Shown here: one piece after another, positions 1 through 64,000 of the stretch | How the letters are laid out: the number at the start of each line of letters is the position of its first letter | How positions within the stretch are numbered: position 1 is the first letter of the stretch | DNA from: an uncultured Clostridia bacterium | GTDB lineage: Bacteria > Bacillota > Clostridia > Christensenellales > UBA3700 | Direction of reading: 5' to 3' | DNA length: 64,000 nucleotides | Assembly: GCA_947038565.1 (NCBI GenBank) | Contig: CAMQWP010000001.1 | Coordinates: 130,381 to 194,380, forward strand | The notes under the pieces: generated by a model | What the model was told of the DNA's origin: nothing | What the model saw: the letters and a program-made list of their open reading frames with translations, nothing else | The model's database searches: none | Made by a program: the position numbers and the translations under genes

Positions 1-1074
1 GTTATCATCTCGCTTGCAAGATTTTCTGATCTCTGTAACCATTGCACTATCAAGCTCATCTACTACATCAAGCCTCCAGCCAGCAAGACCTAGCTTTGTC
101 CATTTGTCAATGACTCCGCCCTCACCCAATATGAATTTCCTATATCCTGGATTTGACTTGTTAACTGTAGGTGTTACCGTTATCCCCCACCAACAGTTAT
201 ATTTATGAGGGAACTCATCGAAACTAAACCAATCAAAATACGGTGATTTATCTCCGCCATACGCACCTATACCAGGGTATGTTCCTAATTTATTAAAGTA
301 TAAGCTGTCGCTACCAGTATGATTGAACACACCATCAAGCATGACACCCATGCCTATTTTTTTTGCCTCGCTAATAAGCCTTACAAGTGATTTTTCACTG
401 CCCAATAGTTCATCAACTTTCATATAATCGCCTGTATCGTATCTATGGTTAGACCCTGACTTGAATATTGGCGATAAGTACAATAGCGTAACACCGAGAC
501 TTTTTAGATAATCTAACTTTTCAGTAATCCCCGCAAGGTTACCGCCGTAAAAGTCATTTGCTCTAAATACGCCATCACTATCGACGATAGTAACCGTTTC
601 ATTCCAGTTTTTCAGAACGCCCGTCTTATCCCACACCGCGTCTTTATCTACGCCCTTATAAAATCTATCAGCAAAAATATGATAAATTATGCCACCCTTC
701 AAATGCTTAGGGGTAGTATATTCTTTGTCATAAACTGTAAGCTGATAACATGCACCGTCATTGCTAAGATTATTATCCGCACCACGATATAGAGTTTCTT
801 CGCCATGCTCTGTATTCACCGCGAACTTATACCAATACAGCCCCGCCTTTTCTAGCAACAGTTCACATTGGAAAGTACTCCACCCGTCATGAGTTCCAGT
901 ATAAGACATAGGCACACTATACTCATCGTATCCATCTAAAGACACTACTAAACTCATTGCGTGAACGTATACACCATCTTTAGCGGTAATACAAAAACTC
1001 ACACTGCTACTAGAAGGCACTGCTCCAAAAGGTTTTTTGTGAAATAAATCTCTACTATTATAATTAAAATGCAT
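1..1074 (-). CDS. GH13 alpha-amylase/neopullulanase-like enzyme, N-terminal part (cut by window edge)
   Basis: The reading frame opens at an ATG at 1074, six bases after an AGGAGG site, and runs 358 codons without a stop to the left edge, so the C-terminus is missing. The first ~110 residues look like the N-terminal beta domain of cyclomaltodextrinase/neopullulanase enzymes. The GH13 barrel follows. Region I reads DGVFNHT (D247-T253) and region II reads GWRLDVVDE, with Asp336 in the nucleophile position. No signal peptide is seen, so it probably hydrolyses imported maltodextrins in the cytoplasm. Family-level confidence is high. Exact specificity (cyclomaltodextrinase, maltogenic amylase or pullulanase-like) cannot be settled without the rest of the protein. 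Confidence 0.88.
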   Translation of the reverse strand, partial: MHFNYNSRDLFHKKPFGAVPSSSSVSFCITAKDGVYVHAMSLVVSLDGYDEYSVPMSYTGTHDGWSTFQCELLLEKAGLYWYKFAVNTEHGEETLYRGADNNLSNDGACYQLTVYDKEYTTPKHLKGGIIYHIFADRFYKGVDKDAVWDKTGVLKNWNETVTIVDSDGVFRANDFYGGNLAGITEKLDYLKSLGVTLLYLSPIFKSGSNHRYDTGDYMKVDELLGSEKSLVRLISEAKKIGMGVMLDGVFNHTGSDSLYFNKLGTYPGIGAYGGDKSPYFDWFSFDEFPHKYNCWWGITVTPTVNKSNPGYRKFILGEGGVIDKWTKLGLAGWRLDVVDELDSAMVTEIRKSCKRDDN

Positions 1075-1119
1075 AGTATCCTCCTAGCGGGCTTTTATGC
1101 ATATCTCTGCCCCGCACAT

Positions 1120-1158
1120 AAAAAACATGAATACTAATATAAAGTATTAGTATTCATG
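1120..1158 (-). terminator. Intrinsic terminator after the 1183-1857 lipoprotein gene
   Basis: A perfect 14-bp inverted repeat (1126-1139 with 1145-1158) has a 5-base loop. Read on the minus strand, it is followed by six U residues (1120-1125). It lies 25 bases past the lipoprotein stop codon and before the amylase start, so the two genes are probably separate units. Confidence 0.85.
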
Positions 1159-1182
1159 CAAATAAATCCAATCCGACAAATA

Positions 1183-1857
1183 TTAAATCATTAATTTTCC
1201 ATCTCTCATTTCATCAGTAATTTTTACTTTTGTACTTCCTAGTTTAGATATAGTTTGTACAAAACTACTATTGCCATACTCCACACTAAGGATTATTTTA
1301 CCACCTTCTAACTTTATGTCTACGCTAGAATTATCTTCAAATTTTGATCCGAAAATATCGACGTAATACTCCTTTTTTAATGTATGACTATTAGTACCCA
1401 TATCAAAAGCATCATTTAAACTTTCTTGAGCTAGTAACAAAACTTTGTTTGACAAATTGATACCGGTTTGTTTTTCAGGGTCGTTTTTGTCAAATTCTTC
1501 ACCAAATCCGCCACCATGTTCGCCGAAGCCAATACTCTCCAAATATGCTTTTTCATCCATTGGCTCATATCTAAACCAGACATTATACAAGTATTGATAT
1601 ATATTATATTGACCATCAGAATTGCGTTCTGTAACTACCTCAGTACCACTAAGCCTTCTAAGTTTACCATCATCAAACTCATAAATATCACGCGTAAATC
1701 TACCCGATAAATTCCACTCGTATTCCATAGTAAAGTTTTTACTCTCTGATACTTTTTCCAAATACTTATTCACGGAAAAAGGCGTACATGATACTAGTCC
1801 TAACGTCACGACTATGCACATTATCATTAGCACAAATCCACTGATTATTTTCTTCAT
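1183..1857 (-). CDS. Lipoprotein of unknown function
   Basis: This 224-residue protein begins with a lysine-start hydrophobic signal ending in the lipobox LVSC (Cys24), so it should be lipid-anchored on the outer face of the membrane. The mature part is polar with alternating beta-type stretches and a Gly/Glu-rich loop near residues 112-120. I recognise no catalytic motif. A general likeness to small clostridial lipoproteins of the LolA/DUF type is possible but not demonstrated. An AGGGG site sits 6 bases before the ATG. It lies between two glycoside-hydrolase genes but ends with its own terminator, so a shared function is only suggested by position. Confidence 0.6.
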   Translation of the reverse strand: MKKIISGFVLMIMCIVVTLGLVSCTPFSVNKYLEKVSESKNFTMEYEWNLSGRFTRDIYEFDDGKLRRLSGTEVVTERNSDGQYNIYQYLYNVWFRYEPMDEKAYLESIGFGEHGGGFGEEFDKNDPEKQTGINLSNKVLLLAQESLNDAFDMGTNSHTLKKEYYVDIFGSKFEDNSSVDIKLEGGKIILSVEYGNSSFVQTISKLGSTKVKITDEMRDGKLMI

Positions 1858-1952
1858 AATTTTCCCCTTGATACACTGAACTGAAATGCCACCGATCGCC
1901 TATACAATAAGTATATTATAATAGGTATCATTTTGATACTAGTTCGTGTTTT

Positions 1953-3614
1953 TTAGTTTTTGCTAGATACTATATATACTATTACACTATCTTTGTCTAT
2001 ACTGCCACAAAGACTTTTTCCTATGGTCTGATCTCTTCCCGACCATACATCCCTTATCGAATAACTGCTACTTCTAGATAAATTTACGTATTCATCCTTA
2101 ACAAGCGTTTCCATACTAAAGTTATAAAACGCTTTAACGGCACTTTTATTAAAAATACAAACCGCAACTGCTCCGCCATATAGAGGCTTCGCTATCAAAT
2201 CTACTGTTCCTTTACGAACCAACTTAGCTTGTTTTCCTAGCTTATCTTGATTTACTGCGATCATTTCTTTATTGCTAAGCACATCTACTACGGCGTCTTG
2301 CAAATACCTAATATCCGCACTGATAAATAGCGGTGCATTCATCATACACCATAGACTAAAGTGCGATTTATTTTGTGCTAAAGTCAACTTGCCATTGCCC
2401 ACCTGCATAACATCAGGATTATTCCATCTATCAACACTTGCATAATTATTTAGCTTTACATTATAATTATACACTCGCTTGATAGTGCTCCATTTGCTAC
2501 TGATATTATCAGTATTCTGCCATGCGTTGCTTATATCTTTTGCCCATAAATACTGGTCACTTCTCCCGCACTCATTTATAAAATAAGTGATAGGTTTTAT
2601 ATCAGACTGAACAGCACTAGCTCTATCTTCACAAGCTAATTGAAGACACCTTGCCATATTATCAAAAAAGAGTTTTGTACTATCTTCTTTATCTGCAATA
2701 GGATTGATAAAATACAATTTATTTTCGCCTTTTGCTAGCTTTATTTTTGCTGATAATTCCCAAATTGTAATATCCTTATCGTGGACAGGTTCTTTCACTA
2801 TTGAATAGGTATTTTCATCTACAGCGATAACTAACATTTTTTCGATGCCTGCTGTCGCTTTTATACTTAAATTGACTACATACTCGCCCGCTGAATCAGC
2901 ATTATATTTTATACTAAAACTACCCGCACACTTATCTAATCCTGTGACATAATTCAGGTTGATATTAGTCTTATCAGTTTCTAGTTTTGCATTCCCTGAT
3001 AACTCACCATCAGCCAAATTTATTTTCGTTTTTACAGAGGCGTTATCTATATCTACCGCATGTTTATCCGCACATACTTTTTCTATGCTTATTCCGCTTA
3101 TTAGCGACGCATACATAGGAAAATAGTTTTGATTTCTTAGCTGATAATTGAGCAATTCTACTCCATAATTCACTATGGTATTAGCGTCATCTTTCTGATG
3201 CAATCTACTACCATTTATATTATTTACTTGATCATATCCACAAGACAAGTGAATACCTACTTTTAGCCCTAAATCATTAACGTCTTTGACTAATGTTGCC
3301 ATTCCTTGCGGAAACCTGTTGATATCAGCAGTGATTTTACCCGTTATATCTCTATCCTTTGACTGCCAGCCTTCGTCAATATTAATGTAATTATATCCTA
3401 AATCTAACAAACCTTTTTGCACTAATGCTTCCGCTGTTTGCATTATTAAAGTACTGTCAACCATGTCCGTAAAAGCAACCTTACTAGACCAGCCCATAGG
3501 CGGGGTTTTAGCTAGTCCATATCCGTAATTATTTACCTTTGGCACATCTACCTTTTCTGTAGAAGTTATCCATTGTTTTAATACTGAAAATGACCCTCTT
3601 CCATTCCTTTTCAT
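1953..3614 (-). CDS. GH27 alpha-galactosidase-like protein with inserted carbohydrate-binding-like domain; catalytic residues apparently replaced
   Basis: The 553-residue protein has GH27 landmarks: TPPMGWSS (38-45), NIDEGWQ (78-84), GLKVGIHLSCG (116-126), DRWNNPD near 395-401 and SHFSLW near 417-422. It has no signal peptide. Residues ~165-325 interrupt the barrel after strand 4 and resemble a beta-sandwich carbohydrate-binding module (CBM35/CBM6-like). The strand-4 motif that normally reads KYD, with Asp as nucleophile, here reads LNYQLR, with Gln158 in the Asp position. The acid/base Asp of the usual DISDSW-type motif aligns with Asn370 in TDNISSKW. If these alignments hold, the protein cannot be a retaining alpha-galactosidase and may bind glycans or use other chemistry. 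AGGAG precedes the ATG by 6 bases. Confidence 0.75.
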   Translation of the reverse strand: MKRNGRGSFSVLKQWITSTEKVDVPKVNNYGYGLAKTPPMGWSSKVAFTDMVDSTLIMQTAEALVQKGLLDLGYNYINIDEGWQSKDRDITGKITADINRFPQGMATLVKDVNDLGLKVGIHLSCGYDQVNNINGSRLHQKDDANTIVNYGVELLNYQLRNQNYFPMYASLISGISIEKVCADKHAVDIDNASVKTKINLADGELSGNAKLETDKTNINLNYVTGLDKCAGSFSIKYNADSAGEYVVNLSIKATAGIEKMLVIAVDENTYSIVKEPVHDKDITIWELSAKIKLAKGENKLYFINPIADKEDSTKLFFDNMARCLQLACEDRASAVQSDIKPITYFINECGRSDQYLWAKDISNAWQNTDNISSKWSTIKRVYNYNVKLNNYASVDRWNNPDVMQVGNGKLTLAQNKSHFSLWCMMNAPLFISADIRYLQDAVVDVLSNKEMIAVNQDKLGKQAKLVRKGTVDLIAKPLYGGAVAVCIFNKSAVKAFYNFSMETLVKDEYVNLSRSSSYSIRDVWSGRDQTIGKSLCGSIDKDSVIVYIVSSKN

Positions 3615-3820
3615 CTAGCACTCCTTCTGCAAAAAATATGTGATATTTTTGCATATACTATTACTACATTTAATCTTCGATATGGTTGGCTTTTGCGTGT
3701 ATTTTCTCTGCAAGTACTTCCTATAATTCTCTACTACTAAGTATTAATTTTTTGATGATAAATATTATAAATCATAATACATTTATATAGTCTAGATTTC
3801 TTCTTGAATATATTGTTTTT

Positions 3821-4546
3821 TTACTTAGAAATTTTTCTTTGTCTTACTACTTCGTATGCGATAATTCCGCATGCTACTGACGCATTAAGTGAGTTAATAT
3901 TTCCAAACATATCTATACTAGCTACGCCATCACATAACTTACGAGTAAGAGGCTTCACTCCGCTTCCCTCGCCACCGATTACGATAGCAACGTCGCCAGT
4001 CATGTGCAGATCATACATGCTTTTACCATCCATATCAGCACAATAAATATTGACAAAATCATCACTTAACTGTCTAAGCGTATCGTTGATATTTGTAACC
4101 ATACATACCTTAACATAATTACTTGCACCAGCAGAAACTTTAACTGCTGTCTCTGTAACTGTACATGCTCTATGCTTAGGGATTATAACGCCGTGAACAC
4201 CGCTACACTCCGCTACTCTTAGTATACTACCTAAATTGTGTGGATCTTCTACGCCGTCAAGCACTAATAAAAACAAACTCTCACCTTTATCTTGTGCGTA
4301 CTGTTTGATCACTTCTAGTGATGAATATTTAAATTCTTCTGCGACAGCGATAAGACCTTGATGCTTTGCAAATTCAGACATCTTATCAAGATAATTCTTG
4401 TCTGTAAAATCTATACGTATTTTTCTATCCTTTGCGATACTGACTATGTTCTCCATGTCATGTATACCCTTTTGGATATATAATTTAGTTATTGTTGTCT
4501 CGCTTTTTAATGCTTCTTTTACTGGATTTTTTCCTATAATAATCAT
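3821..4546 (-). CDS. rlmB: 23S rRNA (guanosine-2'-O)-methyltransferase RlmB/TrmH family (SpoU)
   Basis: The 241-residue protein has the short N-terminal substrate-binding domain (residues 1-75) and a SpoU knot domain. The three knot motifs are present: LDGVEDPHNLGSILR, IGGEGSGVKPL and INSLNASVACGI. It should transfer a methyl group from S-adenosylmethionine to a ribose 2'-OH in 23S rRNA, the RlmB/YacO role. Its ATG shares an ATGA overlap with the thyX stop, so the two are translationally coupled in the gltX-mrnC-thyX-rlmB run. In Bacillus the same neighbour order (cysS-mrnC-yacO) is typical. Assignment to family is firm; the precise target nucleotide is inferred. Confidence 0.92.
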   Translation of the reverse strand: MIIIGKNPVKEALKSETTITKLYIQKGIHDMENIVSIAKDRKIRIDFTDKNYLDKMSEFAKHQGLIAVAEEFKYSSLEVIKQYAQDKGESLFLLVLDGVEDPHNLGSILRVAECSGVHGVIIPKHRACTVTETAVKVSAGASNYVKVCMVTNINDTLRQLSDDFVNIYCADMDGKSMYDLHMTGDVAIVIGGEGSGVKPLTRKLCDGVASIDMFGNINSLNASVACGIIAYEVVRQRKISK

Positions 4547-5292
4547 AACATACTCTCCTCAGTCATCATGTTTTCATGTCTTTCTTTTATCTCTGACATT
4601 TTCTTGCAACTCATCTTACCTTCGCTACATTTCCCAGCAATACATGCAGGTCCACAATTAGCAAATAAAGTAGGGGCTACCTCTCTAACTAGTCTTAACA
4701 TTTCCCAAGATATTGCTCTTATCTCCCACTGTGCTCGGTTGCAACATCTTAGCTCAAAATAGTGCATAAGCTCGCGTGCATTCATAGTGATAACCATCTT
4801 AGTTTCCGATGCGTTAGGTAGTACAAATCTTGCGTCTTCATTTGACTTTTCAGACGCTCCGCCTAACTCACTTTGCCACTCATTATACCACTCTTGCATT
4901 GTAGCCATTTGGCTCTCGAACTTAGCTACGCTGTCAGCACCAAGCTCCTCTATTGCAGGAGGAATAATATAATTAAACACTTCGCCTTTATTAGCTGATA
5001 CATACCTTTGAGACTTTACGCTAAAGCTAGCAATTCTATGTCTTGTAATCTGAGCAAGAAGACTTCTGCTGACGCCTTCTACACCGAAAGTAAAGCTCGC
5101 ATGCTCGATAGGAGATAGATGTCCTAACTCAACTAATTTCGCGATGAACTTGCTGATATCTCTATCCGCAATGCCTTCAGCTAACTGGCTGATAGTGCTG
5201 TCACTGTAACATAACTTTGCTGCCACGGCAACAGTTTGCTCTGGGTGTGGCGTATATGCTAATAGCTCTACGCTTGGTTTTACTCTTGACAT
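4543..5292 (-). CDS. thyX: Flavin-dependent thymidylate synthase ThyX
   Basis: This 249-residue protein makes dTMP from dUMP using FAD, NADPH and methylenetetrahydrofolate. The ThyX signature is at residues 84-97 as RHRIASFSVKSQRY. The canonical RHRxxSxNExSxRY has Asn-Glu at two inner positions, here Ser-Val, while the Arg-His-Arg core, Ser89, Ser94 and Arg96 are kept. A second conserved block, RCCNRAQWEIR, sits near residue 180. A GGAGG site precedes the ATG. The first 13 bases overlap the end of mrnC, and the 3' end overlaps rlmB, so it is mid-operon. No thyA is seen in this window, though the window covers only a small part of the genome. Confidence 0.94.
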   Translation of the reverse strand: MSRVKPSVELLAYTPHPEQTVAVAAKLCYSDSTISQLAEGIADRDISKFIAKLVELGHLSPIEHASFTFGVEGVSRSLLAQITRHRIASFSVKSQRYVSANKGEVFNYIIPPAIEELGADSVAKFESQMATMQEWYNEWQSELGGASEKSNEDARFVLPNASETKMVITMNARELMHYFELRCCNRAQWEIRAISWEMLRLVREVAPTLFANCGPACIAGKCSEGKMSCKKMSEIKERHENMMTEESML

Positions 5293-5714
5293 GTATCCTC
5301 CTTAGCTTGCATCGCACCGATAGCGATAAGCTCTTTTAATCTTTCGTGTCTTCCTAGCAAATACAAGTAACCTATTACCGCCTCGTACCCACTTGCTTTT
5401 TTGTACTCAGCAATGCTTGCATGCTTGGCGATAGTATTCATTTTAGTATTTCTCGTCCTACGATACACATCATGCTCTTCCTCTGTTAAGTGAGGCATGA
5501 TCCTATCCATAAACACCGCTTGCGCTGGTGCTTTTATAAGAGCAGTAGCTAACTTGTGCAACTCGCCCGCCCTAAGAGTGGTAGTCGACGCTAGCTTTAC
5601 TCGCACCATTAATTGTTGTACTGAATCGCCTACAAAAGCGAGTACTAACGGATTAAGTGCCATCACGTCTTCCATACTCATCACACCTTCATTATGTGGT
5701 AAAAATTCTATCAT
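5280..5714 (-). CDS. mrnC: Mini-ribonuclease III (MrnC)
   Basis: At 144 residues this is a stand-alone RNase III catalytic domain without a double-stranded RNA-binding domain. It matures the ends of 23S rRNA precursor. Motifs include LAFVGDSVQQ near residues 28-37 (the Asp of the catalytic site), RAGELH, and GYEAVIGYLYLLG near 112-124, with the second acidic residue. The start is an ATG two codon-lengths past an AGGGGA site that lies in the end of gltX; the gltX stop and this ATG are one base apart. Being paired with an aminoacyl-tRNA synthetase gene and rlmB is normal in Firmicutes, where the partner is usually cysS. Confidence 0.92.
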   Translation of the reverse strand: MIEFLPHNEGVMSMEDVMALNPLVLAFVGDSVQQLMVRVKLASTTTLRAGELHKLATALIKAPAQAVFMDRIMPHLTEEEHDVYRRTRNTKMNTIAKHASIAEYKKASGYEAVIGYLYLLGRHERLKELIAIGAMQAKEDTCQE

Positions 5715-5715
5715 A

Positions 5716-7158
5716 TTATCCCCTTAGCCTATTAATACTTTCCTCGATCCTACGAATACTCTCGGTCTTACCTAATAGCTCAGCCATCTCGGTTGCACCG
5801 CCAGGAGTCATTCCGCTACCAGTGACAGCTACTCTAAGTGCTAAGAATATTTGACCTTTCTTATACGCACCTGTCTCGATAAAGTCATTAACTATTACCT
5901 GCAAGCTATCATTGCTCCACGCATTGTCTTCTTCTAATAATGGTAGCATTGACTCAAGGATTTCCAGTGCGATAGCACCTGTCATTTTATTCTTCTTATT
6001 CACATATAACGCCATATCATAGCCATCAAATTCCTCTAAGAAATCTACTTTGCTTGCAATATCGCTTAATATCTCTACTCTCGGTATTAATAGTTTCGCT
6101 AGCATGACATAATCATACTTGCCTGATATCTTGCTCATCTCGAAGTACGGAGTAGCGACCTCTACAAACTGTTCTGGTGTCATAAGTTTGATATATTCAC
6201 TATTCAACCAACGCATTTTCGCCTCGTCGAATATACTACCGCTCTTGCTTACACCTTTCACATCAAAAGCCTCTATAAGCTCGTCCATATACATCTTCTC
6301 TTGATTACCGTTAGGCGACCAACCAAGAAGTGCAATGTAATTTATAATAGCAGGCACTAAATACCCTTTTGCCAGAAAATCCTCGAAGTTCGCATCACCG
6401 TATCTCTTACTTAGCTTGTGCGTTGCGTCTTTCATTATTTGAGGTAGGTGCATGTATAATGGTTTATCCCATCCGAAACTGTCGTACATAAGATTATACT
6501 TAGGAGTACTAGATAAATACTCCATACCTCTTATGACATGAGTTATATTCATTAGGTGATCATCTACTACGTTTGCAAAGTTATAAGTAGGCATACCGTC
6601 GCTCTTGATAAGAACTCCGTCTTCCATATCGTTGTAAGGCACACTAATAGTACCGAAAACCATATCTTCGTAGCTAGAAACACCGGCCTCTATAGTCGGT
6701 ATGTTTTGTCTGATCACATACGCAATTCCCGAGTTAAGTTTTTCTTCTACCTCCGCAAGAGTTAGCTTTAAACAGTGCTTATCGTATTTTTTAATACCGC
6801 TATCATTAGACAACGTATCAAGTCTATCTTTATCACAAAAACAATAGTACGCTCCGCCTTTAGACACTAGCTCTTTTGCATAGTCAAGGTACATTCCTTT
6901 TCTTTCGCTCTGAACATATGGACCATAACCACCGTCTTTATCAGGGCCTTCGTCATGAACAATACCAGCTTTTGCAAGCGTGCTGTATATGATCTCTACT
7001 GCACCTTCGACATAACGCTCTTGATCAGTGTCTTCTATCCTAAGCACAAAAGTGCCGTTATTCTTTTTTGCAAATAAATATCCGTACAAGCATGTTCTTA
7101 GATTGCCAACATGCATGAACCCTGTAGGGCTTGGTGCAAATCTTGTTCTTATGTTCAT
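5716..7158 (-). CDS. gltX: Glutamyl-tRNA synthetase
   Basis: A class I synthetase of 480 residues that charges tRNA-Glu (possibly also tRNA-Gln, if the cell uses the amidotransferase route). The N-terminus reads TRFAPSPTGFMHVGNLRT, containing the HIGH-type motif, and KLSKRYGD near residue 245 is the KMSKS equivalent. The C-terminal anticodon-binding half is complete. The frame can be extended to a TTG at 7185, but the ATG at 7158 has AAGGGAG at correct spacing and starts directly before the conserved NIRTRFAPSPTG, so I use that. It heads the gltX-mrnC-thyX-rlmB run, with very short or overlapping junctions. Confidence 0.96.
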   Translation of the reverse strand: MNIRTRFAPSPTGFMHVGNLRTCLYGYLFAKKNNGTFVLRIEDTDQERYVEGAVEIIYSTLAKAGIVHDEGPDKDGGYGPYVQSERKGMYLDYAKELVSKGGAYYCFCDKDRLDTLSNDSGIKKYDKHCLKLTLAEVEEKLNSGIAYVIRQNIPTIEAGVSSYEDMVFGTISVPYNDMEDGVLIKSDGMPTYNFANVVDDHLMNITHVIRGMEYLSSTPKYNLMYDSFGWDKPLYMHLPQIMKDATHKLSKRYGDANFEDFLAKGYLVPAIINYIALLGWSPNGNQEKMYMDELIEAFDVKGVSKSGSIFDEAKMRWLNSEYIKLMTPEQFVEVATPYFEMSKISGKYDYVMLAKLLIPRVEILSDIASKVDFLEEFDGYDMALYVNKKNKMTGAIALEILESMLPLLEEDNAWSNDSLQVIVNDFIETGAYKKGQIFLALRVAVTGSGMTPGGATEMAELLGKTESIRRIEESINRLRG

Positions 7159-7225
7159 TTTAACTCCCTTTGGTCTGGTTACCAATAATGACTTCCGTCA
7201 TATAATTTATGATATTTTACGATGC

Positions 7226-7957
7226 TTAATAATCCACATCTTTTATTCTACCGCCTACAATGCTAACAACGCTATTATTCAGCTTATCAAGAACTCCCTC
7301 TTCAAAAAATGAGTAATAAGAATTCCTAGAGATAATGACATGCTCTGTCAGTCTGACGCCTACTCCATTTAAAACGACATATACTCTCTTCGTCATATCG
7401 ATATCAGCCAAGGACGGATTAGCTTTTCCTGATGGATGGTTATGTGCAAGAACTACCGACACTGCCTCATGGTTTAATGCAATATCTGCGATAGCTCTCA
7501 CATTACAATGCGATTCGTTAACGATGCCTTTATCTAAAACAATATGTTTAGTCATCATACCAAGGCTATCCGCTATTAGTAAGTGTACTTCTTCTCTTGT
7601 TTTAGTCGCAAGTATAGGACTCAAATAATCCACACAGCCTTTTGCATTGCCAATATAAATACTAGCATTTCTATCCTGAGACAAATACCTTCTTGAGATA
7701 TCACCCATAGAACTGAAATAAACTGCTGCATTGTGGCTCATGCCTTTGACTTTTTCAAGCCTCTCTACCGACGCATCGAACACACTCGCAAGACTCCCGA
7801 ACGCCTGAAGCAGATCATGCGCTAGCTCATTAGTATTACGTCTAGGTACATAGGCAAACAGCAAAAACTCTAGCACTTCATGGTCGCGAAGACTTTCAAT
7901 GCCAAAATCCGTTATACGTTCTCTCATTCTTTCTCTATGTCCGTCATGAACAGCCAC
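7226..7957 (-). CDS. radC: RadC/YsxA family JAMM-fold protein
   Basis: The 243-residue protein has an N-terminal helix-hairpin-helix part (ERMRER, DHEVLEFLLF, LEKVKGMSHNAA) and a C-terminal JAB/MPN-like metalloprotease fold with the zinc motif LAHNHPSGKANPSLADID and an upstream Glu in EEVHLL. RadC proteins were once linked to DNA repair, but their real role is unsettled. I start at the GTG at 7957, preceded by GAGGTGG at suitable spacing and giving the typical VHDGHRERMRER opening. A TTG at 7981 has no good site. It lies 67 bases upstream of gltX on the same strand and may be co-transcribed. The 291-base gap to the plus-strand dipeptidase gene is AT-rich. Confidence 0.9.
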   Translation of the reverse strand: MAVHDGHRERMRERITDFGIESLRDHEVLEFLLFAYVPRRNTNELAHDLLQAFGSLASVFDASVERLEKVKGMSHNAAVYFSSMGDISRRYLSQDRNASIYIGNAKGCVDYLSPILATKTREEVHLLIADSLGMMTKHIVLDKGIVNESHCNVRAIADIALNHEAVSVVLAHNHPSGKANPSLADIDMTKRVYVVLNGVGVRLTEHVIISRNSYYSFFEEGVLDKLNNSVVSIVGGRIKDVDY

Positions 7958-8248
7958 TATCCACCTCTTTTGTAAAAGCAATCCACTATCAAATCAGATT
8001 GAAAATACCCTATTAGCTTATTATAACATAACCTTAATAAAATTTCCATAAAAATCTCGTTATTTTATTCTTTTTTTTGCAAAAATAGTATATAATATTA
8101 TATATAATAGGATATATTATATATATATAAAGAGTTTTGATCTGATCACTACTTTTTTGCAAATAAAACATTTCAATTACTATCATAAGCATGCAACAAA
8201 ATCTTGACTAATTAAACAACGTTGTCACATGCAATTAGGAGATATATT

Positions 8249-9550
8249 ATGGATTATTTTGATAAATTTATAACAGCCACTCAAAGTGCAATACGCATAA
8301 ACAGTGTTGAGGCAGAGCCGCTAGAAGGCATGCCTTTCGGAAAGGGCGTAAATGATGTATTGCTCTTCACTCTTGACCTAGCTAAAAGCCTTGGCTTTTC
8401 CGTCTTTAATGGCGATGGTTATTACGGATATGCTGAAATCGGTGAAGGGGTGGAAATGCTAGGAATACTGGGTCATCTTGACACCGTGCCGATCGGTGCG
8501 GACTGGTCAGTACCTGCACTTGGTGGTGACATAATAGATGGTGTTTTGTACGGTCGCGGTATTCTAGATGACAAAGGGCCTATCATAGCTACACTTTTCG
8601 CAGTAAAAGAGCTTGTAGAAAGTGGACTTGTGCCAAACAAAAGAATACGCTTGATCTTCGGAACTGACGAGGAATCTGGCTGGCAGTGTATTGACAAATA
8701 CGTCGAGAATGAAGAACTTCCTACCATTGCATTCACTCCCGATGGAGATTTTCCTGTGATCAATTGTGAAAAAGCCGTGTCTTACTTTGATGTTACTTGT
8801 CATAAACCTAGCTATATTACTAGCATTACTGGCGGCGATAGACCTAACATGGTTATGGATAATGTACGTGCTGAGATATCAGATAATGATATATTATCTG
8901 CTCTTAGCGCAAACGCTTGTGATATAGAAATTGCTGAAAATGTAGTTAGTTCTACGGGCGTATCCGCACACGGTAGTACTCCCGAGCATGGAACTAATGC
9001 GTTATGGAAACTCTTAAAAGCATTATCTATTGTAGATACTAGTTGGGCTACTACCATGAATAATATCGTAACTAATACTGATGGTTCTGGATATAACATC
9101 GCATGCGAAGACGAAATAAGCGGACACCTTACTATAAATGTCGGCACTATTAAATCGGATACAGACAGCATAACTTTCAGCCTCGATATTAGACACCCTC
9201 TTTGCATTACTCGCGACGAAGTATATGAGAAGCTCCTGGTAACGTTTGACGGATATCATGTAGAAAAAGGGTTTTTCCACGATCCATTATACATCGCACC
9301 CGACCACCCTTTATGCAAAAGCCTTATAGACGCATACGCGGAAGTAACAGGCGATTTGCTAGAGCCTATTACTATAGGCGGTGGAACTTATGCACGTGCT
9401 TTGCCAGTAGCTGTTGCGTTCGGTCCTATATTTCCTGGTCAAGAATCTACAATTCATCAACGCAATGAACGCTGCAAGGTCAGTGACCTTAGGCTTATGT
9501 ATGACATATATTTACTAGCTATAAAGAAACTAGCTTTTTGTATAGTCTAA
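8249..9550 (+). CDS. pepV: M20 family dipeptidase (Sapep/PepV type)
   Basis: A 433-residue cytoplasmic metallopeptidase that should cleave dipeptides with two zinc or manganese ions. Visible motifs are GILGHLDTVPIG (first metal ligand His plus catalytic Asp), GRGILDDKGP (bridging Asp), GTDEESGW (catalytic and metal Glu) and TPDGDFP. The C-terminal half holds the lid domain and a final HQRNERC with a ligand His. The chosen ATG at 8249 follows AGGAG by 9 bases; a TTG 27 bases earlier lacks a site. It is one of the few plus-strand genes here and is divergent from radC. The last 24 codons are repeated in decayed form just downstream. Confidence 0.92.
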   Translation: MDYFDKFITATQSAIRINSVEAEPLEGMPFGKGVNDVLLFTLDLAKSLGFSVFNGDGYYGYAEIGEGVEMLGILGHLDTVPIGADWSVPALGGDIIDGVLYGRGILDDKGPIIATLFAVKELVESGLVPNKRIRLIFGTDEESGWQCIDKYVENEELPTIAFTPDGDFPVINCEKAVSYFDVTCHKPSYITSITGGDRPNMVMDNVRAEISDNDILSALSANACDIEIAENVVSSTGVSAHGSTPEHGTNALWKLLKALSIVDTSWATTMNNIVTNTDGSGYNIACEDEISGHLTINVGTIKSDTDSITFSLDIRHPLCITRDEVYEKLLVTFDGYHVEKGFFHDPLYIAPDHPLCKSLIDAYAEVTGDLLEPITIGGGTYARALPVAVAFGPIFPGQESTIHQRNERCKVSDLRLMYDIYLLAIKKLAFCIV

Positions 9551-9662
9551 TTCTATCAATGCTATTTTTTTTAGGTCAGCGACCATAGACGTATGTCCGA
9601 CATATATACTAGCTATAAAAAAACTTGCGTTTTGAATAATTTAAGTCTATCAATGCTACTTG
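9477..9662 (+). repeat. Imperfect 96-bp tandem duplication covering the dipeptidase 3' end
   Basis: Bases 9477-9572, holding the last 24 codons, stop and first bases of the 3' flank of the dipeptidase gene, recur at 9573-9662. The copies start AGGTCAGTGACC and AGGTCAGCGACC and both end in CTATCAATGCTA. About four in five bases match. The second copy has a 2-base deletion that breaks the frame and lies after the stop, so it looks like a decaying, untranslated duplicate. Confidence 0.8.
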
Positions 9663-9748
9663 TATTATCAAAAAGTTTATCTTGCAACATTATTAAGAAA
9701 TTCAATGCAAGGATATTTAAAACAAAATAATCTATCATGATAAAAAAC

Positions 9749-9789
9749 AATCCCCGCCAATACAAATAATGTATCGGCGGGGATTTTAT
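9749..9789. terminator. Bidirectional intrinsic terminator between pepV and pdxS
   Basis: A GC-rich stem (9749-9758 with 9776-9785, extended by four inner pairs) contains the arms CCCCGCC and GGCGGGG. It is flanked by TTTT on the plus side and by a run that reads TTGTTTTTT on the minus strand. It lies 20 bases after the pdxS stop and so ends both convergent units. Confidence 0.9.
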
Positions 9790-9807
9790 ATTATGATTTA
9801 TAGGGGC

Positions 9808-10671
9808 TTATTTGCCTCTTAACTCCATCTTTATCTTTATCTCATCACAGTTGATACCAACAATTGGCTCACCAAGATCTTCAGAAAGTCTAGCGATTAG
9901 ATCATAGTCATTGCGATTTTCAACAGATCTAACAATAGCGTCAGCTCGCTTAGCAGGGTTACCAGACTTGAATATACCACTACCAACGAAAACACCTTGT
10001 GCGCCTAGCTCTAACATCAATACTGCATCAGCAGGAGTAGCAACTCCGCCTGCAGAGAAGTTAGGAACTGGAAGTTCGCCATTCTCTTTAACGTATTGAA
10101 CTAAGTCATAAGGAACTTGAAGTTGCTTAGCCTCTTCGTATAACTCATCAGTAGACATGCTCTGAATCTTACGCATTTGTGACTGTATCATACGCATATG
10201 TCTAACTGCTTGTACAACATCGCCAGTACCAGCCTCACCCTTTGTACGGATCATGCTTGCACCTTCTTGAATACGACGAAGAGCCTCACCTAAATCTCTA
10301 GCACCACAAACGAATGGTGATTTGAAACCCATTTTGTTAACGTGGTATGTCTCATCTGCAGGAGATAATACTTCGCTTTCATCGATAAAATCAATACCCA
10401 TTGACTCTAAAAGTCTAGCCTCTACGATATGACCAATTCTACATTTTGCCATTACTGGTATTTTAACAGCGTTTTGTATTTCTCTGATCATCTTTGGATC
10501 ACTCATACGGCTAACTCCGCCCTCAGCACGGATATCAGCAGGAACTCTCTCTAATGCCATTACAGCACCTGCACCAGCAGCCTCTGCAATTAATGCTTGC
10601 TCGACGTTTGTTACGTCCATTATTACTTTGCCTCTCAAGCTTTCAGCTATTTTATCTCCAGTCTTATACAT
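9808..10671 (-). CDS. pdxS: Pyridoxal 5'-phosphate synthase subunit PdxS
   Basis: A 287-residue TIM barrel that condenses ribose-5-phosphate, glyceraldehyde-3-phosphate and ammonia to PLP. The conserved residues align with the Bacillus enzyme: VMDVT-type opening (IMDVTN, Asp19), Lys76 in [10 protein letters not shown], and Lys144 in [10 protein letters not shown]. The start is the ATG at 10671 after AAAGGAG; an upstream in-frame extension to 10731 is not needed. Its usual partner pdxT, the glutaminase that supplies ammonia, is not adjacent: a terminator follows directly and the upstream gene is yerC. The cell must carry pdxT elsewhere or feed ammonia directly. It has its own promoter at 10707-10735. 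Confidence 0.95.
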
Positions 10672-10706
10672 AGAAATTCTCCTTTGCTTTTCATATTTCA
10701 ATAATA

Positions 10707-10735
10707 AGTATATCACAAAATTTATTGACATACAA
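10707..10735 (-). promoter_or_regulatory. Promoter for pdxS
   Basis: On the minus strand, TTGTAT (10730-10735) and TATACT (10707-10712) are 17 bases apart, with a TG one base before the -10. Start would be near 10700, giving a ~30-base leader. Confidence 0.55.
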
Positions 10736-10824
10736 GTATTATTATATATTTTATATTAACTTTACTAGATATATTAATTATATCAGCACAAACAAATAGT
10801 TATATTACTTTAAATGAAATATAA

Positions 10825-11103
10825 TTACTGCTTAATTAGTAATTTTTTGTATCCACCATGACCTTTTTGCACGCACTTAGACACTCTGCTTAACGTTGCC
10901 GACGAAATGCTAGTAGCAGTAATTACTTCCGCATAAGTCTTGCCTTGCATTAATAAGTCAGCAGCTTTAATTCTTTGAGCCATTTGCTCTACTTCTTTAT
11001 AAGTACATAAATCTTCTAATATAAACTTCATGTCCGAGCTATCCTTGACATTTGCAAGTGCTGTATATAACTCATTTAGCATATCTTCACTAGTATGGTG
11101 CAT
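10825..11103 (-). CDS. yerC: YerC/YecD family TrpR-like transcriptional regulator
   Basis: This 92-residue protein is a small all-helical DNA-binding protein of the TrpR/YerC-YecD family. The helix-turn-helix is in the C-terminal half, around KTYAEVITATSISSATLSRVSK, and is preceded by the DLCTYKEVEQMAQRI helix typical of the family. AGGAG lies 9 bases before the ATG. It follows the ABC transporter ATPase gene by only 21 bases, so it probably belongs to that operon. Its target and ligand are unknown; no tryptophan genes are nearby. Confidence 0.88.
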   Translation of the reverse strand: MHHTSEDMLNELYTALANVKDSSDMKFILEDLCTYKEVEQMAQRIKAADLLMQGKTYAEVITATSISSATLSRVSKCVQKGHGGYKKLLIKQ

Positions 11104-11124
11104 ATAAAATTACTCCTTTTATTG

Positions 11125-12135
11125 TTAACCTTTCAAGATTTTATTCATAAATTCTTTAGTACGTTCTTCTGTTGGATTGTCGATAACAGTCTTTGCATCA
11201 CCCATCTCAAGAATGCGTCCACCGTCAAGGAATATAACAGTATCTGCGATCTCTCTTGCGAACATTATCTCGTGAGTAACTATTAGCATAGTAACTCCTG
11301 TATCTTTTAGGCTACTTATAACTTTAAGCACTTCACCAGTAAGCTCTGGGTCAAGTGCTGAGGTTGGCTCATCGAAACATAATATTTCAGGGTTCATACA
11401 TAGCGCGCGAGCTATCGCAACACGTTGCTTTTGTCCTCCCGAAATTTCGCAAGGATATGCATCAGCTTTATCACTAAGCCCCACCTGTTCTAATACTTCT
11501 AACGCCTTTTCACGTGCTTGCTCTTCTGTAATCGCAACTTTAACAACATTTATACCGCTGTCATCGCTCATCGATTTTTTAACTAGCATTGGTGCCATCA
11601 TTAAGTTTTGAACAACAGTTTTGTGAGGAAATAGGTTAAATTCTTGAAAAACAAGACCCATTTTCAGACGTTTTTCTCTTAGTTCTTTATCCTTTGGATA
11701 TGAGCTTAGAGTGACGGTAGTGGGTTCTTTATCCTCAATTTTGACTAATTTTTTGAATTTGTGATTCTTTATACTGTTTAATTTGTTACAAATTGCACAG
11801 GTTTTCTTATTGGTTGAAGATAAATCCACTTCAAGTTCAACAGCGTTATCATCTTTATTGTTTTTACTTTTTTTACTTTCTATTTCTTTCCAAATATATT
11901 TACTAGGTTTTTTTTCTTTCTCGATATCCGTGATTATGCTTTCACCACCTATCTCGATAGTACCTTTTTGTATTCGCTCTAAGAATGTCAGGCTACGAAG
12001 TAGCGTAGTTTTACCACCACCAGATGAGCCTATGATTGCCAAAACTTCACCTTTTTCCATAGAGAAAGATACATCTTTTAGCACGTGATTAGAGCCAAAA
12101 TACTTATTAACACCTTTTACTTCTAATACTTTCAT
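11125..12135 (-). CDS. Polar amino-acid ABC transporter ATPase with a long internal insertion
   Basis: The 336-residue protein drives amino-acid import with the permease and binding protein encoded upstream. ABC motifs are complete: Walker A GSSGGGKTT (37-45), Q-loop VFQEFNLFPH (162-171), signature EISGGQKQR, Walker B ILCFDEPTSALDPE and switch VTHEI. GlnQ/HisP-type ATPases are about 240 residues long. The extra length is a Lys/Asn/Ser-rich stretch at roughly 68-150, between the first beta strands and the Q-loop, with a CAIC pair at 113-116. Both ATGs at 12141 and 12135 are possible; the second sits 8 bases from AAGGAG and is preferred. The junctions to its neighbours are short, so it is one operon. 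Confidence 0.9.
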   Translation of the reverse strand: MKVLEVKGVNKYFGSNHVLKDVSFSMEKGEVLAIIGSSGGGKTTLLRSLTFLERIQKGTIEIGGESIITDIEKEKKPSKYIWKEIESKKSKNNKDDNAVELEVDLSSTNKKTCAICNKLNSIKNHKFKKLVKIEDKEPTTVTLSSYPKDKELREKRLKMGLVFQEFNLFPHKTVVQNLMMAPMLVKKSMSDDSGINVVKVAITEEQAREKALEVLEQVGLSDKADAYPCEISGGQKQRVAIARALCMNPEILCFDEPTSALDPELTGEVLKVISSLKDTGVTMLIVTHEIMFAREIADTVIFLDGGRILEMGDAKTVIDNPTEERTKEFMNKILKG

Positions 12136-12147
12136 ACTCATATCTCC

Positions 12148-12822
12148 TTAAGCCCATCTACTATTACGTTTCTCTAAATAAGAGAACAATAATGTAAGCA
12201 TTCCATTAAATGCTAGATAAAAGAAACCTGTAAATAATAACGGCCAAACTAGCGCGTAAACATTTGACATCTCTTCCGCTACCATGATAATTTCGCCAAC
12301 AGCAATAACTCTAGCAAGCGAAGTATCTTTTACAAGTGTGATAATTTCATTTCCCATAGGAGGCAAAATTCTCTTGTATACTTGTGGGATAATAACTTTA
12401 GTAAAAGCCTGATACTTAGTCATTCCTAGCAAGTATGCAGCCTCGTACTGTCCTTTTGGCATTGACTCAATTCCACCACGATATATTTCTGAAAAGTATG
12501 CAGCATAATTAATAGTAAAAGCTAATATAACCGCACCGAACCTTGATAGGAAAGAAGTATCCCAACCAATAAGACCAGGTCCATAAAAGATTACAATTAT
12601 TTGCAAAATAAGCGGAGTTCCTCTTATTATCCATACTAGTGTTCGGCTAAGCCATTTGATCGGTTTAAATCTCGACATCGAACCAAACGCAACAAGTAGC
12701 CCTAGCGGTAATGCCAAGACTAGTGTTAAACCAAATATTGCTAATGTACTTAAAAAACCCTCTCCAAGTCGTCCTATTATCTCGAGAAAAGATAGTTTTT
12801 CAACTAATGCTAAAATATTCAT
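12148..12822 (-). CDS. Polar amino-acid ABC transporter permease (HisM/GlnP type)
   Basis: A 224-residue membrane protein with about five transmembrane helices. It carries the family hallmarks: RTLVWIIRGTPLILQ near residues 65-80, an IYRGGIESMPKGQYEAAYLLGM coupling-helix region near 120-140, and a PQVYKRILPPMGNEIITLVKDTSL stretch. It forms the membrane channel through which the bound amino acid passes. The ATG at 12822, after AAAGGAA, opens a normal-length protein; an extension to 12906 has no site. The ATPase gene follows after about 12 bases, and the binding-protein gene lies 123 bases upstream across a stem-loop. Confidence 0.93.
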   Translation of the reverse strand: MNILALVEKLSFLEIIGRLGEGFLSTLAIFGLTLVLALPLGLLVAFGSMSRFKPIKWLSRTLVWIIRGTPLILQIIVIFYGPGLIGWDTSFLSRFGAVILAFTINYAAYFSEIYRGGIESMPKGQYEAAYLLGMTKYQAFTKVIIPQVYKRILPPMGNEIITLVKDTSLARVIAVGEIIMVAEEMSNVYALVWPLLFTGFFYLAFNGMLTLLFSYLEKRNSRWA

Positions 12823-12882
12823 TATTATTCCTTTTTTTATAATCACAGCATGTTTATACTTACGATTACTTAAAATATAGAC

Positions 12883-12912
12883 ACCGCTTACACATATGTT
12901 ATGCAAAGCGGT
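12883..12912 (-). promoter_or_regulatory. Stem-loop between binding-protein and permease genes
   Basis: ACCGCTT at 12883-12889 pairs with AAGCGGT at 12906-12912 across a 16-base loop. There is no strong U-tract. In many binding-protein operons such a hairpin limits read-through or protects the upstream message; that role is inferred here. Confidence 0.35.
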
Positions 12913-12945
12913 ACTATAAGTATATTAGTTTTTTACTTTTGTATA

Positions 12946-13773
12946 TTAGTTAAATAATGTTTCTACAAAACGCTCACCAGCAGATCCTTTTTCACAAGCT
13001 ACAGTAGCCTCTTTCCAAGATTCAGTAGTAGAGAATGTTGCAAGGTTTTCTTTTTTAACTATTGCCATTTGAGTGTTTTTAAGGTAAGGTTTAGAAACAG
13101 ATAATGCTTCTTTAATCTCTTCAGTAACAGTCATACCATTCCAGATAACGTCGATTTTACCACTCTTTATTTCAGTAATTTTCTGAGCCCATGTGATCTC
13201 TTGAAACTTTACTTCTACGCCCATTTGAGCAAATACAGCCTTTGCAAGATCTATATCATATCCGATAAGTTGACCCTCGGTGTCTTTGAAAGCTATTGGA
13301 GCAAAGAAAGTTACACCTACTACTACGCCATCAGTAACATATGAATCCCATTCAGCAAGCTCTTCGGCAGTGAATGTTGGTACTTCGTCAACTACTACTG
13401 GAATAGTCTCATTTTGCAAACCGTATTTAGTTGCTATTTCAGTAATCTTGCCGTTCATACCTAACTCTGATAATGCAAAATTTACTTTTTTCTCAAGAAC
13501 ACTGTTTTTATTAAAAGCAATACCATACTCTTCACCTGGCATTTCAATACCCTCTATGATAGAAAGTGAATCTTTGTAGCTTTCATTATTTACTATAGTG
13601 TAATTTCCCATGATAGAGTCAATAACAGCAACGTCTGATCTTCCAGTGTATACCTCTTGCAATGCCATTGCTTGAGTAGTAAGTCCGACATATGGACTAC
13701 AACCTACTAATGTAACTACTGATATTGCTGCAACAGCCATAACGGCTATAATTCCTAAAATTCTTTTTTTCAT
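12946..13773 (-). CDS. Amino-acid ABC transporter binding lipoprotein, apparently circularly permuted (SBP_bac_3 family)
   Basis: The 275-residue lipoprotein has a signal with lipobox LVGC (Cys25). Domain order is reversed. Residues ~32-119 (TTQAMALQEVYTGRSD, VIDSIMGN, EEYGIAFNK, LSELGMNGKITEIATKYG) are what normally forms the C-terminal part of the family. Residues ~149-275 (VVGVTFFAPIAFKD, LIGYDIDLAKAVF, KIDVIWNGMTVTEE, KPYLKNTQMAIV, ending at CEKGSAGERFVETLFN) are what normally forms the N-terminal part. The stop falls where a normal protein would run on into TTQAMALQEV. A linker of about 25 residues joins the old C- and N-termini. All pieces of a full ligand-binding protein are present, so it is probably functional. 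AAGGAG precedes the ATG and a good promoter lies ~100 bases upstream. Confidence 0.85.
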   Translation of the reverse strand: MKKRILGIIAVMAVAAISVVTLVGCSPYVGLTTQAMALQEVYTGRSDVAVIDSIMGNYTIVNNESYKDSLSIIEGIEMPGEEYGIAFNKNSVLEKKVNFALSELGMNGKITEIATKYGLQNETIPVVVDEVPTFTAEELAEWDSYVTDGVVVGVTFFAPIAFKDTEGQLIGYDIDLAKAVFAQMGVEVKFQEITWAQKITEIKSGKIDVIWNGMTVTEEIKEALSVSKPYLKNTQMAIVKKENLATFSTTESWKEATVACEKGSAGERFVETLFN

Positions 13774-13873
13774 TTTTTCTCTCCTTGTTAGTTAGCTACT
13801 AGCTAATTGTTATCAACCTTCTAAGGTCTCTTAACTTATTGCTGTACTGCTAATCTATGTTTGTTATATTTGT

Positions 13874-13902
13874 ATTATACTTCATTACACTAAAGAAGTA
13901 AA
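13874..13902 (-). promoter_or_regulatory. Promoter of the amino-acid ABC transporter operon
   Basis: On the minus strand TTTACT (13897-13902) and TATAAT (13874-13879) are 17 bases apart. The predicted leader of ~95 bases contains a short palindrome TTAGCTA-CTAGCTAA near 13793-13807 that could be an operator. No known riboswitch is recognised. Confidence 0.65.
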
Positions 13903-13998
13903 GCGTTTTTAATAGGTTTTTAGACTAGTTTAGGCTAAAACAAGGTTTTTTTTGCATTTTATATAAAATTGGACTGTAATTTTTTACATTATTTTTGT

Positions 13999-14442
13999 TT
14001 ATGGTATATTTATTGCATGACCTAGGCTGTCTATAGCGACCATTTTGAGTAGTGCTGTATTTATAGGGAATTCTTCTCCTGTAAGTTTTCTTGCATAAGT
14101 GATGATTTCTACCGTAACACTAGTCATACCCTGACTAACAACTCTACCACGCATGATAATAGTATCATTTATATATGCAGGCTCTTCGAACACTAACTCC
14201 TCTACTTTAACGGTTGTTACATCTAAGTGAGTGTAATCTCTCGCAACAACAGCCGATAATATATCTATCCACTCCATAAGTCTACCGCCAAAAAGTCTAC
14301 CTACACCATTAATATCGGTTGCCATGACTATATGAACTTGCTCTATCACATTGCTATTTCTTATTTTTTTAGGAACATGACTTAATTTACTCTTGTCATT
14401 ACCTGCTATATCGTTTAATATATCTCTATCTGTCTTTGTCAT
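13999..14442 (-). CDS. Acyl-CoA thioesterase, hotdog fold (YciA/YkhA family)
   Basis: A 147-residue single hotdog domain. Family features are the NGVGRLFGGRLMEWIDILSAVVARDYTH helix (the Asn and Asp near residues 46-60 form the active site) and the strand pattern VEELVFEEPAYINDTIIMRGRVV. It would hydrolyse acyl-CoA to free acid and CoA in the cytoplasm. The ATG at 14442 sits about 7 bases from AAGGCGGTG; a GTG three codons earlier overlaps that site. It seems to be a single gene between the transporter operon and the ABC-F gene. The physiological substrate is not evident. Confidence 0.88.
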   Translation of the reverse strand: MTKTDRDILNDIAGNDKSKLSHVPKKIRNSNVIEQVHIVMATDINGVGRLFGGRLMEWIDILSAVVARDYTHLDVTTVKVEELVFEEPAYINDTIIMRGRVVSQGMTSVTVEIITYARKLTGEEFPINTALLKMVAIDSLGHAINIP

Positions 14443-14591
14443 AAAAAACACCGCCTTACTTATTACCTTATTCGGTAATATGTAAAACGGTGCAAAAATA
14501 CAAATATTGTGTTATGTTAAAAGTTATAGATAAAGATATATATATATTATAATCATTATTATCTATATATATAGCAAATATACATATAAGA

Positions 14592-16169
14592 CTAATCTAG
14601 ATCGATATAATCATCATAAGACATCTCTTTGTCAAATACTTTCTTGCCATCTTTAAGCTCGATAATACGATTTGCAACTGTACCCATTATCTCTTGATCG
14701 TGAGTTGCAAACAACATATTGCCTTTAAAGTTGATCATACCCTTATTAAGAGCAGTGATAGCCTCAAGATCCAAGTGGTTTGTAGGCTCATCAAGAGTTA
14801 AGAAGTTACCACCCGCAAGCATTGTTCTAGCAAGCATACATCTAACTTTCTCTCCACCTGATAATACTTTTGCTGACTTTTTAACTTCTTCACCAGAGAA
14901 AAGCATTCTTCCCAACCAGCCACGTATAAACTCTTCATACTGCTCATTAGGTGAATATTGACTTAACCATTGTACAAGATTAAGGTCGCAACCATTAAAG
15001 AATTGATCATTATTTTCTGGAAGGTAAGTAGAAGTAACAGTTTTACCCCATGTAACACTTCCGCCATCAGCCTCTGTTGTACCATTGATTACTTCGAAAA
15101 GCATTGATATACTAGTAGACTTATCAGCAAGGAAAGCGATCTTCTCATCATGCTTAACCATAAAGCTAACATTCTCGAAGTAACCTTTCTTAGTAAGATT
15201 TTCTACTATCAATATTTCGCGACCAACTTCACGCTCTACCTTAAAGTCCACGAATGGATACTTACGCATAGAAGGTTTGATATCATTAAGAGTAAGACCA
15301 GCTAGCTCTTTTTTACGGCTTGTTGCTTGTTTTGACTTAGACGCATTAGCAGAGAACCTAGATATGAAGTCTTGTAACTCCTTAGCTCTAGCTTCTGACT
15401 TTTTGTTCTGATCGCGCGCTTGCCTAGCAAGTAGCTGAGAAGTCTCGTACCAGAAGTCATAGTTACCCATAAAGATATGGATATGACCGAAGTCAACGTC
15501 ACAAATATGTGTACAAACTTTATTCAAGAAGTGACGGTTATGAGAAACGATAATGATAGTATTCTCAAAATCCATCAAGTAATTCTCTAACCATCTAACT
15601 GTTTTAGCGTCAAGGTTATTTGTAGGCTCATCAAGTACAAGGATGTCAGGATTACCAAATAGTGCCTGTGCAAGAAGAACTTTAACCTTAGTTTTAGCAT
15701 CAAGCTCACCCATCAAAGTATCATTAAGAGTATTATCTACTTTAAGATCATTAAGAAGCATTTCCGCCTCCGCCTCAGACTCCCAACCATTAAGCTCAGC
15801 AAACTCAGCCTCAAGATCAGCAGAACGAATACCGTCTTCTTCCGTGAAATCTTCTTTGCTATACAAAGCCTCTTTTTCTACCATGATCTCATAAAGACGA
15901 ACATGTCCTTTAAGCACGGCTTGAAGCACAGTAAGATCATCACTAGCATTTTGATTCTGGGCAAGGACAGACATTCTCTCGCCTTTACCTATAGAAACAT
16001 TACCACGAGTAGGCTCTATCTCGCCAGAAAGCACCTTTAAAAAAGTAGACTTACCAGCACCATTAGCACCTATAACACCGTAGCAATTGCCATTATTGAA
16101 CTTAATATTAACTTCGTCGAAAAGTTTTCTCGACGCGAATTGTAAACACAAATCAGTAACTTGAACCAT
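14592..16169 (-). CDS. ABC-F family ATPase (YbiT/YkpA-like)
   Basis: The 525-residue soluble protein has two ABC domains joined by a charged linker around residues 250-300 (RFSANASKSKQATSRKKEL), as in ribosome-associated ABC-F proteins. Domain 1 has Walker A GANGAGKST and Walker B ILVLDEPTNNLD, but its signature reads MGELDAKTKVKV. Domain 2 has signature LSGGEKVR and Walker B FLTLDEPTNHLD, but its Walker A has become LADKSTSISML. One composite ATP site therefore looks intact and the other lost. Degenerate first signatures are known in this subfamily; loss of the second Walker A is more extreme. The ATG at 16169 follows GAGGTG; an upstream GTG is less likely. Confidence 0.92.
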   Translation of the reverse strand: MVQVTDLCLQFASRKLFDEVNIKFNNGNCYGVIGANGAGKSTFLKVLSGEIEPTRGNVSIGKGERMSVLAQNQNASDDLTVLQAVLKGHVRLYEIMVEKEALYSKEDFTEEDGIRSADLEAEFAELNGWESEAEAEMLLNDLKVDNTLNDTLMGELDAKTKVKVLLAQALFGNPDILVLDEPTNNLDAKTVRWLENYLMDFENTIIIVSHNRHFLNKVCTHICDVDFGHIHIFMGNYDFWYETSQLLARQARDQNKKSEARAKELQDFISRFSANASKSKQATSRKKELAGLTLNDIKPSMRKYPFVDFKVEREVGREILIVENLTKKGYFENVSFMVKHDEKIAFLADKSTSISMLFEVINGTTEADGGSVTWGKTVTSTYLPENNDQFFNGCDLNLVQWLSQYSPNEQYEEFIRGWLGRMLFSGEEVKKSAKVLSGGEKVRCMLARTMLAGGNFLTLDEPTNHLDLEAITALNKGMINFKGNMLFATHDQEIMGTVANRIIELKDGKKVFDKEMSYDDYIDLD

Positions 16170-16369
16170 TAAACACCTCACTATAACTAAAATACGCTAT
16201 TATTATAGCATAATTGCATTATTAAAGCAACCAAAACGATATGCAATAGACAATATAAAATGTAATGAATATACATAAACAAGCCTGAACAAACGCAAAG
16301 CCACGCTTAAAGCAAGACATAACATATTGTAATCATATTGCCAAGTCATATTTGGGGCGGAAAATTTAT

Positions 16370-16591
16370 CTAAACTTCTAAGAAAATTGAAATATCAAAA
16401 CCTATTTTTCGAAAAGTATTCTCGCAAAGATAATCATCATACTCGCCATAATACCAAATAAGCGTACTGTCAAATTCATGGCTAACAACTATAGTATTAC
16501 CATTATCCAATAAATATTCTCCATCTTTAACTTTTGTAACTAACGATTCATCAACACATGATTCACCTTTTATAATAAAAAATCTTTCCAT
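16370..16591 (-). CDS. Small hypothetical protein
   Basis: A 73-residue acidic protein with a good AGGAG site 7 bases from its ATG and a well-formed promoter 60 bases upstream (16653-16681), so I take it as real. It has alternating hydrophobic strands (FFIIKGES, EYLLDNGNTIVVSH, TLIWYYGEYDDYL) suggesting a small beta-rich fold, and no signal peptide or known motif. It lies alone between the ABC-F gene and a palindrome-rich intergenic region. Function unknown. Confidence 0.6.
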   Translation of the reverse strand: MERFFIIKGESCVDESLVTKVKDGEYLLDNGNTIVVSHEFDSTLIWYYGEYDDYLCENTFRKIGFDISIFLEV

Positions 16592-16652
16592 GTTTTCTCC
16601 TATACTCTATGAATTTTTAATTTTTGAATGATTATATATTTCTATTTATAAC

Positions 16653-16681
16653 ATTATAATACTTTTTTTCAAATAACACAA
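16653..16681 (-). promoter_or_regulatory. Promoter for the small gene at 16370-16591
   Basis: Minus-strand TTGTGT (16676-16681) and TATAAT (16653-16658) are 17 bases apart, with a start expected near 16646. The palindrome at 16694-16722 lies 12 bases upstream of the -35. Confidence 0.55.
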
Positions 16682-16693
16682 TACTTTTAATGA

Positions 16694-16722
16694 TTATTTA
16701 TTGAATATTATTCAATAAATAA
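16694..16722. promoter_or_regulatory. Perfect 14-bp palindrome, operator-like
   Basis: Arms TTATTTATTGAATA and TATTCAATAAATAA flank one central base. The core TTGAATA-N-TATTCAA (16701-16715) is found again at 16873-16887. It is placed next to the small-gene promoter and lacks a U-tract on either strand, which favours a protein-binding site over a terminator. The 16592-16925 interval otherwise holds only the promoter and one hairpin. Confidence 0.55.
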
Positions 16723-16820
16723 CGATTTTCCACTAAACTAGTCGTATTTAGCTGCATTTGTATATATTTCAACTCAATATAAGAGGATATAGTATTGATA
16801 TTTTACGATTAAGATAGAAA

Positions 16821-16851
16821 AATAGAGATAGCATAAACATCTATCTCTATT
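16821..16851 (-). terminator. Intrinsic terminator after the 16926-18224 gene
   Basis: An 11-bp stem (16821-16831 with 16841-16851) and 9-base loop. The minus-strand continuation is U-rich (TTTTTCTATCTT counting from the end of the stem). Confidence 0.6.
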
Positions 16852-16872
16852 AATTAAATCAATATTTAATTT

Positions 16873-16887
16873 TTGAATACTATTCAA
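16873..16887. promoter_or_regulatory. Second copy of the TTGAATA-N-TATTCAA palindrome
   Basis: This perfect 7+7 palindrome matches the core of the 16694-16722 site and lies 39 bases past the stop of the 16926-18224 gene. The two centres are 172 bases apart, close to 16 helical turns. Confidence 0.45.
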
Positions 16888-16925
16888 TAAATACCTTAAA
16901 GTATCAATCTTATCGCTATTTATAA

Positions 16926-18224
16926 TTATTTCTTTCTTTTTCTCGCCTTATCGTTCTTGTATTTATCCGCTTTAGTAGCTTCGTTAACTTTCTTAGTTGC
17001 GATATATATAAATAAAGAAAGGTAAGTATCTATAAGGTTACTGCATGCGCATTCGCCATGTGCCGATCTAGTGATCTGTGGTGCCATCATACAGTACTTT
17101 GATTTTCCATTTTTCTGATCGTGATGGATTTGTCTCATTCTTACTTTTGCCCACTCTCGACTGCTTGGAGTAACCACAGAGTCATAACCCAAGCAATATG
17201 CCATCATATCCATACTATACATAGCACAATCGGTAGCTTTTCCACCTAAATAACCGTCAGGATAACATACTTCAGCTAGCGGGCGTGATTTTTTATCAAA
17301 ACTTACAAAATCACCTTCTATAGCACTTAGCTCATTACTTTCAGTCTTATAAAATGCTTTGTATATTGTTTCGAAATTATCGCAAATACCCTCAGGCACG
17401 CTCTCGCCTATAATCCATGACAATGCAATTGCTTTATTAGCCGTAGCTATTTTACTTATCGCATAAGGACTTCTACTACTGTAGCTTAATATATTTCCTT
17501 CTTTATCCACATTAAACACGTCATTGCTATCATCACATTGCATTTTAAATAGATTTTTATAAAATACCTCCATATTGTTTTTCCATGTCTTTTGTCTTTC
17601 ATGGAAAGGTAGCATTGAGCTTGCTAGTCTAAGCAAGCTAGCAACATCATAGTTGTAGAAAATACTAGACACTGAACTATCTAAAAGCCTTCCTTCGCTA
17701 TTAAAATCATATCTCGGAGAGGCACTGTTTAACATATCCGCCTCGTGCTCAACCATATTTACAACCAATTGTTGATCTCTGCAATTCAAACTATCCCACG
17801 CAAGCCATGCTGTAGAAGCAAGCTCATACACATGCCCAATAGTAGACTCTTCTCCGCCCCAACCATTTTGCTTGTTCGACACGTGATGATACACGCATGA
17901 TCGCAACAATTTAACGCACCTGTCACGCACCTCAAACTCTGCATGTCCCGATGCTCTATCATCGTAGATTTTAAACTTTAACGCTAGCATTATTACCTTA
18001 CTCACATAAATACTTGGTCTGATGACCTTGTCAAATGAACCTTTTAAGGTAAGATACTCTGCCTTGACTTCTTTTTCGAACGCTCTGCTTTTCCAAAAAC
18101 CGCCCATCATATAACGCATAGACTTGTTAATAGAGGTGATTAGCTCTTCAGCTAGATCACCGCCCAATACATCTATGTCTATCATTGTCCAGTCTATTTT
18201 TTTAACGTGTTGTATATCATACAT
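16926..18224 (-). CDS. Hypothetical protein, possibly an alpha/alpha-toroid carbohydrate-active enzyme
   Basis: A 432-residue cytoplasmic protein, helix-rich throughout, with a very basic tail ending in KARKRKK. The stretch QNGWGGEESTIGHVYELASTAWLAWDSL near residues 118-145, followed by a helix with EHEADML, resembles the toroid helices of polysaccharide-lyase and heparinase-like proteins, but I see no clear catalytic signature. A late segment, CYPDGYLGGKATDCAMYSMDMMAYCLGYD, is rich in Cys and aromatic residues. The ATG follows a region with weak AGGT. It lies 78 bases downstream of adenine deaminase on the same strand, so the two may be co-transcribed. Function unproven. Confidence 0.55.
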   Translation of the reverse strand: MYDIQHVKKIDWTMIDIDVLGGDLAEELITSINKSMRYMMGGFWKSRAFEKEVKAEYLTLKGSFDKVIRPSIYVSKVIMLALKFKIYDDRASGHAEFEVRDRCVKLLRSCVYHHVSNKQNGWGGEESTIGHVYELASTAWLAWDSLNCRDQQLVVNMVEHEADMLNSASPRYDFNSEGRLLDSSVSSIFYNYDVASLLRLASSMLPFHERQKTWKNNMEVFYKNLFKMQCDDSNDVFNVDKEGNILSYSSRSPYAISKIATANKAIALSWIIGESVPEGICDNFETIYKAFYKTESNELSAIEGDFVSFDKKSRPLAEVCYPDGYLGGKATDCAMYSMDMMAYCLGYDSVVTPSSREWAKVRMRQIHHDQKNGKSKYCMMAPQITRSAHGECACSNLIDTYLSLFIYIATKKVNEATKADKYKNDKARKRKK

Positions 18225-18302
18225 CTTGTTTACCTCATATCCTCACATATTACTTGATTATGGAATAATTTTATTTTACTGCTAATTAATACTGTCGATT
18301 TA

Positions 18303-20030
18303 TCATGATACTTCTACTGGCACAAATGCAAATGAACTATAATCGAACAAACCTCTATCACTTATTTTAAGTTCAGGTATAACAACTAAAGACAAGAACG
18401 AAAGTGTCATAAACGCCTCAGCGTCAGTATTTACATGTAGCTCATCATAAGCAAACTTATTAAGTTTTGTAGTATACTCGCCTATATAACTACTATCGCG
18501 ATCACTCATAAGACCTGCAATAGGCAACTCTAGTGTGTCATAAATCTTGCCATTTTTAACTGCAGTCATTCCTCCGCCAACGCGTCTGATTTCATTTATC
18601 GCAATAGCGATATCTTCATCGTTATCGCCACATGCTATGATATTATGACTATCGTGCGCGACAGAAAGAGCAACAGCTCCGCCTTTTATGTCATAACCTT
18701 CCAAAAGTGCTATGCCTATATTGCCAGTATTTTTATGCCTTTCCACAACGCATATTTTACTAAACCCGTCGCCGTCTACATGTACGTACTTGCCATTTTC
18801 AACATTTACTGTCCTTACTAATGATTTTGTACTTACGTTATGTGGCTCTAAGCCTATTATTCTTATTGTATCACTGCTAAGTTTTAACTCCATGTCGCTA
18901 GCTTTCATGACATCACAATGCACAGAACTCATCACCGCACTTGTAGGCTCAGCCTTTCCGCCAAACAATGCTTTTTTATCTTTTGCGACAAGCACGCCTT
19001 TTTTATACACTTCAAGTATATTAAAGTCAGCAAGATCATCAATAATTACCAAATCGGCTATTTTGCCTGGAGCGATTACTCCTCGATCTTCCAGCTTATA
19101 ACACTCTGCCGCATTAAGCGTTGCGATAGTAATAGCGTCTATAGTCGATACGCCTAATGATACTGCTATCTTTATATTATTATCAATATGACCTATACTC
19201 TTAAGGTCATGCACTTGCTTATCATCAGTACAGAACACAAGTCTTCTTATAGTTCTAGGAGTAACAAGCCTTATTAGATCTCTTACATTCCTAGTCGCGC
19301 TACCTTCTCTCATCAGCACATACATACCACGTCTTATCTTATTCATAGCGTCCACTATATCCAAACACTCGTGATCAGTAGTTATACCCGCACCAATATA
19401 CGCATTTAAAGCCTTGCTGTCAGCAAGTGGATAATGTCCATCTATAACAACGCCACGCTCTTTTGCAACTCGTAGCTTTTCTAATACTTCAGGATCACAA
19501 TACACTACTCCTGGTGCATTCATAAACTCACCCACACCGTAGCAATTATCATCGAGCATATTTGCTATATCAGCACTATCTATCGTAGCACCATTATTCT
19601 CATAAGGAGTAGCAGGCACACAGCTTGGAGCCATATAGATCGCATCAAGTGGGGCTTTTTCGCTCTCTTCAACCATGTAATTCACGCCAGCGACACCACA
19701 AACATTAGCGATCTCATGCGGATCACATATACAAGTAGTAGTACCGCAAGGCATTACTTCCATAGCAAAATTAACTGGTGACAACATAGTGCTTTCCACA
19801 TGACAATGCCCATCTATAAATCCTGGTGAAATATATTTACCACAAGCATCGACTACGACATCACCGTCATAATCGCCAACACCAGCAATATATCCATCAA
19901 CTATAGCGATATCCGCTACTTCTATTTCTCCAGTATATACATTTATAACATTACCGCCCTTTATTACTAAATCAGCCTTTTCTCTGCCCATCGCTACGTC
20001 AATAAAGTTCTTCATAGGTGTATTCATCAT
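18303..20030 (-). CDS. ade: Adenine deaminase
   Basis: The 575-residue amidohydrolase converts adenine to hypoxanthine and ammonia in purine salvage. It has the two-part layout of bacterial Ade: an amidohydrolase domain with the metal motif PGFIDGHCHVESTM near residues 68-81, DPHEIANVCG, and VIDGHYPLADSKALNAY with another metal His, then a C-terminal domain ending in the conserved VALSVAHDSHNIIACG and GGGMTAVKNG blocks. Length matches the family. The ATG at 20030 follows GAGGATATA at the wider end of normal spacing. A strong promoter lies 75 bases upstream. Confidence 0.95.
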   Translation of the reverse strand: MMNTPMKNFIDVAMGREKADLVIKGGNVINVYTGEIEVADIAIVDGYIAGVGDYDGDVVVDACGKYISPGFIDGHCHVESTMLSPVNFAMEVMPCGTTTCICDPHEIANVCGVAGVNYMVEESEKAPLDAIYMAPSCVPATPYENNGATIDSADIANMLDDNCYGVGEFMNAPGVVYCDPEVLEKLRVAKERGVVIDGHYPLADSKALNAYIGAGITTDHECLDIVDAMNKIRRGMYVLMREGSATRNVRDLIRLVTPRTIRRLVFCTDDKQVHDLKSIGHIDNNIKIAVSLGVSTIDAITIATLNAAECYKLEDRGVIAPGKIADLVIIDDLADFNILEVYKKGVLVAKDKKALFGGKAEPTSAVMSSVHCDVMKASDMELKLSSDTIRIIGLEPHNVSTKSLVRTVNVENGKYVHVDGDGFSKICVVERHKNTGNIGIALLEGYDIKGGAVALSVAHDSHNIIACGDNDEDIAIAINEIRRVGGGMTAVKNGKIYDTLELPIAGLMSDRDSSYIGEYTTKLNKFAYDELHVNTDAEAFMTLSFLSLVVIPELKISDRGLFDYSSFAFVPVEVS

Positions 20031-20105
20031 TGCACTATATCCTCGCTTTTATATATTATTATTACTATTAATATAATATTATATATTAATACATTATACA
20101 CTCAT

Positions 20106-20134
20106 ATTATATCAATATTTTATAGACAAGTCAA
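20106..20134 (-). promoter_or_regulatory. Promoter for adenine deaminase
   Basis: Minus-strand TTGACT (20129-20134) and TATAAT (20106-20111) are 17 bases apart with TG one base before the -10. The ~70-base AT-only leader contains no riboswitch I can recognise. Confidence 0.65.
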
Positions 20135-20188
20135 TGACTATAGCTAATATAATTAAATAATGCCAAGTATCCGCCCTACGCATATAAA

Positions 20189-20217
20189 AATACGAGCGAA
20201 CTTAGTCCACTCGTATT
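20189..20217 (-). terminator. Intrinsic terminator after the 20245-20799 gene
   Basis: AATACGAG (20189-20196) pairs with CTCGTATT (20210-20217). The minus-strand continuation reads TTTTTATATG. It separates the hypothetical gene from the adenine deaminase promoter. Confidence 0.7.
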
Positions 20218-20244
20218 ACAATTATTTTTACTTATTGATACGCA

Positions 20245-20799
20245 TTATCTCCTACAATAAATAGCCATACTATTAAGCAAGTACCCTGCTGTCAGCTCAT
20301 TGCTTATAACTCGCTTTATGTAAACGCAATGTCTTCGACTATAAGTCAGCAGTACTAATAATTTTTCTTGATTAGATATAATATGCCTAAGTAGTACACA
20401 ATAATTCCTATCATGTGACAACGTAGGAGTATACTTTATCATGTCATCATCAGAATTATAATAACACTTCAGCAACATTCTACTACTTCTTTTCTTTATC
20501 TTAATTACGCTTGAAATCTCCTCTCTCACATCAAGCGGAGAGATCATATGCAAACGTTTTAACTGTGCTATCATATCCATTTCTAAATAATATATTTTCC
20601 CGAATAGCTCGCGTTCTTGGATATCGCTATTTCCACACTTCAACCCATAACATCGAGGGCTTCGCATAGTATTTTTATTCGGATTACTACTAACATCCTC
20701 GACACCTTTCATCAAATCAGTCCTTCTAAGCACCTTCTCATATTCTTTAGACATATTAGCAATAGCATCTTCATCAGCTATCATATCAAACTCCATCAT
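20245..20799 (-). CDS. Hypothetical helical protein
   Basis: The 184-residue protein starts at the ATG at 20799, preceded by GGAGGTGTGAT; the in-frame extension to 20832 is not needed. It is predominantly helical and moderately basic in its second half (IKIKKRSSRMLLKCYY, YSRRHCVYIKRVI). There is no signal peptide or membrane span. Scattered cysteines (about five) do not form a CxxC pair. The middle helices (EMDMIAQLKRLH, LLRHIISNQEKLLVLLTYS) could belong to a four-helix bundle, but I cannot assign a family. It is a single-gene unit with its own terminator. Confidence 0.5.
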   Translation of the reverse strand: MMEFDMIADEDAIANMSKEYEKVLRRTDLMKGVEDVSSNPNKNTMRSPRCYGLKCGNSDIQERELFGKIYYLEMDMIAQLKRLHMISPLDVREEISSVIKIKKRSSRMLLKCYYNSDDDMIKYTPTLSHDRNYCVLLRHIISNQEKLLVLLTYSRRHCVYIKRVISNELTAGYLLNSMAIYCRR

Positions 20800-21113
20800 A
20801 TCACACCTCCGACATGTAATAATATATGACATGAACTAAGTTATTATGTATACGACAAGCGATTATATTATTTGATACTTTACTACGGACTTTCGGTGTC
20901 AACTAACTTGATCTTTCCACATGCACCATTTAAGTTTTGCGTTTTGTATCCTTATCATCATCTGCCGAATTAAATGAACACGCCCACGCTTTAGCAGCAC
21001 TATTCACCTATGCGATACTGCATATTAATAATGATCTACTATATTCCTTGCAAAAAATATCAAACTGATATCCCGTATCAATCCATATGACACTCGCATA
21101 CTTTAAGCATAAT
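20800..21113. other. Intergenic region with no recognised gene
   Basis: The interval upstream of the hypothetical gene at 20245-20799 contains a minus-strand TTGACA (20897-20902) but no well-spaced -10, and no open frame with a ribosome binding site. I see no RNA gene motif in it. Confidence 0.4.
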
Positions 21114-21144
21114 AATAGCGGACAGTAAAACACTATCCGCTATT
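21114..21144 (-). terminator. Hairpin terminator after cysS
   Basis: AATAGCGGA (21114-21122) pairs with TCCGCTATT (21136-21144), with three further inner pairs. It begins 8 bases past the cysS stop. The following minus-strand bases are only partly U-rich (ATTATG), so strength is uncertain. Confidence 0.6.
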
Positions 21145-21151
21145 TGTACTA

Positions 21152-22543
21152 TTATATTTTCTTTATATCGTAACCGTCTTTTTTATCCAAAACGTTATAA
21201 CCTAAAGCTACTATCTCACCACGAATGCGGTCAGCCTCTGCCCAGTTTTTCTCCGCCTTAGCTTGTATCCTTGCATCTGCAAGTGACGCTATATTTTGAG
21301 GAACTTCCTCTCTGATACTATCTAAGTACTCTTCGACATTATCAAGCGACAAGCCGAATATCTTATCCATCTCAAGAGCTAAACGATATACATCTGAGCA
21401 TAGTGGTTCTTTCACCATCTTCCATAGCACGCCAAGCGCCATAGGGATATTAACATCATCTTTAACAGCATTATCGAACTCAGTCTTATAGCTTGCTAAT
21501 GTTTCACGAGAAACTAGTGCAAGTCCTCTTGATTGGGCTGATATTAATGCACATAAACGCTCGTAAGATACTTTCGCAGCGTCAAGACCCTCAAAAGTAA
21601 AATTCAACTTTTTGCGATAGTGTGCGTTTAAGCAAAAATATCTGAATACTAACGGGCTATAACCCATTCCCTCTAGTTGAGAGATAGTATAAGTATTGCC
21701 TAAGCTCTTACTCATCTTGCCATTATCTACAAGCATGAACTCTCCATGCATCCAATAATCAACACACTTTCCTTTAGTCAATGCCTCGTTTTGTGCAAGC
21801 TCATTTTCATGATGTACTGGTATATGATCCACACCGCCAGTATGGATATCGAACTGATCGCCCAAATACTTTTGGCTCATTGCTGAACACTCAATGTGCC
21901 AGCCTGGATATCCCATGCCCCATGGACTTTCCCACTGTTGGATATGACTAGGATCAGCCTTTTTCCATACTGCGAAGTCTTGCGGATTGCGTTTTTCAGT
22001 ATTTACTACTACTCTAGCACCAGCGATTTGCTCGTCAAGATTTAGTCTTGAAAGCTGTCCGTACTTAGGGAATTTAGATATATCAAAATAAATACCATCA
22101 CTTATCTCATAAGCGTAGCCTTCTTCTACTAATCTAACTACATAGTTTATCATATCATCAATATGCTCAGTAGCCTTTGCAACTATCTCAGGCGTAGCGA
22201 TATTTATCTTAGCTAGATCGGACATAAAGACATCAGTGTAATACTCCGCTATCTCGCGAGGGGTCTTACCTGTAGCTTTTGCTGTCTTATCCATCTTATC
22301 TTCGCCATCATCAGCGTCATTAGTCAAGTGACCTACATCAGTGATATTCATAACACCATTGATTTTATACCCGTCGTAAGCTAGTACTCTTCTTAGCAAA
22401 TCCATAAAAACATACGTCCTAAGATTGCCGATATGAGCGTAGTTGTAGACTGTAGGTCCACAGCTATACATACTTACTTCACCGTCACTAATTTCTTTAA
22501 ATTGCTCTTTTTTTCTACTAAGTGTATTGTATACTTTTAACAT
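21152..22543 (-). CDS. cysS: Cysteinyl-tRNA synthetase
   Basis: A 463-residue class I synthetase. Motifs are the zinc-site start MYSCGPTVYNYAHIGNLR (Cys plus HIGH), PGWHIECSAM (zinc Cys and His) and GKMSKSLGN (KMSKS). The C-terminal DALR-like helical domain is present. It charges tRNA-Cys. GGAGAT precedes the ATG. It lies 58 bases downstream of the serine acetyltransferase gene, linking cysteine synthesis with cysteine charging. No T-box leader is visible upstream. In related Firmicutes mrnC and rlmB follow cysS; here they follow gltX. Confidence 0.96.
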   Translation of the reverse strand: MLKVYNTLSRKKEQFKEISDGEVSMYSCGPTVYNYAHIGNLRTYVFMDLLRRVLAYDGYKINGVMNITDVGHLTNDADDGEDKMDKTAKATGKTPREIAEYYTDVFMSDLAKINIATPEIVAKATEHIDDMINYVVRLVEEGYAYEISDGIYFDISKFPKYGQLSRLNLDEQIAGARVVVNTEKRNPQDFAVWKKADPSHIQQWESPWGMGYPGWHIECSAMSQKYLGDQFDIHTGGVDHIPVHHENELAQNEALTKGKCVDYWMHGEFMLVDNGKMSKSLGNTYTISQLEGMGYSPLVFRYFCLNAHYRKKLNFTFEGLDAAKVSYERLCALISAQSRGLALVSRETLASYKTEFDNAVKDDVNIPMALGVLWKMVKEPLCSDVYRLALEMDKIFGLSLDNVEEYLDSIREEVPQNIASLADARIQAKAEKNWAEADRIRGEIVALGYNVLDKKDGYDIKKI

Positions 22544-22601
22544 TTACCATATCTCCATTATTCAAGTCATAATACTTGCAGTCGTCAGCTAAGGAAAGCC
22601 C

Positions 22602-23324
22602 TTAAATATCCAACTGTTTTTTTTCTCTATCTGCTATAATTTGGTCAAAATTAACTTCCTCTATAACATCTTTATCTACAATAGAATACTCGCAGTTAGA
22701 GTCGATACCTACTTTGTCTTCAAGATCTTTTATCCTTAGACATAATCTCTTCAACTCCTGCATGATAGGATCGGGAACGTTCATCTGATCTAAATTCTCG
22801 ACGATCTTCTCGCTTCTCATCTTAACAATTCTACCGGGAATACCTACAACGGTACTATGCGGAGGCACTTCTTTCAGCACGACGCTACCTGCACCGATCT
22901 TACTATTATGCCCAATAGTGATAGGTCCTAATACTTTCGCACCAGAGCTTATCATAACATCGCACTCTATGGTAGGATGACGCTTTCCGATATCTTTACC
23001 CGTACCTCCAAGAGTTACGCCTTGATAAATAGTACAATTATTGCCTATCTCACAAGTTTCTCCTATAACGACGCCAACACCATGATCAATAAATACACCT
23101 TTGCCGACAACCGCCGCGGGGTGAATATCAACACCAGTCTTTCGCCTAGTACCTGCCGCTATAAATATAGCTAAATTTTTAAAACCTTTAGTATGCAACC
23201 AGTGCGCTCGCCTATGTCTTCTTATAGCTTTGTAACCGCCATAAGTACACATGACCATAATTTTACTAGTTGACGCGGGGTCACGATCCATTACCGCAGC
23301 CATATCCGTCTTAAAATTACCCAT
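22602..23324 (-). CDS. cysE: Serine O-acetyltransferase
   Basis: This 240-residue protein acetylates serine with acetyl-CoA, the first step of cysteine synthesis. The left-handed parallel beta-helix is clear, with hexapeptide repeats: GVDIHPAAVVGKGVFIDHG, VVIGETCEIGNNC and IGHNSKIGAGSVVLKEVP. The catalytic DHG motif (Asp-His-Gly near residues 90-92) and the HPTI region are present. The N-terminal helical domain is short, as in EpsC-type enzymes. A ~60-residue C-terminal acidic, coiled tail after PGRIV is longer than needed and ends EKKQLDI. GGGGAGG precedes the ATG. It is the first gene of a cysE-cysS pair. Confidence 0.93.
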   Translation of the reverse strand: MGNFKTDMAAVMDRDPASTSKIMVMCTYGGYKAIRRHRRAHWLHTKGFKNLAIFIAAGTRRKTGVDIHPAAVVGKGVFIDHGVGVVIGETCEIGNNCTIYQGVTLGGTGKDIGKRHPTIECDVMISSGAKVLGPITIGHNSKIGAGSVVLKEVPPHSTVVGIPGRIVKMRSEKIVENLDQMNVPDPIMQELKRLCLRIKDLEDKVGIDSNCEYSIVDKDVIEEVNFDQIIADREKKQLDI

Positions 23325-23519
23325 GAAGCCTCCCCAAAATAATTATCAAACCACTTATGCAAACCGCAAGAAGTGATCACTTTCACCTCGCGTTAAGCAC
23401 AAAAACAACTAATATTAACAATATGCAAATCGCCCTATAATAGTGAGAGATATTTGTATATATCTTCTATTATTTTATAAAGCGATTATTTATACGCAAA
23501 TACCACTATGTTTATACTA

Positions 23520-25700
23520 TCAAACAGGAAGTACAACGTCTATAATATTACTACTAATAGACTGAGTGTAACCGTCCTTTCCTACAGCGACAACAAATAC
23601 TTTATCACCTACTAACACATCCTCTCCTACAATTAGAGTATAACTAGTAGCAGGAGTATTGATATGACGAGCAACTATAGTACCGTCTGCTTTCTGGATA
23701 TAAATTTTATATCTAACAGCATTTTCTGCAGCTTCCCAGCTGATATTTAATTGATTATTAACGATTTCTTGTGCAATAACAGTTACTGGTGCAACTGTGC
23801 CAACGATAGGAGCGAAATCAGCTATAACAGACCCGCTACTAATAATCGCAGCATTGCTAGCATTTCTTGCAATTATCTTAACTAAGTGATTACCCACTGT
23901 TAGTTTATCTTTAACGCCATCTTGTACTGATAGGTTATGAGAAATCTCCTCACCCTCCGCAGCAGTGCTAGATATATTATATACTATATTATCAAAAGTA
24001 ATCTCATAAGTATCAGCAAACTTAACAGCGTTAAACTTCAAGATATACTCATTATTGATTAGCTCAACTCTTGCATTAGAAACTCTTTCTAGAGTGATAG
24101 TATGCTCATAAGTCAAATATAGAGGCTCACTATCTAATATTACTTCACTGTCCTCTACCGCTGACATCATAGTGATCTTGATATCATGTTTTCCTACTTC
24201 GTCAAGGTGAGAAGTAAGAATATATTCATTATCAGTATTCACGTCAACTATTATTGCTTCTTCCATGCTATCTATCTGGAACTTAATCCTAGTAGCATTA
24301 GCCACTGCAGGCACATGTACTACTACATCAGTACCGATAATATTAACTGTCGCAGAAACAGGAGTAGCTAACCATGTGATATAGTTTACTTCAGAATCAA
24401 TATTGATCTCACCGACAGTATTACTATCACGTATAACCCAAACTTCTAGAGTTCCTTCAATCAGCTTAAAGCCACTGCCATCTCTCATAAGAACGAGTTT
24501 TCCGCCTACAATACTTCCAAGTCCATCTTTAGTAGCGTCCGCGTAGATCATATTAGAAGATCTAAACTCACTTGTTTGATCTAAAGTAACGTTACCTACA
24601 GCCCCTAAAGTATCTATTTTACTATTGATAGCGTTTATAGGTGCGACTGCTTCGCCTTTTATTGCAAGGTTTGAGTTATTCACTACTAAACCTGTCGCGT
24701 TCTGTCCGTATGCTATTGAGTCAATCACAGCAGTAGAATTACTTATACTCATGCTAGTAGAAGCAAGCACTCCGTTACTAATCTGTACCGCCGCACAGTC
24801 TTGTATTACTACTTCATCAGCAGTGATATTCGCTAAAATGTTAGCACTAGGTATACTATTAAACACGACTTTCTTCGCGTTGATTTGTCCACCCTTTATA
24901 TACTCTTTTCCGTCGCGTGTACCGATAATAAGTGCGTCTTCTTTTGTATTGTTAATAGTTATAGTACCACTTGCAGTGATAGCCTTATCATTAATATCAA
25001 CACTCATTACTAGGTTTATATCGCCCTCTACCACTATATCCTTTTGGATAACGTAGTAATCTTTACCAGCTTTTACTTCTTTTTGGAAGTCTTCCGCTTT
25101 ACTAATGAACTGCTTTGGTGCATTGACTACTAGTATAGGTATCAATATAGACAACACTATCACAAGTACAGTCGCAGCTGCAATACTAGCAAGGATGATT
25201 ATTTTCTTTTTCTTGTCCATAGGAGGTTTTTTGCCTTTTTTACCACCCTCTGACTCTTCATTCTCTGCATCAAACTCTTCTGAGGTCATGTGACGAAGTT
25301 CGTCTTGATCTATATCACCACCGCCATTAGAGTCATTATCAAATCCTGCTTCTTCTACGACACTGTCATCAGCATCTACAGAATTAACACAATCGTCTTC
25401 CGCCTCGATATCAGTGCTTTCCACATCTATAATATCTTCTTCGTTTATAATAGTGTCATCATTTATCTCAATGCTATTGATATCCACCTCGCTATCGTCA
25501 ATATCAGTCAAGTCTTGCTCGACATTAGTATCCGCAACAACGTCAATCGCCATGTCTTCTAATTCCTCTTCAGTCATATCAGCATTTGCGATAACTTCAC
25601 TCTCCGCACTTTTATCAGTATTGTCGTCAACAGGCAATGCCTCTATAACGCTGATATCCTCATTTTCTTGCTCTAAATCATTAGAATTATAATCTTTCAT
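23520..25700 (-). CDS. Large single-pass membrane protein with a highly acidic cytoplasmic domain and extracellular beta repeats
   Basis: In this 726-residue protein, residues 1-152 are almost all Asp/Glu/Ser/Ile with only Lys2, Lys30 and Arg136 as basic residues. A lysine cluster (KKGKK, KKKK) follows, then one transmembrane helix at about 167-192. The outside part has repeating beta-strand rungs at ~200-400, resembling a parallel beta helix, followed by two or three Ig/fibronectin-III-like domains; the last contains ISWEAAENAVRYKIYI. Topology should be acidic tail inside, repeats outside. The gene starts one base after the stop of the phosphoglycerate mutase gene, with AGGAG at its ATG. Role is unknown; adhesion or wall organisation is only a guess. 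Confidence 0.65.
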   Translation of the reverse strand: MKDYNSNDLEQENEDISVIEALPVDDNTDKSAESEVIANADMTEEELEDMAIDVVADTNVEQDLTDIDDSEVDINSIEINDDTIINEEDIIDVESTDIEAEDDCVNSVDADDSVVEEAGFDNDSNGGGDIDQDELRHMTSEEFDAENEESEGGKKGKKPPMDKKKKIIILASIAAATVLVIVLSILIPILVVNAPKQFISKAEDFQKEVKAGKDYYVIQKDIVVEGDINLVMSVDINDKAITASGTITINNTKEDALIIGTRDGKEYIKGGQINAKKVVFNSIPSANILANITADEVVIQDCAAVQISNGVLASTSMSISNSTAVIDSIAYGQNATGLVVNNSNLAIKGEAVAPINAINSKIDTLGAVGNVTLDQTSEFRSSNMIYADATKDGLGSIVGGKLVLMRDGSGFKLIEGTLEVWVIRDSNTVGEINIDSEVNYITWLATPVSATVNIIGTDVVVHVPAVANATRIKFQIDSMEEAIIVDVNTDNEYILTSHLDEVGKHDIKITMMSAVEDSEVILDSEPLYLTYEHTITLERVSNARVELINNEYILKFNAVKFADTYEITFDNIVYNISSTAAEGEEISHNLSVQDGVKDKLTVGNHLVKIIARNASNAAIISSGSVIADFAPIVGTVAPVTVIAQEIVNNQLNISWEAAENAVRYKIYIQKADGTIVARHINTPATSYTLIVGEDVLVGDKVFVVAVGKDGYTQSISSNIIDVVLPV

Positions 25701-25701
25701 A

Positions 25702-26910
25702 TCAATCTCCTATTTTGAATAATAGTCTTGCTAGCTCTACTCCGCTAGCTACAGTGATGCCAGTTCCAGCACACTCATTTTCTGAATATTTCAAAACTCC
25801 CTCATGACTTACTGTACTGTCGTATATTATAAACGGCACACTATCACTCGTATGAGTTCTTGTAGCTAGTGGTGTTGGATGATCAGGAGTTACAAGAATC
25901 CTAACATCTTCGCCACTTAACTCTTTTAATATATAACCCGCAACGATATCATCAATCATTTCTATCGACTTCACCTTGCCATCATAATCACCTTGATGTC
26001 CGCACTCGTCTGGTGCTTCCATATGCAAATAAACATAATCATTCCCGTCTCTAAGTGCCTGAACGCAAGCCTTAGCTTTACCTATGAAGTTAGTATCGAT
26101 AGTGCCTGTTGCACCTTGAACTTCTACCACCTTCATACCGCCAGCAATAGCAATGCCCTTTAGCAAATCAACTGCTGATATCATTACGGCCGACTTTTTA
26201 TACAGGTCATAGTAAAGTGGCAAATTCGGTTTGACACCTTCACCCCATAACCAAATACTATTAGCAGGATTTTCACCCTTTGCCATTCTTTTCAAATTAA
26301 TAGGGTGACTTTCTAATATCTTAGTAGATCGCTCCATTAATGCTAGCATTTGCTCGCCATATATTCCCTCTGGAAGATAGTTAGAAATAACCTTATCTAA
26401 AATATCGTGTGGCGGAGTATAAACTGTACCCATTTCACTATGTTTCGCTATTAGACAGTGTCTATAACTTACACCACTGTAAAACTTAAAGACAGCGTCA
26501 CCCAATCCAGCCTCTACCGCACATATAAGCTCTCTCGCCTCTTCGGTAGATATCTCGCCCGCACTATAGTCTATCATTGTCCTATCCGCATAGTTATCTT
26601 CGTTAGATAAAGTGACAACGTTACATCTTACAGCTAGATCATCACTCGCCATATCAATACCGATACTAAGCGCTTCAAGCGGAGAACGTCCACTATAATA
26701 CTCTAACGGATCATAACCTATCACTGATAAATTTGCAACATCGCTACCGGGTTTCATGCCGTCTGGAACAGTTTTCACCATACCGCAAATTGAGCGACTT
26801 GCCATATTATCTATATTTGGTTTATAAGCTAACTCTAGAGGAGTTTTTCCTTGTAATTTTTCATTAGGCAAATCTGCCATGCCATCGCCTAATAGCACTA
26901 TATATTTCAT
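25702..26910 (-). CDS. apgM: Cofactor-independent phosphoglycerate mutase, archaeal type (ApgM / proposed homoserine kinase family)
   Basis: A 402-residue member of the alkaline phosphatase superfamily. The N-terminus reads MKYIVLLGDGMADLP, with the metal Asp, followed by GSDVANLSVIGYDP, where the Ser is the phosphorylated nucleophile, GRSPLEA, and C-terminal metal motifs DECGHQGD and VTPDHPTP plus RTHTSDSVPF. It interconverts 3- and 2-phosphoglycerate. Close homologues are also listed as a proposed homoserine kinase, so function needs care. I use the ATG at 26910 after AAGGAAGG; the frame extends to 26958 without support. The promoter is at 27010-27038. Confidence 0.88.
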   Translation of the reverse strand: MKYIVLLGDGMADLPNEKLQGKTPLELAYKPNIDNMASRSICGMVKTVPDGMKPGSDVANLSVIGYDPLEYYSGRSPLEALSIGIDMASDDLAVRCNVVTLSNEDNYADRTMIDYSAGEISTEEARELICAVEAGLGDAVFKFYSGVSYRHCLIAKHSEMGTVYTPPHDILDKVISNYLPEGIYGEQMLALMERSTKILESHPINLKRMAKGENPANSIWLWGEGVKPNLPLYYDLYKKSAVMISAVDLLKGIAIAGGMKVVEVQGATGTIDTNFIGKAKACVQALRDGNDYVYLHMEAPDECGHQGDYDGKVKSIEMIDDIVAGYILKELSGEDVRILVTPDHPTPLATRTHTSDSVPFIIYDSTVSHEGVLKYSENECAGTGITVASGVELARLLFKIGD

Positions 26911-27009
26911 AAAAAAAGCCTTCCTTATATATTGGATTGTATAATTATGAAGTAGCAATTTGATTACTGCTCACGCATATTATTATAAATATTATATATA
27001 TACATCTTC

Positions 27010-27038
27010 ATCATACACTATTTTGATATATTAGTCAA
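27010..27038 (-). promoter_or_regulatory. Promoter for the apgM-membrane protein unit
   Basis: Minus-strand TTGACT (27033-27038) and TATGAT (27010-27015) are 17 bases apart. It is divergent from the GH2 promoter in the 367-base gap 26911-27277, which has no gene. Confidence 0.55.
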
Positions 27039-27218
27039 TAAATTTTGCGTATAATATATATTAGTACGGTCTTATAACTGCTGAATTATTAGCTTAATAT
27101 ATCTTGCTTCTTAGTTATTTAATGCTACGCTTACTACCAAATAATTGCCATTTTCGATTATTTTTCAATGCTCGATTTATTAACTTAGGATTAATATACT
27201 CAAATTTGTAAAAAAGTA

Positions 27219-27247
27219 TTGCTAAATATAACATATTATGATACTAT
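27219..27247 (+). promoter_or_regulatory. Promoter for the GH2 gene
   Basis: TTGCTA (27219-27224) and TACTAT (27242-27247) are 17 bases apart with TG before the -10. A start near 27254 gives a short leader containing TTTGGAGG. The same -35 hexamer serves the sugar symporter promoter at 36507-36535. Confidence 0.5.
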
Positions 27248-27277
27248 TTAAAAGTATACTTTGGAGGTAAATTTTTT

Positions 27278-29695
27278 ATGAGATTAAATTTAAATTACGG
27301 CTGGAAATACAGCCCTGAGTGGTCGCAAGACCTTATAAATAATGAGTTTGATGATAGTTCTTTTGTTACTGTCAATATTCCTCATGCAAATAAGGAGATT
27401 CCTTACAATTACTTTGACGAAAAGATGTATCAATTCGTTAGCGGATACAGGAACACTTTCGACGTGCCAGCTTCTTATGCTGGAAAACGTCTTGTATTAG
27501 AGTTTGAAGCAGTAGCCAACTACGCTATAGTCTACGTCAACGGCGTGGAAGCTATGAGCCACAAAGGTAGTTACACTTCTTTTAATGCTGATGTTACTGA
27601 TTTAATAAAAATCGGCGAAATAAATACCGTTACTGTCATGGTAGACAGTACTGAGCGTGAGGAAATCCCTCCATTCGGCAATGCTATTGACTATCTTGTC
27701 TATGGTGGTATCTATCGTGAAGTGTACTTGTATATCATGGAAGAAGATCACGTACAGAGTGCTATGATCGCGCCTATGGACGTACTAACTAAAAACATAC
27801 ACTGCGACATAAAAATCACGCTTAACAAAACTTCATCAATGCCTATTCAAGCAAAACTTATTGACCGCAATGGCAAAGTAATACATGAAAAAGCTGTTGA
27901 GAATGACGGATCTAGCAATGTCATAAACACAACAATCAAGACTGGCAATGTCAATCTTTGGAGTATTGAAAACCCTTATCTATATACTGTGGAGCTTTCT
28001 TATGCGGGTGCTACTTATAGCTATAAGTTCGGATTTAGAGAAGCTAAGTTTACAAAGAAAGGTTTCTTGCTAAACGGTAAGCCAGTTAAGATAAGAGGTC
28101 TAAATAGACACCAGTCATTCCCTCACGTAGGATATGCAATGCCTGCGTCTGCACAAATCGCTGATGCTGATTATTGCAAGAATGATCTAGGTCTTAACTT
28201 AGTTCGTACTTCACACTACCCTAACAGTCATCACTTCTTAAATCGTTGTGATGAGATAGGATTACTAGTATTCACAGAGATTCCGGGCTGGCAGTATGTC
28301 AGCAAAGATAATGAAGAATGGAGAAAAATTGCTGTAGAAAGTGTTCGCGAGATGATAGACCAAGACTACAACCACCCAAGCATTATTATCTGGGGTGTAC
28401 GTATCAATGAATCAATCGATGACCACGACCTATACACTAAGACAAATGCTCTTGCTCATGAGCTAGATAAGACTAGACAAACGGGCGGAGTTCGTTGCAC
28501 TCCTCAGTCAGAGTTGCTTGAAGATGTGTACACTTATAATGACTTTATTCATAGCGGAAGTAATAGAGGTCTTCTACCAAAATTCCTTACTACAAAACTA
28601 AGTGCTCCGCTACTGATTACTGAGCATAACGGTCATATGTTCCCGACCAAGTCTTTCGACGTAGAGAAGAGACGTCAAGAGCATGCTTTAAGACATGCAA
28701 CTGTACTAAACACTGCCTATCGCCGTGACAATACTTGCGGAGCTATCGGCTGGTGTATGAGTGACTATAATACTCATAAAGACTTTGGCTCTGGCGATAA
28801 AATTTGTTATCACGGTGTATCTGATATGTTCCGTATGGATAAGCTAGCTGCTTACGTATACAAATCACAACAAGACGAGTACCCAGTAGTAGAGCTTACT
28901 TCAAACATGGAGATAGGTGACAATAACGGCGGTCAGGTAGGAAACGTATATATATTCACAAACTGCGAAACTATAGACGTATACAAAAACGGATCACTTA
29001 TAGATACTATTCACGTAGCTAACGACGCTAAAAAATCCGAATGGAAGCACTTACCTCACCCTCCTATCAAACTATACGATATCATAGGAAACCAGCTTGA
29101 GCTTTCTGGCAAATTTACAAAAAAAGACTCAGCAAGAGTTAAAAAATTATTACTAGATATAAAGAGTTCAGGTCCGGTTGGAGCGGTTATTTCTAACCTA
29201 GGAATGGCATTGAAATTATTTACAAAATACAAGATGGATATTTCTTCTATAACTGCATTGTTTGGCGAGTATGTAACTGGCTGGGGTGCAAAAGCTGTAT
29301 CATATAGACTAGAAGGAAAATTAAACAATCAAGTAGCCGTTATTTCAAAAGAGCCTATCTCTAGTCAGCACATACAAGTAAAAGCTGACGCAACTACTCT
29401 TATAGAAGACGATACTTACGATACTACTAGGATTGCAATTCGTGCGGTATCTCAAGTAGGAGCAAATGCACAATATTCAAATGAGACAATTAAAGTTGAT
29501 ATCACTGGACCTATTGAAATCATCGGCGACAGCACTTTCTCTTTAATAGGTGGAGCTAGAGCTTTCTGGATCAAATCTATTGGAAAAAGTGGAGAAGCTA
29601 CTGTTACTATTACTAGCAATATCGGCAGTGAAACTATTGATTTTAACGTGCAGAAAATTGACGTAGTGAATCCTATCCCTGTAGAGAAAGCGTAA
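27278..29695 (+). CDS. GH2 family glycoside hydrolase (beta-galactosidase/beta-glucuronidase type)
   Basis: An 805-residue protein with the GH2 order: sugar-binding jelly roll (1-155), immunoglobulin-like domain (160-255) and TIM barrel from ~262. The barrel has GLNRHQSFP near 274-282, TSHYPNS near 311-317, the acid/base pair Asn377-Glu378 in WGVRINES, and nucleophile Glu449 in ITEHNG. After ~580 come further beta-sandwich modules. No signal peptide is seen, so it acts on imported oligosaccharides. The substrate (beta-galactoside, beta-glucuronide or other) cannot be read from the motifs; the uronate operon in the same window makes glucuronides possible. Wide GGAGG spacing (8-9 bases) precedes the ATG. 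Confidence 0.9.
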   Translation: MRLNLNYGWKYSPEWSQDLINNEFDDSSFVTVNIPHANKEIPYNYFDEKMYQFVSGYRNTFDVPASYAGKRLVLEFEAVANYAIVYVNGVEAMSHKGSYTSFNADVTDLIKIGEINTVTVMVDSTEREEIPPFGNAIDYLVYGGIYREVYLYIMEEDHVQSAMIAPMDVLTKNIHCDIKITLNKTSSMPIQAKLIDRNGKVIHEKAVENDGSSNVINTTIKTGNVNLWSIENPYLYTVELSYAGATYSYKFGFREAKFTKKGFLLNGKPVKIRGLNRHQSFPHVGYAMPASAQIADADYCKNDLGLNLVRTSHYPNSHHFLNRCDEIGLLVFTEIPGWQYVSKDNEEWRKIAVESVREMIDQDYNHPSIIIWGVRINESIDDHDLYTKTNALAHELDKTRQTGGVRCTPQSELLEDVYTYNDFIHSGSNRGLLPKFLTTKLSAPLLITEHNGHMFPTKSFDVEKRRQEHALRHATVLNTAYRRDNTCGAIGWCMSDYNTHKDFGSGDKICYHGVSDMFRMDKLAAYVYKSQQDEYPVVELTSNMEIGDNNGGQVGNVYIFTNCETIDVYKNGSLIDTIHVANDAKKSEWKHLPHPPIKLYDIIGNQLELSGKFTKKDSARVKKLLLDIKSSGPVGAVISNLGMALKLFTKYKMDISSITALFGEYVTGWGAKAVSYRLEGKLNNQVAVISKEPISSQHIQVKADATTLIEDDTYDTTRIAIRAVSQVGANAQYSNETIKVDITGPIEIIGDSTFSLIGGARAFWIKSIGKSGEATVTITSNIGSETIDFNVQKIDVVNPIPVEKA

Positions 29696-29930
29696 TCATT
29701 TTTTTAATGTAAATATACGTATTTGTTTCTTATTTATTTATAAACATTATCAAGTATTATTATTTATTTTATATCATCATAACAATCAAATTATTTTATG
29801 ATATAATGTATAATTTTTTATATAATAGCATAATATTAAATCACAAATATATAAGTCAATTTACGTACTATTTTACTCAAAAGTTTGCAAAACAACGTAT
29901 ACGCATACATTTATGCGATAAATAACGATC

Positions 29931-29975
29931 AAATCACCCTGTTATCAGAAAAGATAACAGGGTGATTTTTGTTTT
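29931..29975 (+). terminator. Strong intrinsic terminator downstream of the GH2 gene
   Basis: A perfect 16-bp stem (29931-29946 with 29953-29968) has a 6-base loop and TTTTTGTTTT. It lies 235 bases after the GH2 stop, leaving a long AT-rich 3' UTR (29696-29930) in which I see no gene. A 6-bp hairpin CGCATA-CATT-TATGCG lies just before it. It may also stop metH transcripts coming from the other side. Confidence 0.85.
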
Positions 29976-30047
29976 ATATAATTTATTTATTTAGAGTATT
30001 TTATATGTTATTATTTGTTTTTTTAGTCATTTATATTTGATATATTT

Positions 30048-32408
30048 TCATGATAAAGTAGACAATAAAACTGTAAGTTCTCTCGGATCTTTTGTATAAT
30101 GATCAGCACCGATTTCCTTTGCTACACTGCTCGTCAATACTGCACCCCCGACGCATATAATTATATCATTATCTATCTCTTTTACTTTCTCGATAGTCCT
30201 CTTCATATTTGCAACAGTAGTCGTCATAAGTGCACTTAGTCCTAGGACTCTTGGTCGGTGCTTTATTACTTCTTTTACTACTACATCTACTGGCACATTT
30301 CTACCTAAATCGACTATCTCATATCCATAGTTTTGGAGAACTGTTTTCACTATATTCTTACCGATATCATGCACGTCGCCCTCTACAGTAGCGAGCATGA
30401 TCTTGCACTTTTCTTTTTGTTCATTTGCAGGTATATTTACCTTTATAAGATCACATACTTTCTTCGCTACATCACTAGAGCTTATCAATTGTGGCAAGAA
30501 TATACTCCCTTTTTCATACCCCTCACCGACTATATTCAATGCTGGGATTATATGCTTGTCTATTATTACAAGTCCACTTATATCCTTCAAATATTCTTTA
30601 GTTATCTGCATTGCTTCCGTCTCTAGCGACTTAATTATGCACTCTCCTAGAGTTCTTTTTTTATCACTTTTCTCTTTTGGTTCTATGATATTATTTGTCG
30701 CACTTTTTATATATTCCTCTCCATTTTTGTCATGGTTTGCAAGCAACATATATGCAAGGTAACTTTCCTTCATCGGAGCTAGATTCGGATTAATAATCGC
30801 AAGGTCAAGCCCACTTGATAATGCCATAGCAAAAAAAGTTCTATTCACGACAGCTCTCTCTGGCAATCCAAATGATATATTTGATACGCCTAAAGTAGTC
30901 TTCACTCCGTATCTTGACTTAACTTCTTTTATAGCATCTAGTGTAATCATCGCCTGTTCTTGCTCCGCACCAGCAGTAAGAGTCAAGCAATCTATGATGA
31001 TATTATGTCTAGGTATATTATATTCATCGCACGCTTCTATTATCCTTTTTGCTATAGAAAGTCTTTCTTCTAATGTCTTTGGCACTCCATGATTATCTAT
31101 AGTAAGTCCTACTACTAACGCACCGTATTTAGCGACCAAAGGCAAAACTTTTTCCAATACTTCACGCTCACCATTTACCGAGTTTACTATAGATTTTCCT
31201 ACAGCATATCTTAGCCCTTTTTCTATCGCACCTTCATTTGAAGAGTCTATCTGTAACGGTAGATCTACTATGGACTGCACTTGACAAACTGCCTTTCTCA
31301 TCATTATTGGCTCGTCTATATTTGGTACACCCATATTTATATCTAGTATATGTGCTCCCGCTTCATTTTGCTCGATGGCTTGCATTTCTATATATCCAAA
31401 ATCATTGTTTATTATAGCCTCACGCATTAACTTTTTGCCTGTTGGATTTATTCTTTCGCCTACTATAAGAGGCTTATTTATTTCTTGATATTTAGTACCA
31501 CTTGATACATTCGTTATTTGCTTATTTGTGAGAGTAACTCGCTTGCCTTCTATCTTTCCTTTCAGATTAGATATATAGTCGCTAGTAGTACCACAACAGC
31601 CTCCGACTATACTTGCACCCATGTCGACATACTCACTCATTAGAGTCCCGAAACTCTCCGCATCTTCGTCGAACCTAGTAACTCCACGCTCTATTATTGG
31701 CAGTCCTGCATTTGGTTTCAAGACGAATGGAATACTGCAAACGCTCGCAAGTCTAGCCACTATTGGTCTTAACTGGCTTGGTGCAAGTGAGCAGTTCAGC
31801 CCTACAGCATTTACCCCTAAACCTTCCATCACCGCCACCATAGACTCAACTGGACAGCCTGCAAAAGTTCTGCCTTTTTCATCAAAACTCATAGTAACTA
31901 TTATCGACAAATCCGAGTTTTCTTTTACCGCAAGTACTCCTGCCTTTAACTCGTATAAGTCGCTTATAGTCTCTAACACTACTATATCTACTTTATCTTT
32001 TGCGATGTCTATTATTTCTTTAAATACTTCGTACGCATTATCAAAACTTAGATCGCCCATTGGCTCCATAAGTTCACCTAGAGATCCTATATCCAGTGCT
32101 ACTATACCGCTACCAAACTTCTCTACCGCGTCTCTTGCACACTTTATTCCCGCTAAAATCATTCCCTTATAATCTTCGCCTTTCATCTTCAAACTGTTAG
32201 CTCCGAAAGTGTTCGCATAAATTATATCCGCACCCGCACTTAAATAATCAAAGTGAATTTTCTCCACTATTTTCGGATCGGTTATGTTATAAGTCTCTGG
32301 TTTTACTCCTACTCCTAGACCTTGCATTTGCAACATTGTACCCATTGCACCGTCTAAAACTAGTATTCTTTTAGATAGTATATCGTTTATTTTATCCATT
32401 GTTTTCAT
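30048..32408 (-). CDS. metH: Cobalamin-dependent methionine synthase lacking the activation domain
   Basis: The 786-residue protein has three MetH modules. Homocysteine-binding barrel: ~1-285, with zinc ligands Cys206 in GLNCS and Cys271-Cys272 in GGCCGT. Methyltetrahydrofolate-binding barrel: ~305-570. Cobalamin module: ~590-786, with DVHDIGKN near 678-685, where His680 is the lower cobalt ligand. The C-terminal reactivation domain is absent and is supplied by the next gene upstream. I use the ATG at 32408, six bases after GAGGAG; it overlaps the upstream stop by ATGA. An earlier ATG at 32426 is possible. It makes methionine from homocysteine and methyl-THF from MetF. Confidence 0.94.
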   Translation of the reverse strand: MKTMDKINDILSKRILVLDGAMGTMLQMQGLGVGVKPETYNITDPKIVEKIHFDYLSAGADIIYANTFGANSLKMKGEDYKGMILAGIKCARDAVEKFGSGIVALDIGSLGELMEPMGDLSFDNAYEVFKEIIDIAKDKVDIVVLETISDLYELKAGVLAVKENSDLSIIVTMSFDEKGRTFAGCPVESMVAVMEGLGVNAVGLNCSLAPSQLRPIVARLASVCSIPFVLKPNAGLPIIERGVTRFDEDAESFGTLMSEYVDMGASIVGGCCGTTSDYISNLKGKIEGKRVTLTNKQITNVSSGTKYQEINKPLIVGERINPTGKKLMREAIINNDFGYIEMQAIEQNEAGAHILDINMGVPNIDEPIMMRKAVCQVQSIVDLPLQIDSSNEGAIEKGLRYAVGKSIVNSVNGEREVLEKVLPLVAKYGALVVGLTIDNHGVPKTLEERLSIAKRIIEACDEYNIPRHNIIIDCLTLTAGAEQEQAMITLDAIKEVKSRYGVKTTLGVSNISFGLPERAVVNRTFFAMALSSGLDLAIINPNLAPMKESYLAYMLLANHDKNGEEYIKSATNNIIEPKEKSDKKRTLGECIIKSLETEAMQITKEYLKDISGLVIIDKHIIPALNIVGEGYEKGSIFLPQLISSSDVAKKVCDLIKVNIPANEQKEKCKIMLATVEGDVHDIGKNIVKTVLQNYGYEIVDLGRNVPVDVVVKEVIKHRPRVLGLSALMTTTVANMKRTIEKVKEIDNDIIICVGGAVLTSSVAKEIGADHYTKDPRELTVLLSTLS

Positions 32409-33055
32409 GATTTTCTCCTCGGGCATATATCGCTACCGCACTCTTTCAAAAGACAATTACTACAGTCATAATCTATCGGCTGTGGCTTAACGCCAAAGCC
32501 TTGAAATGCTGTAATAGTTTTTAGCGGTATCATAAGATTATTAGTATTTACTATCACTCCTGCTCTTTTAGTTGCGTTAAGTTCGCTTATTAATTGAGGT
32601 TGCAAAAGCATCGGAAGATCGCCATATCCTGGACTGTATCTCACTGTCATATACTTATCTGTATTATCGGCTTGCAACTCTTTTGATAGCTCATTTGCCA
32701 TTTGTTCCACATATACATTAGCTAATGCATCAAAAGCTATCATTCGCATGACGCTTGTCCTCGAGTAATAATCTATTCTTTTATCTACAGCTATTCCTAA
32801 GGTTATGCACTCCATGGCTATAACATCAACATTATTAAAAAGCCTATTTATATCGTTGCTTTTTAGAACAATATCAGTACCTTTTATGATGTAGCTATCG
32901 TCTAAATGCTCTACTTCGTATAGTTTTGCGATCTTTCTTGGCGTAGCAATGTATAATAATTCTCGTTCCATCTCTACCATGATGTTCTCTAATTGTGGGG
33001 TAACATTCCCGACCTTCATATATGCATATGCTTGACTATAATCTATCACACTCAT
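32405..33055 (-). CDS. Stand-alone methionine synthase activation-domain protein
   Basis: The 216-residue protein matches the MetH reactivation domain: the conserved RYSPGYGDLPM near residues 148-158, with the SAM-binding glycine/proline loop, and the TNNLMIPLKTITAFQGFG stretch near 175-192. A C-terminal cysteine-rich tail CSNCLLKECGSDIC (about residues 198-211) follows, which is not part of the E. coli MetH domain and could bind a metal or cluster. Stop and start codons overlap with metF (TAATG) and metH (ATGA). The three proteins are therefore made together. It should methylate cob(II)alamin with S-adenosylmethionine when MetH is oxidised. Confidence 0.88.
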   Translation of the reverse strand: MSVIDYSQAYAYMKVGNVTPQLENIMVEMERELLYIATPRKIAKLYEVEHLDDSYIIKGTDIVLKSNDINRLFNNVDVIAMECITLGIAVDKRIDYYSRTSVMRMIAFDALANVYVEQMANELSKELQADNTDKYMTVRYSPGYGDLPMLLQPQLISELNATKRAGVIVNTNNLMIPLKTITAFQGFGVKPQPIDYDCSNCLLKECGSDICPRRKS

Positions 33056-33924
33056 TATCTTAATAATCCTTTTATGTTATCAGTGATTTTTCTTGCCACA
33101 TAGACATTGTTCATAGTATATAAATGTATTCCATCTACATCACTTGCTAGCAAGTCAACCATTTGTTCTGTAGCATAAAGTAGCCCCGCCTCTCTTAAAG
33201 CGTCTTTATCGCATGAGTATCTAGCAATTAGCTTTGTCAGCTTAGCGGGCAATGTTGATCCAGACATGGTGACCATTCTTTCTACTTGTTTAACATTAGT
33301 AAGTGGCATGATACCACACACTATAGGTACACCAAGCCTAGCTTTTTCAGCCCTTTCCAAGAAGTCGTAAAGCTCATTATTATCGAAGAAAAGTTGTGTA
33401 GTCAAAAACTCAACTCCACTATCTACCTTTTTCTTTAAATTGTCCATATCCTCATCGAGAGAATTACTGTCCACATGACCTAGAGGGTAACATGCACCAC
33501 TGACAGAGAACTCATTCGGTCTGCTCTCATGTATATAACTAGCAAGATCGCTTGCGTATTTGAAATCTCCTCCAGTTACACCGCCGACAGCACCATCTCC
33601 GCGAAGTGCAAGGACATTGCTCACTCCATTAACAGTCAAACTATCAAGCAGTGCATCTATTTCGCCCTTAGAAGATCCCACACATGTCATGTGTGCGACT
33701 GGCTCTATAGCAGAATTATCACTTATAAGTTTGCATAATTCTACTGTTTTATTGTTTTTAATTGCACCGCCTGCACCATAAGTAACACTCATATAGTCAG
33801 GGCCAATGCTCAACAACTCGTCAATAACACTTGTAATAGTCTCTAGTCCCGATGTTGTCTTAGGAGGGAATACCTCAAAAGAATATACTGTGTGATTGTT
33901 TGCAAAAAGATCTTTATTAAACAT
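33055..33924 (-). CDS. metF: 5,10-methylenetetrahydrofolate reductase
   Basis: This 289-residue TIM-barrel flavoprotein reduces methylene-THF to methyl-THF, the methyl donor for the downstream MetH. Motifs include FEVFPPKT near residues 16-23, MSVTYGAGG near 46-54, VAHMTCVG near 77-84, ALRGDG near 105-110, TTQLFFDN near 175-182 and VCGIMPLTN near 195-203. Length is normal. AAAAGGAG sits 7 bases before the ATG. As the first gene of the metF-activation-metH operon it sets the expression of all three. The leader (to ~34050) has no visible SAM, cobalamin or T-box riboswitch. Confidence 0.95.
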   Translation of the reverse strand: MFNKDLFANNHTVYSFEVFPPKTTSGLETITSVIDELLSIGPDYMSVTYGAGGAIKNNKTVELCKLISDNSAIEPVAHMTCVGSSKGEIDALLDSLTVNGVSNVLALRGDGAVGGVTGGDFKYASDLASYIHESRPNEFSVSGACYPLGHVDSNSLDEDMDNLKKKVDSGVEFLTTQLFFDNNELYDFLERAEKARLGVPIVCGIMPLTNVKQVERMVTMSGSTLPAKLTKLIARYSCDKDALREAGLLYATEQMVDLLASDVDGIHLYTMNNVYVARKITDNIKGLLR

Positions 33925-34055
33925 GACTTTCTCCTTTTTATACCTTTTCCACCCTCATGTATTAATATAAAATATTTCCATATTGCGACAAGACTATGCA
34001 CATACATCTCGCACTTATACAAAAATCGTTTTGTTGGATATTTATTTTATGATTT

Positions 34056-34877
34056 TTATTTGATATTTTTTTTACAAATTACATTATAGAAGTGTAATAC
34101 ATTCATATCTTTCGCAATATTTTTACCATGCGATCCTAGCAAATACCACTCTCTATGCACGCCGTGATCAGTCAATGCACCTACTAGTGTATTATGCTCA
34201 TGACAATTTTCCTTAACGCAATTAATTATTTTAGTGTAACTATTATTATAGTGAGTAAGCGCACGTTTTGCCCATAAAGACTTAGGATGTGACCTATGCA
34301 TTACATCGTCATACTCTTGATTATATATGCATACAACATCATAATTATCTTCTTTTATTACCTTTTCTGCGACGCTTATCACCTCCGCATCAGTATCACA
34401 AGAAATCACAGGAACGCCTCTGCCTCTAAACAATATATCCATACTCTGTTCTTTAACAGTGATAATGATCGGTTTTTTATTCGCACGGATCAACGCATCA
34501 AAGAATGTATCTATCTTAAGTTCACGCTTGACATACTTCTCTATGCCATGCTCTGCTGGCGTTGCACCGCTGTACATGCTAGCAAAACAAACTGGTGTTT
34601 TGGACGGTATCATACTAAGCATAGGCAAAACAAGCTCACTATTATCAGTAAAACTGTTAAGCCTTTGAGGATATTTATCGAACAACCACTGTGCTATAGC
34701 ATCAGGATTATATAGGACAATTTTATCTACTGGCATGCCTCCAGTTTTACTATTCACATAATTTTCAAGCTCTGTAATGCCACACCTAGCAAACTCCGGT
34801 TGTGTAATATTTAAAACATGACACAATGCACCCGTAATTGAAGTAAGAGGTGTACTATTAAATCTATTGTCTTTCAT
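34056..34877 (-). CDS. Alkaline phosphatase superfamily protein (nucleotide pyrophosphatase-like)
   Basis: A compact 273-residue protein. MYSGATPAEHGI near residues 99-110 resembles the nucleophile loop (Thr or Ser) of phosphodiesterases/phosphatases of the alkaline phosphatase fold. YNQEYDDVMHRSHP carries the Asp/His metal-site pattern, and LTDHGVHREWYLLGSHG the final Asp-His and His ligands. It is shorter than standard family members (~400 residues), so some capping elements are absent. There is no signal peptide. GGAGG precedes the ATG. It sits downstream of the sugar symporter on the same strand. The substrate is unknown. Confidence 0.7.
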   Translation of the reverse strand: MKDNRFNSTPLTSITGALCHVLNITQPEFARCGITELENYVNSKTGGMPVDKIVLYNPDAIAQWLFDKYPQRLNSFTDNSELVLPMLSMIPSKTPVCFASMYSGATPAEHGIEKYVKRELKIDTFFDALIRANKKPIIITVKEQSMDILFRGRGVPVISCDTDAEVISVAEKVIKEDNYDVVCIYNQEYDDVMHRSHPKSLWAKRALTHYNNSYTKIINCVKENCHEHNTLVGALTDHGVHREWYLLGSHGKNIAKDMNVLHFYNVICKKNIK

Positions 34878-35003
34878 TATGCTTCCTCCATTTTAATCTT
34901 GTAAAATCATTAATTGGTATTATTATTATTATGATTCTTTATTCCTATTTAATACGATATTCGCATTCATTCAGTAGAACATGCACTAAAACGAACATTA
35001 ATA

Positions 35004-36473
35004 TTAGAATAAATCTTTCTTTATATTATCCAGCTCTGCTACATCTTCCTCTGACAAACTATCCATTTCACCCGCTCTCTGAATTTCTATAAAGTATCGT
35101 ACTTTTTCACTCTTTGTTGTGGTTATTTTTAGCATATACGCTGCAATAAACGCAACAATAAGACAAAGTGGAACTACAAGCCCTAGCATAAGTCGCATAC
35201 CTATAATAGCGCTGTCTGGCTGAACTGCACCAGTCGCGAGCTGTTCATCGTAACCCATAAGTTCTAATACCCAAGCCATAACAAGCACCGCGATGCCTGA
35301 AGTGAATTTTTTAAAGAATGTCATTGTTCCATTATATGCGCCAGGATTACGGTCATTAGATTTCAATTCTGCTACATCAACAACGTCAGGAAAAACAAGC
35401 CATGGTATCATCTGTGCCATACCAAAGCCTATACCCGCAACCGCAAGACATAAAACTATCAGTACAGGATTAGAACTATTCGCAGGGAAAGACGCAAGAC
35501 CGATAGTACCTATCAAGAATGCTGGAATACCGCACATGAAAATCACTGGTTTTGCTACCTTTTTGCTAAGCATAGTAAGAGATACCGGCATTACGACCGC
35601 TGCACCTACTAGCATAGACATATTAGCAACAGTCGAAAGTGACATGCCTAGAATTTCTACGCCCGAATTATGTGTTACATTATACACATATATCATGATA
35701 ATATTTGCTATGATCTCATTACAAACAAAGCTGAAAACATACATTACTAACAGTCGCCTAAAACATTTAAGTTTAAATGTATCTGCCAAATGTCTAAATG
35801 AAAACTTTAATTTCTCATCAGGTAATGGAGTACGTTCCTTGCTCATTATAGCCGAAAACACTATCGGCACTGAAAAGAATACTGAGAAAACTCCTGCAAT
35901 AATAAGAGAAAACTGATTTGCATTTATCGCACCAATAGTGTACTGATCTTTAAGTAGTGAAATAATAAGATAGCAAATACCCGTAGATCCCATACCACAA
36001 GCAAGCCTTGCGAAGTTCATCGAGCTTCTTTCCTTCACGTTTTCAGAAATCTCCGAAGTAAGTGACAGGTAAGGCACATTGAACACCGTAGACACGGTGC
36101 TATATAGAATATGAGCAAAACAGACGTAGGCAATCCTGACGCCAAGACTATCTATGTTTTGAACTGGCATAAAGAGCACGAATAATGCACCGACAACTAG
36201 AAATCCCGAAACGAATATGTAAGGTCTGCGTCTACCCCATTTAGTGCGGGTATTATCAGAAATACTTCCCATCAGTGGATCGGAAAGTGCATCCCAAATC
36301 CTAGCAGCCATGATAATTGTACCTGCAATACCCATAGGGATCTTAATAATCTCTACTATAAACCATAAATATAGCAGCGAAATTATCGCAACTCCACCAG
36401 AACCATACAGCTCACCACTAGCAAATGCGACCTTTTCGCCTAAGCCTATTTTCCCCGCCTTATTCTTACTCAT
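35004..36473 (-). CDS. GPH-family sugar:cation symporter (MelB-like)
   Basis: The 489-residue transporter has 12 predicted transmembrane helices. Family signatures include ARIWDALSDPLMGSISDNTRTKWGRRRP around residues 56-85 (the conserved Asp/Asn cation site and the loop 2-3 motif) and PNSDRNPGAYNGTM-type text, here LKSNDRNPGAYNGTM. These porters import glycosides, pentosides or hexuronides with sodium or protons. The ATG at 36473 follows GGGGGA at a suitable distance; an ATG 12 bases earlier lacks a site. The cargo is unknown, but the GH2, GH13 and GH27-like proteins in the window have no signal peptides and would need such an importer. Confidence 0.92.
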   Translation of the reverse strand: MSKNKAGKIGLGEKVAFASGELYGSGGVAIISLLYLWFIVEIIKIPMGIAGTIIMAARIWDALSDPLMGSISDNTRTKWGRRRPYIFVSGFLVVGALFVLFMPVQNIDSLGVRIAYVCFAHILYSTVSTVFNVPYLSLTSEISENVKERSSMNFARLACGMGSTGICYLIISLLKDQYTIGAINANQFSLIIAGVFSVFFSVPIVFSAIMSKERTPLPDEKLKFSFRHLADTFKLKCFRRLLVMYVFSFVCNEIIANIIMIYVYNVTHNSGVEILGMSLSTVANMSMLVGAAVVMPVSLTMLSKKVAKPVIFMCGIPAFLIGTIGLASFPANSSNPVLIVLCLAVAGIGFGMAQMIPWLVFPDVVDVAELKSNDRNPGAYNGTMTFFKKFTSGIAVLVMAWVLELMGYDEQLATGAVQPDSAIIGMRLMLGLVVPLCLIVAFIAAYMLKITTTKSEKVRYFIEIQRAGEMDSLSEEDVAELDNIKKDLF

Positions 36474-36506
36474 ATGTTCCCCCATCTTTTGTAATCATAT
36501 ATTATA

Positions 36507-36535
36507 ATAATAACATTATTTTACAAAATTAGCAA
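36507..36535 (-). promoter_or_regulatory. Promoter for the sugar symporter
   Basis: Minus-strand TTGCTA (36530-36535) and TATTAT (36507-36512) are 17 bases apart. It is divergent from the consensus promoter at 36647-36675. Confidence 0.4.
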
Positions 36536-36646
36536 TGTGTTTATATAAAAACTACGTATAAAATCAGTTTTTTGTTAATCTTTTATTGTCTTTATAATCC
36601 AATTTTAATTCAAAAGTATTATTTCAATTAATTATATTGCTTACTA

Positions 36647-36675
36647 TTGACAGTAATTGACTAATATGCTATAAT
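36647..36675 (+). promoter_or_regulatory. Full-consensus sigma-A promoter for the DUF1508 gene
   Basis: TTGACA (36647-36652) and TATAAT (36670-36675) match the consensus exactly at 17-base spacing. A start is expected near 36682, with AAGGAG in the leader. It should be one of the strongest promoters here. Confidence 0.8.
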
Positions 36676-36720
36676 TTTAATAATATCAAAATATTCAATT
36701 ATACTAAGGAGAAATTAAAA

Positions 36721-37116
36721 ATGGAGTTAAAAGGTATATTTATTTATAGTAAAACAGCTAACGGTAATTATAATTTCAGATTAAAAGCACCAAATAAAGA
36801 GACTCTTGCTGTATCAGAAGCACCATACCCTACATCTACTGGGTGCAAGTCAGGAATTGCGTCTTGCAGAAAATTCGCAGACGTACACGTAGAAGACCAA
36901 ACTTTAAAAAGAGGTTATACTGTACTTCCTAACCCTAAGTATGAGATGTATGAAGATAAAGCTGGCAAGTTCAGATATAGACTTCGTGCTAATAACGGTA
37001 TTATTATCATTATTTCTGAAGCTGGATATGCTACTCGCGAAGGTTGTAAAAAAGGCATTGTAAGCGTTAGTAAATGGGCTGCAACTGCTGATATAGAGGC
37101 TGATCCTAAAAACTAA
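36721..37116 (+). CDS. YegP-like protein with two DUF1508 repeats
   Basis: The 131 residues hold two copies of the DUF1508 unit. Copy 1 covers ~5-60: FIYSKTANGNYNFRLKAPN, then STGCKSGIASCRKFA. Copy 2 covers ~73-125: EMYEDKAGKFRYRLRANNG, then TREGCKKGIVSVSKWA. Each unit is a small beta-beta-beta-alpha fold. The family is widespread and its function is unknown. The protein is cytoplasmic and basic. AAGGAG is 9 bases before the ATG, and the promoter is a perfect consensus, so expression should be high. It is a single-gene unit with its own terminator. Confidence 0.85.
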   Translation: MELKGIFIYSKTANGNYNFRLKAPNKETLAVSEAPYPTSTGCKSGIASCRKFADVHVEDQTLKRGYTVLPNPKYEMYEDKAGKFRYRLRANNGIIIIISEAGYATREGCKKGIVSVSKWAATADIEADPKN

Positions 37117-37150
37117 ACGTCTTAATTAGAAGTTAAAATATTATAATTTT

Positions 37151-37184
37151 ACGCATTTAGCCGTTTAAGCTAAGTGCGTATTTT
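37151..37184 (+). terminator. Intrinsic terminator after the DUF1508 gene
   Basis: ACGCATTTAGC (37151-37161) pairs with GCTAAGTGCGT (37169-37179) with one G-T pair, followed by ATTTT. Confidence 0.8.
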
Positions 37185-37257
37185 CATCACTTACATATAA
37201 TAAGGTCAATATTAACAATAAATTTACCTATCTATATACCGAAACGCATTTTTTTCC

Positions 37258-37286
37258 TTGACGATTTATTCATTAAATGATATAAT
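37258..37286 (+). promoter_or_regulatory. Promoter for the sialidase-like lipoprotein gene
   Basis: TTGACG (37258-37263) and TATAAT (37281-37286) are 17 bases apart, ~30 bases before the start codon, which has AAAGGAG. Confidence 0.7.
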
Positions 37287-37315
37287 TATCATATTAAGAA
37301 AAAGGAGAAATAATT

Positions 37316-38728
37316 ATGAAGAAAAAATTATTAACTTTAGTAACATGCGGACTAGTTATAGCATCTACTGTTATGCTTACAGCCTGCGCGGGATTTGATC
37401 CAAATCTAGAATCATACAATATGAACATTATTGATTTGTCTTCAATGCCTCAAGGAATGTCTAGTGAATATGAATATATGTTTACTAATAATATAGTAGA
37501 TACACCGAACGCGGAGGTTCTTGTTGCAGGAGAAAAACAGTCTTATTTAGGTCACCCTGACAATGTACTTCTTGACAATGGTAACATTATAACTGCTTAC
37601 CCTATTGGTCATGGAAGAGGTGAAACACTTCTTGCAATGAGCAAAGATAAAGGTATCACATGGGATCAGATAACAGGAATGCCTGATACTTTTGATAACA
37701 CTCAGGAGACACCTACTATTTACAAACTAGACTTTGTAGGCGATAGAACTGGTGACCAGAAGTTACTAATGTCGTCTGCTAGACCAGGTTGGGGAAAGAA
37801 AGGCGAAGGCTTTGATGTAACTATTTCTAATTCAGGAACACGTGACGAGGATGGAAAATTCCATACTGACGGTCAAGTTTGGGAGCCACATAAGAACTAT
37901 TTCAGCGATCACGCAGAAGCAGGCTTTACTGCAAAAGACGGCACTTACGAAGCAATCGTTGCTTTTGCTAGTCTTACACAGCTTAAAGACGCTAACGGAA
38001 ATCTTGAAAATAGATGGATGGGAATCTTCCACGATTATGACTATCACGTATATAAGACAATCTTGACTTTTGACGCTAATGATCAAATGGTCTGGACTGA
38101 GCCAACATATCTTCTTAACAAGTCTCAACGTAAAGTAGAAAAAGATTTACTTTTCTGCGAGCCAGAGACAATAAGATCACCTGAAGGCAATGAGTTAGCA
38201 ATGATATTCCGTACTCAAGCTAAAAAATCTCTATCATACGTTACTTTTTCAACTGATGAAGGCGTGACATGGTCTACACCACAACCTCTTTCAAGAGAGC
38301 TTACTGGCGAAAGACATAAGGCAGAGTACGATCCTGTTACTGGCAAGTTAATCATTACTTACCGTGCAATCAACTGGAAGGCAGATCAAGAGTTTACTAA
38401 AAAACAATGGTACTCTCGTGGCTGGTTAACATGGGTTGGTGACTATAGCGATCTAAAGAAAGGTGAAGATGGTATTGGTGACTACGTTCTTAAAATGGCA
38501 CACACATACAGCGGTGAAGACAGTGTTATATCTGAGTATGCACATGCTGATACAGGATACGCTGGTCTTACAATAGATCAAAACGGTCTAGCTGTAATGA
38601 CTTCTTACGGAAAGTTCTCTCCATTCAATGATCCTACGCTTGGCGGAAAAACTTATATTGTTACAAAGAGATTTACTCTTAATGATATAAACGCTGCTTT
38701 TGGACTTGCACCATTCGCTATTAACTAA
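37316..38728 (+). CDS. Sialidase-like BNR/Asp-box lipoprotein
   Basis: The 470-residue protein has a lipoprotein signal (lipobox LTAC, Cys24) and is anchored outside. Two Asp-box motifs, SKDKGITWDQ (about residues 108-117) and STDEGVTWST (about 307-316), mark a six-bladed propeller of the exo-alpha-sialidase superfamily. The start of the mature protein (YLGHPDNVLLDNGNIITAYPIGHGRG) gives the first blade with an Arg in the position of the triad. Proteins of this class remove or recognise terminal sugars; a true sialidase needs three Arg, Glu and Tyr, which I cannot confirm by eye. It has its own promoter and terminator. Confidence 0.78.
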   Translation: MKKKLLTLVTCGLVIASTVMLTACAGFDPNLESYNMNIIDLSSMPQGMSSEYEYMFTNNIVDTPNAEVLVAGEKQSYLGHPDNVLLDNGNIITAYPIGHGRGETLLAMSKDKGITWDQITGMPDTFDNTQETPTIYKLDFVGDRTGDQKLLMSSARPGWGKKGEGFDVTISNSGTRDEDGKFHTDGQVWEPHKNYFSDHAEAGFTAKDGTYEAIVAFASLTQLKDANGNLENRWMGIFHDYDYHVYKTILTFDANDQMVWTEPTYLLNKSQRKVEKDLLFCEPETIRSPEGNELAMIFRTQAKKSLSYVTFSTDEGVTWSTPQPLSRELTGERHKAEYDPVTGKLIITYRAINWKADQEFTKKQWYSRGWLTWVGDYSDLKKGEDGIGDYVLKMAHTYSGEDSVISEYAHADTGYAGLTIDQNGLAVMTSYGKFSPFNDPTLGGKTYIVTKRFTLNDINAAFGLAPFAIN

Positions 38729-38766
38729 TAACATCAGCGAATAATCAAATCAACAAATAATAAACT

Positions 38767-38803
38767 AATAAGGCTATCAGCAATTGCTGATAGCCTTATT
38801 TTT
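38767..38803. terminator. Bidirectional intrinsic terminator
   Basis: A perfect 15-bp inverted repeat (38767-38781 with 38786-38800), AATT loop, TTTTT on the plus side. It ends the sialidase-like gene and probably also the convergent lipase-like gene. Confidence 0.9.
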
Positions 38804-38825
38804 AATAGTCTTATTAATATTCATA

Positions 38826-40142
38826 TTATGAGATAGTAACATATAATTCATCTATCAATCTGAAAGTTAGATCTTTAGTGTACATATCAAACTCTATTGT
38901 TAGCTCACCATGTCCTACATTTTCAAAAGCAAATACATTATCAGCATCTAGTGGCAGCCCGCAAGTTGCACTATAGTATGGCACTGTATTATCCCCTTTA
39001 ACAAACATAGATTCACTGACTTTATTATCTACGATATTATAACTTAGATCAGTTGCACCTTCATCAAGACCGATTATAAACTTCGTGTTTATAGTGTGAG
39101 CGATATGAGTTCTAACACCGTCTACGTCCACGTATACTTTATCTGTTACTTCTTGAGCTGCTTGTATTAATTGCTTTGCTTGACCATCAGCGCCTTTATT
39201 AAATTGCATATCCACAATTGCCGCGATGTACTGATCATAAGTCTTCACGCTAACACCATTGATATTAAAAACTTCCTCAAGTGCATTCATCTCTGGCATC
39301 TCAAACATTTCTCTTGAAGGGAACAACTCATGGATACCCTTCATGTTTTTGAGTAGATTTTTAAGATCTTGTTCGATATTTCCAATAATTGATGGTATAG
39401 CATCCGTTTCTAATCCCATGAAGAAATAAGGATCTACTATCGCACTAAAACCTTTTGATGCACCATAGTATGGTGTACCGTACGATACATGCATTTCAAT
39501 TTTTTCCGCATTTTCTTCGCTTAACGCTGCGTACTGTGAAGAAACTAGACCACCCATACTATGCGAAAGCAATATAACATTCTCATATCTATTAGTTCTT
39601 ACGACATGATCTAATAGCTTTGCAGCATCAAAAGTAGATCCTCTCCAGTCATAATTAAACACGAAAACCTCATGAGTATCCGAGTATTTAGACTCTAGCG
39701 AAAGGTACATTTCTTTATAAAAATCAATCGCACCATACTTAATCTGATCACCCTCTTTAAAGAAATCCGAAGGTCTAATGTCTGGATTTACTGAAGAGCC
39801 ATCGTCATTCATAGCCATTACTTTAAGCAAGCTATCAGGAGTTTTCAGATCACTAACAAGTCCCATAATTGTCTCATTTTTCAATAGCTCCATAATATCG
39901 CCATTGCCTAATGATTCCATGATTGCAGGCATTTGATCTCCTAGTGGATCCCACTTAGGAACAAACTCACCATCGACATCAACACCAAGACCACTACCCA
40001 ATATACCCGGAACTATTATAATTGCTTTACTACCGGAAATTGGTTTTTTATATTCGCTACACCCTACCAATAATGCAGAGGTGCCACTAATCATAAGTAC
40101 AACTAAAAACAAGCAAATAGATTTAAATGTTTTTCTTCTCAT
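38826..40142 (-). CDS. Lipoprotein alpha/beta hydrolase of the LCAT/lipase type
   Basis: The 438-residue protein has a lipoprotein signal (LVGC, Cys28 from the chosen start). AIIIVPGILGSGLG near residues 40-53 is the oxyanion-hole strand, FVFNYDWRGS near 163-172 is typical of lecithin:cholesterol-acyltransferase-like enzymes, and LLSHSMGGLV near 193-202 holds the nucleophile Ser. A late Asp and His (FENVGHGEL near 416-424) complete a likely triad. It should hydrolyse or transfer acyl chains outside the cell. The ATG at 40142 is 9 bases from AAGGAG; an ATG immediately after the site is less likely. Confidence 0.8.
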   Translation of the reverse strand: MRRKTFKSICLFLVVLMISGTSALLVGCSEYKKPISGSKAIIIVPGILGSGLGVDVDGEFVPKWDPLGDQMPAIMESLGNGDIMELLKNETIMGLVSDLKTPDSLLKVMAMNDDGSSVNPDIRPSDFFKEGDQIKYGAIDFYKEMYLSLESKYSDTHEVFVFNYDWRGSTFDAAKLLDHVVRTNRYENVILLSHSMGGLVSSQYAALSEENAEKIEMHVSYGTPYYGASKGFSAIVDPYFFMGLETDAIPSIIGNIEQDLKNLLKNMKGIHELFPSREMFEMPEMNALEEVFNINGVSVKTYDQYIAAIVDMQFNKGADGQAKQLIQAAQEVTDKVYVDVDGVRTHIAHTINTKFIIGLDEGATDLSYNIVDNKVSESMFVKGDNTVPYYSATCGLPLDADNVFAFENVGHGELTIEFDMYTKDLTFRLIDELYVTIS

Positions 40143-40183
40143 TTTATTCATCTCCTTAATTGATTTATAAATTTTTCTTATTG

Positions 40184-41026
40184 TTATTTTATTTTCTTAT
40201 CTCCGTCCATGCTTATCTTGCAAGTAGTATCGACAGTTTTTATAACACATCCTAGTGTCGATACGAAGAAATCTTGCTTTCCTCTTGCTCCGTATATTTT
40301 ATAATTGAACTGAGGATATTGTTTCTCTAGCATATTGATAATCTCACTATAATTCGCCCAACCTTCATTATAATTCTTGCTTTTTTCCATATACTCAGCT
40401 ACTTTATTCCTTAGCTCATCTTTCTGAGGTGCTAAAACGTTTTGATCATCTTTTTCAGGTGCGACCATCACTTCTTCTTCATCTTTAACAGTGCGTTTTG
40501 CACTAGATTTAGGTGCTGCTTTAGTAGCTATTTTCTTAGTCTTATCTAGCTTCACAGGCTTTACTGTCTTTGCTTTTTGTTCGTCTAGTATTTTCTTCAG
40601 CTTGTCCAGCATGATGAATTTATGACAAGAGTTACTTAGTGACTCATGAGAGTTTTCTTTACCCGCTATGATCACATACTCGCCACCTTCCTTCAGTCTT
40701 TGTGCAAGCCTACAGAAATCACTGTCCGAAGTTGCAAGACAAAAAGCATCTACTTCAGAATCATGATGTAGATCCATTGCGTCAATAGCGATAGACATAT
40801 CAGCTGTATTTTTTCCTTTTACTGGAGTGAAAGCATGCACAGGCATAATGCCTTTAGAAATCGCAAGGTTTGACCAAGAACTATTAGTTTTGTTTGAAAA
40901 GTCCGCATATGCTCTTTTATACCTTACCTGTCCTAGCTCTGAAAGCTCATCTAAAATTATATCATAGTAGCTCGTAGATAGATTATCGCAATCTATTAAG
41001 AGTGCTATCGTTAAGTCTTTATCCAT
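40184..41026 (-). CDS. NYN-domain protein with C-terminal LOTUS/OST-HTH-like domain
   Basis: The 280-residue protein begins with an NYN/PIN-like ribonuclease fold (residues ~5-150): LLIDCDNLS, KGKNTADMSIAIDAMDL and LATSDSDFCRLAQRLKEGG carry the acidic residues expected to bind magnesium, and LSNSCHKFIML closes the domain. A basic, Ala/Lys-rich linker (~155-205) leads to a winged-helix-like end (~215-275) matching the OST-HTH/LOTUS pattern (YSEIINMLEKQYPQFNYKIYGARGKQDFF). This pairing is known from LabA/Maelstrom-like and bacterial NYN proteins and suggests an RNA-directed nuclease. The ATG at 41026 sits 8 bases after GAGGAG. Confidence 0.82.
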   Translation of the reverse strand: MDKDLTIALLIDCDNLSTSYYDIILDELSELGQVRYKRAYADFSNKTNSSWSNLAISKGIMPVHAFTPVKGKNTADMSIAIDAMDLHHDSEVDAFCLATSDSDFCRLAQRLKEGGEYVIIAGKENSHESLSNSCHKFIMLDKLKKILDEQKAKTVKPVKLDKTKKIATKAAPKSSAKRTVKDEEEVMVAPEKDDQNVLAPQKDELRNKVAEYMEKSKNYNEGWANYSEIINMLEKQYPQFNYKIYGARGKQDFFVSTLGCVIKTVDTTCKISMDGDKKIK

Positions 41027-41106
41027 TATATTATCTCCTCGCACAATCTTGTGCTATATTGTAATTACTGTACTTTCAAAAGCACCTAAAAATCAATTAC
41101 ATTATT

Positions 41107-41135
41107 ATTATAACATAATTTTTTTCTATTTACAA
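41107..41135 (-). promoter_or_regulatory. Promoter for the NYN gene
   Basis: Minus-strand TTGTAA (41130-41135) and TATAAT (41107-41112) are 17 bases apart. The rest of the 41027-41359 interval has only the ridA terminator. Confidence 0.6.
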
Positions 41136-41272
41136 TACTAATATATTAATTCTTAAATTTACTGCACCTATGCTCTTATTTTTAATACATTTTCACCATT
41201 TAATCGACATAAAAATTGTTTTGAACGTTTGTTTTGTCTATAATACTGTTTCTGAAAATACCTAGATAAAAT

Positions 41273-41299
41273 AAAAAAGCGAGAGATTCTCGCTTTTTT
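41273..41299 (-). terminator. Intrinsic terminator of the ilv-ridA operon
   Basis: AGCGAGA (41278-41284) pairs with TCTCGCT (41288-41294), extended by A-T pairs on both flanks. The minus strand continues with a six-U run. It lies about 60 bases past the ridA stop. Confidence 0.85.
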
Positions 41300-41359
41300 A
41301 TTTGTCAATGCTTTATATCATTATGTAATATTATTGTTATGTGCATTACTTATAATCTA

Positions 41360-41731
41360 TTACTTAACTGCTATAGTGTCTATTTCTACAAGCACATTTT
41401 TAGGCAATGTCTTTACTGCAACGCATGATCTTGCTGGCTTACCTGTAAAATAAACAGCATAAACTTCATTAAAAGCAGAAAAATCTGCCATATCTGCTAG
41501 ATAACAAGTAGTCTTCATAACCTTTGCAAGGTTACTGCCTGCCTCTTGCAATACTGCAAGTAAATTTTGACAAACCTGATGAGTTTGTCCCTTAATTGTC
41601 ACTGCATCTATCTCATTAGTAATAGGATTTATAGCAATCTGACCAGCCGTATAAATAACTCCATTATGCTCAACTGCTTGAGAATATGGACCTAACGCTA
41701 GTGCTGCTTTTTCCGTATTAATTATATTCAT
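41360..41731 (-). CDS. ridA: RidA family enamine/imine deaminase
   Basis: A 123-residue YjgF/YER057c/UK114 protein. It hydrolyses reactive 2-aminoacrylate and 2-iminobutanoate intermediates released by threonine dehydratase. The family marks are GPYSQAV near 14-20, YTAGQI near 27-32, and Arg101 in KPARSCVAVKTLP, the residue that binds the substrate carboxylate. It lies 33 bases after the ilvA stop, the enzyme that makes its substrate, so the pairing is biochemically coherent. AAGGAGG precedes the ATG. Confidence 0.95.
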   Translation of the reverse strand: MNIINTEKAALALGPYSQAVEHNGVIYTAGQIAINPITNEIDAVTIKGQTHQVCQNLLAVLQEAGSNLAKVMKTTCYLADMADFSAFNEVYAVYFTGKPARSCVAVKTLPKNVLVEIDTIAVK

Positions 41732-41764
41732 ATTTACCTCCTTAACTATTGCGATAAATTCATA

Positions 41765-42958
41765 TTAAAAAAGTTTGAATCCTTCGCTGATAAGTCTTGC
41801 TTTTATTTGCTCTATATGCTCGAAGTTTCGAGTTTCTGTCTCCACCCTTAAGAAACAACCTGTGACAGAACTGCCTTCATTTGACCTTTCATGATGTACA
41901 GCTATCACGTTTGCACCAAGCTCTGATATCACTCTCGACACATGCGTCAACTGACCCGGTTTGTCTGGTAACTCTATAGACATAGCGAAGTTCCTTCCCG
42001 ACATCAATAATCCTCTTTTTATCACCCTAGACAGTATTGTCACGTCGATATTACCGCCCGATACGACACAGCAAACTCGCTTTCCTTCAATAGGTATTTT
42101 CCCGAACATCGCAGCAGCTACTGCTACAGCACCTGCTCCCTCTGCTATCATCTTGTGTTGTTCTATAAGTGCAAGTATTGCAGAAGATATCTCTTCATCG
42201 CTAACCACTACGATATCATCAACGTACTTATTGCACAAATCAAATGTTTTTTGCCCAACTTGCTTGACAGCAATACCATCAGCGATAGTCGATACCGAAT
42301 CCAGTCTCACGACCTTACCCTCTCGAGTAGAGTCTATCATGCTAGTTGCACCTTCCGCTTGTACTCCATAGACTTTAACATTTGGCTTTAAAGATTTTAT
42401 AACATACGCAATGCCTGATATCAATCCGCCTCCGCCAATTGGGACTATTACAGCGTCGATATCTTCTATTTGGTTAAGTATTTCTAGTCCGATAGTTCCT
42501 TGACCTGCGATCACGTCGACATCATCAAAAGGATGGATGAATGTGTATCCACACTTATCTCTTATCTCTATAGCCTTATTATATGCATCATCATACACGC
42601 CCTTCACAAGGCAAACCTCAGCACCATAGTTTTTAGTAGCTTCTACTTTGCTGATCGGAGCACCATCAGGTAAACATATTATGCTTTTTATTCCGCATTT
42701 TGTCGCAGCAAGTGCTACACCTTGAGCATGATTTCCCGCAGAGCAAGCAATAACGCCCTTCGATCTTTCCTCGTCAGTCAACTGCGACATCTTATAGTAC
42801 GCACCTCTCACCTTGAAAGATCCAGTAATTTGCAAGTTTTCAGTCTTCAAATATATCTGTGCATCTTGTCTTAGATTGGGAGCATGAATTACATCCGTTT
42901 GCCTTATAGTGTCTTTAAGCACATATGCAGCATGGTATACCTTATCTAGTGTAAGCAT
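41765..42958 (-). CDS. ilvA: Threonine ammonia-lyase with one C-terminal ACT domain
   Basis: A 397-residue fold-type II PLP enzyme that turns threonine into 2-oxobutanoate. Lys49 in GSFKVRGA holds PLP, SAGNHAQG is the phosphate/substrate loop, and GGGGLISG binds the PLP phosphate. The C-terminal ~70 residues (IELPDKPGQLTHVSRVISELGANV) form a single ACT domain, as in the shorter clostridial enzymes; the two-domain regulatory region of E. coli IlvA is absent. Placement in the ilv operon suggests a role in isoleucine synthesis, though short forms are often called catabolic. The site is AAGGAT, 9 bases from the ATG. Confidence 0.93.
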   Translation of the reverse strand: MLTLDKVYHAAYVLKDTIRQTDVIHAPNLRQDAQIYLKTENLQITGSFKVRGAYYKMSQLTDEERSKGVIACSAGNHAQGVALAATKCGIKSIICLPDGAPISKVEATKNYGAEVCLVKGVYDDAYNKAIEIRDKCGYTFIHPFDDVDVIAGQGTIGLEILNQIEDIDAVIVPIGGGGLISGIAYVIKSLKPNVKVYGVQAEGATSMIDSTREGKVVRLDSVSTIADGIAVKQVGQKTFDLCNKYVDDIVVVSDEEISSAILALIEQHKMIAEGAGAVAVAAAMFGKIPIEGKRVCCVVSGGNIDVTILSRVIKRGLLMSGRNFAMSIELPDKPGQLTHVSRVISELGANVIAVHHERSNEGSSVTGCFLRVETETRNFEHIEQIKARLISEGFKLF

Positions 42959-42987
42959 AGTATTTTATCCTTATTTATTGTTGCAAT

Positions 42988-44652
42988 TTATTTTAGTACA
43001 GCACCTTGATCAGCACTAGTAACTAGTCTTGCATATCTCGCTAACCAGCCCTTCTTGATAGTCGGCTCTGGCATAACTAACTCTTTTCTACGTCTCTCAA
43101 ACTCAGCATCGCTTATGTCTGCATTGATTGAGTTGCTTGGAATATCAATAGATATAATATCGCCTTCATTAATAAGACCAATATTACCGCCCATAGCTGC
43201 CTCGGGTGCTATATGACCAATAGCCGCACCTCTTGACGCACCACTGAACCTGCCGTCAGTAATAAGAGCCACGCTTTTATCTAATCCCATGCCTGCAAGA
43301 GCTGAAGTCGGATTAAGCATTTCTCTCATGCCTGGACCACCCTTCGGTCCTTCATATCTTATCACCACTACATCGCCTGATACTATTTTACCGTCATATA
43401 TTGCTTCTATTGCTAAGTCTTCACTATTAAAAACTCTAGCAGGTCCGCTATGCTTTAACATCTCAGGAGCTACAGCACTACGCTTTACTACTGATCCTTT
43501 ACTTGCTATATTTCCCCAAAGAATAGCAATACCGCCATTACTACTGAAAGGCTCATCAATACTTCTAATAGTGCCGAACTCTGCAAGATGAACATCCGCT
43601 ATATTCTCTGATACTGTTGCACCTGTTGCGGTAATAGCAGAAGTATCTATCATGTTTTTGCGAGCAAGCTCACTCATGACAGCTTGTACTCCGCCCGCTG
43701 AATTTAGATCTTGCATGTGCGTATGTCCTGCAGGAGCTAGATGACAAAGATTTGGAGTAGTGTTACTGATCTCATTTATAATATTTAGATCAAGAGGGAA
43801 CTCTGCCTCATTTGCAATAGCTAGTAAGTGTAGAACACTATTACTAGAACATCCTAACGCCATATCACAAGCTAGTGCATTTCTAATAGACTTTTCATTT
43901 ATAATGTCTCGTGCTTTTATATCTTTTTCAACTAAAGTCATGATCGCCATACCTGCATGTTTTGCAAGTGCAATTCTAGCACTAGCAACTGCGGGGATAG
44001 TTCCATTTCCTGGCAATGCGATACCAATAGCCTCGCAAAGACAGTTCATAGAATTAGCAGTATACATACCACTACAAGAACCGCAAGTAGGACATACCTT
44101 TCGCTCATACTCAAGCAGCTCTTTATCGTCTATCATGTTTGCTTTATGCGCACCCACTGCCTCGAACATTTTAGATAGGGATACTTCTTCGCCTCCGACA
44201 CAGCCCGCCATCATAGGCCCACCGCTACATACTATAGCAGGTATATTCATACGACATGCAGCCATTACCATTCCTGGCACTATCTTGTCGCAATTAGGCA
44301 CTAAAACCAAGCCATCAAAACAATGTGCCATGGTCATAGTCTCTACACTATCAGCTATAAGCTCACGTGACGCTAGAGAATATTTCATACCAATATGACC
44401 CATTGCGATACCATCACATACGCCTATAGAAGGCACCATAATCGGTGTACCTCCAGCCATGCGAACGCCCGCCTTTACGGCTTCGGTAATTTTATCTAAG
44501 TGAATGTGACCTGGCACGATATCACTATGAGCAGAAACTACTCCGATAAGCGGTCTATCTAACTCCTCACGAGTAAGACCACACGCATATAATAAAGATC
44601 TTTGAGGTGCAGTCGATGCACCGCTAGTTATATATTTGCTTCTTAATGCCAT
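42988..44652 (-). CDS. ilvD: Dihydroxyacid dehydratase
   Basis: The 554-residue iron-sulfur enzyme makes 2-oxo acids from dihydroxyacids in valine and isoleucine synthesis. Cluster cysteines are in CDKIVPG near residue 120 and [16 protein letters not shown] near 192-207. A third conserved block, [11 protein letters not shown]-type, here reads [17 protein letters not shown] near 466-482. Length and start match the family. It is downstream of ilvC across a terminator-like hairpin (44743-44772), so its level may be set by read-through or by a promoter I cannot place in the short gap. Confidence 0.96.
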
Positions 44653-44742
44653 ATATCTTATCCTCTCTAATATTAGCCTTATAACAGCTAAATATTTATA
44701 ATTCGTACAATAATACTATTACAAACCATGTTAAATTTTATA

Positions 44743-44772
44743 AAAAAACCGCTAGCCAAAAAAGGCGAGCGG
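44743..44772 (-). terminator. Intrinsic terminator inside the ilv operon, after ilvC
   Basis: CCGCTAGCC (44749-44757) pairs with GGCGAGCGG (44764-44772) with one mismatch. The minus strand continues GGTTTTTTTAT, a strong U-tract. It begins about 15 bases past the ilvC stop, so ilvD-ilvA-ridA should be expressed below ilvB-ilvC or have separate control. Confidence 0.82.
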
Positions 44773-44786
44773 CTTTTAATTAATTA

Positions 44787-45782
44787 TTACTTTTTAAGCC
44801 AGCTCATCATCTCACGAAGCTCAGCACCAACTTTCTCTAGAGGATGCTCTGCCTCAAGTCTACGAGTAGCAAGGAATTTAGCACAACCGCCACTCTTATT
44901 CTCAGTCATCCACTCGCTAGTGAAAGTACCGTCTTGGATCTCTCTAAGAACTTTCTTCATCTCGCGTCTAGTCTCATCAGTGATAAGACGTTTACCAGTA
45001 CGATAATCACCATACTCAGCAGTATTAGAAATAGAATATCTCATCTTACCGAAACCACCACTATTGATAAGGTCAACGATAAGTTTTAACTCGTGAATAC
45101 ACTCGAAGTAAGCCATCTCTGGCTCGTAACCTGCCTCTACAAGAGTATCGAAACCAGCTTTCATAAGCTCAGTAACACCACCGCAAAGTACTGCTTGCTC
45201 ACCGAAAAGGTCAGTCTCAGTCTCTTGACGGAAAGTAGTCTCTAATATTCCTGCACGACCACCACCATTAGCACTAGCATAAGCAAGAGCGTAATCTTTA
45301 GCCATACCAGAGAAATCTTGATGAACAGCTATAAGAGATGGTACGCCGCGACCTTCTTCATATTGAGTTCTTACAGTGTGACCAGGACCCTTAGGAGCAA
45401 CCATGATGATATCTATATCAGCACGAGGCTTGATAAGGTTGTAATGTATGCTCAATCCATGAGCGAACATTAGTACATCACCTGACTTCATATTAGGAGC
45501 GATATCAGCATTGTAGATATCGGCACATAGCTCATCAGGAACTAGCATCATAACTAAATCGCCGATTTTCGCAGCTTCAGCTACTGGTAAAACTTTAATG
45601 CCAGCGTTCTCAGCTTTAGCAGTATGAGCACTACCTGGGCGAAGACCTACGACAACATTAACACCGCTATCATGCAAATTCATAGCATGTGCGTGACCTT
45701 GTGAACCAAAACCAATAATAGCAACTGTCTTGCCATCTAACAACTTAATATTGCAATCTTTATCATAAAACTTATTAACCAT
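44787..45782 (-). CDS. ilvC: Ketol-acid reductoisomerase
   Basis: A 331-residue class I enzyme that isomerises and reduces acetolactate or acetohydroxybutyrate with [18 protein letters not shown] near residues 25-37 is the Rossmann loop, PKGPGHTVR near 131-139 contains the catalytic His, and [11 protein letters not shown] near 192-202 and EMAYFE near 227-232 supply the metal-binding acids. The ATG at 45782 is used; a TTG 15 bases earlier overlaps the GGAGG site. It follows ilvB by only ~25 bases, without the small subunit gene ilvN between, which is the usual order in this group. Confidence 0.96.
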
Positions 45783-45807
45783 TTTCCTATCCTCCAAAAT
45801 ATATATA

Positions 45808-47469
45808 CTAATTCAAAATTATATCATCAATAGTCTTGCCCGCTGGTATCATAGGCAATACTTTTTCGTCTTTGTCGATTATCGCGTCGATAATGCAAGG
45901 ACCACCACTCTTAAACGCCTCCGCAATAGCTATCTCTAGCTCCGCTTTGGTATTCGCTCTAAAGCCTTTTGCTCCGAAAGCCTCCGCTAGTTTGACATAA
46001 TCGGTAGATCTATCAATGCTAGTCTCGGCGTATCTCTTTTCGAAAAACTGTGTCTGCCATTGTCTAACCATACCTAGTACGTGATTATTAAATACCACTA
46101 CTACTATAGGCAAGTTATTCTTTACGCAAGTACACATCTCGTTAAGATTCATATGGAATGATCCGTCGCCCGTTGCCAGTACGACGCGTCTATCAGGACA
46201 AGCCATCTGTGCACCAATTGCACCACCTAAGCCATATCCCATAGTACCTAGTCCGCCAGAAGTCAAGAAACTTCTTGGTTTTACTCGTTTGCTGTATTGT
46301 GCAGTCCACATCTGGTGCTGACCTACATCAGTCACTATAATACCATCATCACCGACAGCGTTAGAAATGCAATCAACTATCTCGTGAGGTCTAAGAACCC
46401 CCTCAATACTATTAGGTTTGTAGTCGCCCTCTCTCCATTTGTCTACCTGTGCGATCCACTCATCACGATTAATGCAATTGATCATAGGTAAAAGAGCAGT
46501 AAGAACTTCCTTTACATCACCTACAATACCTATATTGCTTGCGACATTTTTATTTATCTCCGCCTCGTCTATATCTATATGTATGATCTTAGACTTGGGT
46601 GCAAATTTTGTTTTATCAGTAGCTACTCGGTCTGAAAACCTAGTACCAATAGCGATCATGACATCAGACTGTTGAAGAGTTTTTCCAGCGGACATGCTAC
46701 CATGCATACCTACTAGTCCAAGATTCAACTTTTCGCCCCAACTCATTATTCCCGCACCCATAAGAGTATGAGAACACGGAATATTCGCACGCTTGCTTAG
46801 CTCGAGAAGTTCATTCTCTGCGTTAGAAATGAGTACACCGCCACCGAATAATATAGCAGGAGACGACGCGTTATTAATAACATCCGCCAATTCTTTTATT
46901 TTCGCCATATCTAAGATCGGATTAGGAGTAGTAGCAAGTACTTCTTTAGTCTCAAAATCAGCCAAGTCTATAGTTACATCTTTAGTAATGTCTACTAGTA
47001 CCACACCAGGTCTACCGCTATTTGCGATCCTGAACGCTTGTCTTATAGTTTCATGCAGTTTATTTACATCGCGAACAACAAAAGTATGTTTTGTGATAGG
47101 CATTGCAATGCCTGCAATATCGACTTCTTGAAAACTATCTAAACCAATGAGTGATGAATGAACATTACCTGTTATCGCGACGACTGGGACACTGTCCATA
47201 TTCGCAGTTGCAATACCAGTTACGATATTAGTTGCACCGGGGCCTGACGTAGCAAGTACCACACCAGTTTTACCAGTAGCACGTGCATAACCATCGGCAG
47301 CATGTGCAGCGCCTTGTTCATGAGCAGTAATGACGTGCTTAATTCTGTCTTGGTTTTGGAATAGTGCGTCATAAATATTAATGACCGCCCCGCCCGGATA
47401 ACCAAAGATAGTATCAACGCCTTGCTCGATAAGTGCTTCTATTAGTAGCTTCGAACCATTGATTTTCAT
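45808..47469 (-). CDS. ilvB: Acetolactate synthase, large (catalytic) subunit
   Basis: A 553-residue ThDP-dependent enzyme. Visible motifs are the GYPGG start of the Pyr domain with catalytic Glu in [16 protein letters not shown] near 49-64, and the ThDP/Mg motif [29 protein letters not shown] near 435-463. It condenses pyruvate with pyruvate or 2-oxobutanoate. It is the first gene of the operon and has a 125-base leader from a good promoter. The regulatory subunit IlvN is missing from this locus. It could be an anabolic enzyme with an unlinked ilvN, or one not feedback-regulated. Confidence 0.95.
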
Positions 47470-47605
47470 AAACTCTCCATCTTTTAGAGTGACTTGACAT
47501 GTTTATATTGCCTATCACCATTCGTCCATATAGTAACATTAACGTAAATAAAGGATAAAATACTTGTAATCAACAGATTTAGTATTAAAATCTTTATTAA
47601 ATATT

Positions 47606-47634
47606 ATTATAGCACAAAATTTAAAATAATTCAA
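47606..47634 (-). promoter_or_regulatory. Promoter for the ilvBC-DA-ridA operon
   Basis: Minus-strand TTGAAT (47629-47634) and TATAAT (47606-47611) are 17 bases apart. The ~130-base leader holds a weak AGATTT/AAATCT hairpin but no T-box specifier or GGTGG motif, and no leucine- or valine-rich leader peptide that I can see. Confidence 0.65.
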
Positions 47635-47696
47635 TAGCTTATTAAAAAAAAGTCATAACTATTATAGTTAGCACCATAAACGTGTGCTTATAACAC

Positions 47697-47723
47697 AAAC
47701 CGCCCTAAGTATTAGGACGGTTT
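47697..47723 (-). terminator. Hairpin terminator after the GH16-like gene
   Basis: AAACCGCCCTA (47697-47707) pairs with TAGGACGGTTT (47713-47723). The one mismatch becomes a G-U pair on the minus strand, followed there by GTGTTAT. Placed 80 bases past the GH16-like stop. U-tract is short. Confidence 0.6.
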
Positions 47724-47802
47724 GATACTTTCCTTATAAAATTGTCATTAACATAATTGAATACATAAGTATGATCTTACATGAACATCATATCCAGCAT
47801 GC

Positions 47803-48726
47803 TTAAAACGCACTAGCGTCTTTTATGTGCGATAAGTAGTTTTGGTTTTGATATACTTTTACGTAATCAATTTCCATTGTCTTACTCTTGATATTTGCAC
47901 TCTCTTTACCTATAGATTCTTTCAATTTATTTATCTCATTACCAAGTAGCATATATGACTCGACGCGAGATACACCGCCAAAGTCTGACGCCCAAGTCGC
48001 AACACCGTCTACATAAAACACATAGTGCGTTGGTGTCCATAGCAATGAATATATATGAAAACCGTCATAAATATCCGTGTCAATACTAGATATTCTATTT
48101 AATCTATTGCTGCCATAAATATTCACATCGTAAGATAGAGAATGACCAATAGTTTTAGAATTCATCTCCATTATTTCAGAGTCAAAAACTTTTACTCTCA
48201 TTCCGTCTTGACCTTCATTTCCTTTATTTACCATAGAATCCGACTGCAACCAAAAACTTGAGCTTACATTCGCATCTGTTGGTACTTTTATTCTTGCTTC
48301 GTAGAGTCCAAAAGCCTGATCCATAGTATTTGCAGATTGTATGCCCGAAGTGAAGTCTCCCTCAATAGGACATACTGTGCAATTATGATTTTTTTTATGC
48401 TCAGCACTGATTAATACCTTACCGCCATCAACCGATACCATCTTAGGACACCAGTAAGCATTCCCTCTTTTTCCATGAGGCAATGTACTCCAGTTATCAT
48501 TATTAAGTTTGTCGCCATTGAAGTCATCTCTTAACGTCGCGAACCAGCCTTCGCTGTTCACAACATTACTACCAGGTATCAGCTCATCGCCTAACTCCGG
48601 CATATCTATATTGAATCTTTTTCTCCATGACTCATCTTTATCTATCATTGGCCCGACGCATGCAGTGAAAGTAAGCATAACGATAGAGCATATTCCTAGT
48701 GTCATTAACAATATTTTCTTCTTCAT
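47803..48726 (-). CDS. GH16-like lipoprotein with rearranged active-site motif
   Basis: A 307-residue protein with a lipobox signal (FTAC, Cys23). Its jelly-roll core matches GH16 (laminarinase/lichenase/carrageenase clan): DDFNGDKLNNDNWS near 67-80, SGIQSANTMDQAFGLYEARIKVP near 127-149, FWLQSDS and HIYSLLWTPTHYVFYVDGV. The catalytic strand normally reads ExDxxE. Here residues 182-187 are DSEIME: acid in all three places but Glu and Asp swapped in the first two; the last Glu187 (acid/base) is conserved. So it may have low activity, altered specificity or a binding role on the cell surface. Promoter at 48763-48791. Confidence 0.8.
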   Translation of the reverse strand: MKKKILLMTLGICSIVMLTFTACVGPMIDKDESWRKRFNIDMPELGDELIPGSNVVNSEGWFATLRDDFNGDKLNNDNWSTLPHGKRGNAYWCPKMVSVDGGKVLISAEHKKNHNCTVCPIEGDFTSGIQSANTMDQAFGLYEARIKVPTDANVSSSFWLQSDSMVNKGNEGQDGMRVKVFDSEIMEMNSKTIGHSLSYDVNIYGSNRLNRISSIDTDIYDGFHIYSLLWTPTHYVFYVDGVATWASDFGGVSRVESYMLLGNEINKLKESIGKESANIKSKTMEIDYVKVYQNQNYLSHIKDASAF

Positions 48727-48762
48727 TACCTCTCCTCTGCACTATCTTATATTCTATATTTA

Positions 48763-48791
48763 ACTATATCATGATGACTATTCCTTATCAA
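48763..48791 (-). promoter_or_regulatory. Promoter for the GH16-like gene
   Basis: Minus-strand TTGATA (48786-48791) and TATAGT (48763-48768) are 17 bases apart with TG one base before the -10. Confidence 0.6.
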
Positions 48792-48943
48792 CATAATCCA
48801 TGTAAATCTTGGTTATAAATTGTGTATAGTATATATTACTATAATAAAATGATAATAATAATCTAAATATGTGTATATTTTCTACTTATTATTATTGATA
48901 TTTTATATAAATAATATTGCTAAATATTGGTGTATTGCTTTTA

Positions 48944-49501
48944 TCAATCAGTCTTCTTAATGATTTCTGTTTTGTTAACTAGCGTTTCTGTTACTACCGT
49001 CTGTCTATTTACTATCTTAAAAGACGCGGCTTCCTTTTCTAGCAATTCGCTTATATTACTATCTACTATATTATCTTGTACTACTACTATTTCTGCCGCA
49101 TTTCCAACCTCGCGGGCATTGATATTTTCACTGCTCTCGTTTTTCTTGCGACTATCTATCTCACTGACCTGCGAGTCGTGGATCGGCTCGCTATCAATAT
49201 TTATTACTGCTTTGCTTTTTTTCAATGGTGCTACTTTCTTTATCAACTCTTCTGCACCTATCGAAGTAAGTCCGCTTGATCCGCCCATTAATATCGCAAT
49301 GACTATATTTTCTGACATAATCATATCTGGTACTACATAATACAGCACGGCGCCCATTATAGCACCGAGAATTAAAGACAGCAATGGTACTAGCCTTAAA
49401 AAAATTGCATTATTCTTAAATGCAAACTTTAATGTTGCCATTATCCAATAAATACTGCTTGTCATCACTGGCACGCATACAAGTTCTATATACTCATTCA
49501 T
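48944..49501 (-). CDS. Holin-like membrane protein with long charged tail
   Basis: The 185-residue protein has three hydrophobic segments in its first ~85 residues (about 7-25, 36-58, 65-80), the last reading IVIAILMGGSSGLTSIGAEELI. This layout and the Gly-Leu-x-Ser-x-Gly turn resemble phage holin family 5-type proteins. The remaining ~100 residues are hydrophilic and charged, with EIDSRKKNESSENINAREVG. No endolysin or other phage gene is adjacent. The ATG at 49501 follows GAGGTGG; a GTG two codons earlier overlaps the site. Holin is a family resemblance, not a demonstrated function. Confidence 0.45.
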   Translation of the reverse strand: MNEYIELVCVPVMTSSIYWIMATLKFAFKNNAIFLRLVPLLSLILGAIMGAVLYYVVPDMIMSENIVIAILMGGSSGLTSIGAEELIKKVAPLKKSKAVINIDSEPIHDSQVSEIDSRKKNESSENINAREVGNAAEIVVVQDNIVDSNISELLEKEAASFKIVNRQTVVTETLVNKTEIIKKTD

Positions 49502-49573
49502 CTCCACCTCATTCCGTTACATTTCCTTATATCAGCTCTCCGACTTAGGTAATGTAACATTTGTCCTTATTAC

Positions 49574-49603
49574 ATTATATGCAAAGCAGCTAATATTTGT
49601 CAT
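49574..49603 (-). promoter_or_regulatory. Promoter for the holin-like gene
   Basis: Minus-strand ATGACA (49598-49603) and TATAAT (49574-49579), 18 bases apart. Confidence 0.5.
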
Positions 49604-49675
49604 TATAAAGTGGCGAAGATCTTTAACCCCATATCGCAGTATAACACTATCAAAAGCAACTGCTACGGCATGGCA

Positions 49676-49714
49676 ATATCCCCCTAGCGATTTGCTTAGG
49701 GGGATATCTTTTTT
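49676..49714 (+). terminator. Orphan intrinsic terminator on the plus strand
   Basis: ATATCCCCCTA (49676-49686) pairs with TAGGGGGATAT (49697-49707), followed by CTTTTTT on the plus strand only. The minus-strand continuation is GC-mixed with no U-run. No plus-strand gene lies nearby; the only minus-strand gene it could serve is the ABC-2 permease, for which the U-tract is on the wrong side. Confidence 0.75.
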
Positions 49715-49780
49715 AAACTTTATTTTTAATTTTTTTTAATTATTGCATGCGACTTTAATTGTCTTTACCAACGATTTAAC

Positions 49781-50815
49781 TTAAGGTGCAACAATAGTAT
49801 CTATGTCCGCTAGTATCTTAGCTCTTGCCTTTGTTTTCTTGACAATGTCAATACGTTTTTTAATAAATTTTGACAAAAAGTTTATTCCTATCATACCAAC
49901 AGTGGTTGAACCTAATACTATGAACATTTGACTAACGCCTATCATGTTTCCAAAAGCGTTCATTTTAAGATCATATTGCAACTCAAGCTGACTTACGATA
50001 TTATTAACTACTTCTACCGATGAACCATCCGCTAGTATGTTTGCTATCTCCTCTATAGACCCTGTCATAAATAAGTTTCTAAGAATTCCTCCTGCATGAC
50101 TGCCCGGCACTACTACAGAAAGGTATTTAGCAAAATCTGGCATTATACTCATAGGCATGTATGCACCGATAAGGAAACCTATCGACGCGCCTAAAATACC
50201 CGATACGGCACCAAGCACCGCCTCAGACTTTATAAAACTTGAAACAAAAACAGTAATGCTTGTAGCAGACAATACGCCTAGAATTATTGTACCGAATATA
50301 CCGAAGACCTCACTCACGCTCATATTAAAGCTACCCGTAGCAGAAAGATATATGAAACAAATGATAGAAGTAATAAGTACAAGCGTAAGCGTTATTATAA
50401 AATTAAAGAAATAATAACTTAATTGCAACACCCATTGCTTTGCTGGAGACGCGATTCCGTCCGCTAGCACGCCCCTTGTTTTATCCGCAACCATAACGCT
50501 ATTTGCAGACAGCGAAACCGTGATCATCGCAACTGCTATTACGCCTGCCATCATCCAACTATCGACCATGCCTTTTAGCACATTATCCTCTACTGTCACG
50601 CCGTTAGGTGCAATTGCCGATATCATCATTTTCACGCTATCAATTTGCATATCGCTTAAAAATAGCACATACAATATCAGAACTATAAGCGGAGCGAGCA
50701 TAGCAAAAAACACATTCATTTTATCTCTAAAAAATAGCTTAATACATCTTTCAGTCATCATGCCGAAAGTGTTAAAATCATCGCCAATTTGCTTTGTATT
50801 TATCTTCATACTCAT
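49781..50815 (-). CDS. ABC-2 type multidrug/daunorubicin-like exporter permease
   Basis: A 344-residue membrane protein. A first transmembrane helix (~32-52) is followed by a large extracytoplasmic loop (~55-95) and five more helices. The pattern, including GSHAGGILRNLF near the last loop and FKSEAVLGAVSGILGASIGFLIG-type helices, fits ABC-2 permeases. It pairs with the ATPase gene just upstream through an ATGA overlap. The ATG at 50815 or the next at 50809 (better spaced from GGGGG) may be used. Substrate unknown; it could export a drug, a lipid or a peptide. Confidence 0.85.
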   Translation of the reverse strand: MSMKINTKQIGDDFNTFGMMTERCIKLFFRDKMNVFFAMLAPLIVLILYVLFLSDMQIDSVKMMISAIAPNGVTVEDNVLKGMVDSWMMAGVIAVAMITVSLSANSVMVADKTRGVLADGIASPAKQWVLQLSYYFFNFIITLTLVLITSIICFIYLSATGSFNMSVSEVFGIFGTIILGVLSATSITVFVSSFIKSEAVLGAVSGILGASIGFLIGAYMPMSIMPDFAKYLSVVVPGSHAGGILRNLFMTGSIEEIANILADGSSVEVVNNIVSQLELQYDLKMNAFGNMIGVSQMFIVLGSTTVGMIGINFLSKFIKKRIDIVKKTKARAKILADIDTIVAP

Positions 50816-51726
50816 ACCCCCAGTACTACACCAGTAGCATTTAAAAATACGTCGTCCATATTACCTTTTACGACCTCGAACTCGTCGATTTCATTCTTGT
50901 GATCTATAATAAATTGTTTTGACTCATTAGAATTATTTACCTTTATCACATAACAACCATTACTATAACTAAAATTCCAGTTCTCCAGAGTTAACATGTA
51001 GGCGATCTCGTTGCTGTCTTGCACGTACCATTTTATATAGTCTCCAGAATACTTTACCTTTAGATTTGCAGGGGTATCATCGTCAATGATCACGCCCTTA
51101 TTTATAATCACCACTCGATCTGCGTTGTTTGACTCTTCCATGTAGTGAGTAGTTAGAAAAACAGTCATGCCAGTATCGCTTTGAAGTTGACGAATGATTT
51201 TCCAAATAGACTGTCTTGTCATAGGATCAAGTCCTGTAGTAGGCTCGTCTAGAAATAGTACTTTTGGTTTATTGATCAGTCCTCTTGCTATATCTACCCT
51301 GCGTTTTTGTCCGCCCGATAACTTAGCATATATACGCTTTAGTATGCTTTCTAGGTCAAACATTTCCGTAAGTTCACTCAATCTTTGTTTCCACATAGCT
51401 CCGTGAATGCCGTAGTAACTTGCTCTAAATCTTAGATTATCCGCAACGGTAAGTCGATCGTCCATCACTGAGTTTTGGAATACTATTCCTATTTTTTTCT
51501 TTATACTATCAGCGTCTTTGTCGATATCATGACCGCAAACGGTTACTATACCGCTATCTTTCTCTAGCAATGTACATAGTATATTTATCGTCGTACTTTT
51601 ACCCGCTCCATTGACACCTAAAAATGCGAATAAACTTCCCTCTTCTACACTGAAAGAAATATCATCTACAGCTTTTACATCGCCATAGTATTTTTTTAGG
51701 CTATTTATTTGTATGATTTTTGACAT
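50812..51726 (-). CDS. ABC exporter ATPase (DrrA-like)
   Basis: The 304-residue ATPase has Walker A GVNGAGKST near residues 37-45, Q-loop FQNSVMDDRLT, signature LSGGQKRR near 138-145, Walker B VLFLDEPTTGLDP and switch TTHYMEE. The C-terminal ~80 residues are the extra domain seen in DrrA/CcmA-type proteins. It energises export with the overlapping permease gene. A consensus promoter lies 75 bases upstream at 51800-51828. No regulatory gene is in this unit; the AraC gene faces the other way. Confidence 0.93.
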   Translation of the reverse strand: MSKIIQINSLKKYYGDVKAVDDISFSVEEGSLFAFLGVNGAGKSTTINILCTLLEKDSGIVTVCGHDIDKDADSIKKKIGIVFQNSVMDDRLTVADNLRFRASYYGIHGAMWKQRLSELTEMFDLESILKRIYAKLSGGQKRRVDIARGLINKPKVLFLDEPTTGLDPMTRQSIWKIIRQLQSDTGMTVFLTTHYMEESNNADRVVIINKGVIIDDDTPANLKVKYSGDYIKWYVQDSNEIAYMLTLENWNFSYSNGCYVIKVNNSNESKQFIIDHKNEIDEFEVVKGNMDDVFLNATGVVLGV

Positions 51727-51799
51727 TCAATACCTCCTTAAGCGAGACATATTTCACGCTCTTCTAACCTATAATCTTTATATAAATACTTATTGTATC

Positions 51800-51828
51800 A
51801 CTATATCACAACTAGAAATAAATGTCAA
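51800..51828 (-). promoter_or_regulatory. Promoter for the ABC-2 exporter operon
   Basis: Minus-strand TTGACA (51823-51828) and TATAGT (51800-51805) are 17 bases apart with TG one base before the -10. The rest of 51727-52067 has no gene. Confidence 0.65.
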
Positions 51829-52067
51829 TACAGCTATAATTAACTGGCTGAACGTCCTTTATTAATAAAAACAAAAGGCTTATTTTCCCATCAGATATAC
51901 TTTTACAACTAGCTCCGAACACCACAAGATTGCACACTTTAAAGGTGATTGTAATTAACATATATTATTTGCTTAAAGGTTCACTATTACTCTATTAAAA
52001 AATACACATATCCTTTACAAATAAAACACACATAAAGCCGATTTATACTAAAATAAGCTATTAACTA

Positions 52068-52096
52068 TTGACTTAAATGCCAAGAAGTATTATAAT
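52068..52096 (+). promoter_or_regulatory. Promoter for the AraC regulator; predicts a leaderless mRNA
   Basis: TTGACT (52068-52073) and TATAAT (52091-52096) are 17 bases apart. The start codon A is at 52103, seven bases past the -10, where transcription should begin. No Shine-Dalgarno site precedes the ATG. Confidence 0.72.
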
Positions 52097-52102
52097 CAAA
52101 TT

Positions 52103-52906
52103 ATGGATAAAATATTAAATGCGTTTATACACGCCAATACGCAAACGGTAACAGATTTTGATTATCTTCATGTACATAATGGATACCAGATAATCTATAT
52201 CGCCGAGGGAACTCTAACAATAAATATTAATAATGAAGTACACGAGATCGCAGGACCGAGTGTGCTAATACTTAACTGCTTTGAGCAACATTATATCATA
52301 AGTACAAGTAGCGAGTATTCTAGATATGTACTAGAGATAAATCCTTTTTATCTCGACCAGGTCATCAACAAATCACTATTCAACATGATCAAACTTAGAC
52401 CTATCGGTCATAAGCAATACGTCTCTCTAAATGTAGAGCATAATGAAGTAGTTAATAGTTGCATGCAAAACATTGAGAATGAATATAATAATAATTTTTC
52501 ACTATCTGACAACATGATCACCTCCGATATAATAAAAGTTTTAGTACTTATATATCGCAACATCTACCAGCAAGGTTATGAGGATATTTCTCCTAACGTC
52601 GCACTAATCCATGACTACATTACAAATAATTATTCTCAAAAACTAAAGATAAGTGAGATAGCTGATAAGTTCTTTATATCACCGAGCTATCTAACTCACA
52701 GCTTTAAGAAGGAGATCGGATATAGTCCTAAGCAATATCTATTGCTTACTAGATTATTCCACGCTCAACACAAATTAAAGAATACTAACGATACTATTAA
52801 TGCGATTTGCTTCGCATGTGGATTCACCGATATCAACAATTTCATTAGGTGCTTCAAAGAGCAATACCACATCACCCCTCTTCAGTATCGCAAGCAAAAC
52901 GTATAA
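52103..52906 (+). CDS. AraC family transcriptional regulator
   Basis: A 267-residue protein with an N-terminal cupin-like ligand domain (FDYLHVHNGYQIIYIAEGTLTI) and two C-terminal helix-turn-helix motifs (LKISEIADKFFISPSYLTHSFKKEIG and ICFACGFTDINNFIRCFKEQY). It probably binds a sugar and activates nearby catabolic genes. The plus-strand gene ends just 98 bases from the 3' end of the polyuronide operon, so that operon is a natural target, but its promoter is 9 kb away. The ATG at 52103 is the only one compatible with a full cupin; no ribosome binding site is seen. Confidence 0.9.
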   Translation: MDKILNAFIHANTQTVTDFDYLHVHNGYQIIYIAEGTLTININNEVHEIAGPSVLILNCFEQHYIISTSSEYSRYVLEINPFYLDQVINKSLFNMIKLRPIGHKQYVSLNVEHNEVVNSCMQNIENEYNNNFSLSDNMITSDIIKVLVLIYRNIYQQGYEDISPNVALIHDYITNNYSQKLKISEIADKFFISPSYLTHSFKKEIGYSPKQYLLLTRLFHAQHKLKNTNDTINAICFACGFTDINNFIRCFKEQYHITPLQYRKQNV

Positions 52907-52965
52907 AGCATATTTATCATTATTTATAATGATAGCAAAATAAAATTCAATATATAAATATTAAA

Positions 52966-53003
52966 TACTACGACGAGTTAATCGTCGTAGTATTATTTTT
53001 ATG
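52966..53003. terminator. Bidirectional intrinsic terminator between the AraC gene and the uronate operon
   Basis: A perfect 13-bp stem (52966-52978 with 52984-52996) with a 5-base loop, followed by ATTATTTTT on the plus strand and TTTAATATTT on the minus strand. Confidence 0.88.
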
Positions 53004-53004
53004 T

Positions 53005-54942
53005 CTACCAGTAGTTTGCGATCCTTTTGCCATTTTTGAATATCATTATCTTAGCACTACCGCCAACTCCTTTCGCCTCTATATACTTCATATGCTCTTT
53101 GTGAGTAAGTATAACGGTGAAATCATCTCTTTCAGTCCTAATTGATATCGCGCTAGCTGACTTTGCATTAATTGCTTTACCGTCCATATTTATAACAGGA
53201 ATTTTCTTTACTTCTGCATTGCTATTAGCGTCGATTACTACTATTCTATTTTGCGAACCGAACCCATGGCTTTTTTCCGTGATTCTCTGATTTTCGGCTA
53301 TCTTATTATACTGTACTGAGTGACGTGACCAAGACTTCACTAGCTTCACACCCTCGCTTATGAAATGGAATGTGCTTTTTGCGTGCTTAGTATTACACAC
53401 TACTTTTTTGCCAAAAACATCAACTGTTGCTTTTGGAGAAAAATTGAAATACCTCTGGATTGAATGACGACCTCTTGTGAAGAAATTATCCACTACTATA
53501 TATATGTCAGGCTTTAGCCAAATAATCGTTCTTTTCGTAAAAGTCTTTTTCTTCAGATATCCTAAATGTCCACCGCTTACTATTGACAATTCTTGTGTGT
53601 CATAGTTAGGCATTTTTATATTTTCTGCTAGCGTGATAAAGCTCCAGCCAGTTGGATCATTCATCATTATGTTTCGGTTATCTATAGTGACAGTATTGTG
53701 CGACTCAGGGCGTTTTAATAAAAACCTTTCTTTTACTGTAGGATTATAATTGTATCGTCCCGCGTCTATCAGTACATCATCACCCTTTATACACAAATCT
53801 ATGTGCAACTTGTCATTGTGTGCATGACCTCCACCAGTATGAGTATTGATGAAGTGCAAGTAATTTGATTCCCCTGACCAGTCCTCTCTTAGAATGTATT
53901 GACCGCTATCGTCAAGCATGCAATTAACAAACTCTGGTGCAACGGCGACTATCTCATCATATTCAAAAACGCCCTTAATGCCATAAATCCATGCACTTTC
54001 ATAATCCAATTTGACACTACCTCTATGCTTAAAGACACCGTCTTTGAATATCATTGCTAGCTTATCCATCATGTCTCTCATGTCTGTATGATCACTATCA
54101 CCCATGCAAGGCTGATGATGATCAGGCTTCATCCATGCGATCATTGCGATACCCATTTTACGTACTCTAGTTAGGAATAGCTCAGGCATATCCATGCCGT
54201 ATTTACGCATAAAAATTATACTGTCAAGGAAACAGTTAAGTACTTCGGCATGATACATAGGTGATACTTCCCAGTGCACAAAATCCATTGAAAGCTGTAC
54301 GTCTAGCTGCTCGCAAAGTCGCTCTATCACTATCTTTAATGTATCTTTTGTGATATCCCTTTCGCCTAAAAAACAAGATATAGCTAGCAAGCCATGATCT
54401 TGTATTACCCCCCAGTTGCTCAGTTTAAATCTTCCGTTATGGATCCTGATTAGCTCTGATTGGTGTATCTTTAAAGATTGTGTTAGCATTTCCATAAATT
54501 TACCATCGATCAGCTCACAGCCTATAAAATAATCTAGAGCATAAAGCCATGTAGTCGCACGAAGACCTATCTCTAATGGTCGCCATGTATACCGATTTAG
54601 TTTATCAGTCTCTAGCGTCTGCGTAGTTATCCAGTTAGTGATGATATCCACGTATTTTTGTGCAAATCTTATGTCACCTGTCAATCTGAACTGTTGACCT
54701 AGATTGATTAAAAACCTATGGCGATTGAATTGGAAAATAAACTCATCATCACATGTAGGTTTGTACATCCAGTCAATCCCGTTTTGAAAATGTACGGCTT
54801 CCTGTGTCGCTTCCATATCCCATGGCATGTTAAAAATAAATTTATCTATTAAGTAGTCTTCGCAAAGCTGAGTATTAATATCCACTTGCTCTGGATAAGT
54901 TTCCTTAATATATTTGGCTATCTCGTTATAAAATTCATTCAT
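53005..54942 (-). CDS. Heparinase II/III-like polysaccharide lyase
   Basis: The 645-residue protein has a helical toroid domain (1-~340) and a beta-sandwich part. HTGGGHAHNDKLHIDLCIKGDDVLIDAGRYNYN near residues 375-407 is the heparinase II/III signature with catalytic His and metal ligands. Family enzymes cleave uronic-acid polymers by beta-elimination, giving unsaturated uronides. It has no signal peptide, so it should act on imported oligomers or be released by another route. It is the last gene of the operon; a 2-base gap separates it from the isomerase gene. Substrate could be heparin-like, alginate or other polyuronide. Confidence 0.88.
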   Translation of the reverse strand: MNEFYNEIAKYIKETYPEQVDINTQLCEDYLIDKFIFNMPWDMEATQEAVHFQNGIDWMYKPTCDDEFIFQFNRHRFLINLGQQFRLTGDIRFAQKYVDIITNWITTQTLETDKLNRYTWRPLEIGLRATTWLYALDYFIGCELIDGKFMEMLTQSLKIHQSELIRIHNGRFKLSNWGVIQDHGLLAISCFLGERDITKDTLKIVIERLCEQLDVQLSMDFVHWEVSPMYHAEVLNCFLDSIIFMRKYGMDMPELFLTRVRKMGIAMIAWMKPDHHQPCMGDSDHTDMRDMMDKLAMIFKDGVFKHRGSVKLDYESAWIYGIKGVFEYDEIVAVAPEFVNCMLDDSGQYILREDWSGESNYLHFINTHTGGGHAHNDKLHIDLCIKGDDVLIDAGRYNYNPTVKERFLLKRPESHNTVTIDNRNIMMNDPTGWSFITLAENIKMPNYDTQELSIVSGGHLGYLKKKTFTKRTIIWLKPDIYIVVDNFFTRGRHSIQRYFNFSPKATVDVFGKKVVCNTKHAKSTFHFISEGVKLVKSWSRHSVQYNKIAENQRITEKSHGFGSQNRIVVIDANSNAEVKKIPVINMDGKAINAKSASAISIRTERDDFTVILTHKEHMKYIEAKGVGGSAKIMIFKNGKRIANYW

Positions 54943-54944
54943 AA

Positions 54945-55703
54945 TTATTCTCCTTTACGCACTGACATACACTCTTTAAGTCTTGCAACGTCTTTTAAAA
55001 AGTTCTTTTTATCGTGTTTCTCACAAAACTCAAAAATAATATTTCCTTTATACTCTTTATCTATCAATTTATTGATTACTTTTTCTAAAGCTAATTTATC
55101 TTTACGTCTAAATATACCACGCTGATTATACGTCACCTCAGAAAAAGAAATGTGAGTGTTGTCCACATATTCAAATAATTTATCTATCTTATGAAGATCA
55201 GTTGGCATATCAAGATACCTAGACTGATAATAAGTCCTAAAGTTATCAGCGTCCACGGCTTTTATAAACTTAATCGCACTATCAGTAGTATCATTATAAG
55301 TATTCTGATGACACTCGCTTGCGATAATTATATTGAGCACTCTAGCCTCGTCAGCCATTTTTTTACCTTCAGCAACTAGCTCGCAAAACTCGCTTTGAGT
55401 ATATTTATCACTGCCTTTTTTGCCAAGCCATACTCTTATCACAGGTGCGGAAAGTTCGCTAGCAATAGCTACGATATTTGACCATTCGGATATATTTCCT
55501 TGTCCTAGTGTGTAATAGCTACCGTACGCAGAGATTTTCAATCCTTCATTCTCGCATTCGGTACGTGCTAACTTCGCACTTTCTATATCTGTCACATGCA
55601 CGTCTCCGCCCCACTCTATACACTCCATTCCGCAAGACTTTGCAAATTTCACATTTTCAGCAATGCTCATACTTCTAAAAGTCACCGTTGTATAACCTAT
55701 CAT
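54945..55703 (-). CDS. Sugar phosphate isomerase/epimerase, TIM barrel (AP-endonuclease 2 fold)
   Basis: A 252-residue TIM-barrel of the xylose-isomerase-like superfamily. Visible metal-site segments are MECIEWGGDVHV near 26-37, IIASECHQNTYND near 131-143 (Glu and His) and THISFSEVTYNQRG near 190-203, with a final NIIFEFCE near 232-239. Such proteins isomerise or epimerise sugars or 2-keto acids. It is located inside the uronate operon between a lyase and a dehydrogenase, so it probably acts on an intermediate of that route. Exact reaction unassigned. Confidence 0.82.
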   Translation of the reverse strand: MIGYTTVTFRSMSIAENVKFAKSCGMECIEWGGDVHVTDIESAKLARTECENEGLKISAYGSYYTLGQGNISEWSNIVAIASELSAPVIRVWLGKKGSDKYTQSEFCELVAEGKKMADEARVLNIIIASECHQNTYNDTTDSAIKFIKAVDADNFRTYYQSRYLDMPTDLHKIDKLFEYVDNTHISFSEVTYNQRGIFRRKDKLALEKVINKLIDKEYKGNIIFEFCEKHDKKNFLKDVARLKECMSVRKGE

Positions 55704-55721
55704 AATATATCCCCCTGCCGA

Positions 55722-56717
55722 CTAAGCCATACGCTCAAGCATAGCTAGTGTCACTTCATAATTTAGAGTCTCGCCCTTAGAGAATCTATCCATATCACTT
55801 ATCATATAGTCGCCCATACGCACTACTTCTCCACCAGTACTGCCAGCAATGTGCGGAGTCATAATAGCATTTTTCGCCCAAAACAGCGGAGATAAGAATG
55901 GTGCATTTTCATTCTTTATCACGTCGATAAGTGCCGTTCTATGCTTGCTACGTCTTAGTGCTTTTGCAAGATGTGCCTCGTTTACTTGCATTCCTCGACC
56001 AGTATTTATAAATGTTGCATTTGGTTTCATTAAAGAAAATAAATCATTATTAAATATATTATTAAGCTCCACCTTATTCGCTAAATGATTAGATATCACG
56101 TCGCACTCTGCGAATAACGTCTTTAGATCTACAAGCCTTACATTTATTTCCGCTGCTCTCTCACTGCTAATAAATGGATCGTATGCCAGTACTTCACATT
56201 CAGTATTTTTTAGTTTTTCTGCGATCATTGAGCCTATAGCACCTACGCCAACGATACCTATCTTACTGTTATAGTTGCCTGCACACTTATTGATATGTGA
56301 TCTTGCTCCAGCGCTGTTTTTCTTGTATTTTTTACTCGCTTGAAACATGCCCTTAGTAGCCAACGTCATTTGTGCAAAAGTATACTCAGCTACTGGTATA
56401 GCATTCGCCATCGCCGCACAACATACTCTTACCCCACACTCAAGAAAAGGCTTTGCAAAGTGCTGCACTGATCCCGCGCCATAAAATACTATTTTTAGAT
56501 TCGGTAGGCAAGTTTTGATTTGCTCTACTGTAAATGTAGGCATACCCCAAGTAGTAAATATTACCTCTACTTGACTGCTATATTTACTATCCGCTAGCAA
56601 TTCTTTTCCATTCATAAAGCTAGAAACTTCGCCGTATTGACTTATACGTCTGATACTCTCTTGCGTGTAAACGCGTTTTAAATGATGTTTTTCATTGCTC
56701 AATAATGCTATTTTCAT
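55722..56717 (-). CDS. D-isomer-specific 2-hydroxyacid dehydrogenase
   Basis: The 331-residue NAD(P)-dependent enzyme has the Rossmann loop GVGAIGSMIAEKL near residue 159-171. The catalytic residues are visible: Arg in INTGRGMQVNEAHLAKAL near 240, Glu near 265 and His in MTPHIAGSTGG near 288. It reduces a 2-keto acid or oxidises a D-2-hydroxyacid. The ATG at 56717 follows GGAGATAAGT; a TTG before it lies in the site. The gene is 18 bases upstream of the isomerase gene. In a uronate operon it could act on tartronate semialdehyde, 2-keto-gluconate or a similar acid; this is inferred. Confidence 0.88.
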   Translation of the reverse strand: MKIALLSNEKHHLKRVYTQESIRRISQYGEVSSFMNGKELLADSKYSSQVEVIFTTWGMPTFTVEQIKTCLPNLKIVFYGAGSVQHFAKPFLECGVRVCCAAMANAIPVAEYTFAQMTLATKGMFQASKKYKKNSAGARSHINKCAGNYNSKIGIVGVGAIGSMIAEKLKNTECEVLAYDPFISSERAAEINVRLVDLKTLFAECDVISNHLANKVELNNIFNNDLFSLMKPNATFINTGRGMQVNEAHLAKALRRSKHRTALIDVIKNENAPFLSPLFWAKNAIMTPHIAGSTGGEVVRMGDYMISDMDRFSKGETLNYEVTLAMLERMA

Positions 56718-56794
56718 ACTTATCTCCAATATATTTTACTTGCTTTTCCATAATATAATTGCCTATCTATATTATAATCTTTATCTGCTTAACA

Positions 56795-58579
56795 TCAGAT
56801 ATCGCCTGACTGTTTACTAAGCAAATCTTCAAACCAACTTACCTTTTTAGGCACATCTTTTACTTTTTCAAAATGAATTTTGCCATCACGAAGTATGCTC
56901 ACGTTCTTTCGACTGCTCGCTCTTTCTCCGACGATATTTCCTTTCTCTATATACATTGCTCCGCCACGACTTCCCACAAAACACATAGTCCCTAATATCG
57001 CAATAAGTAAGCCTTTTGCCGCCACAAGCATGTCACGATCGTAATAATATTGACTTAAACTTAAGCCGATATTTTCATCAGCATTTAAATATTCTTCAAC
57101 TTCTGCTAACAATAATTGCATCTTCTCTCTATCGCGATTAAATCCCGCATACAAACTCATACGGTCTATAAAGTCTTGATAAAAAACATTGCTTACTCTA
57201 AAATTTTCTGCTTTCTTTGCAAGTGTAGCTATCTCTATATCCCCACACTTCTCGTCCGTAGATATAGCTTTCTTTTTGCTAATATGCCCTGCAACTCTAA
57301 TACCCCCGACTTGGGTGCTATTTAGTGCCGTTCCGCCTTGACGAGTTACACCAAATACTCCAGCTACCTCACCGACAGCATACAACCCTTGAACAGTAGT
57401 CATATAATTAGTATCTACTTTCACCCCGCCATTACAATGTTGCGCACATACTGCTATCTCTAAAAGCTCGGTATATAGATCAATACCATTATCTTTGTAT
57501 AACTGTATTGCTTTGCTGTTTATTTTAGCTAGCCTTTCAATAGGAGTTTTCAGATTAGCCCCGCACTTTTTTAGGTACTGACTAGTTTCTTCATTTAATA
57601 GCTTAAAGTCATATCCCTTGCTATTTTGGCGATAATCCAAATACACTTTTCTGCCTTTTTCAATCTCGTTATTAACTAAAATATCTACCCTTGATGATCC
57701 GTTTATTTTATTTACATCAAACGGCCATTGATAACCTTTTAAAAACACGCGATCAAGGCTGTTGCCATGTGCATAATATTCGCTTAAAAACTCTCGCTCC
57801 ACTCCATCTTCATCTATAGATAAGACTCTAGGTAGTGCTTGCATATAACTTCCCGATACGTTCCATCTAAACTTAGTAGACGCCATTCCGTACTGCCACT
57901 CTGTATAGTTCGCCATATCACAACCGCTATTTATAAGCACTCCTGTCATACCGTGCTGTGAGATTGGATATACCCTTTTACCGTAAACACATGCTGGTGC
58001 ACCAGTAGCGACTATTACATTTTCGGCAAGTATTTTCTCGAACTTATTGCTTAATGTATCCAAAACAATAACGCCCTTGCATACATTTTCATCGACTAAT
58101 ATTTCCACTACTTGCTTATGGTCAAGCATACTAGTTTTGTTGCGATCAAGTACTACAGCTTCTAGTTTTTCTGTCATAACTTTTGACGTAAGAGGTCCTA
58201 TAGAAGTCGCTCTACATGCTTCGTCATGATCAGTTTTGTACCCCGCGTATCCGCCATACTCATCAGTAGGAAAACCTACTCCATACTCTATCAATCGGTA
58301 AAAACACCTTACACTATTAACCGCTTCGATATAAGCAAGCTCACCGTCACACGCTCCACCGCTAGCTATATCCTGTGCAAGTTTGTAAGCACAGTCATCC
58401 GACTGACCATTCAATGACAACTTATAATAAGTTTGTTTATCACTGCCAGTATTACGGGATGTGCCCATGTATTGACCTTCCGTGATGATAGCGATATCAG
58501 TAATACCCGCCTTAAATAACCAGTCCGCAGTACTATAACCCGCCGCACCTGTTCCTATAACTATAGCCTTATAACTCAT
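56795..58579 (-). CDS. FAD-dependent fumarate-reductase/L-aspartate-oxidase-like flavoprotein
   Basis: A 594-residue protein with the FAD-binding GTGAAGYSTADWLFKAG near residues 8-25. Mid-protein blocks resemble the flavoprotein subunit of fumarate reductases and NadB: VIVATGAPACV near 185-195, and GGVKVDTNYMTTVQGLYAVGEVAGVFGVTRQGGTALNSTQVGG near 383-425 with the Gly-rich FAD loop. A C-terminal helical region follows. The ATG at 58579 overlaps the preceding stop as TGATG. It may oxidise or reduce a C4 to C6 keto acid; there is no iron-sulfur partner gene. Substrate unknown. Confidence 0.85.
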   Translation of the reverse strand: MSYKAIVIGTGAAGYSTADWLFKAGITDIAIITEGQYMGTSRNTGSDKQTYYKLSLNGQSDDCAYKLAQDIASGGACDGELAYIEAVNSVRCFYRLIEYGVGFPTDEYGGYAGYKTDHDEACRATSIGPLTSKVMTEKLEAVVLDRNKTSMLDHKQVVEILVDENVCKGVIVLDTLSNKFEKILAENVIVATGAPACVYGKRVYPISQHGMTGVLINSGCDMANYTEWQYGMASTKFRWNVSGSYMQALPRVLSIDEDGVEREFLSEYYAHGNSLDRVFLKGYQWPFDVNKINGSSRVDILVNNEIEKGRKVYLDYRQNSKGYDFKLLNEETSQYLKKCGANLKTPIERLAKINSKAIQLYKDNGIDLYTELLEIAVCAQHCNGGVKVDTNYMTTVQGLYAVGEVAGVFGVTRQGGTALNSTQVGGIRVAGHISKKKAISTDEKCGDIEIATLAKKAENFRVSNVFYQDFIDRMSLYAGFNRDREKMQLLLAEVEEYLNADENIGLSLSQYYYDRDMLVAAKGLLIAILGTMCFVGSRGGAMYIEKGNIVGERASSRKNVSILRDGKIHFEKVKDVPKKVSWFEDLLSKQSGDI

Positions 58580-59316
58580 CACAGTCTCCTTATGCTGAAT
58601 CCACCATCACAGTCAAATACTGAACCAGTGCAAAAATCCATAGCACCCGACGCTATTGAGTTTACGCAACCTGATATATCACTAGGAGTGCCCATTCTCT
58701 TAACAGGCGTAAGCCCATCCTCTATCATTTTCACATACGTATCACGCACGCCACTAGTCATATCAGTATCAATAACTCCCGGACGAATCTCAAATACGCC
58801 GACATTAAACTCCGCCATACGCACTGCAAATAGCTTAGTTATCATAGAAATCCCTGCCTTTGCAACGCAATACTCGCCACGTTTTACAGAGGCAGTGTAT
58901 GCGGATACTGAAGAGATATTTACAATACGTCCCTCATTGTTTTTTGTCATATGATTAGCAATAAGTTGAGTCATGAAGTAAGTACCCTTAAGATTTATAT
59001 CGAGAACATAATCAAAGTCCTCTTCTGATATATCTAGCATATCACGCCTAACTTTAGGTGCAACACCCGCATTATTAACTAAAAGGTCTATTTTCAAACT
59101 ATTATTATCAATATAATCAGCAAGCAAAGCTCTACTTTCTTTGCAAGATATGTCTACGCTCAAAAAAGTAACTCGCCCTACGAAATCTTTAGATAGCTGT
59201 GCTACCTGTTCGCTTTCACTTCTAGCAGTGATAATGACATCATAACCAGAATCAAGTAGCCCTCTAGCAATGCCCATTCCTATTCCACGACTTCCGCCCG
59301 TAACTATAGCTAACAT
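58579..59316 (-). CDS. Short-chain dehydrogenase/reductase
   Basis: A 245-residue classical SDR. TGGSRGIG (6-13) binds the cofactor, NNAG (81-84) is the family signature, and the triad is completed by Ser near 136 and Tyr149/Lys153 in EYCVAKAG. It may act as a 2-dehydro-3-deoxy-sugar reductase or KduD-like ketogluconate dehydrogenase in this operon; alginate-type pathways use such an enzyme to convert the unsaturated-uronate product DEH to 2-keto-3-deoxy-gluconate. Good AGGAG before the ATG, 11 bases after the preceding gene's stop. Confidence 0.88.
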   Translation of the reverse strand: MLAIVTGGSRGIGMGIARGLLDSGYDVIITARSESEQVAQLSKDFVGRVTFLSVDISCKESRALLADYIDNNSLKIDLLVNNAGVAPKVRRDMLDISEEDFDYVLDINLKGTYFMTQLIANHMTKNNEGRIVNISSVSAYTASVKRGEYCVAKAGISMITKLFAVRMAEFNVGVFEIRPGVIDTDMTSGVRDTYVKMIEDGLTPVKRMGTPSDISGCVNSIASGAMDFCTGSVFDCDGGFSIRRL

Positions 59317-59327
59317 AATAATTCTCC

Positions 59328-60551
59328 TTATTTTTTCATAACTTTAGACATGTATAATGGCAAGTATGTATCTTTATCCCTGATAGGGCAACCTGATACA
59401 CTTCCCGCTCTCATAAGCTCGGTGCATTTACTGCAACAAATACAGCACTTTTTCTTATCAAGAAAACCATTATTTTTAAAGTCTTGATAAAAGCTAGGGT
59501 ATGCAAAAGTCATACGTCCAAAACCAACCAACTGACACACTCTTTTATCTAGCATTTCGCCCGCATACTCCATACACTTCTCACCTAGGTAAGTAAGTGC
59601 TGATGATACTATCTTCATGCTAGGGCGGTACGCTTGAAGCTCTGCCGTTGCATTATAAATACGGTTTAATGCCGTCGCTGGGCTCTCTGGCGTTATACCA
59701 TTATGCGGTCTATTGATATGTGGTATTACATACGGATTACCGATACTGAAATTGATCATCTCCACGCCCTGATCAGCAAGTTTATCCATGATGAGTTTCG
59801 TTTCATCAAGATTGACACTGCCATCTTTATTCACGCCCCAGCCATAGCCGTAAGGAAAACAGTCGGAAATATTAAGTCTAGTAGTAAGGATTTTGCCTTC
59901 TGGCATATTAGCTTTTACCGCACTTACCGCATCGAAATATAACCTTGTTCTATTCTCGAAACTACCGCCATAATTGCCTTCTCTATTATATGCACTTAAA
60001 AATTCATTAAACAAATATCCATGACAGCACTTAACATCTACGCCGTCAAAACCTACCTCGCAGGCAAGAGTCGACGCCACTGCATATTTACTAGAGATAG
60101 TATCTAAGTACTCATCAGTAGCAATAGTATAGTTTTGACCTTCGCGTCCCGCCTCCCATATAGAATTACGATAAGCGACTATCGGTGCAGGCACGTCAAT
60201 AGGTCTTGCGTATCTTCCACTATGAGTAAGCTGAGCAATGATAATCGGTGCTTTGCCATATAATTCTATAGCACGGGCTTTCATCTCAGATATTAGATTA
60301 CTAAAACTTTCTTTAGTCACATCACTTATATACAACTGACGTGGATTTGCACGACCTTCTGGAGTTACAGCAACTGCCTCAAACCAAATAATACCCGCAC
60401 CCGACTCAGCAAAACGCATGTATCGTCTATGAGTAAGCTCACCTATACTGCCGTCGCTATTTCCATCACAACCCTCCATAGGCTGAAATACTACTCTATT
60501 ATCTATCTCTATGCCGTTTATAAGTAACGGCTGATTAACCATATTTATCAT
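59328..60551 (-). CDS. Old Yellow Enzyme-like NADH:flavin oxidoreductase
   Basis: The 407-residue TIM-barrel flavoprotein has typical OYE text: RVVFQPMEGCDGN near 19-31, IIAQLTHSGRYARP near 101-114, and GFDGVDVKCCHGYLFNEFLSAYNREG near 168-193, with the active-site His-Gly and substrate residues. Near its end, KKKCCICCSKCTELMRAGSVSGC holds at least six cysteines, a CxxC pattern fit for an iron-sulfur cluster as in 2,4-dienoyl-CoA reductase-type members. A linked FAD domain is not fused. It may reduce an enone such as an unsaturated uronate. Operon position: 39 bases after kdgK. Confidence 0.88.
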   Translation of the reverse strand: MINMVNQPLLINGIEIDNRVVFQPMEGCDGNSDGSIGELTHRRYMRFAESGAGIIWFEAVAVTPEGRANPRQLYISDVTKESFSNLISEMKARAIELYGKAPIIIAQLTHSGRYARPIDVPAPIVAYRNSIWEAGREGQNYTIATDEYLDTISSKYAVASTLACEVGFDGVDVKCCHGYLFNEFLSAYNREGNYGGSFENRTRLYFDAVSAVKANMPEGKILTTRLNISDCFPYGYGWGVNKDGSVNLDETKLIMDKLADQGVEMINFSIGNPYVIPHINRPHNGITPESPATALNRIYNATAELQAYRPSMKIVSSALTYLGEKCMEYAGEMLDKRVCQLVGFGRMTFAYPSFYQDFKNNGFLDKKKCCICCSKCTELMRAGSVSGCPIRDKDTYLPLYMSKVMKK

Positions 60552-60590
60552 ACATTCACCTTTTAATAATTCTTGCTTTTTCCGCTTTTT

Positions 60591-61613
60591 TTATCGCTCT
60601 ACTCTACCACTACCATTACCACCAGCTAGTTTAGAAACTTCTGAAACGGTAGCGATATTGAAATCACCTTCAATAGTATGCTTGATAGCAGAGCTTGCAA
60701 CTGCAAAATTGATAGCATCACTAGGCTCGTATTCATTTGAAAGAGCGTGGATAAGTCCCGCACTGAAGCTATCACCACCGCCAACACGATCTACTATATT
60801 TAATGTGTACTTTTTGCTGTGGTAGAATTTGTCATCTTCGATTAATAGCCCTGACCAATTATTCACACTTGCAGAGATGCTCTCACGTAGCGTAAATGCA
60901 ATAGTTTTTATGCCGAATTTTTCACGAACTATTTTTGCCGTAGCAAGATAGCCATTGATATTAAGCTCACCCTTTTCGATGTCCGAATTTGCAGGAACTA
61001 TTCCAAACACGTCTTTGCAGTCTTCTTCATTAGATATAAGCACATCGACATACTTCATTAATCCGCTCATAACTAAGCAAGCCTTGTCTTTAGACCATAG
61101 CTTATTACGGTAATTCAGATCACAAGAAACTGTTACACCATTAGCTTTGCATACTTTAAGCACGCTCTCTAGATACTGTGCCACCTCGTCACATAGAGCT
61201 GGAGTAATGCCAGTAAAATGCAGCCATGACGCACCCAATACCGCTTTTTGTATATCAATATCACCATCAGCTAAAGTATTGATACTAGCATGTGCTCGAT
61301 CATAGATCACTTTGCTTGCACGTTGAGATGCACCTTTTTCGCAAAAGTAAATACCTAGCCTCTCTCCACCTCGTGCGATATGACTAGTGTCAACGTCCCA
61401 CTTCTTAAGCTCCATTGCACACATGTCACCGATATCATTAGCAGGCAACTTAGATAAGAATACTGCATTTTCACCAAACTGTGCAAGAGAAACTGCCACA
61501 TTAGCCTCACCGCCACCAAAGCAAACATCGAAACTATTAGTCTGTTTAAATCTTTTAAAATTAGGAGGCTGTAGCCTCATCATTACTTCGCCAATCGTCA
61601 ATATCTTTTTCAT
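60591..61613 (-). CDS. kdgK: 2-keto-3-deoxygluconate kinase (PfkB family)
   Basis: The 340-residue ribokinase-fold enzyme opens GEVMMRLQPP near residues 8-17 and GGGEANVAVSLA near 33-44. GGGDSFSAGLIHAL near 290-303 holds the catalytic Asp and ATP-site anion hole. It phosphorylates 2-keto-3-deoxygluconate to KDPG. The adjacent KDPG aldolase and the uronate context support that substrate over other PfkB sugars. It shares an ATGA overlap with eda, so kinase and aldolase are made together. The N-terminus is short and without a signal. Confidence 0.9.
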   Translation of the reverse strand: MKKILTIGEVMMRLQPPNFKRFKQTNSFDVCFGGGEANVAVSLAQFGENAVFLSKLPANDIGDMCAMELKKWDVDTSHIARGGERLGIYFCEKGASQRASKVIYDRAHASINTLADGDIDIQKAVLGASWLHFTGITPALCDEVAQYLESVLKVCKANGVTVSCDLNYRNKLWSKDKACLVMSGLMKYVDVLISNEEDCKDVFGIVPANSDIEKGELNINGYLATAKIVREKFGIKTIAFTLRESISASVNNWSGLLIEDDKFYHSKKYTLNIVDRVGGGDSFSAGLIHALSNEYEPSDAINFAVASSAIKHTIEGDFNIATVSEVSKLAGGNGSGRVER

Positions 61614-62236
61614 ATTAGCATCTCCATAGCTTTCTTAGTAAGCTCCTCTATTTTATCATAGTCCTTTTCTTTTAGTGCAGAAGCTGGCACTATCCAGCTA
61701 CCACCACACGCGAATACATTGCTTAATTTTAAATAATCATTAATGTTAGACGATGTTATTCCGCCTGTCGGCATAAATTGAATATTTGAAAATACCGCAC
61801 TATATGATTTTAATGTATCTATTCCGCCAAAGTTAGAGCAAGGAAAAAACTTTAATTTCGTAATGCCCGCATCCATTGCATTTATAATCTCTGTAGGAGT
61901 AATTACGCCTGGAAGATATAAAACATCATGCTTAGAACAAACATTTGCGACATCCAAACTAAATCCCGGACTAACTATAAAGTCCGCATTGTTTGCAATA
62001 GCAATCTCCGCTTGATCTTTATTTAAAACAGTTCCTGCACCAACTAACAATTCGGGAAAATTCTTTTTTGCAAGTTCAATGGCCTTTGGGGCACACGCCG
62101 TTCTAAAAGTTATCTCAAGCACACCTACACCGCCATTTTTCAATGCTTTTGCAAGTGGTAAGATATCCTCAACATTGTCTATCTTTATAACGGGAACTAA
62201 CTTTGATTTGCATAATATTTCAAACTCTTTGTTCAT
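61610..62236 (-). CDS. eda: KDPG/KHG aldolase
   Basis: A 208-residue class I aldolase. Glu41 in LEITFRT and the Schiff-base Lys129 in KLKFFPCSNFGG align with the E. coli enzyme. GAGTVL near 67-72 and GGITSSNI near 178-185 are the phosphate loops. It splits 2-keto-3-deoxy-6-phosphogluconate to pyruvate and glyceraldehyde-3-phosphate. As the first gene of the operon it lies just after the candidate promoter at 62324-62329. Site GGAGAG, 5 bases from the ATG. Downstream enzymes of glycolysis, including pyruvate kinase, are encoded just beyond. Confidence 0.93.
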   Translation of the reverse strand: MNKEFEILCKSKLVPVIKIDNVEDILPLAKALKNGGVGVLEITFRTACAPKAIELAKKNFPELLVGAGTVLNKDQAEIAIANNADFIVSPGFSLDVANVCSKHDVLYLPGVITPTEIINAMDAGITKLKFFPCSNFGGIDTLKSYSAVFSNIQFMPTGGITSSNINDYLKLSNVFACGGSWIVPASALKEKDYDKIEELTKKAMEMLI

Positions 62237-62292
62237 ATTATCTCTCCATTTCTTTAAGTAAGTAAATTAGTAATTTTAAATACATGTATATC

Positions 62293-62329
62293 ATACTAAA
62301 TAGTATCATATATATACACATATATTATA
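62293..62329 (-). promoter_or_regulatory. Candidate operator and extended -10 promoter of the uronate operon
   Basis: A minus-strand TG-A-TATAAT (-10 at 62324-62329) has a weak -35 (ATGCAA at 62347-62352, 17 bases away). The palindrome ATACTA-AA-TAGTAT at 62293-62306 lies just past the predicted start and could be a repressor or AraC-type operator. Confidence 0.45.
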
Positions 62330-62830
62330 TCACAATTGCTATGATTTTGCATCATTATTTTTTGCTTAATAATCGCACGATAAAGCTGATTAGTATTATT
62401 TATCCGTTTACATTGATGTGCATATTGACAATATTACCTGAAAATACATTAAGCATTTGCATATATTTTGCACACAGCAGTGACGCTACGATTACGGTGC
62501 TTTGCTGTTAGCTATTTTCTGTTATTATTGATACTACTACATTTTCAATACTATTTATAATTTATCCCGTACAGTATATTTAAGTATTGTCATCGCTTTC
62601 AACTTAATTATTTGAATAAAGTATATTTTCTAGAAAAAATCACACATAATCAACATTTTATGATTTTGGTACTGATTATTACATTATATACTTACGTTCA
62701 AAGCCAGTGTCATATTGCGTCGAATTTCCCGTAAATATGATAATTTTTTGAATTGTAGCCTAAAGACGGCTATTTTTATATTGAAAACGTGTATATTAAC
62801 GTAAATAATGCGATATTTTTAATTTAATTA
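62330..62830. other. AT-rich intergenic region without a recognised gene
   Basis: It contains one small plus-strand hairpin, TAGCC-taaagac-GGCTA, followed by TTTTT at 62756-62777, which looks like a minor terminator, but no upstream plus-strand gene. A short frame at 62284-62511 has no ribosome binding site and low-complexity composition. I see no RNA gene motif. Confidence 0.4.
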
Positions 62831-62882
62831 GAATTTCTATTGACATATGTACTATATAGGTGTATACTAAAAATAGAAATTC
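62831..62882 (+). promoter_or_regulatory. Promoter enclosed by a perfect 11-bp inverted repeat, for the zinc-ribbon gene
   Basis: TTGACA (62840-62845) and TATACT (62863-62868) are 17 bases apart. GAATTTCTATT (62831-62841) and AATAGAAATTC (62872-62882) flank the -35 and the start region as perfect inverted arms, the layout expected of a two-site repressor or of a looped operator. Confidence 0.75.
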
Positions 62883-62892
62883 GATCAAGTTA

Positions 62893-62939
62893 CTCCATTT
62901 TAAGGATATTTAATCAATTTTCTAATTTTTAAATGGAGG
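62893..62939 (+). promoter_or_regulatory. Leader hairpin covering the Shine-Dalgarno site of the zinc-ribbon gene
   Basis: CTCCATTT (62893-62900) can pair with AAATGGAG (62931-62938), the latter containing the GGAG of the GGAGG site (62935-62939). Two further A-T pairs are possible past a one-base bulge. Closing this stem would hide the ribosome site, as in RNA thermosensors or translational switches. Confidence 0.5.
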
Positions 62940-62948
62940 TATATAATT

Positions 62949-63113
62949 ATGGAAGATAAGAAATTAACTTGTAAAGATTGTGGCGTCGAGTTCGTTTGGA
63001 CTGCTGGTGAGCAAGAGTTTTACGCAGAGAAAGGTTTCGAGAACGCTCCAATGCGTTGTCCAGATTGCAGACGTGCTAAGAAGAATAACAACAATTCTTT
63101 TAACAGAAGATAA
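62949..63113 (+). CDS. Short zinc-ribbon protein (zf-trcl/PF13451-like)
   Basis: A 54-residue protein with CKDC (8-11) and CPDC (37-40) forming one zinc ribbon, the conserved WTAGEQEFYAEKGF in between, and a basic RRAKKNNNN tail. This matches the probable zinc-ribbon family found as short proteins in clostridia and other bacteria; members may bind nucleic acid, though none is well characterised. GGAGG is 9 bases upstream. It has its own strong promoter, an inverted-repeat operator, a leader hairpin and a terminator, suggesting a highly and tightly regulated product. Confidence 0.85.
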   Translation: MEDKKLTCKDCGVEFVWTAGEQEFYAEKGFENAPMRCPDCRRAKKNNNNSFNRR

Positions 63114-63135
63114 GTTTGATAAAAACTTGAATATT

Positions 63136-63165
63136 AACCACAGCTTTTGCTGTGGTTATTTTTTT
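63136..63165 (+). terminator. Intrinsic terminator after the zinc-ribbon gene
   Basis: AACCACAGC (63136-63144) pairs with GCTGTGGTT (63149-63157) around a TTTT loop, then a run of seven T within 63159-63165. Confidence 0.92.
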
Positions 63166-63221
63166 GCTTTTTTTTATGGCTATGCTCTTTCATACAAATA
63201 TATATTTTCCTATACAGCAAC

Positions 63222-63252
63222 AAAAAGCCGACTTTTATCAAGTCGGCTTTTT
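63222..63252 (-). terminator. Intrinsic terminator after pyruvate kinase
   Basis: AAAAAGCCGACT (63222-63233) pairs with AGTCGGCTTTTT (63241-63252) across a 7-base loop. On the minus strand the stem ends in five U residues. It lies 35 bases past the pyk stop. Confidence 0.88.
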
Positions 63253-63286
63253 ATATTTAGCTGATTATAATATACGATGATTTTTA

Positions 63287-64000
63287 TTACTCAACTATTT
63301 CTATTTTTACGATATTAGTTGCGCCACTCTTTCCTATGTGAGTACTTGCTACTAATACGACTTTGTCTCCAGCAGCAATTAACCCTTTTTCTTTGCATAT
63401 TACTGTAGAATCATTATACAACTCTTCAAAAGAATCTATACTTTCTTTGAATATCGGTGTAACGCCCCAGCTAAGAGCAAGTTTGTAATATGACTTGCTA
63501 TTATGTGCAATTGCAAATACAGGACTTACTGGTCTAAATCGGCTTACCATACGTGGGCTTGCTCCTGTCTCAGTTACTACTATTATCGCGTCCGCGTCTA
63601 TGTCGTACGAAGCTTTAACAGCAATACTACTGATAGAATCAGCTATATTTAGTATTTTAAAGTCTTGATTGTTGAATCTCTTTTTATAATGTATGTTCTG
63701 CTCAGTATGCTCTAGGATATCAGACATTGTCTTTACTGCTCTAACAGGGTGTTTACCCGCAGCAGTTTCACCACTAAGCATAACAGCACTAGTACCGTCA
63801 TAGACAGCATTAGCGACATCACTCGTCTCTGCTCTAGTCGGTCTAGGGCTAGATATCATACTCTCTAGCATTTCAGTTGCGACTATTACTCGCTTGCCAG
63901 CGTCACGACTTTTCTTCACGATACATTTTTGCAACTGTGGCAGTCTTTCATAAGGTATCTCGACACCCAAGTCACCTCTTGCGATCATAATTCCTTGACA
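63287..64000 (-). CDS. pyk: Pyruvate kinase, C-terminal half (cut by window edge)
   Basis: The frame is open to the right edge, giving 237 residues of the C-terminal half. It begins [21 protein letters not shown], the end of the catalytic barrel with the nucleotide and phosphate contacts, then [45 protein letters not shown], the magnesium-site region of the family. The C-terminal allosteric domain follows; [16 protein letters not shown] is typical. It transfers phosphate from phosphoenolpyruvate to ADP. The start lies outside the window. A second C-terminal phosphohistidine domain seen in some Firmicutes is absent, as the gene ends at residue KIEIVE. Confidence 0.95.

Follow-up and report, generated by a model that had tools for sequence, protein, structure and literature searches.

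Repeated natural circular permutation of a family-3 solute-binding lipoprotein among related Clostridia

The window, a stretch of 64,000 nucleotides from an uncultured Clostridia bacterium that forms part of a 340 kb contig, contains an operon for a polar-amino-acid-type (PAAT-type) ABC importer on its minus strand. Its solute-binding protein (SBP) gene (12946..13773) encodes a circularly permuted family-3 solute-binding lipoprotein of 275 amino acids, whose cut we refer to as type A. The open reading frame is complete: a Shine-Dalgarno sequence, AAGGAGAG, is seen in the sequence at 13779..13786 (minus strand), a lipoprotein signal peptide with the lipobox LVGC occupies residues 1-25 (13699..13773, minus strand; Cys25), and the stop is normal. 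The same operon encodes a PAAT-type permease (PF00528; 12148..12825, minus strand) and an ABC ATPase (PF00005; 11125..12141, minus strand), the latter with an insert of about 90 amino acids, containing a CxxC motif, between Walker A and the Q-loop. Large variable ATPase inserts also occur in five other operons of our survey (L127, L129, L123, L191 and L063); they lie on one or the other side of the Q-loop, towards Walker A or towards the signature motif, and reach about 300 amino acids in type C relatives. Two further minus-strand genes, each named by resemblance only, served as syntenic markers: a TrpR/YerC-like regulator (10825..11103) and an acyl-CoA thioesterase-like gene (13999..14451). 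In each of the three congeners compared below, the TrpR/YerC-like gene comes immediately after the transporter genes, and it is possible that this neighbour hints at the transporter's ligand. No Rfam families were found within the window.

The two parts of the binding domain stand in reversed order. Behind the signal peptide, residues 28-119 (13417..13692, minus strand) correspond to the C-terminal segment of canonical proteins, which comprises what remains of lobe 2 as well as the final helices of lobe 1, and include the conserved binding residue Asp52. A linker of about 30 residues (120-148; 13330..13416, minus strand), with the helix preceding strand 1 at its end, bridges the old C- and N-termini. 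The chain finishes with the canonical N-terminal segment, which spans lobe 1 and reaches into lobe 2, as residues 149-275 (12949..13329, minus strand). The Pfam family SBP_bac_3 (PF00497) is matched with 102.6 bits against a cut-off of 26.4, in a match confined to residues 156-244. In a phmmer comparison with solved structures, window residues 155-271 align with residues 18-133 of AncQR and residues 36-117 with its residues 151-229, and the order is likewise reversed against 3hv1, 4ohn and 6svf. On a reference profile of 224 positions, made from 64 canonical relatives, the window protein matches positions 123-223 (69.5 bits) and then positions 3-126 (166.7 bits), and both lobes are thus represented by homologous sequence. 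As these two pieces overlap by only 4 residues, the domain is present exactly once, in rotated form. Sequence and comparison show that the window protein is a natural circular permutant: its segments are exchanged, its domain occurs once, and natural homologues with the normal order exist. Membership in the SBP_bac_3 superfamily is met by the criteria of profile, both lobes, and lipid anchor and operon. An earlier note, made from the sequence alone, had claimed that this gene encodes a permuted SBP_bac_3 protein with segments at residues ~32-119 and 149-275, and that its intact signal, operon and motifs argue against decay. These claims held, the first by the two-piece reversed alignment and the profile mapping, and the boundaries to within a few residues.

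An AlphaFold2 model of the window protein, made with 26 permuted relatives as input, has a pLDDT of 92.2 and a pTM of 0.84 and contains the expected elements. When this model was used in sequential structure searches, Foldseek matched only lobe-sized stretches, and for many amino-acid-binding proteins the VIA-align match covered residues 136-275, opposite chain positions 1-137. Such partial-chain matches are the behaviour expected of a permutant, as far as a predicted model without an order-independent superposition can indicate. The fold most likely remains that of a two-lobed Venus flytrap, which is again a prediction of the model, supported neither by a solved structure nor by an order-independent superposition. 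The top VIA match was the Plasmodium protein PfVFT1 (5jkq; model residues 89-275, Z 12.6, 181 aligned residues, rmsd 4.7). This is the longest sequential structural match and begins ahead of the permutation joint; it is conceivable that PfVFT1 has a chain order similar to that of the window protein.

The pocket columns equivalent to GlnH F13, F50, G68, T70 and D157 are equally conserved in canonical and permuted proteins. In the window protein, the F50 equivalent is Trp, and the D157 equivalent is present as Asp52. The equivalent of the carboxylate-binding Arg75 of GlnH is Ile220 in the window protein and Leu in a canonical protein of the same genus, and is variable across the family. Although this Arg is replaced in the canonical congener too, the ligand is maybe no ordinary alpha-amino acid, and in view of Ile220 we do not claim alpha-amino-acid specificity for the window protein. 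Nor do we place it in the Lys/Arg/Orn-binding subfamily TIGR01096, against which it scores 110.6 bits, under the NCBI cut-off of 256.35. The loss of the Arg75 equivalent could further suggest that the permuted protein has become a sensor or regulator of the transporter and is no longer its transport receptor. We regard this as very unlikely, since its gene is the sole SBP gene of the operon and the canonical congener also lacks the Arg at the same position.

The same locus encodes proteins of other topologies in close species. Another genome of the same genus (G002) has the identical gene order of ABC-F, thioesterase-like, SBP, permease, ATPase, TrpR-like and pdxS genes, and its flanks are 63-96% identical to those of the window, but its SBP is canonical. 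The permease next to this canonical protein is 63% identical to the window permease and is its sister in the permease tree (support 100/97), and the two signal peptides are 78% identical over 27 residues. An unpermuted parent in close relatives, for which the earlier note had proposed to search, is thus found in syntenic position. In a third member of the genus (G001), a type C protein is encoded at the matching locus, so that one syntenic locus carries three topologies in three congeners: type A in the window, canonical in G002 and type C in G001. Three more genera contain syntenic orthologous loci of differing topology (types A and canonical in g66 and in g45, types A and B in g43). More than one topology is held by 13 genera, and four genomes encode a pair of permuted proteins with different cuts; orthology is not established for all loci in these two counts.

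It is possible, though less likely, that the gene was not permuted at this locus. In that case, homologous recombination in the permease and signal-peptide flanks would have exchanged the canonical SBP body for one that had been permuted beforehand in another lineage. In favour of this, the SBP body is only 32-44% identical to that of the congener, in comparison with 63-96% for the flanks. Furthermore, at a permease identity of ~0.70-0.75, the mean SBP identity is 0.43 across topologies versus 0.55-0.58 for permuted pairs of the same topology. SBP identity across topologies (35-57%) lies below permease identity, and at individual loci such a replacement remains possible. However, a closer permuted donor was not found, the best relative being a type C protein with 46% identity, and the signal peptide is, as described, close to that of the canonical congener.

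Relatives for a wider survey were drawn from genomes of the same order, from a public genome collection and from the phylum, and were sorted by segment order. As the queries were permuted proteins, topology frequencies are biased. The tree set of 133 non-redundant relatives includes 81 permuted proteins with four cut sites (25 of type C, 23 of type A, 20 of type B and 13 of type H) and 52 canonical ones. On the reference profile, the type C cut lies at position ~20, after strand 1; the type H cut at ~96-110, at the hinge; the type A cut at ~124, after the helix following the GSAGE loop; and the type B cut at ~160-166, after the helix next to the conserved Asp. In most permutants, the new N-terminus carries a lipobox signal. 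Permease and ATPase genes are directly downstream in 21 of 23 type A, 11 of 13 type H, all 25 type C, 18 of 21 type B and 46 of 52 canonical cases. The assignment of type C depends on a moved strand that is short, but well conserved, with 62-64% identity to a canonical relative over 24-25 residues. Close pairs display the swapped order directly: the type H protein L006 matches the canonical L074 in two stretches, one of 112 residues (63% identity) and one of 125 residues (67% identity). The first extends right to the C-terminal end of L074, and a few residues further on the second sets in, at the N-terminal region of mature L074. The type C protein L187 and the type A protein L014 similarly align in swapped order, with 55% and 64% identity. 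One candidate for terminal redundancy, L007, in which profile positions 92-122 seemed to occur twice, was rejected as a chance alignment of its signal peptide; this protein is of type A.

The search of the window's own genome yielded just two family-3 loci, and both encode permuted proteins, with different cut sites. The second, at C1:128616 and outside the window, is of type B: its product is collinear with the type B protein L140 along its whole length (E 6e-28), and its model is of acceptable quality, with a pLDDT of 80.8. Permease and ATPase genes follow this locus (G000:C1:128616-128963, L002/L193). Among other genomes, an operon of G360 (L163) has a divergent canonical SBP gene immediately followed by a permuted one of type A, and an operon of G789 contains two separate canonical family-3 SBP genes in tandem (L203/L213).

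Most genomes surveyed are metagenome-assembled, which could raise the suspicion that the permuted gene is an assembly chimera or a decaying fragment. This explanation is all but excluded. Independent genomes encode proteins that are collinear through the junction at 35-44% identity, which rules out both chance and an assembly artefact. Neither of the outcomes that the earlier note had named as refuting its proposal, a structural model in better agreement with the normal order or long-read evidence for a chimera of two truncated genes, was encountered. Moreover, the termini are conserved, the operon is kept, the contig is long, and dN/dS is well under 1, with values of 0.04-0.23 in twelve permutant pairs that correspond to purifying selection.

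For phylogenetic analysis, the SBP tree was built on proteins rotated back to canonical order. The SBP trees need 11 switches between canonical and permuted topologies, of which well-supported branches force 8 (133 rows) or 9 (145 rows). The permease tree, which is independent of the SBP sequences, needs 16 switches, with 8 forced. A single clade of all permuted proteins is rejected by the AU test (p 8e-72), as is a single clade of all type H proteins (p 4e-50). These results show that the permuted topology arose or switched repeatedly: a single origin is rejected, and supported branches force at least nine switches. The counts give no direction: reversions may be among the switches, and part of the rows sit on long branches. 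The expectation of the earlier note that natural permutants of this fold are rare therefore failed for this lineage, where they are common and recurrent, with several cut points.

Permutation by duplication is a known model, in which a tandem duplication is followed by trimming of both ends (PMC3320104). The precursor form that it demands is found in a related lineage, where two species from a different family of the phylum have a single open reading frame of 528-530 residues. This frame carries two complete canonical domains, which are 80% identical and follow each other across a joint of ~12 residues that lacks a second signal peptide. In the genome examined (G777), this frame shares an operon with a permease and an ATPase. 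The tandem lineage is sister to nine type B permutants (99/91). Single canonical genes also occur in the tandem's own family and in related genera, and the tandem therefore serves to illustrate the route, without evidence that type B descends directly from it. Within the order of the window's species, none of the 203 SBP open reading frames of the first set has the tandem (N-C-N-C) arrangement; tandem copies were found only in the related lineage. Taken with the unpermuted syntenic parent, the tandem-fused form supports the earlier proposal that duplication with trimming of both ends is the simplest origin. Alternatively, the two parts could once have been separate genes that fused in the opposite order. 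The type H cut at the hinge parts the lobes cleanly, which makes separate lobes conceivable. However, we noticed no split-gene pairs across ~200 SBP loci, although we did not search for them directly, and tandem-fused whole domains do exist; we consider fission and fusion, which nothing found here supports, very unlikely.

According to the duplication route, which we prefer, each permutation would have begun with an in-frame tandem duplication of the mature domain, followed by a deletion behind the signal peptide and by truncation of the second copy at the matching point. In the window protein, a linker now joins the old termini, and the new ones lie in lobe 2, behind the helix that comes after the GSAGE loop. 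We read this protein as the lipid-anchored receptor of an ABC importer of the polar-amino-acid type. It most likely hands its ligand to the neighbouring permease, and with respect to canonical proteins only its chain order and lipid anchor point are altered, the anchor being on lobe 2 rather than lobe 1. We consider this explanation as a whole, a permuted receptor of a PAAT-type importer, very likely (probability about 0.9). The duplication route, the transport function, the ligand class and any benefit of the moved anchor are inferred, without experiment.

Natural permutation of binding proteins is already known. TpMglB-2 (Tp0684), a glucose-binding lipoprotein of Treponema pallidum termed 'Type Ic', is a natural circular permutation whose type also occurs in gut Gram-positives and retains ligand binding and closure (PMC4990184). 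Like TpMglB-2, the window protein is a permuted, lipid-anchored ABC substrate-binding protein. However, TpMglB-2 has a type I/cluster B sugar-binding fold with one reported permuted topology, whereas the proteins described here belong to family 3 (type II/cluster F) and have four cut sites, repeated origins and switches within genera. Membership of the window protein in Type Ic is not met, since its profile and PDB sequence matches are to family 3 amino-acid-type proteins. Canonical SBP_bac_3 proteins (AncQR 4zv1, Streptococcus thermophilus 3hv1, S. pneumoniae 4ohn, GlnH and HisJ) share both homologous lobes, the pocket columns and the operon type with the window protein, but have the normal chain order and an anchor on lobe 1. 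Among the best 60 solved structures, none is collinear with the permuted family-3 profile except GlnPQ SBD1-SBD2 (6h30), a canonical tandem that matches across the junction (28-279 versus 129-360), as any tandem would; it consists of two full, unpermuted canonical domains of a permease-fused protein. Saposin/swaposin and DNA methyltransferases are proposed to have been permuted by the same duplication route (PMC3320104), but differ from the present case, where several cut sites recur at orthologous loci of close species. A domain dislocation is reported for OpuAC, but the OpuA paper that we checked does not mention one. In the open-access literature searched, which covers few subscription journals, natural family-3 permutants were not reported, and TpMglB-2 was the sole relevant precedent. 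What thus appears to be new is that an amino-acid-type receptor has been permuted repeatedly, at several sites and even within genera.

A bolder reading is that chain order is evolvable in these Clostridia. A small number of favoured loops, namely those behind strand 1, the GSAGE helix and the Asp helix and the one at the hinge, would be the repeated sites of permutation by way of tandem-fused intermediates, and the reason would be a functional value of presenting the lipid anchor and the termini on another face of the flytrap. On present evidence we lean slightly against this reading. Circular permutation is usually seen as rare and old, and is known from single protein pairs. Here, one family has switched independently many times and been cut at four sites, its orthologues differ in topology within genera, and a tandem form is still alive; with such real pairs, the order, cost and reason of natural permutation become testable. 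In addition, profile and structure searches that depend on chain order detect these transporter receptors merely as fragments. In these relatives, protein topology is evolving unusually fast.
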